Virus record (IMG/VR): IMGVR_UViG_3300017437_000021
Coordinates: 1 to 20,398 of that record
Strand: one strand, 5' to 3'
Origin: a virus
Length of the DNA stretch: 20,398 nucleotides
Translations under genes and position numbers: made by a program
Notes under the pieces: model-generated
The model's input: the letters and a program-made list of their open reading frames with translations, nothing else
Told to the model about the DNA's origin: nothing
Databases searched by the model: none
In this document: piece by piece, positions 1 through 20,398 of the stretch
Layout: each line of letters opens with the position of its first letter
Position numbering within the stretch: position 1 is the stretch's first letter

Positions 1-202
1 CGACCGTTTGATTGACGTAGAGGACGCACCGGAAGGCATAGGCCCGGTTCGCTTGGAGGGCCACGCTGAGGCCCGTGATGCTCTGCATGGTCGTCGTGGT
101 TTCGGTCAGGTTGGCCGTCAGGCGCTTCCCGAACACGGCGAGCACGTCCTGCGTAGAGGACGGCATCCAAGGTACGGGCGCCTGCACCGTGTTGGCGCGC
201 AC
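1..202 (-). CDS. Phage virion-type protein, partial (N-terminal 67 residues)
   Basis: Open frame from a GTG start at 202 that runs off the left edge, so the C-terminus is missing. The start is supported by a GGAG box 9 bases upstream, lying inside the end of the preceding gene; the gap between the two genes is only 2 bases. The visible part contains a Thr-rich stretch (LTETTTTMQ) followed by TGLSVALQANRAYAFRCVLYV. From family knowledge, this pattern (Thr-rich, then TGLSF-like, then a YxFR strand) recurs in small beta-rich structural proteins of tailed phages. It is the last gene of the virion block within the window. A tail or head-surface role is inferred; the exact function is unknown. Confidence 0.65.
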   Translation of the reverse strand, partial: MRANTVQAPVPWMPSSTQDVLAVFGKRLTANLTETTTTMQSITGLSVALQANRAYAFRCVLYVNQTV

Positions 203-204
203 GG

Positions 205-561
205 TTAGCTGCTCCGGTTGACGTAGCCGGTGATGTTGATGACGTTCGCGGTGCCGGACCACGCGCGGATGACCAGGCCGCCGCGCATGATGAGTCCAGG
301 CACGATGGGGATGAGCGGGCTGTTCGACGGGATGCTGTAGTCGTTGACTACGGTGTGGTCGGGGTCCGTCGCCCCGCCCCACTGGATGTTGAGCGTTGCC
401 GGCGCCGTCGATGTGTTGTTCGCCCACAGGTAGATTTCGTCGTAGTTGACCGTGCCCGAGATCGCCGTGTGGATCAGTGTGCCGGAGACGGCAGTCGCGG
501 CGACCACGATCGGCAGGTCCGTCGTCGCACCGGAAAGACTCACGCGGGTATAGGTCGCCAT
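205..561 (-). CDS. Small beta-rich virion protein, hypothetical
   Basis: 118 residues, ATG start at 561, preceded by a GGGGA box about 9-10 bases upstream. The gap to the preceding gene is 3 bases and the gap to the next is 2 bases. Composition is dominated by Thr, Ser, Val, Ile, Gly and Asn in alternating hydrophobic patterns, with no Cys and few charged residues, as expected of an all-beta protein exposed on a virion. I recognise no named family. Its position after the adaptor-like gene suggests a head-completion, tail or decoration protein. That role is inferred from composition and context only. Confidence 0.7.
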   Translation of the reverse strand: MATYTRVSLSGATTDLPIVVAATAVSGTLIHTAISGTVNYDEIYLWANNTSTAPATLNIQWGGATDPDHTVVNDYSIPSNSPLIPIVPGLIMRGGLVIRAWSGTANVINITGYVNRSS

Positions 562-564
562 CGG

Positions 565-726
565 TTAGGTCCCCGAGAAGATGCGTTGTTCGATGATGTC
601 CTTGATCGTGGGCGGCAGCGTCTGCGGATCGGGTGGCTGCGGTGGCATCAGGCTCTTGATCTCGAGGACGTTGTTCTCCGTCAGCACGAGGTTCAAGACC
701 TGGATGCCCTGCGGCGGCGCAGCCAT
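565..726 (-). CDS. Very small hypothetical protein (53 aa)
   Basis: 53 residues from ATG at 726, with a GGAGG box immediately upstream. The frame stays open further upstream but that extension is Arg/Ser-rich and overlaps the preceding gene, so it is out-of-frame translation and I reject it. The protein is Pro-rich in the middle (PPQPPDPQTLPPTI) and ends in a short amphipathic segment, KDIIEQRIF. There is no recognisable domain, signal peptide or membrane segment. It sits in the virion operon 16 bases after one small virion gene and just before another; the function is unknown. Confidence 0.6.
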   Translation of the reverse strand: MAAPPQGIQVLNLVLTENNVLEIKSLMPPQPPDPQTLPPTIKDIIEQRIFSGT

Positions 727-742
727 AACCTCCGCTCCTGTC

Positions 743-1114
743 CTAGAAGACCCCGACCGCCTCATCGACCGTGAGGAAGTCCGTGACCGAATCCGTCGAG
801 TACATGACCGTGTAGGTGTACTTCGTCGTGGGACTCGCCGGCACCGATACCTTGAACTCATAGAGCGCCCCGGCGGTCAGTGCGACGGCGCCGTTGAGCT
901 TCAGGTTCTTGGTGGTCGTCCCGTCCGTCAGCCGGACATAGACCACCGTGGACGTGGCGACCTGGATTTGGATGAGGATGTACGCGGGCCGCTTGTTGCG
1001 CGTGGTGTCGGACCCGGCCGTTCCGCGGTTGGCGTTGTGCGACCGGGCGGTGAACACGGCCGTATCTGCCCCGGGCGCCGAGCCGTTGTACACCTCGACC
1101 GTGCGGATACTCAT
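743..1114 (-). CDS. Small beta-rich virion protein, hypothetical
   Basis: 123 residues from ATG at 1114. The start overlaps the stop of the upstream adaptor gene by one base (TAATG), which argues for translational coupling. The sequence has alternating hydrophobic and Thr/Ser strands (ILIQIQVATSTVVYVRL, LTAGALYEFKVSVPA) typical of a small beta-sandwich. It resembles, by composition, the short head or tail surface proteins often found after the connector genes. No family is recognised with certainty. The same frame stays open for more than 1 kb upstream, but that part is the out-of-frame reading of the adaptor gene. Confidence 0.72.
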   Translation of the reverse strand: MSIRTVEVYNGSAPGADTAVFTARSHNANRGTAGSDTTRNKRPAYILIQIQVATSTVVYVRLTDGTTTKNLKLNGAVALTAGALYEFKVSVPASPTTKYTYTVMYSTDSVTDFLTVDEAVGVF

Positions 1115-2088
1115 TAGCTGCTCCCGACCACCCCGTTGTAGCCCACTTCCTTCACCCGATAACTGTAATAGCCGGCACGTCGGAAATCCGACAGGTCCCG
1201 ATTGTACCCGAAGTTCTCCGGTGCGAGCGCATGTCCGTCCAGGCGCTTGGAGGCTTCGAGCTCCACCAGGTATTGCTGGCGGTATGGACCCTGCTCGTCG
1301 TTGAGAGACAGCTCCGCGGCGGCGAGGCACGCGAGGCGCATGGTTTCCTCGTGCATGGCGCCGCCGAGGCCGTAGAGGTTTGTCGCGTCGAGCTTCGAGA
1401 TCAGCACGAGCTTCTGATAGGACAGCGTGTAGTTGGCGTCCGGCTCGGGCCAGAAGTAGAGCTCGTAGCGTTGGCCCGTCGTCTGGTCCACATCGACCGG
1501 TCGCACGGCGGCCATGGTTGGTGGGTTCGTGCCGGCGCTTACGAGGCCCTGGTATTGACGGCGAATCATCTGCTCTGGCACGAGCAAGCACGGGTGCCAC
1601 GCCTTGTCCGGCTCGTAGGTCAGCTCGCCTTCGATGCCACCGAAATCGTCCGGCAATCGACTGCGGCCGGTGGCCGCGACGGTGAATGCCTTGTTGGCGC
1701 CCTCTGCCGCGGCGGTGCTCGTCACCGTGACGGAGGTGCTCGAGACGTAGGTGGCAATCGTGTACTCGTTCCCGCTCGTCGTGAACTTGATCTTGGACCC
1801 GATCATCTCGCGGAAGAAGATGCCGGTGCCGGTGACAACGATGGTCGCGGTCGGGGTCCCGCTCGCGGTTGCGCTGGCGCTGTCGGCCCAGGCAATGACC
1901 GTCGCGGTGGGGCTGAGGAACGTCCAGCGGTGCGCGCGGAGCATGCCGCGGAGGCCCGACTGGATGATGCGTGCGACCGCATCCGTCTGCGCCGTGTCCC
2001 ACAGCGTGGTGTCGGTCCCATAGCCGACCATGTGACCAACCTCTTTCTGGAGGTTGGTGAAGCCGAGAGAGAGGGTGCTTTCGGCCAT
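1114..2088 (-). CDS. Putative head-tail adaptor / connector protein
   Basis: 324 residues, ATG at 2088, 3 bases after the upstream stop. The N-terminus is helical (LGFTNLQKEVGHMVGYG...DAVARIIQSGLRGMLRAHRWTFL), followed by a Thr/Ala/Val-rich beta insertion around residues 60-140, then an RLPDDFGG motif, a segment around 200-235 with RYELYFWPEPDANYTLSYQKL, and a helical C-terminal half with ETMRLACLAAAEL. The combination of a helical N-terminus with an HRWxFL motif, RLPxDFG and a YxLxYxK strand is shared by many phage adaptor-type proteins that bind the portal ring. Its position after portal, scaffold and capsid genes fits that role. The family assignment is from motif memory, not from a search; a tail-tube-type protein is the main alternative. 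Confidence 0.6.
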   Translation of the reverse strand: MAESTLSLGFTNLQKEVGHMVGYGTDTTLWDTAQTDAVARIIQSGLRGMLRAHRWTFLSPTATVIAWADSASATASGTPTATIVVTGTGIFFREMIGSKIKFTTSGNEYTIATYVSSTSVTVTSTAAAEGANKAFTVAATGRSRLPDDFGGIEGELTYEPDKAWHPCLLVPEQMIRRQYQGLVSAGTNPPTMAAVRPVDVDQTTGQRYELYFWPEPDANYTLSYQKLVLISKLDATNLYGLGGAMHEETMRLACLAAAELSLNDEQGPYRQQYLVELEASKRLDGHALAPENFGYNRDLSDFRRAGYYSYRVKEVGYNGVVGSS

Positions 2089-2091
2089 AGC

Positions 2092-2427
2092 CTACTGGCG
2101 GGTCCGGGCGGTCCGGGCGGTCCGTGCGGCTGCGGCTGCGGCTTCCTTGGCCCGCCGCCGGGCGGTGATCTCCGCGATACGTGCCCGCGCGGCGCGATAC
2201 CGCCCTTCCTGGGCGACGTTCTCCTCGTGCTCCGCGCTCCTCTGTTCGAGCGTCTTGGGCGCCGTATCGTAGGCGTAGCTCTTGGGGCCTTCCTCCTCGA
2301 TCACGGGACCCTTCTTCATGCGGCGAAAGGCCGCGTGGAAGGCCATGCGGCGGGATTCCGCCTCCGGGTTGGAGTAGGCGCCGGACGCCCTGTAGGCGCC
2401 GAACGGACTGTGTCGCGCGTGCATCAT
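2092..2427 (-). CDS. Hypothetical basic, helical protein
   Basis: 111 residues; either of two consecutive ATGs (2427 or 2424) may be used. The first overlaps the preceding stop codon by 4 bases (ATGA), which favours 2427. The protein is mostly helical, with Glu/Arg/Ala-rich segments (KTLEQRSAEHEENVAQEGRY) and an Arg-Ala-Thr tail encoded by a short 9-base tandem repeat at about 2100-2125. There is no Cys, membrane segment or known domain. It lies between the decoration-like gene and the adaptor, so a head-assembly accessory role is possible, but the function is unknown. Confidence 0.6.
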   Translation of the reverse strand: MMHARHSPFGAYRASGAYSNPEAESRRMAFHAAFRRMKKGPVIEEEGPKSYAYDTAPKTLEQRSAEHEENVAQEGRYRAARARIAEITARRRAKEAAAAAARTARTARTRQ

Positions 2428-2732
2428 GACGGTTCTCCGATGAGCGCCTTCTTGCGGGGCACGGGGGCCTCAAGGGTCGCGCCCGCGTGGTGTGTCTCGG
2501 CCACGGTCCCGATGAAGCCGCTGTGCACGATCACGGCACAGAGCATTTCGCGTGAGAGCGCGGTCGGCCCCTCGTGCAGCCGATCGTTCCAGTAGCGGAA
2601 GTGGTAGTAGCTCTGGAGGACGTTGGGGGGCATGAGTCCGGGACCGATCTCGCGGCCGGTCGCGTCTCGGTGCGGGGGCAGTTGAAGGACTTCCCGCAGT
2701 CGGTGCTCGTCCTGCTCGATCATCTGCCGCAT
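2424..2732 (-). CDS. Hypothetical phage protein (102 aa)
   Basis: 102 residues from ATG at 2732. This start is chosen over an upstream GTG in the same frame because a perfect AGGAG box lies 8 bases before it. The protein begins MRQMIEQDEHRLREVLQL, contains an aromatic central part (LQSYYHFRYWNDRLHEGP), and ends with a basic stretch (PRKKALIGEPS). It overlaps the next gene by 4 bases. It is the first gene after the large hairpin at 2773-2813, so it may open a separately regulated transcript. No family is recognised; its place in the head block suggests a structural or assembly accessory role. Confidence 0.65.
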   Translation of the reverse strand: MRQMIEQDEHRLREVLQLPPHRDATGREIGPGLMPPNVLQSYYHFRYWNDRLHEGPTALSREMLCAVIVHSGFIGTVAETHHAGATLEAPVPRKKALIGEPS

Positions 2733-2772
2733 CGTATGGACTCCTGATCGGACCACTCACATTCCAGGGGTC

Positions 2773-2813
2773 GGGTCGGGCCATGTACGGTCACCCGTAC
2801 TGTGGCCCGACCC
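2773..2813 (-). terminator. Large two-part hairpin between decoration-like gene and downstream genes
   Basis: The outer arms are a perfect 11-bp inverted repeat (GGGTCGGGCCA at 2773-2783, TGGCCCGACCC at 2803-2813). Inside them lies a second perfect 6-bp stem (GTACGG at 2785-2790 with CCGTAC at 2795-2800) around a 4-base loop. It starts 14 bases after the stop of the 2828-3658 gene. No T-tract follows on the minus strand, so it is not a textbook intrinsic terminator. It could be a partial terminator, a 3' stability element that keeps capsid mRNA abundant, or an RNase processing site. Confidence 0.55.
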
Positions 2814-2827
2814 TTCCCACTAGCCTG

Positions 2828-3658
2828 CTAGATACCCACCTCGTCCGCGATGGAGGCCAGGCGCCACCAGTCCACGGTCATGGTGACCGAGGTGGACGAG
2901 TGCTGCTTGAGGGCGAAGAGGACCGCGAGCTCCTCGCCGTTGGGGAAGTTGGTCGCCCCGGGCTTCACCGTCGTGGCGTTCTTCACGCCGTCCACCCAGT
3001 ACGAGGTTTCGGTCCCATCGAAGTGGATGCCGAGCTTGATGTAGGTCGCGGCCACCGGGACCTTGATGCCGGTCACGAGCTTGGTGCTCGCGCCCGAGCC
3101 GGCCAGGTGGATCGCGTCGATCGCGTCGCCGTCCGTCTCCTGCACCTCGAAGCCCACGAGGTCCTTGGCGGCGATTCCCGTGCCGTCGTCCGCGAGGAGG
3201 CCGTCCGCGGGCGTGCCCTCCTCCGCGAGTCCGACGTACCAGGACACGGTGTCGGTGATGAGGCTGACCTTGATGCGGGCCTCGAACCAGACGTGGCGGT
3301 TCGAGCCCGCGGTGTTGCTGATGACGGTCATGACGGCGCGGTTGCCGCCCGTCGTGAGCGCCACCTCCTTGTCCGCCGTGGTGGCGCCGGTCGTGAGCAC
3401 GAGCTCTCCGAATCCGGTCGCCGCGGGGCGGATGCTGCACGTCGAGTCGATGTACGGGTAGTACCCGCTGCGGATGCTGGTCGAGGCGCCGGAGTCCGCC
3501 CAGTCGGGGCTGTTCTCCCAGTCCTCGTGGTGGAAGATGCCCCGGCCCGAGTCGATGATCTCGAGGATCGGGCAGTTGCGCCAGAGGCTCTTGCTCGGGT
3601 TGCGGCTGGTGTCGGCGGTCGCCTCGTCGCCGTGCTGCAGGAATACGTTGGCCGGCAT
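2828..3658 (-). CDS. Putative capsid decoration / virion surface protein with jelly-roll-like pattern
   Basis: 276 residues, ATG at 3658 with AGGAGG 5 bases upstream. It follows the major capsid gene by 9 bases. The sequence is beta-rich; the middle part reads FEARIKVSLITDTVSWYVGLAEE, then IKLGIHFDGTETSYWVDGV, then a C-terminal strand VTMTVDWWRLASI. This layout (edge strand, paired strands with FDG and a W/Y-containing strand) resembles concanavalin-like jelly-roll proteins. From context, proteins of this size directly after the major capsid gene are often head decoration or minor head proteins. The fold is inferred by eye; a tail or receptor-binding role is not excluded. Confidence 0.6.
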   Translation of the reverse strand: MPANVFLQHGDEATADTSRNPSKSLWRNCPILEIIDSGRGIFHHEDWENSPDWADSGASTSIRSGYYPYIDSTCSIRPAATGFGELVLTTGATTADKEVALTTGGNRAVMTVISNTAGSNRHVWFEARIKVSLITDTVSWYVGLAEEGTPADGLLADDGTGIAAKDLVGFEVQETDGDAIDAIHLAGSGASTKLVTGIKVPVAATYIKLGIHFDGTETSYWVDGVKNATTVKPGATNFPNGEELAVLFALKQHSSTSVTMTVDWWRLASIADEVGI

Positions 3659-3667
3659 TGGGGCCTC

Positions 3668-4705
3668 CTACGCGGTCGCCAGGAGGGCCTGGGAGCGCCG
3701 GTTGACGCACAGGACCTGCCAGGTGAGGTCAACGTGGATCGTGGAAACCGTGTGCTGGGTGGCCGAGGGGCGCGGCTCGCTCTCGCGCAGGTACTCGCCC
3801 TTCAGGAACACGGGCCGGAAGTCGTTGAGGTTCAGCATGATGAACGGGTCCGTGCGCGTCGCGTTGCCGTCCAGCTCGGGCACCCACTGGATCTCGTGGC
3901 CCCGGAATACCATCTGGTCGGTGTAGGGCGCGAGCTCGCGGCCCAGGTTCTCGTTCTGCGCCTCCCCGATCTCCTCCAGGGCGTTCGCCACGGTGTCGTT
4001 CGTGTAGATCCGGTACATGAAGTCGCCGGATCCCATCGAGTGGTCGGACACGGGCGTCGGGCTCTTGAACCGGATCTTGCGGTACGCCTTCCGCGCCTTG
4101 AGGATCAGGTCGTCCTTGGTCACGTCGGTGTACGTGTCCATGTAGTTGGCCCAACGCGCGTGGGACAGGCCCGCGGTGTCGGAGCCGATCGCGTGGACGC
4201 TCGAATGGCCGGTCGTGCCGCTCGTCCATCCGAGCCAGTAGAAGACGCCCCACACGGACTTGTTATCCGTGCTGTCGGTGGGCTTGCCGAAGAACTGCGT
4301 TTCCATCAGGTTGGCGATGTCCACCATGCAGCCCACGCGCCGCGGCTCCACGATGTCCACGATCTGCGTGGGGCCGGCGCGGTTCATCGCCAGCTCCTTG
4401 CGGTCGTAGCTGTAGTTTCCCGTGGTGTGGCGCCAGGGGATGCTGATCTCCTTGAGCGTGTCCTTCTCGCTCGCGGAGTCGGCTTCCCACAGGCCCACCA
4501 TGCGGGCGTTACCCGCCGTGGTGACCTGCAAGCGCCGGAGGATCTGGCGGCCGCTCTCGAACTGGACCTTGTCCTTCTTCATGAGCCGCCCCATCACCTC
4601 GTGCTGCTGGATCGTGGTGGCGACCATGTTGAAGCGGAGTTTGCCCAGGTCCTTGAGCGTACCGATCACCAGATCGTTGATGTCGGTATCGGTCAGGGTG
4701 GCCAC
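3668..4705 (-). CDS. Major capsid protein
   Basis: 345 residues, GTG start at 4705 with a GAGG box about 10 bases upstream. It directly follows the scaffold gene, the normal order for procapsid assembly. The N-terminal 60 residues are helical (DINDLVIGTLKDLGKLRFNMVATTIQQHEVMGRLMKKDKVQFESG), followed by an E-loop-like segment with IPWRHTTGNYSYDRKEL. The rest has ...VDIVEPRRVGCMVDIANLMETQFFG and a C-terminal beta region with MVFRGHEIQWVPELDG...DPFIMLNL. Length, order and domain feel fit an HK97-fold coat protein, the shell subunit of tailed phages. There is no N-terminal protease or delta domain, so scaffold guidance comes from the separate gene. Confidence rests mainly on context plus general pattern. 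Confidence 0.8.
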   Translation of the reverse strand: MATLTDTDINDLVIGTLKDLGKLRFNMVATTIQQHEVMGRLMKKDKVQFESGRQILRRLQVTTAGNARMVGLWEADSASEKDTLKEISIPWRHTTGNYSYDRKELAMNRAGPTQIVDIVEPRRVGCMVDIANLMETQFFGKPTDSTDNKSVWGVFYWLGWTSGTTGHSSVHAIGSDTAGLSHARWANYMDTYTDVTKDDLILKARKAYRKIRFKSPTPVSDHSMGSGDFMYRIYTNDTVANALEEIGEAQNENLGRELAPYTDQMVFRGHEIQWVPELDGNATRTDPFIMLNLNDFRPVFLKGEYLRESEPRPSATQHTVSTIHVDLTWQVLCVNRRSQALLATA

Positions 4706-4739
4706 TTCTTGTTACCTCGCTGGTTGAAGGGTAGCGGCG

Positions 4740-5840
4740 CTAGATTTCGCCGTCCTCGCCGTCGTCCTCCCAGTCGGGGCGCACGCCATGCTCCCGCAGG
4801 AAGCGCGCCGCGCCTGCGATGGCGCGTTTGCGGCCCGTGGGCATGACATCGTTCCGTTTGATGCTGGGTGACGGCCGGGCGATGAACTGGCCGGCCCGGT
4901 TGCGGGCCTGCTCGAGCGCCTGTTGCCGTTTCACCGACTCCTTCACCGGCCCCATCTCCGCACGGAGGGCCTTCTGGAAAATCTGATCGAGATGGACGGG
5001 CCGGTCCGCGGCCGCTTCCGCATTGGCGAGGGCGACGAACGTGTCGAATACCCGCTGGCGGTTGGCCCGCTGCTGCGGGTCCGTCACGGTGCGCATCGCC
5101 CCCTTGCCGAACTCGGCCGCGTACTCCTGGGCCTGTTGGGCGAAGAGGGTATCGACCGCGGCTTCGGCTTCGTTCGCAGCCTGGCCCTGGATGCGTCCGG
5201 TCACCTCCTCGAGCTGCGCCTTCATGGACTCCTTCTCGGTCAGGAGCTCCTGCAAGGTATCGAGGAGCGCATCTTCGTACCGATCCGGGTCCACGTTTTT
5301 GCTGCGGAACAGCGCCCGGATATCGGCCTTGGTGACCCTGGGGTCACCGCCCTGCTTCGCAGCCGGAGTGGCCTCGGCTGCGGGTGTTGCAGTGGGGATG
5401 ACGGGACGAGCGGAGTGTCGCTCGAGCGCCGTGACGTACAGCTCGAGGGCTTGCTCCGATCCGAAGTGTTCGACCTGCTCGGGGGTCACTCCGGCACGTT
5501 CGGCACGCGCCAGGAGCGCGTCGATGGCTGGCGGGATGGGTTCGGATCCCGGATCATCGGTCGGTGCGCGCGGGTCGGGCGCGCCACCGGCGCGCCGGTC
5601 GGCCGAGTCATCGCCATCGGCCTTATCGGCCTCCCATCCGTCGTCTTCCGAGTACGCGTCGTCCTCGTCGCCGGCCTCACCGAATGGGTCGGCGGCCTTG
5701 CCGCGGAGGGCCTCGAGGTCTGCCTTGCTGCTCGCTTGGCGCGCCGGTGGATCGCCGGGGGCTGGTGTGCTCTTGTCCTCCGGCTCGTCCGTCGCCTCCG
5801 CGTCCGCGCTCTTGGGATCGGGCTCGTTTGCCACGCTCAT
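4740..5840 (-). CDS. Scaffolding protein
   Basis: 366 residues, ATG at 5840, overlapping the preceding stop by 4 bases. The first third is strongly acidic and disordered (many Asp/Glu, Pro and Ala, e.g. GEAGDEDDAYSEDDGWEADKADGD). The middle is helical with predicted coiled-coil character (LLDTLQELLTEKESMKAQLEEV), and the C-terminal part is a basic helical region (ESVKRQQALEQARNRAGQF) that ends in an acidic tail. An acidic flexible N-terminus, central helix and charged C-terminal capsid-binding helix is the usual organisation of phage scaffolds. Its place between portal and major capsid genes matches. It would template procapsid assembly and leave before DNA filling. Confidence 0.8.
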   Translation of the reverse strand: MSVANEPDPKSADAEATDEPEDKSTPAPGDPPARQASSKADLEALRGKAADPFGEAGDEDDAYSEDDGWEADKADGDDSADRRAGGAPDPRAPTDDPGSEPIPPAIDALLARAERAGVTPEQVEHFGSEQALELYVTALERHSARPVIPTATPAAEATPAAKQGGDPRVTKADIRALFRSKNVDPDRYEDALLDTLQELLTEKESMKAQLEEVTGRIQGQAANEAEAAVDTLFAQQAQEYAAEFGKGAMRTVTDPQQRANRQRVFDTFVALANAEAAADRPVHLDQIFQKALRAEMGPVKESVKRQQALEQARNRAGQFIARPSPSIKRNDVMPTGRKRAIAGAARFLREHGVRPDWEDDGEDGEI

Positions 5841-6217
5841 CTCCCGGTGTAGTCGCCGTATCCGCCGCTGCGATCGACAAACCCGAGCGCACGCAATACC
5901 TGGTTGCGGTGTGCGCGGCTCGTGAGGATCGCGTCCCCTGTGTTGGGGTTGAAGTGCGTCGGCACGCCCGCCTTGCGTAGCCGGGCCTCGGCCGCCTTCA
6001 CCTCGTGCTCACCGACACCTAGCGCCCATGATTCCATCGGCCAGTTGCCTGGTGTGTCGTGGACGCTGCGTGCTTGCTCCACCACGAGCACCCGGAACAG
6101 ACGGCAGCCCAGCAGGTGGTGTCCGCCGTTGACGCGCGTGCGGTCGAAGTCATCGAAGCTCATGTAGCGTTCCGCGGCCGTTCCCGACCGGACATCTTCC
6201 AGCACGTAGGTCGGCAT
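5837..6217 (-). CDS. FmdB-like small phage protein lacking zinc-binding cysteines
   Basis: 126 residues; the ATG at 6217 overlaps the portal stop by one base (TGATG), and the end overlaps the scaffold start by 4 bases. The N-terminus (MPTYVLEDVRSGTAAERYMSFDDFD) has the register of FmdB-type zinc ribbons, which start MPTYxYxCxxCG..., but both cysteine positions are replaced. The C-terminal half, with AEARLRKAGVPTHFNPNTGD...AHRNQVLRALGFVDRSGGYGD, resembles proteins that commonly sit between portal and scaffold genes in podovirus-like and siphovirus genomes and are annotated as FmdB-like regulators. A structural accessory role seems more likely than transcriptional control, but this is inference. 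Confidence 0.6.
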   Translation of the reverse strand: MPTYVLEDVRSGTAAERYMSFDDFDRTRVNGGHHLLGCRLFRVLVVEQARSVHDTPGNWPMESWALGVGEHEVKAAEARLRKAGVPTHFNPNTGDAILTSRAHRNQVLRALGFVDRSGGYGDYTGR

Positions 6218-8055
6218 CAGCGGATCCCCATGCCGCCGCGGTTCATCGCGGAGAGCTCGGCGCCCTGTACCCCGCGCCCGGCCGCCATCTGCGACTGAAC
6301 GAAGTCCCGGCCGTGTCGGGTGATCTGCCCGGGGGTGCGCTTGTACTCATAGGTCCGCTTGGACGGCCCGAGCAGCGCGCTACTGGACTCCGGCCCCGGC
6401 CGTACTGGACCTGCCTGGTCCGCGAAGGACGGGTCGCTCCAGACCACGATGTCGTTGATCTCCGGCGTGTTCGTGTACTGCGAGTACGCTGCCTGGAGTG
6501 CCTGCCAGTCGATCATCCCGCCCTGTTGCGACAGGATCGGGAGCGCGGGCAACGCAACGCCGGTCACGTAGTCCTTGATCGCCATGAGCTTGGTCGCCGG
6601 TGTGTCCGGTTGCATGGAGAACGTGGCGATCGAGAAGTTGTAGTCGAGGAAGTCCCCCTCGGCGGACTGCGCGGAGTAGACGAACGGAACGCTGACATCC
6701 GTGCCAGGCACGCGCTTCGTGAGCGGAATCGAAATGAAGGGGTCATAGAACAGATACCACGCCAGGTCTCGGACGATCCGGCCGGTGAAGCTCTCGACCC
6801 GCGATTGCATGTACTGCATGCGCTGGCTCGCATTGGCCGCCAGCAGGCGGTCCTGGGACGCGGTTTCGCTCTGAGGCGAAAGGCCGCCGAGCAGATCGAG
6901 GTTGCCGGCCATGTACGGGAAGATGTCCCGCAGGCCGAGGAAAAACTGGTAGAGTCCGGCATTGACGCCGCCCGTCACGAGCTCCTGTACCGACCCGGGC
7001 ACGTCGGAGCGGATGACATCGCCGTCCGATGCCTGCACCACGCGGTTGGCGTCCTGGTCGCCACCGGGGCCGACCACGCCGAGCGTCTTCAGTCGGTCGG
7101 CGCCGTCGATCATCTTGCGCATGGCCCGATTGGCGGCCATGTGGATGTCGTACCACTGTGCGGCCGGCGCAAGCGGATAGGGCGAGCCCGGTACTTCCGT
7201 GAAGCCGAGGATGTGGAACGGGCCGCGTTCCGGTCCCGTCCACCGGACGATCCGCACGGGTTCGGGCTTGATCGTATTGCCCACGGTGGCGAACGTGACG
7301 ACGAGCTTTTCCTTCGGCAGCCAGATGTCCCACAACTCGAGGTAATCCCGCACCTGCGAATCGCCCCGGCCCTGGTGTCCGCGTCCGATCTCCCCGATGC
7401 GCGTATCGCCGCCCTCGTTGTGCATGAAGTCGAGCGCGCCGTCCGAGGGGCGGATCTCGTTCTCGTCGATCTGATAGACCTTGCTCTCGATGGCCCACGT
7501 GTAGGGCACACGATAGCGGTTCCCAATGAAGTCCACCGCTTCGAGCGAATCGGCATTCATGTCGATCACGAGGTCATCGAGATCGACCCGATCCGCGAAT
7601 GGCTGCCCCGGGTCATGTAGCTGGCCGTCGATCTCGATTGGGCCTTTCGCGTTGAGCCCGACCTTGATGCACCCGATCCCAATGAGAGCGTCACCGACCG
7701 CGCGTTGCAGCGTGGTGACGAGCCCGATTTCGTGCTCGATCAGGTGGTTGAGCGCCAGCTCGAGGTTGTAGGCCGGGATCGCCAGTTGGCGGTAGGGCGT
7801 GGCAACCAGTGCCCGCGGGTTCTTGGCCGCAAGGTGGGCCGTGTAAATCGAGTAGCCCAGCTCGATGAGGTTGACCGGGACATCGACCAGGGAGCCGTCT
7901 TCGCTGTAATGGCTCCCCACGAGCTCTTTCCAAACGGATTTCCGGTTCTCCCGAAATGGCTTCATCCTCTCGCGTGAAGCCTCGATCGCCGCACAGAGGT
8001 CCTTCGTGTCGATGCCGCCCAGCATCATCGCGGAAAACTTAGAACGGCCGGCCAA
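6217..8055 (-). CDS. Portal protein
   Basis: Up to 612 residues from a TTG at 8055; an ATG pair at 8028/8025 would give a slightly shorter protein. Neither start has a strong SD site. The N-terminal half has NLIELGYSIYTAHLAAKNPRALV and ELALNHLIEHEIGLVTTLQRAVGDALIGIGCIKVG, typical of portal stem and clip lead-in segments. The centre carries the long helical tract with WYDIHMAANRAMRKMIDGADRLK. The ~600-residue size, position two genes after the large terminase and upstream of the scaffold are all as expected. Twelve copies would form the ring at the capsid vertex through which TerL pumps DNA. Upstream spacing of 60 bases from the RusA-like gene leaves room for a promoter. Confidence 0.82.
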   Translation of the reverse strand: MAGRSKFSAMMLGGIDTKDLCAAIEASRERMKPFRENRKSVWKELVGSHYSEDGSLVDVPVNLIELGYSIYTAHLAAKNPRALVATPYRQLAIPAYNLELALNHLIEHEIGLVTTLQRAVGDALIGIGCIKVGLNAKGPIEIDGQLHDPGQPFADRVDLDDLVIDMNADSLEAVDFIGNRYRVPYTWAIESKVYQIDENEIRPSDGALDFMHNEGGDTRIGEIGRGHQGRGDSQVRDYLELWDIWLPKEKLVVTFATVGNTIKPEPVRIVRWTGPERGPFHILGFTEVPGSPYPLAPAAQWYDIHMAANRAMRKMIDGADRLKTLGVVGPGGDQDANRVVQASDGDVIRSDVPGSVQELVTGGVNAGLYQFFLGLRDIFPYMAGNLDLLGGLSPQSETASQDRLLAANASQRMQYMQSRVESFTGRIVRDLAWYLFYDPFISIPLTKRVPGTDVSVPFVYSAQSAEGDFLDYNFSIATFSMQPDTPATKLMAIKDYVTGVALPALPILSQQGGMIDWQALQAAYSQYTNTPEINDIVVWSDPSFADQAGPVRPGPESSSALLGPSKRTYEYKRTPGQITRHGRDFVQSQMAAGRGVQGAELSAMNRGGMGIR

Positions 8056-8059
8056 ACCC

Positions 8060-8108
8060 TGTCAACAAGGAACTGCCGGAAATCCGACATGGGTGTCGGT
8101 AAACCGAC
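8060..8108 (-). promoter_or_regulatory. Intergenic control region before portal gene: -35-like box and inverted repeats
   Basis: On the minus strand there is a perfect TTGACA at 8065-8060, with a weak -10-like TAAGTT 18 bases downstream (inside the longer portal reading). Just upstream are two overlapping inverted repeats sharing the TGTCGG half site: CCGACA-TGGG-TGTCGG at 8084-8099 and GTCGG-TAAA-CCGAC in 8095-8108. A similar dyad occurs at 18122-18139. The region could hold an operator-controlled promoter for the head operon. If the promoter is real, the portal start would be one of the later ATGs. Confidence 0.35.
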
Positions 8109-8115
8109 CCCGGGG

Positions 8116-8526
8116 CTAGGCGGTATGGGGGCCGCAGGCGATGGTGACGGCGTACTCGCCCTTGGAGCCGCGCAACTGCGCGTAGCGCCAGTGGATGTGC
8201 TGGTCGTTGTCGTTACGCCCGAGCCAATCCGCCACGGCGTCACGGACGCCCTTCAGTGCTCCGCGCAGGTTATCGTCGTCCAGCACACGTGGCGCGATGC
8301 GCACGAGCCACACGTCGATCTCGCCGTCGCGCAGGATGGCCGGGGGGCGCAACGAATCGGCCCTGAGGTGCCAGGCTACGCAATCACGTTCGTTGCGTAC
8401 CCGTCGATGACGTGTCCGCCAATGTTCCCGCGCGTTCGACGCGGAGATCGTTCTGAGCGGGAAGTTGTGGCGTGCGCTGGGAACCCCGAGCGCGCAGAGG
8501 GCTAGTTGGCGTTCAGGGCCGGCCAC
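8116..8526 (-). CDS. RusA-like Holliday-junction resolvase-type protein
   Basis: 136 residues from a GTG at 8526, 7 bases after the TerL stop, with AGGTGG just upstream; the frame is open further but only as a shadow of terL. Key part: an N-terminal FPLRTISASNAREHWRTRHRRV, then a strand VWLVRIAPRVLDDDNLRGALKGVRDAVADWLG and NDNDQHIHWRYAQLRG. The DDDN motif followed by an amphipathic helix, and a second acidic cluster (NDND), matches the acidic catalytic arrangement of RusA-type endonucleases that cut four-way junctions. In a phage, this trims branched replicating DNA before packaging; placement between TerL and portal supports that. The motif assignment is from memory; a non-catalytic relative is possible. 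Confidence 0.65.
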   Translation of the reverse strand: MAGPERQLALCALGVPSARHNFPLRTISASNAREHWRTRHRRVRNERDCVAWHLRADSLRPPAILRDGEIDVWLVRIAPRVLDDDNLRGALKGVRDAVADWLGRNDNDQHIHWRYAQLRGSKGEYAVTIACGPHTA

Positions 8527-8533
8527 AGACCAC

Positions 8534-10453
8534 CTACTTGAACCAGCGCAGTTTGGTCTGCCCGGGCATGGATTCCTCGGCCAGTCGGCCGCCGCGTTCG
8601 AGGCGGCGGGCCATGAGGCAGCCCGGCGGGATGCGCACGGGGGCGGTGATCGTCTGGATCTTGCGGCGGGTGATCTCTTCCAGCGCGAAGTTGGCGAGCG
8701 CGTCCGCGATGACGCGATCGCCGTGACTGGAGGCGGCGCCCGAGGGGTCCTTGTCGTCCGCGCCGATGCTCTCGAGGTGGATTGCGTGGCCGTTTGGCAG
8801 TCGCACGTACTTCCGACACTCCTGGATCGCTTCCAGGCTGTGGTTGATGAATCGGCCTTGTTCCAGCGCATCCCGGTAGGAATAGAGCAGCGAGTCCTTC
8901 GTGTCCTGGCCTGTGTGGAACCCGTAGGAGTCCGTCGCCTTCTTGGAGAGCGCCGATTCCTTCCGCCGATAGTACACGTTGCGGTAGCCCTCCTGGATCA
9001 CGCGATCCCCGAAGTTCTGGCCCGGTCCGCCGTTGCATTCCCAAATGAGATATGCGCCGTTGAACAAGCGTGCGATCTCGACGGCCTTGACGGCGAACGA
9101 TTCGGGCCGGATGATGGCGCTCGTCAGCTCGCACACTTTCTCGCGCGTGGTGGTGTCCACCACGCTCAAGCTCGAGTTGCTCGCGCCGGTTCCGGCGCTG
9201 ATGTCGGCGCCGATCACGTACATGCGATCGCGCGGCGGAAACCCCGTGTCCATCGGGATCCACAGGTGGACATCGCCTCGGCCGCCGAGCGGGTGGAAGC
9301 GGTACTCGTGTTCGCTCTGGCGTACCACATCGCCACGCAGTAAGGCCGGCCGGGCGTGCTCCCGGGCATGCGCATCGAGCTCGACGCTGCCGAAGAACAG
9401 CCAAGCCGAGCCCAGGTAATCAATGTCAAGCTCTTGGGCGATCTCGTTCGTATGGCGGCACCGACGGCATTCGGCGTCGTACCAAGGGGAGCGCATCCCG
9501 CCAAAGCGCGGGTTGCGCGGCACATCGGTCGAAAACGGGTACTCCAGACCCGCGCCTGCGGGCCACTTCGTGCGGAGTGTCGCGTCGCGCCGTGCATCCT
9601 CGTAGTAGGTCGGATCCAGAACCCGCAACTCGCCGGCCACATAGTGGTACAGGCCACGGCGCTTGATCGGGTGCAGGCTCCAGTGCACCGTGAGCTTGCG
9701 AAAGTTGGGGTCGTGTGCGATCTCATAGCTGGCGTTCCCCGAGCCCTGCGGGGTGAAGTTGTAGATCCGGGAGAGTGTCACGTCGCGCGTTCCGGTCGCA
9801 ATCGCGGCCTGGTTCGGCATCTTCGAGAACTCGTCGATCAGCAGAGCCGTTCGCCGGTCCGCGACGCCGGCGAAGGTGTTGGTGCTTTCGCCGTTGATCG
9901 TGGAACCTGTCCAATGGTTCTCGGCGTGCATTTCCCGACGTTCGTATGCGGGCACGAGCCATGCAGGTTCCCGCCGGAGAATGAAGTCGAGTTTGCTGAA
10001 CAGGGCTTTCGGGTCGCCGCGTTTCTCGACGAGCTCGGCTTTGCGGGACAGCCAGAGGAACGTCCTCAACTCGTGAAACTGCCATTGCCACGCTTGGGCC
10101 GTCAGGCAGAGCCACGAGGCGCCCATGTCCCGCGACTTCTCGATCACCAAGTCGTGGTCCCCGATCGCGGTCAGGATCTCGAGGAGCGCGGTGTCCTGGT
10201 AGGGATAGGTGATGAATGGCAGCACCGCGCTCGTGCGCGGCTCGAAGATCCACACGAAGGCGTTGATCCAGAACAGGGGATCTTCGCGGCACATCTGCCA
10301 GAATTGCTGCCGATCCGTCTTGGACCCGTCACCCATTCGCAGCAGCTCGCGCCGATAGGCCAGGTTCTGCGTGAAACCCTTGGGCACGAGATGGTAGTGC
10401 GGGCAGTAGGCCGCCACGCGATCCGTTGGCCAGAACTCGAAGAACCCCGTCAC
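8534..10453 (-). CDS. terL: Terminase large subunit (packaging ATPase-nuclease)
   Basis: 639 residues, GTG start at 10453 overlapping the upstream stop by 4 bases (GTGA). The ATPase domain shows a Walker A variant VIEKSRDMGAS at about 103-113 and Walker B ALLIDEF at 203-209, with the catalytic Glu after the Asp. The nuclease domain (RNase H-like) begins at YVIGADISAGTG (Asp417), continues with LIWECNG (Glu472) and ends with SHGDRVIADAL (Asp579/Asp584), the usual three acidic positions. The protein binds the portal, cuts concatemeric genomes and drives DNA into the procapsid using ATP. Length and motif spacing are normal. Two CxxC-like residues around 329-332 (ECRRCRH) may be a small metal site. 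Confidence 0.92.
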   Translation of the reverse strand: MTGFFEFWPTDRVAAYCPHYHLVPKGFTQNLAYRRELLRMGDGSKTDRQQFWQMCREDPLFWINAFVWIFEPRTSAVLPFITYPYQDTALLEILTAIGDHDLVIEKSRDMGASWLCLTAQAWQWQFHELRTFLWLSRKAELVEKRGDPKALFSKLDFILRREPAWLVPAYERREMHAENHWTGSTINGESTNTFAGVADRRTALLIDEFSKMPNQAAIATGTRDVTLSRIYNFTPQGSGNASYEIAHDPNFRKLTVHWSLHPIKRRGLYHYVAGELRVLDPTYYEDARRDATLRTKWPAGAGLEYPFSTDVPRNPRFGGMRSPWYDAECRRCRHTNEIAQELDIDYLGSAWLFFGSVELDAHAREHARPALLRGDVVRQSEHEYRFHPLGGRGDVHLWIPMDTGFPPRDRMYVIGADISAGTGASNSSLSVVDTTTREKVCELTSAIIRPESFAVKAVEIARLFNGAYLIWECNGGPGQNFGDRVIQEGYRNVYYRRKESALSKKATDSYGFHTGQDTKDSLLYSYRDALEQGRFINHSLEAIQECRKYVRLPNGHAIHLESIGADDKDPSGAASSHGDRVIADALANFALEEITRRKIQTITAPVRIPPGCLMARRLERGGRLAEESMPGQTKLRWFK

Positions 10454-11100
10454 GCCGTGTCCGGCTCGGATCCGTTCGGGAGCACGCCCGTTTCCGCGCT
10501 GGTCTTGACGCGGGCCAGGCGCTCGATCATCCCCGAGAGCTCCGTCGTCCGCGTATGCACGGATTGCTCACGTGCGTAGTCGGACTCGGTGAATGCGTTA
10601 CGGAGCCACGTCTGGTAGAACGCCGTTTTCAGCCGCGGATCACGGGCGCAGGCCACGAGTAGCGCATGCGCGCCCGGGCTTGGTGCCGCCTCGACCGGGA
10701 TGCGATCGAATGGAGCCCCCATGTGCTGGTAGACCCACTCCGCGTCCCGCACGGGAGTCGTGTGGCAGTCGCGCGCCAGTTGCATGATGGTTGATGCGGT
10801 CGGGGTCCGATACCGCTTGGCCGATCGCGCGTCCGCCGGCTCGGGATCGGCGTCAACAACGGCCGGCGCGTCCGCTACGGGGTCCGGCGCGTCCGCTACG
10901 GGGTCCGGCGCGTCCGCTACGGGGTCCGGCTCGGGCTCGGTGGGATGGGCGATACCGAGCAGTTGGGGCTCGATCTCGGCACGGGCCATAGTTTCGGCCT
11001 CGGCTGGCGAGGTGCCCGATGCTATCCAGTGGGCCACGAGCTCGCCATAAGCGGCCGTAAGACCGGCACAGGCGAGTCGGATGGCCCAGTCGTCGGTCAT
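10450..11100 (-). CDS. Putative small terminase subunit / TerL-partner protein with DPVADAP repeats
   Basis: 216 residues, ATG at 11100, overlapping the recombinase stop by 4 bases and the TerL start by 4 bases. An N-terminal helical segment (AIRLACAGLTAAYGELVAHWIASGTSPAEAETMARAEI) is joined by an acidic Pro/Asp-rich linker, containing three identical DPVADAP heptapeptides, to a helical C-terminal domain (EWVYQHMGAPFDRIPVEAAPSPGAHALLVACARDPRLKTAFYQTWL). The gene directly before terL often encodes the DNA-recognising small terminase; an N-terminal helix-turn-helix is possible but not clear. The ADAPSPGA-like motif recurs in proteins upstream of terL in other phages. The role is inferred from position. 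Confidence 0.55.
   Translation of the reverse strand: MTDDWAIRLACAGLTAAYGELVAHWIASGTSPAEAETMARAEIEPQLLGIAHPTEPEPDPVADAPDPVADAPDPVADAPAVVDADPEPADARSAKRYRTPTASTIMQLARDCHTTPVRDAEWVYQHMGAPFDRIPVEAAPSPGAHALLVACARDPRLKTAFYQTWLRNAFTESDYAREQSVHTRTTELSGMIERLARVKTSAETGVLPNGSEPDTA
10865..10927 (-). repeat. 21-bp perfect tandem repeat, three copies, inside the TerS-like gene
   Basis: Three consecutive identical 21-base units (10865-10885, 10886-10906, 10907-10927). Because 21 is a multiple of three, each encodes one DPVADAP heptapeptide of the linker. Identity at every base, including synonymous positions, implies recent expansion by slippage or recombination. Copy number may vary between related phages. 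Confidence 0.9.
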
Positions 11101-11879
11101 GCGCTATCGGACGGTGGGATCGGAACCGGAATGCGGGCGCGCTCCATCCATTTTCGCACGGAGTTGGCTTCGATCCATTTCCCTTTCCGCGTGCGGAATC
11201 CTTCCTTGCTCAGTTGCCGCGCCACGTCCGCGACGGTCATTTCACCGGCCAGGTGGACATCGTACAACTCGATCAGCCGATGGAGTAGCGGTTGCTCTTT
11301 CGGATCGGGGATGAGCCTGCCCTTGCGGTCCTTCTTGTACCCGATTCTCGTGATGCCCGTTGCAGGATAGCCCCGTGCCGTGCGTGCGGCCAGCGCCGCC
11401 TTGATCCGGTCGCTAATGGTGGCGCGTTCCCACTGGGCGACCGCGCCGAGGATATGGAGCACGAGTCGCCCGCTCGCGGTAGACGTGTCGAACTGCTCGG
11501 TCACGGACAGCAGGCTCCAGCCGTGTTTCTCGGCATGCTCCAGGACGTGCAACAGGTCCTTGAGGTTGCGCGTCAGCCGGTCCAGGCGCGCCACGAGCAG
11601 CCCCTCTGCCTGATGGGCCTTGAGCGCCTCGAGTGCGGCCAGCGCGCCCGGGCGATTCGCTATCTTGCGCCCGGAAAGTGCGGGATCCACGATCACGCGA
11701 GCGATGGTGTGGCCGTAGAGTCCGCAGTAGCGGCCGCATTGATCACGTTGCGCCTCGATCGAGTACGCGCTGGCCTGTTCTTCGGTCGAACACCGGCAGT
11801 AGAGGATCACGGAGAGCGGCCGCGTGTGCGCTGAATAGGCGCCCTGAACTCCCCAGGGGGTCACGATGAGATCAGGCAT
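11097..11879 (-). CDS. Serine recombinase (resolvase/invertase-type catalytic domain)
   Basis: 260 residues from ATG at 11879; a TTG 24 bases upstream is a less likely start. The resolvase catalytic domain spans about residues 24-165: YCRCSTEEQ with Arg29 and nucleophile Ser31, SIEAQ, the conserved GLLVARLDRLTRN with Asp100, Arg101 and Arg104, and the SASGRLVLHILGAVAQWERATISDRI E-helix region (here STASGR). The C-terminal 90 residues have a basic linker and a helix-turn-helix-like element (TVADVARQLSKEGFRTRKGKWIEANSVRKWM). The enzyme cuts both strands via Ser-DNA links. Length fits a resolvase or small integrase, not a large serine integrase. It overlaps both neighbours, so it is co-transcribed with the terminase genes. 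Confidence 0.88.
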   Translation of the reverse strand: MPDLIVTPWGVQGAYSAHTRPLSVILYCRCSTEEQASAYSIEAQRDQCGRYCGLYGHTIARVIVDPALSGRKIANRPGALAALEALKAHQAEGLLVARLDRLTRNLKDLLHVLEHAEKHGWSLLSVTEQFDTSTASGRLVLHILGAVAQWERATISDRIKAALAARTARGYPATGITRIGYKKDRKGRLIPDPKEQPLLHRLIELYDVHLAGEMTVADVARQLSKEGFRTRKGKWIEANSVRKWMERARIPVPIPPSDSA

Positions 11880-12441
11880 GGCGTGGCCGGTTCCAGATGG
11901 CAAGCGCCTCGGCCCATGTCAGGGTCTGGAGCGTCTGCCGTGTCAACCCGCGCTCGCAGAGATCACGGAGCACGTCCTTGCCTGATTCCGTTGCGAGCCA
12001 GCGCCCCGGCCGGTCGTCGCAGCTATCGGACGGGATGGGTCGTTCCCACAAGGCGACCATCTCCAGGTGGTTCGCGGCGGACTCGATGGTGCTCACCACG
12101 GTAGCCGGAGCCGTATCGCCCCGGGCGCGGAGCCATGCCGCAATGGCCTCCATGAGTTGGAGGTCCGGGTCCAGATCATCGGGCAAGGGGATTACGTCCG
12201 CGTCGGGCTCCACGTCGCCGGCCGCGCAGTCACATGGCATCCCATGCCCGTAGACAGTAACCAGCGTGTAGCAGTCCATACCGGAGTCCGGGTGACAGAG
12301 CGGTTTGGGCTCGGGGTCGCAGATACCCGCGTTGCCGCGCATGGGCATGCCGCAATGCGCACAGATGGGGAGCTCGCCGGGGGCCTCCCAAACTACCGGG
12401 TCGTCCGGCCCGCCACCCGGCCTGTCACTGGCATGTGCCAT
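11872..12441 (-). CDS. Cysteine-rich hypothetical phage protein with N-terminal zinc motif
   Basis: 189 residues from ATG at 12441, with GGTGA 5 bases upstream and an AGGAGG further up. The longer reading upstream overlaps the DUF6745 gene and is rejected. A putative zinc-binding region at about residues 25-75 has CAHCGMPM, then LCHPDSGMDCYTLVTVYGHGMPCDC; this CxxC...LCHPD...DCYxLVTVYGH layout is familiar from GC-rich actinobacteriophage proteins of unknown role. The C-terminal 110 residues are helical (DDLDPDLQLMEAIAAWLRARG; LTRQTLQTLTWAEALAIW). It overlaps the recombinase start by 8 bases. The function is unknown. Confidence 0.68.
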   Translation of the reverse strand: MAHASDRPGGGPDDPVVWEAPGELPICAHCGMPMRGNAGICDPEPKPLCHPDSGMDCYTLVTVYGHGMPCDCAAGDVEPDADVIPLPDDLDPDLQLMEAIAAWLRARGDTAPATVVSTIESAANHLEMVALWERPIPSDSCDDRPGRWLATESGKDVLRDLCERGLTRQTLQTLTWAEALAIWNRPRHA

Positions 12442-12458
12442 GATGTCACCGCCCCCTC

Positions 12459-13910
12459 CTAGACCTCGGCCCGGCACCGATCCTCGGTGAGACCGGCGCA
12501 GAGCGCCTCGTGCGCCTCGCGGCACGTCGCCGCATCCGGCGGGACGAGCATGTAGTAGACGCGCGGCGTGGACCCGTCGGACGCCACGAGCCAGCGTTGC
12601 CCCTCCCGGTCCTGCAGCAGCGCCCGCGTGATCGCGGGCCGCCCCGGCGTACGCCGCACGCTGTCCATGTGGATGAGCTTGGCGCCCGTAGCGGCGAGGT
12701 AGCGCCCCTCACCGAACCGCTGACGCATGACGCGCCGTACCTCCGCGTTCGGCTCGGCGTGGATCGCCTCTACCGTGATGGTCTCGGGTGTCTCGACAAT
12801 CCATGCCGGGACGCGCACCCCGTGGACCGCGTAGAGGGCGGAACCGTCACGCCACAAACAAAACGGTCCGTCGTCTGCGTGCGGCCGCCGCTGGTCGTCC
12901 ACGGCGAGCCGGGTGGGGAAGTCGGAGATCAGGCAGAAGTCCGGGTGGATGATCCGTGGTCCCGCGTGGCGGCAGAGCACCTCGTAATGGTTCCATGCCG
13001 CGTAGTCGATCGGGAGTTGCGCGACGTAGCGGAAGAACGTCATGTAGGCGCACCAGCCGGCCCACTGGTTGCCACCGTGCCACATGCGGGAGAACGACGC
13101 CGCGCAGCCCAACCCAAACGCCGGGTCGCCAAAACACGCGGCCACACGGCCCATTCGTGCCAGCCCGGGTACGACATACCACGTCGCCTGGCGCGTCGCC
13201 TCGTCGGTCGCCGTGTAGGTCGCCGCGCGCGTCGCCTCGACGGTCGCATCGTAGGCCGCCTGGCGCGTCGCCTCGTCCGTCGCCGCGCCCGTCGCCTCGA
13301 ATGTCGCCGCGCTCGTCGCCGCGAAGGTCGCCGCGAAGGTCGCCGCGTCGGTCGCCTGGCGCGTCGCCGTATCGATCGCCTGGAGCGTCGCCGCGTCGGT
13401 CGCCTGGCGCGTCGCCTCGAAGGTCGCCGCGTCCGTCGCCTGGCGCGTCGCCTCGCGCGTCGCCGTATCGATCGCCTGGAGCGTCGCCGCGTCGGTCGCC
13501 TGGCGCGTCGCCTCGAAGGTCGCCGCGTAGGTCGCCGCGTAGGTCGCCTCGAAGGTCGCCGCGTCGGTCGCCTGGCGCGTCGCCGCGTCGGTCGCCGCGT
13601 CGGTCGCCGTGTAGGTCGCCTCGCGCGTCGCCTCGTAGGTCGCCGCGCGAGTCGTCGCCTTCTTCTGATGCCACCAGCCCGCCGCGAAGCCGCCCGCGAA
13701 GGCCGCAACGAACGGGCTAGGAACGAACACGATGCGCTCGTCCGGGGGCGGGACCAGTCCCGCCGCGCGGTACATCCCACGCACCGCCGCCCGGCACATC
13801 GCGCGCTCCTCGCCGGTCATGGGCGCCGTGCGCATCGCCACGTCGATCCACTGGTCACGCCACTCCCCGAACCGGGCGCGGTGCGCGTCCGTCAGGCTGT
13901 AGAGGTCCAA
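12459..13910 (-). CDS. DUF6745-type protein with 40-unit xATx tetrapeptide array
   Basis: 483 residues from a TTG at 13910, 3 bases after the partner gene, with GAGGA about 8 bases upstream. Residues 1-60 are helical; 60-84 include a small Gly/Ala/Phe-rich hydrophobic patch (FVAAFAGGFAAGWW) that could be a weak membrane segment. Residues 85-244 are about 40 tandem tetrapeptides of the form [A/E/Q/T]-A-T-[D/R/Y/F/L]. Residues 245-483 match the DUF6745 pattern I know: NQWAGWCAYMTFF, DDGPFCLWRDGSALYAVHGVRVPAWIVE, ITVEAIHAEPNAEVRRVMRQRFGEGRYL and KLIHMD. DUF6745 proteins are widespread in bacteria and have no established biochemical function. The expanded array is the unusual part. Confidence 0.8.
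   Translation of the reverse strand: MDLYSLTDAHRARFGEWRDQWIDVAMRTAPMTGEERAMCRAAVRGMYRAAGLVPPPDERIVFVPSPFVAAFAGGFAAGWWHQKKATTRAATYEATREATYTATDAATDAATRQATDAATFEATYAATYAATFEATRQATDAATLQAIDTATREATRQATDAATFEATRQATDAATLQAIDTATRQATDAATFAATFAATSAATFEATGAATDEATRQAAYDATVEATRAATYTATDEATRQATWYVVPGLARMGRVAACFGDPAFGLGCAASFSRMWHGGNQWAGWCAYMTFFRYVAQLPIDYAAWNHYEVLCRHAGPRIIHPDFCLISDFPTRLAVDDQRRPHADDGPFCLWRDGSALYAVHGVRVPAWIVETPETITVEAIHAEPNAEVRRVMRQRFGEGRYLAATGAKLIHMDSVRRTPGRPAITRALLQDREGQRWLVASDGSTPRVYYMLVPPDAATCREAHEALCAGLTEDRCRAEV
13179..13658 (-). repeat. 12-bp-period tandem array (about 40 units) encoding xATx tetrapeptides
   Basis: The stretch has a strict 12-base period with the constant hexamer GTCGCC on the + strand and variable bases between. 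It lies wholly inside the DUF6745 gene. A 72-base exact direct duplication (13361-13432 and 13457-13528, offset 96 bases = 8 units) shows that blocks of units expand together. Variable positions mostly alter the last residue of each unit (D, R, Y, F, L). The period and lack of stops keep all six frames open, producing long spurious frames. Confidence 0.92.
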
Positions 13911-13913
13911 CGG

Positions 13914-14297
13914 CTAGTCCTCCACCGCGCGCCGCGTCTGCATGTCGAGCTGGCGCACCACGCGGAACGTGCCGGCCGGCAGCGCGAGATGCGCGTGCTC
14001 CGGGTGCCGCAGCGTCCACCCGGCCGCCGAGACCACGACGATTTCGCCGCCGACCCTGTCCGCCTCGAAAACCTGCGCCGGGGTGCCGGCGACGTGGCGC
14101 GCCCCAACCGAGGTCCCATCTACGAGCTGCGCACGCCGCCGCGCGCCACGCGGGACGCCGTCCGGCACCCGCTCCAAGTACACATCCCCCTGGCGCACCC
14201 ACTCCCCCAACGCCAGGGCGACAATCCCGACAGGCTCCACCTGCGCCCCGCCTGCCTCCCGCGCGATCCGCTCCACCACCTCGCCCACGCTCATCAT
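13914..14297 (-). CDS. Small DUF6745-associated protein
   Basis: 127 residues from ATG at 14297, with AGGAG 7 bases upstream; the second codon is also ATG. It overlaps the DUF3560 stop by 4 bases and ends 3 bases before the DUF6745 gene. It begins MMSVGEVVERIAREAGG and has a GEWVRQGDVYLERV motif, then QLVDGTSVGARHVA, and finishes with RHPEHAHLALPAGTFRVVRQLDMQ. I recall the QGDVxLxRV / HPEHAxLxLPAGxxRVVxQ pattern in small proteins encoded next to DUF6745 genes in bacteria, so the two probably work as a pair. The fold is probably a small beta-barrel; biochemical function is unknown. Confidence 0.7.
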   Translation of the reverse strand: MMSVGEVVERIAREAGGAQVEPVGIVALALGEWVRQGDVYLERVPDGVPRGARRRAQLVDGTSVGARHVAGTPAQVFEADRVGGEIVVVSAAGWTLRHPEHAHLALPAGTFRVVRQLDMQTRRAVED

Positions 14298-14998
14298 GTC
14301 CGTTCTCCTGGTGTACCACACATGTACCACACCGCTCTGGCGGCGTCCAGTGCCGGGGTTACTGGATTCCCGCCGGCAGCTTCGCCCGCTCTCCCGACCA
14401 CGACCCCGCCGCCCTGCTCGGCCGCTGCCGTGCGCCCCCGGCGTCTCTCGATCTCCTCGATGCGCTCCTTGTCCCGCCGGATGCTCGCCCGGAGACCCGT
14501 CGTGTCCAGCGGGGTGTTGAGCCACGGGCACAGGCGCATCGTATCGGCGATGGTCTTGGCCAGCGCCTCGCTCACCAGTCCCGCGGCCACGAGCGAGGCC
14601 AGGTCGCCCCTGCTCTTGCGCCACGCCTTGTTGATGGCGGCGTACCGTTCGGCCTGCGCTTCGCGCTCCTCGATCCGCTCGTGCAGCGCCTCGACGGCGT
14701 CCTCGTCATCACTGAACACGCTGCGGTCCAGCGCCCGCTCGATCTCGTCGGCCTTGGAGTCATGCTCCTTGGCCTTGGCCATCGACTCGCACCCAGCGTG
14801 CATGCCGGCGTCCATCCGCGCCAGGTCCCGGCGGTGCCGCTTCTCCGAGTGATGCCCGACGAGCACCGGCTGGCCGAACGGGATTGACTGTGCGATCTCG
14901 TCCGCTCGGCCGAATGCCGCCTCCGCCCTGACCCGCCGGCCCTCCGCCCATGCACGCCGCCTTTCGAGCCGCCACTCCAACCTCTCACGCCTGGTCAT
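14294..14998 (-). CDS. DUF3560 family protein
   Basis: 234 residues from ATG at 14998 with AGGAGG 6 bases upstream. The protein is almost wholly helical and charged. Diagnostic stretches are RAEAAFGRADEIAQSIPFGQPVLVGHHSEKRHRRDLARMDAGM and ALDRSVFSDDEDAVEALHERIEEREAQAERYAAINKAWRK, which match the DUF3560 family (plasmid, phage and genomic-island proteins with an IPxGQPILVGHHSExRHRRD motif). The family is often carried by mobile elements; its biochemistry is not established. Long coiled-coil potential suggests oligomerisation. The gene overlaps the next one by 4 bases. Confidence 0.85.
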   Translation of the reverse strand: MTRRERLEWRLERRRAWAEGRRVRAEAAFGRADEIAQSIPFGQPVLVGHHSEKRHRRDLARMDAGMHAGCESMAKAKEHDSKADEIERALDRSVFSDDEDAVEALHERIEEREAQAERYAAINKAWRKSRGDLASLVAAGLVSEALAKTIADTMRLCPWLNTPLDTTGLRASIRRDKERIEEIERRRGRTAAAEQGGGVVVGRAGEAAGGNPVTPALDAARAVWYMCGTPGERT

Positions 14999-15033
14999 TT
15001 GCGTCCTCCTCGAAGTAACCTCAGTGTCGGCCC

Positions 15034-15054
15034 GGGCGGGTTGCGAGCCCGCCC
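15034..15054 (-). terminator. GC hairpin between DUF6573 and DUF3560 genes
   Basis: Perfect 7-bp stem GGGCGGG/CCCGCCC around a 7-base loop, 17 bases after the DUF6573 stop on the minus strand. No T-tract follows. It could attenuate read-through or protect the 3' end of the upstream message; as a terminator it is only plausible. Confidence 0.45.
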
Positions 15055-15071
15055 ACAGGGACGCCCCGGAC

Positions 15072-15482
15072 CTAGTCCTCATCCGGGAGCATGACCGTAA
15101 CTACGGGGTCGAGCGTGTCGCCGGGACCACACACCGCCTGCAACTCCACCGCGCGAGCCTGCACCCCACGCCCCTCGCGCGGCACCCGCAGCACGCGGTA
15201 GAGCAGCCGGTCGCCACGGCATCGGCTCATCGCGCACCGGAGCATCCACACCACGTCATGCCCACGGCCCCGTTCGCTCTGCCCGGTGCCGCAGGGCTTG
15301 CGCTGCTCATCTGATTCCGTCCAGGCGATCACGGACTCCCATACCGCCCGCGTCACCGCGACCGGATACCGGATCCCAACCTCGCGCGCCCACTCGGACA
15401 CGTCCACGAGCTGCCCATCGTCCAAGGCCATCGCCCGCGTGTAGACCGAGATCGGCTCGCCCCAAAACGCCACGTCGTTCAT
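15072..15482 (-). CDS. DUF6573 family protein
   Basis: 136 residues from ATG at 15482; the GGGAGGGTG box of leader cassette A lies 3-4 bases upstream, which decides this start over an in-frame upstream ATG inside the cassette. The protein has EPISVYTRAMALDDGQLVDVSEWAREVGIRYPVAVTRAVWESVIAW, then VVWMLRCAM, YRVLRVPR and a C-terminal LQAVCGPGDTLDPVVTVMLPDED. This order is the DUF6573 pattern, found in plasmid and phage proteins of unknown function. Typical length is similar, so it appears complete. No enzyme motif is visible. Confidence 0.8.
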   Translation of the reverse strand: MNDVAFWGEPISVYTRAMALDDGQLVDVSEWAREVGIRYPVAVTRAVWESVIAWTESDEQRKPCGTGQSERGRGHDVVWMLRCAMSRCRGDRLLYRVLRVPREGRGVQARAVELQAVCGPGDTLDPVVTVMLPDED

Positions 15483-15526
15483 GACACCCTCCCAGGTTTG
15501 GGTCCGCAATGTACTACGCCAGCACA
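15483..15526 (-). promoter_or_regulatory. Leader cassette A (core + SD box) for DUF6573 gene
   Basis: Contains the 19-base core TGTGCTGGCGTAGTACATT (minus strand, 15526-15508) and the SD box CAAACCTGGGAGGGTG (15500-15485), only 7 bases apart. Both blocks are identical to those of cassette C at 17085-17141, where the separation is 22 bases. Each block is upstream of a start codon. TACATT could act as a -10 element; no convincing conserved -35 is seen. Confidence 0.6.
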
Positions 15527-15542
15527 CCCGGCCGTGTCGGCC

Positions 15543-15565
15543 CGGCCGGGGTGATTCCCCGGCCG
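15543..15565 (-). terminator. Strong GC hairpin after the 15573-15818 gene
   Basis: Perfect 9-bp inverted repeat CGGCCGGGG/CCCCGGCCG with a 5-base loop, 7 bases after the stop codon on the minus strand and just before cassette A. It lacks a T-tract but would form a very stable hairpin in RNA. Together with cassette A it makes a terminator-then-new-leader arrangement, repeated at 17147-17164. Confidence 0.55.
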
Positions 15566-15572
15566 CGCCCCG

Positions 15573-15818
15573 CTAGCTCTCCCACTCGACCCGCCCGTCC
15601 CGGCACGGGTCGTACCGCGGCATCGCGCGCCCCCGGCAGTCGGGACAGTGCATGTGCACGGGCTCGCCGCGCATCTCATCCCCGATCACGGTCCCGAAGT
15701 CGGCACACCGCTCGCAGCGCGGCGCCGCGTCCGGGCACCAGTAGCTCGTTTCCTCACCGTGGTAGACCGGGTCTGGATCGGGCATCCGACGCCAGGCGCC
15801 ATTCACGGGCCGCGCCAT
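15573..15818 (-). CDS. Small cysteine-rich (zinc-ribbon-like) protein
   Basis: 81 residues from ATG at 15818, which immediately follows the upstream TAG (TAGATG), suggesting coupled translation. Cysteines are arranged as ...YWCPDAAPRCERCADFG... and ...HMHCPDCRGRAMPRYDPC..., two CxxC knuckles that could form one zinc ribbon. There is no further domain. Short proteins like this in phage early regions often bind nucleic acid or host proteins, but the role here is not known. Confidence 0.65.
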   Translation of the reverse strand: MARPVNGAWRRMPDPDPVYHGEETSYWCPDAAPRCERCADFGTVIGDEMRGEPVHMHCPDCRGRAMPRYDPCRDGRVEWES

Positions 15819-16109
15819 CTAGCGCTCCTCCTCCGCCCGAGCGCAGGCGGTTTCGATGTACCGGCGGACCTCGGCCTCACCCGCCCCGATGTGCGCCTCC
15901 AGGGCGGCCTCGCGCACCGCGTCCAGCGAGAGGCGCGCGTACTCCTCGCGCCCGTGCTCCTGGTCGTAGTCACCTCCCTGCGCGCTGCCCCAGACGATGA
16001 GGAGGCAGTACCCTCGCCCCGCGCGGAACACCTCCACGTCGAGGTAGGTGTGCCCGGGCACGTGGCCGTACGGCCGGCCAGCAAAACCGATGCTCTTCAC
16101 CTTGGCCAT
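15819..16109 (-). CDS. Hypothetical small protein (96 aa)
   Basis: ATG at 16109 preceded by GGAGGGTG 4 bases upstream (leader cassette B). The N-terminal half is beta-like (YLDVEVFRAGRGYCLLIVWG) and the C-terminal half helical and acidic (EEYARLSLDAVREAALEAHIGAGEAEVRRYIETACARAEEER). No family is recognised. It is followed directly by the zinc-ribbon gene with no spacer, so the two are likely translated together. Confidence 0.65.
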   Translation of the reverse strand: MAKVKSIGFAGRPYGHVPGHTYLDVEVFRAGRGYCLLIVWGSAQGGDYDQEHGREEYARLSLDAVREAALEAHIGAGEAEVRRYIETACARAEEER

Positions 16110-16151
16110 GCTTCACCCTCCAGTTGGTGTGTTACCTACGCTCGCCCACCC
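16110..16151 (-). promoter_or_regulatory. Leader cassette B, overlapping the end of the upstream gene
   Basis: On the minus strand, GGGTGGGCGAGCGTAG (16151-16136) precedes a GGAGGGTG SD box before the ATG at 16109. The same 16 bases occur at 17523-17508 in cassette D. Here the block is also the coding end of the 16132-16362 gene, so the shared element spans coding and leader DNA. Confidence 0.4.
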
Positions 16152-16362
16152 TCGCCCCGGTCCGCCACTCCGCGATGCGCCGCTCCGCTTCCGCCGTCGC
16201 CGCGCGGTTCAACGCCGCGATTTCCTCGGCCTCGTCGTCGGTCGGCAACGGCCACGCCCACCAGCCGCCGAGTACCTCCTCGGCCGTCTCGTGCACATAC
16301 CCGCCCAGATCCGGGCGCAGTCCGTACACGAACGCTCCCAGGTTGCTGACGTGGTAGCTCAT
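16132..16362 (-). CDS. Hypothetical small protein (76 aa)
   Basis: ATG at 16362 with GGAGGA 5 bases upstream decides the start; the much longer open frame upstream is Arg/Gly-rich shadow. The sequence MSYHVSNLGAFVYGLRPDLGGYVHETAEEVLGGWW is followed by an acidic helix (DDEAEEIAALNRAATAEAERRIAEW). No family is recognised. The 110 bases upstream (16363-16472) hold no gene. Confidence 0.6.
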   Translation of the reverse strand: MSYHVSNLGAFVYGLRPDLGGYVHETAEEVLGGWWAWPLPTDDEAEEIAALNRAATAEAERRIAEWRTGARVGERR

Positions 16363-16472
16363 TGCAGTCCTCCGCTTCTCCGTTGAAAGCGCCCGGCTCG
16401 CGCGCCGATGGTGCCGGGCAACCCCTGGATAGCGAGCAGGCCTCGCAGGTGTCCGCTCGCAGGCGCTTTTGC

Positions 16473-16700
16473 CTAGTCGTCCTCGCTCGCCTCCATTGCC
16501 TCCTGCTCTACCTGGCCGAATCGGCCGACCCACGGCGCCTTGGTGGGCACCAGGAACGCCGCGCCGCTGCGGGCGCACTCCGCGCACAAGTGCGCTGATT
16601 CCAAGAGCACGCCGTTCAGCGTGGTCACCGAAGCGATCACACACGCCGGCGCCTCTTCGCAGTCATCGCAGATGACGAGGACGCGCTCTTGCTTGGTCAC
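16473..16700 (-). CDS. Small two-knuckle zinc-ribbon-like protein
   Basis: 75 residues from GTG at 16700, one base after the preceding stop, with a GAGG box about 9 bases upstream. It reads VLVICDDCEEAPACVIASV...SAHLCAECARSGAAFLVP: two CxxC pairs 24 residues apart with beta strands between, a common phage zinc-ribbon layout. The C-terminal tail is acidic. A nucleic-acid or protein adaptor role is possible; function is unknown. Confidence 0.65.
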   Translation of the reverse strand: MTKQERVLVICDDCEEAPACVIASVTTLNGVLLESAHLCAECARSGAAFLVPTKAPWVGRFGQVEQEAMEASEDD

Positions 16701-16701
16701 T

Positions 16702-17082
16702 TTAGTCGTCCTCGCTCCGGTCGTAGCCGTCATGCGTGCACCCCACCTGGCCGCACTCACCGCAGTAGTCGCGCCGATCCAGCGGGATCAGGTCGTCAGG
16801 GTCGACCAGGTGTCGCCGGTCATCCCCGACCATCACCGCGACCACCCGCCCACCCACGTTCGGGACCCACTCGCTCTCTCCCGTCTCCTGCTCGTACTCC
16901 TGGCCGTCCTCGTCGATCATCAACGCCGTGTTCGGCTCCCACCTCGGCTCCCACCCGAGGAGCCGAAAAGCCACACCATCCAACCCGCGCACGCGCACGC
17001 GGTATGCCGCGTCAAAGTCGAGCTCACCGCCCGACCATCGCACCACACCATACACGCACTCCACGTTGTCCTTGCGCACCAT
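16702..17082 (-). CDS. Hypothetical protein with C-terminal cysteine cluster
   Basis: 126 residues from ATG at 17082, chosen because the conserved GGGAGGGTG box of cassette C lies immediately upstream; the 20 extra residues of the longer frame are the cassette itself. Beta-rich body (YRVRVRGLDGVAFRLLGWE; WVPNVGGRVVAVMVGDDRRHLVDPDDLIPL) followed by RRDYCGECGQVGCTHDGYD, a CxxC...CxH metal-binding candidate. No family recognised. Confidence 0.65.
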   Translation of the reverse strand: MVRKDNVECVYGVVRWSGGELDFDAAYRVRVRGLDGVAFRLLGWEPRWEPNTALMIDEDGQEYEQETGESEWVPNVGGRVVAVMVGDDRRHLVDPDDLIPLDRRDYCGECGQVGCTHDGYDRSEDD

Positions 17083-17141
17083 TGCACCCTCCCAGGTTTG
17101 TAGGGCCGCACCGGGCGGCCCGAATGTACTACGCCAGCACA
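17083..17141 (-). promoter_or_regulatory. Leader cassette C (core, hairpin, SD box)
   Basis: Minus-strand order: core TGTGCTGGCGTAGTACATT (17141-17123), a perfect 7-bp hairpin GGGCCGC/GCGGCCC with 5-base loop (17121-17103), then CAAACCTGGGAGGGTG (17100-17085) and ATG at 17082. The core and SD blocks are identical to cassette A; the hairpin is an insertion between them. Confidence 0.6.
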
Positions 17142-17146
17142 AGCCC

Positions 17147-17164
17147 GGCCCGGGCGCCCCGGCC
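17147..17164 (-). terminator. GC hairpin after the TGA-interrupted frame
   Basis: GGCC(C)GGG-CGC-CCCGGCC, a 7-bp stem with one bulged base, lying a few bases after the TAG at 17169 and just before cassette C. The arrangement stop codon, hairpin, cassette matches that at 15543-15573, which suggests the functional end of the upstream gene is the TAG at 17169, not the earlier TGA. No T-tract. Confidence 0.45.
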
Positions 17165-17168
17165 GGCC

Positions 17169-17297
17169 CTACTGGCCGCTATACGCCGCGTCCAGGTCGT
17201 CACTCGCGTCGATGTCCAGCCGCAGCGGATCGACCACACCATCACCCGACAACGCGTAATCACCCTCACGCGGCCCACGGGCCGCGCATTCCTCGCC
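17169..17297 (-). other. In-frame continuation (42 codons) after the TGA of the zinc-ribbon gene
   Basis: Open from the TGA at 17298 to a TAG at 17169, with codon use like the neighbouring genes and an acidic tail (DPLRLDIDASDDLDAAYSGQ). It is followed at once by a GC hairpin and cassette C, the normal gene-end arrangement here. Could be the lost C-terminus of a gene with a recent nonsense change, a read-through extension, or a coincidental open frame. A hairpin CGCGGC-CCGTGG-GCCGCG (17286-17269) starts 11 bases after the TGA. Confidence 0.4.
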
Positions 17298-17474
17298 TCA
17301 CGCGGCGCACAAGACACCCATCCGCCACCCGTCGTCCGGGTCCCACCAGCGCACCGCCTGCGGCACCAGATCCGACTCGTCCCGGGTCCCACAGACCCCG
17401 CAGTACCCAGCGCCCCACCACCGGGACAGGCCGTACGTCCGCAGACCCGGACCCGGCTCGTGCTTCCGCGTCAT
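17298..17474 (-). CDS. Small zinc-ribbon-like protein, ends at an unexpected in-frame TGA
   Basis: 58 residues from ATG at 17474, with AGGAGGGAGAAG directly upstream. It has GYCGVCGTRDESDLVPQAVRWWDPDDGW and ends at LCAA followed by TGA (17298-17300). The frame then continues GEECAARGPREGDY... to a TAG at 17169. Reading the TGA as Cys would restore LCAACGEEC, giving the second CxxC expected by analogy with the LCAEC knuckle of the 16473-16700 gene. As a conventional gene it is a truncated ribbon; see the continuation entry. Too short and interrupted to be obvious to automated callers, but start, SD and codon use are good. Confidence 0.55.
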   Translation of the reverse strand: MTRKHEPGPGLRTYGLSRWWGAGYCGVCGTRDESDLVPQAVRWWDPDDGWRMGVLCAA

Positions 17475-17523
17475 CTTCTCCCTCCTTGTTTGTGGAAATC
17501 TACCCTACTACGCTCGCCCACCC
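17475..17523 (-). promoter_or_regulatory. Leader cassette D
   Basis: Contains GGGTGGGCGAGCGTAG (17523-17508), shared exactly with cassette B, then TAGGGTAGATT and AGGAGGGAGAAG before the ATG at 17474. The TAGATT could be a -10 element. It is the most divergent cassette: no hairpin and a standard AGGAGG. Confidence 0.4.
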
Positions 17524-17542
17524 GTCAGACGCTACGATCACA

Positions 17543-17713
17543 TCAGCGCACCCACGACCAGATCACCGCCAGACAGGACAACACCAGCCCAACCGCCGTC
17601 AGGATCTCCAGCAGCTCCACACTCACCACCACCCGCACCGGCGCCGGCGCCACAAAGCGCGGCGCACACCCGGCATCGTCCCAGTCCCGCAAGCTCCCAC
17701 TGTCACCACGCAT
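17543..17713 (-). CDS. Small single-pass membrane protein (56 aa)
   Basis: 56 residues from ATG at 17713, preceded by GGGAGGGG 4 bases upstream (cassette E). The C-terminal half, VVVSVELLEILTAVGLVLSCLAVIWSWVR, is one hydrophobic helix of about 20 residues with a terminal Arg; the N-terminal half is polar. Longer in-frame readings upstream are Arg/Gly-rich shadow. Small membrane proteins in phage accessory regions can act in exclusion or lysis control, but nothing here specifies which. Confidence 0.6.
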   Translation of the reverse strand: MRGDSGSLRDWDDAGCAPRFVAPAPVRVVVSVELLEILTAVGLVLSCLAVIWSWVR

Positions 17714-17774
17714 CGCGCCCCTCCCAGGGTTGCCGCCGCACCACCCGCGGCACAAACGGACTACGGGAGCGCAC
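17714..17774 (-). promoter_or_regulatory. Leader cassette E, overlapping the stop of the upstream gene
   Basis: Minus strand: GTGCGCTCCCGTAGTCCGTT, then GTGCCGCGGGTGGTGCGGC (stem GCCGC/GCGGC), then ACCCTGGGAGG before ATG at 17713. The TAG within the core is the stop codon of the 17761-17988 gene. Aligns closely with cassette F over its whole length. Confidence 0.5.
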
Positions 17775-17988
17775 CCAGGACGCTCACGTCCCGCACATAC
17801 CGATGATATCTCTCTTCTTCGGCGACCAGCCCTGCCACCAACCGCGCGGGCAACACCATCCGCCCGTCCCAGAACCGGACCAGGCACATCACGCCAGCCG
17901 TGACCGGATCGGCCGCAATCAGGCGCAATTCCTCCTCAGTCACGAATCCGTAGGCCGCCTGCCGGATGACCTCCCGTCCCGTCCGCAT
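17761..17988 (-). CDS. Hypothetical small protein (75 aa)
   Basis: ATG at 17988 with GGGAGGTG 4 bases upstream (cassette F). Sequence MRTGREVIRQAAYGFVTEEELRLIAADPVTAGVMCLVRFWDGRMVLPARLVAGLVAEEERYHRYV: helical, slightly acidic, with a central V/L-rich strand. No family is recognised. It is the first gene after the gene-poor region, so it would be the first product of the small-gene transcript. Confidence 0.6.
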   Translation of the reverse strand: MRTGREVIRQAAYGFVTEEELRLIAADPVTAGVMCLVRFWDGRMVLPARLVAGLVAEEERYHRYVRDVSVLGALP

Positions 17989-18046
17989 CGCACACCTCCC
18001 AGGGTCGATGGCCGCACCCGCGGCACAAACGTACTACGCCAGCTCA
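17989..18046 (-). promoter_or_regulatory. Leader cassette F
   Basis: Minus strand: TGAGCTGGCGTAGTACGTTT core (18046-18027), hairpin GCCGC-GGGT-GCGGC, ACCCTGGGAGGTG SD box, ATG at 17988. Differs from cassette A/C core by only two bases. A TTGACC lies further upstream (about 18061-18056) but at a 22-base spacing from TAGTAC. Confidence 0.55.
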
Positions 18047-18121
18047 CCCGCTCGTCCTGGTCAAGAATAGACCCCGCCCCGCATGCGGCACGCCCCCCCA
18101 GACGACCCACTACCGGCTGTG

Positions 18122-18139
18122 GTGTCGGGTTTCCGACAC
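18122..18139. promoter_or_regulatory. Inverted repeat GTGTCGG-N4-CCGACAC (operator candidate)
   Basis: Perfect 7-bp arms around GTTT. On the minus strand it reads TGTCGGAAACCCGACA, one base different from the CGGAAATCCGACA core seen at 8078-8090 and 1181-1193. It lies upstream of the first small gene. It could be an operator, or a hairpin terminator without T-tract. Confidence 0.4.
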
Positions 18140-18272
18140 ACAAGCTACTTGAGAGTATGCAGTAGTGGTGGGAGGCAACTGCCGGCGTGGTAGCGACTTG
18201 CGGAGCGGTAGGTAGGCTGGGGAAGTTAACCCGGCCCCTGGGGGGGAGCGCGCTCGGGTCCCATCTACATAG

Positions 18273-18340
18273 ACCCTGGTTCTGGGCTACAAACCCTGTT
18301 TTCGGGACCCTGTTTTCGGGTCACACAGACCGGTTTTCGG
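18273..18340. repeat. 14-bp direct repeats, four copies (two perfect)
   Basis: ACCCTGTTTTCGGG occurs exactly at 18293-18306 and 18307-18320, with degenerate copies at 18273-18286 (ACCCTGGTTCTGGG) and 18329-18340 (ACCGGTTTTCGG). Each unit has CCC...GGG ends. No coding frame explains it. Confidence 0.75.
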
Positions 18341-18355
18341 CTACGGGCCGGGCCC

Positions 18356-18397
18356 TGGTCTTGGCTCTGGTCTTGGTCTTGGTCTTGGCTCTGGTCT
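18356..18397. repeat. Hexanucleotide tandem array (TGGTCT/TGGCTC), seven units
   Basis: Seven consecutive six-base units: five TGGTCT and two TGGCTC at positions 2 and 6 of the array. Degenerate copies continue to about 18476. The + strand is purine-poor in C-rich/T-rich alternation with no A. It lies directly before the paired hairpins. Confidence 0.8.
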
Positions 18398-18410
18398 TGG
18401 ATCTATATAC

Positions 18411-18444
18411 CCGCGGCTTTAGCCGCGGTGAGCGCCGAAGGCGC
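18411..18444. repeat. Two adjacent hairpins (REP-like)
   Basis: CCGCGGC-TTTA-GCCGCGG (18411-18428) is a perfect 7-bp stem, extendable to 8; three bases later GCGCC-GAA-GGCGC (18432-18444) is a perfect 5-bp stem. A TATATA stretch lies just to the left. The double-hairpin form resembles REP palindromes or transposon-end structures; no transposase gene is present. Confidence 0.65.
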
Positions 18445-18489
18445 GATATTCTTGGCTGTTTCTTGGTCTTGTTCTTCTCTGAGCCCTGG

Positions 18490-18777
18490 TTATGCGTTTT
18501 GGAGCATAGTATCCGTTGGTCTATTTGGACTCATGTATCGGTCGCTTTGTGCGCATTGGTACGCTTTTGTTGCATGGTGTTGCATTTCATGGGTGTTTTT
18601 GGGGTGCTTTGGGTGATTTCGTGGCTCCTTCGGTTGATTTGGGTGATTCGCTGAAAAACTAAAGGTTCCCCCTGGACCCCCTCCAAAGTATATCGGCTCT
18701 TGAGAGGGGATGTCTTTGCTTCTCATGAGTTGGGTATCATACGGTAGGCCGGTATCGTTAAGAACCTCCCCCCTCAT
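18490..18777 (-). CDS. Possible small protein of atypical composition (95 aa)
   Basis: ATG at 18777 with AGGAGG 4 bases upstream, a strong SD. The sequence is Pro/Asn/His/Lys/Gln-rich (ANHPNQPKEPRNHPKHPKNTHEMQHH), reflecting A+C-rich minus-strand bases, and unlike any neighbour in codon use. There is no recognised domain. It may be a genuine foreign gene, or a chance frame in a skewed region; I lean to the latter. Confidence 0.25.
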   Translation of the reverse strand: MRGEVLNDTGLPYDTQLMRSKDIPSQEPIYFGGGPGGTFSFSANHPNQPKEPRNHPKHPKNTHEMQHHATKAYQCAQSDRYMSPNRPTDTMLQNA

Positions 18778-18814
18778 CCCCCCTCCTAAAGTTGCCGCAC
18801 ATAACGAGCACACA

Positions 18815-18828
18815 TTGACGGCCGTCAA
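18815..18828. promoter_or_regulatory. Perfect 14-bp palindrome TTGACGGCCGTCAA
   Basis: A fully symmetric dyad between the 18903-19181 gene and the low-GC segment. Dyads of this kind usually bind dimeric regulators. Only one copy is seen in the window. Confidence 0.45.
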
Positions 18829-18902
18829 CGGATGTGGCTAAGCCACGTTTTTGGGTCCAGGATGGTCCAGGGCCGATTTATGTGGGTTGGATGTGTTTGG
18901 GG

Positions 18903-19181
18903 TCACGATTTGGTTTTGGCGCGGTCCTGGGGCAACGTCGGCGGTTTTTCTGGCATCCCGCCGATCGCGCCGAGAAGCCGGTCGATGTTCGGTGCTGTGG
19001 TGTTGGCCGTGTTGGCATGCAGGAGCCACTCGTCCCTTCCTGTGCGTTGCCACTCGTGCTCGGCAGTGATCACGCAGGCCAGCCGGTGGCCAGGAGGGGC
19101 CGCGAACAGCGCCTGGTCGAGGAAGGTGGCGCGGGCGAGTTCTTCGGGTGTCCACTGGCGGACAGGGCGTGTCCAGATCAT
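18903..19181 (-). CDS. Hypothetical protein following the replication gene (92 aa)
   Basis: 92 residues from ATG at 19181, overlapping the stop of the DUF1376 gene by 4 bases (ATGA), so translation is coupled. It begins MIWTRPVRQWTPEELARATFLDQALFAAPPGHRLACVITAEHEW, continues with EWLLHANTANTTAPNIDRLLGAIGG and ends in a basic tail (LPQDRAKTKS). Helical with a short strand; no family is recognised. Coupling to the replication protein suggests a role in replication initiation or helicase loading, which is inference only. It is the last gene before the gene-poor region. Confidence 0.65.
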   Translation of the reverse strand: MIWTRPVRQWTPEELARATFLDQALFAAPPGHRLACVITAEHEWQRTGRDEWLLHANTANTTAPNIDRLLGAIGGMPEKPPTLPQDRAKTKS

Positions 19182-20206
19182 GTGTGGTTGCCTCCTAGGG
19201 CGCGGCGGTACTCGATTTCCCACTCCGCGCGGTATTGGTCGAGCTGGCTGCCGGGCATCCCGTGCTCCGGCAGGCCACCGAAGAGGCGGCAGGCGGCGCG
19301 CATGGCGTCGGTGATCGCGTCCGGCCGTCGGCGCTCGGGCGGCGCGAGGACCCAGGCACGGAGGCGCTGCCAGGCGTCGGACGAGGCGAGCTGGGGTGCG
19401 CGGCGCGTGGCGGCCGGCTCGCGGTAGTCGAGCCCGGCCTGGATGTGCGAGGCGTCGCGCATGATGAGCGCGAGGGCCAGATAGCGCTTGCCGTGCTCGT
19501 TGCTGCCCGTGTGGTGCGGTGAGACGTGGTACCCGTCGATCGCGGCGCAAAGCTCGGCCACGGTAGAGCCCTCGGCCAGGCGAGCGCGGATGAGGCGGAC
19601 CTCCTTCGAGTCGGGGCGTGGGCGGCGCAGCGCAGCGGGGTGGTGGGCGCGGTAGTGCGCGATGACCGCGAGCACGTCGGCGGGTACGGAGGCGGCCCGG
19701 GCAGGCGCCGATTCGCCCGACCCACCCTCGCCGACAGGCGAGGTGAGCGCCCCTGGCGCGACATCTGTCTGTTCCTGCTGCGCTCTGAGCCCTGAGCCCT
19801 GAGCCCTGAGCGGCATCGCCCGGGCATGGCCCGGGGCATACCCTGGAGCATTGCTCTGAGCATTGCTCTGAGCATTGCTCTGAGCATTCCAGCGTGCATC
19901 GGCGGCATCGCGGCCCTTGGCGGAACGTTGTGCGGCGTCAACACGTTGCAGCAGAAGCTTAGGGTTTCTCCACCGCCCTCCATCGACCGTGAAGAACATC
20001 GTGAGCAACTCGGAGATCATCTCGGCTGTCGCTTCGGAGGGCATGGCGCGGCGGATTGCCTCCCGGTCCATCGGCAAGCCGTCGAGCTGCCAGTCCAGCA
20101 GGAGGAGGCGCAGGTACAGTCCTTGCTGCGCCAGGGACAGACATGACACGCGCCCGGACCCCATCCAATCGTCAGCGTAGAAGCGGAACCAAGCATACGC
20201 CGGCAT
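19178..20206 (-). CDS. Phage replication protein with DUF1376 domain
   Basis: 342 residues from ATG at 20206, with GAGG 6 bases upstream; a GTG 39 bases earlier lies inside an operator-like palindrome and is less likely. Residues 3-95 form the DUF1376 domain: AWFRFYADDWMGSGRVSCLSLAQQGLYLRLLLLDWQLDGLPMDREAIRRAM and DGGRWRNPKLLLQR. A low-complexity linker at about 106-145 (NAQS repeats, then RAQGSGLRAQQEQ) joins a C-terminal domain with AIDGYHVSPHHTGSNEHGKRYLALALIMRDASHIQAGLDY, a pattern shared by phage replication initiators. It probably recognises the origin and recruits the host replicase or helicase. The linker is encoded by tandem DNA repeats. Confidence 0.8.
   Translation of the reverse strand: MPAYAWFRFYADDWMGSGRVSCLSLAQQGLYLRLLLLDWQLDGLPMDREAIRRAMPSEATAEMISELLTMFFTVDGGRWRNPKLLLQRVDAAQRSAKGRDAADARWNAQSNAQSNAQSNAPGYAPGHARAMPLRAQGSGLRAQQEQTDVAPGALTSPVGEGGSGESAPARAASVPADVLAVIAHYRAHHPAALRRPRPDSKEVRLIRARLAEGSTVAELCAAIDGYHVSPHHTGSNEHGKRYLALALIMRDASHIQAGLDYREPAATRRAPQLASSDAWQRLRAWVLAPPERRRPDAITDAMRAACRLFGGLPEHGMPGSQLDQYRAEWEIEYRRALGGNHT
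19786..19890. repeat. Iteron-like repeats inside the replication gene
   Basis: Two arrays. At 19786-19811 the 7-base unit TGAGCCC repeats 3.7 times; at 19846-19890 the 12-base unit GAGCATTGCTCT repeats 3.7 times. Each 12-base unit holds the palindrome GAGCA-T-TGCTC. The 7-base period is not a multiple of three, so slippage there would shift the frame. Such arrays in the linker of an initiator gene recall the iterons inside lambda gene O. Confidence 0.8.
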
Positions 20207-20237
20207 GACCCGCCTCGTGATAGTGCAGCCTGCGCGT

Positions 20238-20248
20238 GGTGACACCAG
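20238..20248. promoter_or_regulatory. Operator-like palindrome TGGTGTCACCA before the replication gene
   Basis: Perfect 5-bp arms around one base. A related half site (TGGTGACA on the minus strand) lies about 60 bases upstream near 20307-20315, between this palindrome and the promoter. Both are downstream of the -10 box, the usual place for a repressor-binding site. Confidence 0.4.
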
Positions 20249-20317
20249 GCGCGCCCGGGAAGGGCGAGGAAGGATCGCACAGGCTGCTTGATCGAATGTC
20301 CCGATGTCACCACATGC

Positions 20318-20345
20318 ATCATCGTCACGGACCGCACGGTGTCAA
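20318..20345 (-). promoter_or_regulatory. Sigma70-like promoter for the replication operon
   Basis: Minus strand: perfect -35 TTGACA (20345-20340), 16-base spacer, -10 GATGAT (20323-20318), four of six consensus matches. It lies about 110 bases upstream of the ATG at 20206 with no other gene between. Confidence 0.55.
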
Positions 20346-20398
20346 GGGCCTTGTAGGGGAATTAGCCCCGCCGTGCCAAGCCCGACCAAGCCCAGCCA

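Follow-up and report, generated by a model that had tools for sequence, protein, structure and literature searches.

Start-associated leaders with a bipartite core precede six small genes of an uncultured bacterial phage

Promoters of the T7-type phage polymerases have a conserved block of ~20 nt without -35 and -10 elements, a short AT-rich melting segment, a leader hairpin and a Shine-Dalgarno (SD) sequence. The role of the start-associated repeats of the cluster K mycobacteriophages is, to our knowledge, still unsettled. In these phages the start-associated sequence (SAS) is the 13-bp GGGATAGGAGCCC with at most two deviations, located 3-9 bp before the start codon, and the extended start-associated sequence (ESAS) upstream of the SAS comprises two imperfect 17-bp inverted repeats separated by a spacer of 4-13 bp (PMC3203893, PMC11373665, PMC12699233). 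The ESAS of Adephagia contains SigA-like -35 and -10 elements at a spacing of 17-18 bp and was read as a putative promoter (PMC11373665). The operators and stoperators of the cluster A phages (L5) are asymmetric, intergenic 13-nt sites with an orientation tied to transcription (PMC9283540).

The window, the whole stretch of DNA analysed here, is an IMG/VR virus record of 20,398 bases from an uncultured bacterial phage, and probably represents a fragment of an incomplete genome. Genes for a terminase, a portal, a major head protein, a serine recombinase and a DUF1376 replication-type protein were found, and every one of them is on the minus strand. The small genes form a run that is flanked by a 914-nt non-coding block (17989-18902) and by genes of the DUF6573, DUF3560 and DUF6745 families. 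Six genes in this region are each preceded by a leader cassette, designated here by the letter of its gene; as a correction to the initial annotation, the ATG of gene E is at 17713.

15072-15482, minus strand: gene A, DUF6573 family, 136 aa (Pfam PF20213, 7.4e-25)
15819-16109, minus strand: gene B, 96 aa, no family (ORF list and family scan)
16702-17082, minus strand: gene C, 126 aa, no family (ORF list and family scan)
17298-17474, minus strand: gene D, 58 aa, no family (ORF list and family scan)
17543-17713, minus strand: gene E, 56 aa (protein comparison)
17761-17988, minus strand: gene F, 75 aa (ORF list and family scan)

Comparisons of the six cassette cores showed that they are versions of one bipartite motif, GGGTGNGC-N3-CGTAG, which A, B, D, E and F match exactly and C matches with two mismatches. 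All six copies lie on the minus strand within 15483-18049, in the direction of the genes that they precede.

15514-15529, minus strand: cassette A motif, GGGTGTGCTGGCGTAG (19-base core at 15508-15526)
16136-16151, minus strand: cassette B motif, GGGTGGGCGAGCGTAG, located within the upstream gene at 16132-16362, at its 3' coding end
17129-17144, minus strand: cassette C motif, GCTTGTGCTGGCGTAG (19-base core at 17123-17141)
17508-17523, minus strand: cassette D motif, GGGTGGGCGAGCGTAG; ATG at 17474
17761-17776, minus strand: cassette E motif, GGGTGCGCTCCCGTAG
18034-18049, minus strand: cassette F motif, GGGTGAGCTGGCGTAG

The distance from the 3' end of the motif to the ATG is 26-47 nt in all six, and each ATG has a strong SD. 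The 16-base block that the initial annotation had set apart as a different element is indeed common to B and D, but it is another version of the same core. Scanning of the 20,398-base window with the motif built from the six sites found no other copy of GGGTGNGC-N3-CGTAG, within genes or elsewhere. The proposal of a coordinated family of start-site elements, confined to minus-strand starts in one region, is thus supported by the single orientation, the restriction to gene starts and the lack of further copies in the window. Five perfect copies of the form GGGTGNGCN3CGTAG are present, where 600 shuffles predict 0.0033 per strand, a figure that overstates the significance since the motif was defined after the sites were seen. 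GCGTAGTA has four minus-strand copies, where shuffles give 0.09. This count and the leader alignments described below agree with the motif enrichment. The motif of cassette B falls within the preceding gene, at the 3' end of its coding sequence, and that of cassette E covers the stop codon of gene F (its TAG). As these overlaps with coding sequence are in two different phases, it is the nucleotides that are conserved and not a peptide.

The similarity among the leaders extends beyond the core in four cassettes. The identity of the 19-base core TGTGCTGGCGTAGTACATT and of a 16-base box before the genes starting at 15482 and 17082 was reproduced in sequence and coordinates; the core has exactly two copies, in A and C, both on the minus strand. 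The core-to-box spacers of 7 nt in A and 22 nt in C were likewise recovered, with a perfect 7-bp hairpin in C, as were the related cores, the GCCGC/GCGGC hairpins and the CCCTGGGAGG boxes described for E and F.

15485-15500, minus strand: cassette A box, CAAACCTGGGAGGGTG, with the SD; ATG at 15482
17085-17100, minus strand: cassette C box, CAAACCTGGGAGGGTG; ATG at 17082
17720-17729, minus strand: cassette E box, CCCTGGGAGG; ATG at 17713
17995-18004, minus strand: cassette F box, CCCTGGGAGG; ATG at 17988
17103-17121, minus strand: cassette C hairpin, GGGCCGC-CCGGT-GCGGCCC, 7-bp stem
17735-17751, minus strand: cassette E hairpin, GCCGC-GGGTGGT-GCGGC (read from sequence)
18011-18024, minus strand: cassette F hairpin, GCCGC-GGGT-GCGGC (read from sequence)

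Pairwise alignments of the leaders gave scores of 35 (F-E), 32 (C-A), 31 (F-C), 21 (E-C) and 20 (F-A), while none of 4620 shuffled pairs scored above 18; the A-E pair scores 14. By these alignments, leaders A, C, E and F show clear homology to one another. Taken alone, the B-D pair is a borderline case, its score of 16 being reached by 0.13% of shuffled pairs (231 pairs tested). The A and C leaders align over ~80 nt, with a single clean deletion in A, relative to C, that has removed the left arm of the hairpin. The core, the box and the ATG are in one open frame in A and C, and the 15-nt difference between their spacers equals five codons, which would suit an N-terminal peptide (M-CWRST-...-QTWEG-M) of longer A and C proteins. 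However, the frame of the core is out of frame with the ATG in B, D, E and F, the alternative GTG and TTG starts have no SD whereas the ATG has an ideal one, and two annotated DUF6573 homologues (from two plasmids) start within a few residues of the gene A ATG. The peptide reading is largely refuted, and we consider it extremely improbable. One longer, fused DUF6573 protein is also annotated.

The box CCTGGGAGG of A, C, E and F is conserved past the SD, which is 5-7 nt from the start codon, and the SD within it favours a role of the box in translation. The GCCGC/GCGGC stem starts exactly 3 nt after the core TT in C, E and F and is constant across loops of 4, 5 or 7 nt. The hairpin of C is more stable than its composition predicts (reached by 0.9% of shuffles), and the mean of the C, E and F set is reached by 15 of 2000 shuffles. 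These features would fit a leader acting at the RNA level on an upstream transcript, in which the core, the hairpin and the extended SD tune translation or mRNA processing and stability. However, the hairpin, which had been described as a part of the cassette, is present in C, E and F but absent in A, B and D, and its stability in E or F alone is within chance. In addition, the 5-bp stem is invariant and so shows no covariation, the core persists in B and D with an ordinary SD but without the box, and the 6-bp, imperfect inverted repeat inside the A and C core is broken in the other cassettes. A search of Rfam gave no match for the cassettes. We regard an RNA-level role of the element as quite unlikely.

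The positions of the cassettes were compared with the layout of the genes. Between 14.9 and 18.9 kb there are eight intergenic gaps of at least 20 nt, and six of them contain a cassette; no gene in the small-gene region with a gap below 20 nt has one. The two cassette-free gaps (before the starts at 16362 and 14998) contain a hairpin instead, the one before 16362 being imperfect and seen by reading the sequence. Strong hairpins lie between gene D and cassette C, between cassette A and the gene before it, and 3' of gene A.

15543-15565, minus strand: 9-bp all-GC hairpin between cassette A and the gene before it, directly 3' of that gene (without a U run; may be a terminator)
15033-15055, minus strand: 8-bp hairpin 3' of gene A

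The hairpins upstream of cassette A, 3' of gene A and 3' of gene D are placed as at the ends of transcription units, though they lack U runs. The two hairpins listed above have a 31-nt direct repeat in common, which brackets gene A. This repeat and the clean deletion between the A and C leaders are as expected for functionless leaders spread by duplication or recombination, as a shared boundary for gene shuffling, too recently to have diverged. However, leaders B, D and F retain GGGTGNGC and CGTAG despite having diverged at other positions, and the copies are at starts only, in one orientation, with downstream genes that were not duplicated alongside. We therefore consider spread without function improbable. 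The proteins encoded downstream of the six cassettes are mutually unrelated, so gene duplication was rejected and the suggestion that the leaders were copied together with their genes was not supported.

The reading that we prefer, with moderate confidence, is that the cassettes are phage-specific promoters joined to a strong SD leader, and from the sequence the motif most likely marks where the phage starts the messages of the six small genes. The five exact copies on one strand just before starts argue for this reading, as does the motif-to-ATG distance, which is a normal 5'-UTR length. The location of the cassettes at transcription-unit boundaries, in most of the larger gaps and next to hairpins, points the same way. 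A weak duplex (GTAGTACATT or equivalents) lies directly 3' of the conserved block, forming an easily melted segment of 6-10 nt (TACATT, TACGTT, GTAACA, TAGGGTAGATT), which also supports a promoter. In the six-site average, the weakest duplex starts 13 nt into the motif. The six-site mean of -1.20 kcal/mol per step, compared with a window mean of -1.61, is reached by none of 5000 random sets of six, although this low stability is partly built in by the GTAG common to the sites. B and D have the weak duplex at the same place with different bases. TACRTT is altered, to TCCGTT, only in the copy of cassette E, into which another gene (gene F) runs, as would be expected if the segment serves a promoter. 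Several observations count against the promoter reading. No cassette has a -35/-10 pair that scores above shuffled sequence, and the proteins scanned from the 20-kb window, which is probably a fragment, include none recognised as a polymerase, sigma factor or activator. The weakest duplex near the sites in E and F is upstream of the motif rather than inside it, and sigma-70-like sites upstream in the non-coding blocks (18692, 18741 and 20323) score better than the cassettes and could transcribe all genes as a single operon.

The tightest constraint is on the GC-rich GGGTGNGC/CGTAG and not on the AT segment, which would also suit the main rival to the promoter reading, an operator of the L5 type. 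In such a case, the core would be the binding site of a phage repressor or another DNA-binding protein that blocks transcription at gene starts. The core is asymmetric and has one orientation relative to transcription within short intergenic spaces, like the L5-type 13-mer sites (PMC9283540), and the serine recombinase is compatible with a temperate phage. Against an operator, the proteins scanned from this probable fragment include no recognised repressor, no motif copies lie away from the small-gene region, and the common melting segment and SD box would be unneeded. We regard an operator as unlikely. The melting profile, the transcription-unit layout and the start-codon distance favour a promoter or a DNA-binding site.

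For the preferred promoter reading we infer the following arrangement. The GGGTGNGC-N3-CGTAG motif would be a bipartite recognition sequence followed by the easily melted segment, and the RNA would start a few nucleotides downstream of that segment. In C, E and F this start would coincide with the GC hairpin or slightly precede it, and the hairpin could protect the RNA 5' end. The strong SD would then start the small gene 5-7 nt later. Since -35 and -10 elements are absent, the motif would probably be read by a factor other than host sigma-A alone, either a polymerase or sigma factor that the phage itself encodes or sigma-A assisted by an activator. Copying of the leaders among unrelated accessory genes would place these under one common control input. 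It is a tentative and somewhat doubtful extension that the cassettes represent an undescribed promoter class, in which a bipartite GC-rich block is read by a phage polymerase or sigma factor and a portable promoter-hairpin-SD leader recruits unrelated accessory genes into one regulon. The six natural variants (with or without the hairpin, with or without the box, and one changed core) make the promoter and translation roles separable by reporter.

Several other identities were rejected. A host sigma-70 promoter (TTGACA-N15-19-TATAAT) has best -35/-10 scores at all six cassettes that are no better than shuffles. The sigma-54 forms GG-N10-GC and TGGC-N7-TTGC had no match in the window; cassette A has TGGC-N8-TTGC, one base too long, and the other cassettes lack it. 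An N4-type hairpin promoter is inconsistent with the loss of the core inverted repeat in E, F, B and D, and a known RNA family with the Rfam result.

Searches of viral contigs with TerL, portal and DUF6573 found only IMGVR_UViG_3300022563_000015, which is 99.98% identical over 15,749 nt and thus belongs to the same phage population rather than being independent. TerL and the core-plus-box pattern had no match in genome contigs; blastn of the region gave no match among phages and, among plasmids, only short matches over the DUF3560 gene. No independent relative with a cassette was therefore found in the viral contigs, the genome contigs or the phage and plasmid collections. A motif match in the viral contig of an A+T-rich phage (L006) was rejected, as it falls within a gene and on the opposite strand. 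Twelve core-plus-hairpin and 17 further motif-plus-SD matches in other viral contigs are inside open frames and look like chance. The exceptions (L030, L031 and L039) resemble a terminator of another kind, made of a hairpin and a T run.

The start-associated leader family in this one phage is real and statistically solid, and resembles three known systems in different respects. Like the L5 stoperators, the cores are asymmetric, of similar length (16 nt here and 13 nt there) and oriented with transcription; unlike them, they differ in sequence, number just six and are found exclusively at starts, where some are coupled to an SD box. No phage HTH or Stoperator-domain repressor was recognised among the proteins scanned from the probable fragment. 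The T7-type promoters have in common with the cassettes a conserved block without -35 and -10 elements, an AT-rich melting segment, a leader hairpin and an SD, whereas no phage single-subunit RNA polymerase was recognised in the proteins of this 20-kb record, probably a fragment. The SAS/ESAS parallel drawn by the initial annotation stands as a parallel of design but not of sequence. The best match to the SAS consensus GGGATAGGAGCCC in the window has three mismatches and is not at a cassette start, so that none is within two mismatches, and inspection of the aligned leaders revealed no paired 17-bp inverted repeats like those of the ESAS. The best sigma-70 scores at the six cassettes, examined for the SigA-like elements of the ESAS, are within those of shuffles. 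Unlike the ESAS, the cassettes have one asymmetric core, no -35/-10 and a GC hairpin downstream of the core. No relationship to mycobacteriophages was seen. With the SAS consensus and the paired inverted repeats absent, the parallel is an analogy and not membership. The cassettes have in common with SAS and ESAS (Pope 2011, PMC3203893; PMC11373665) that they are short repeats with nearly all copies oriented alike, placed immediately before the starts of non-structural genes, with an SD-containing box conserved past the SD and an upstream conserved element on a subset. A second case with such a design but an unrelated sequence would point to a general means by which phages put newly acquired small genes under common control.

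The 914-nt block at 17989-18902, which holds no family-supported gene, has a GC content that falls to about 51% and contains sigma-70-like sites (TATACT and TATGAT) together with CAAGAC-type repeats. The GC skew switches sign within this block, with the cumulative minimum near 18 kb, so the block may serve as the replication origin and early promoter region. Elsewhere in the window, the DUF6745 gene (12459-13910) harbors a long tandem array of a 12-base unit at 13180-13660 that encodes a four-residue AT-x-x repeat. A serine recombinase of 268 amino acids with a Resolvase domain and a weakly matched Recombinase domain is encoded at 11097-11903, immediately preceding the gene that lies upstream of the large terminase.

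Three other viral contigs matched by the motif scan (L030, L031 and L039) have, ahead of a start codon, GGGTGGGCC...GGCCCACCC or a close variant and, after it, TCCTTTTC. This appears to be a different recurrent terminator-like element that matches the motif by chance.

The DUF6573 gene and its leader, cassette A, are flanked on both sides by 31-nt direct repeats (15024-15054 and 15534-15564; 77% identical), each copy consisting of a hairpin plus GGGCCGACAC. The bracketing repeats make the gene look as if it were a unit gained or moved through recombination. The DUF6573 and DUF3560 genes adjoin each other within the phage (14294-15482), and the closest relatives of both found in this analysis are mostly plasmid-borne (Xanthomonas, Streptomyces and Burkholderia).
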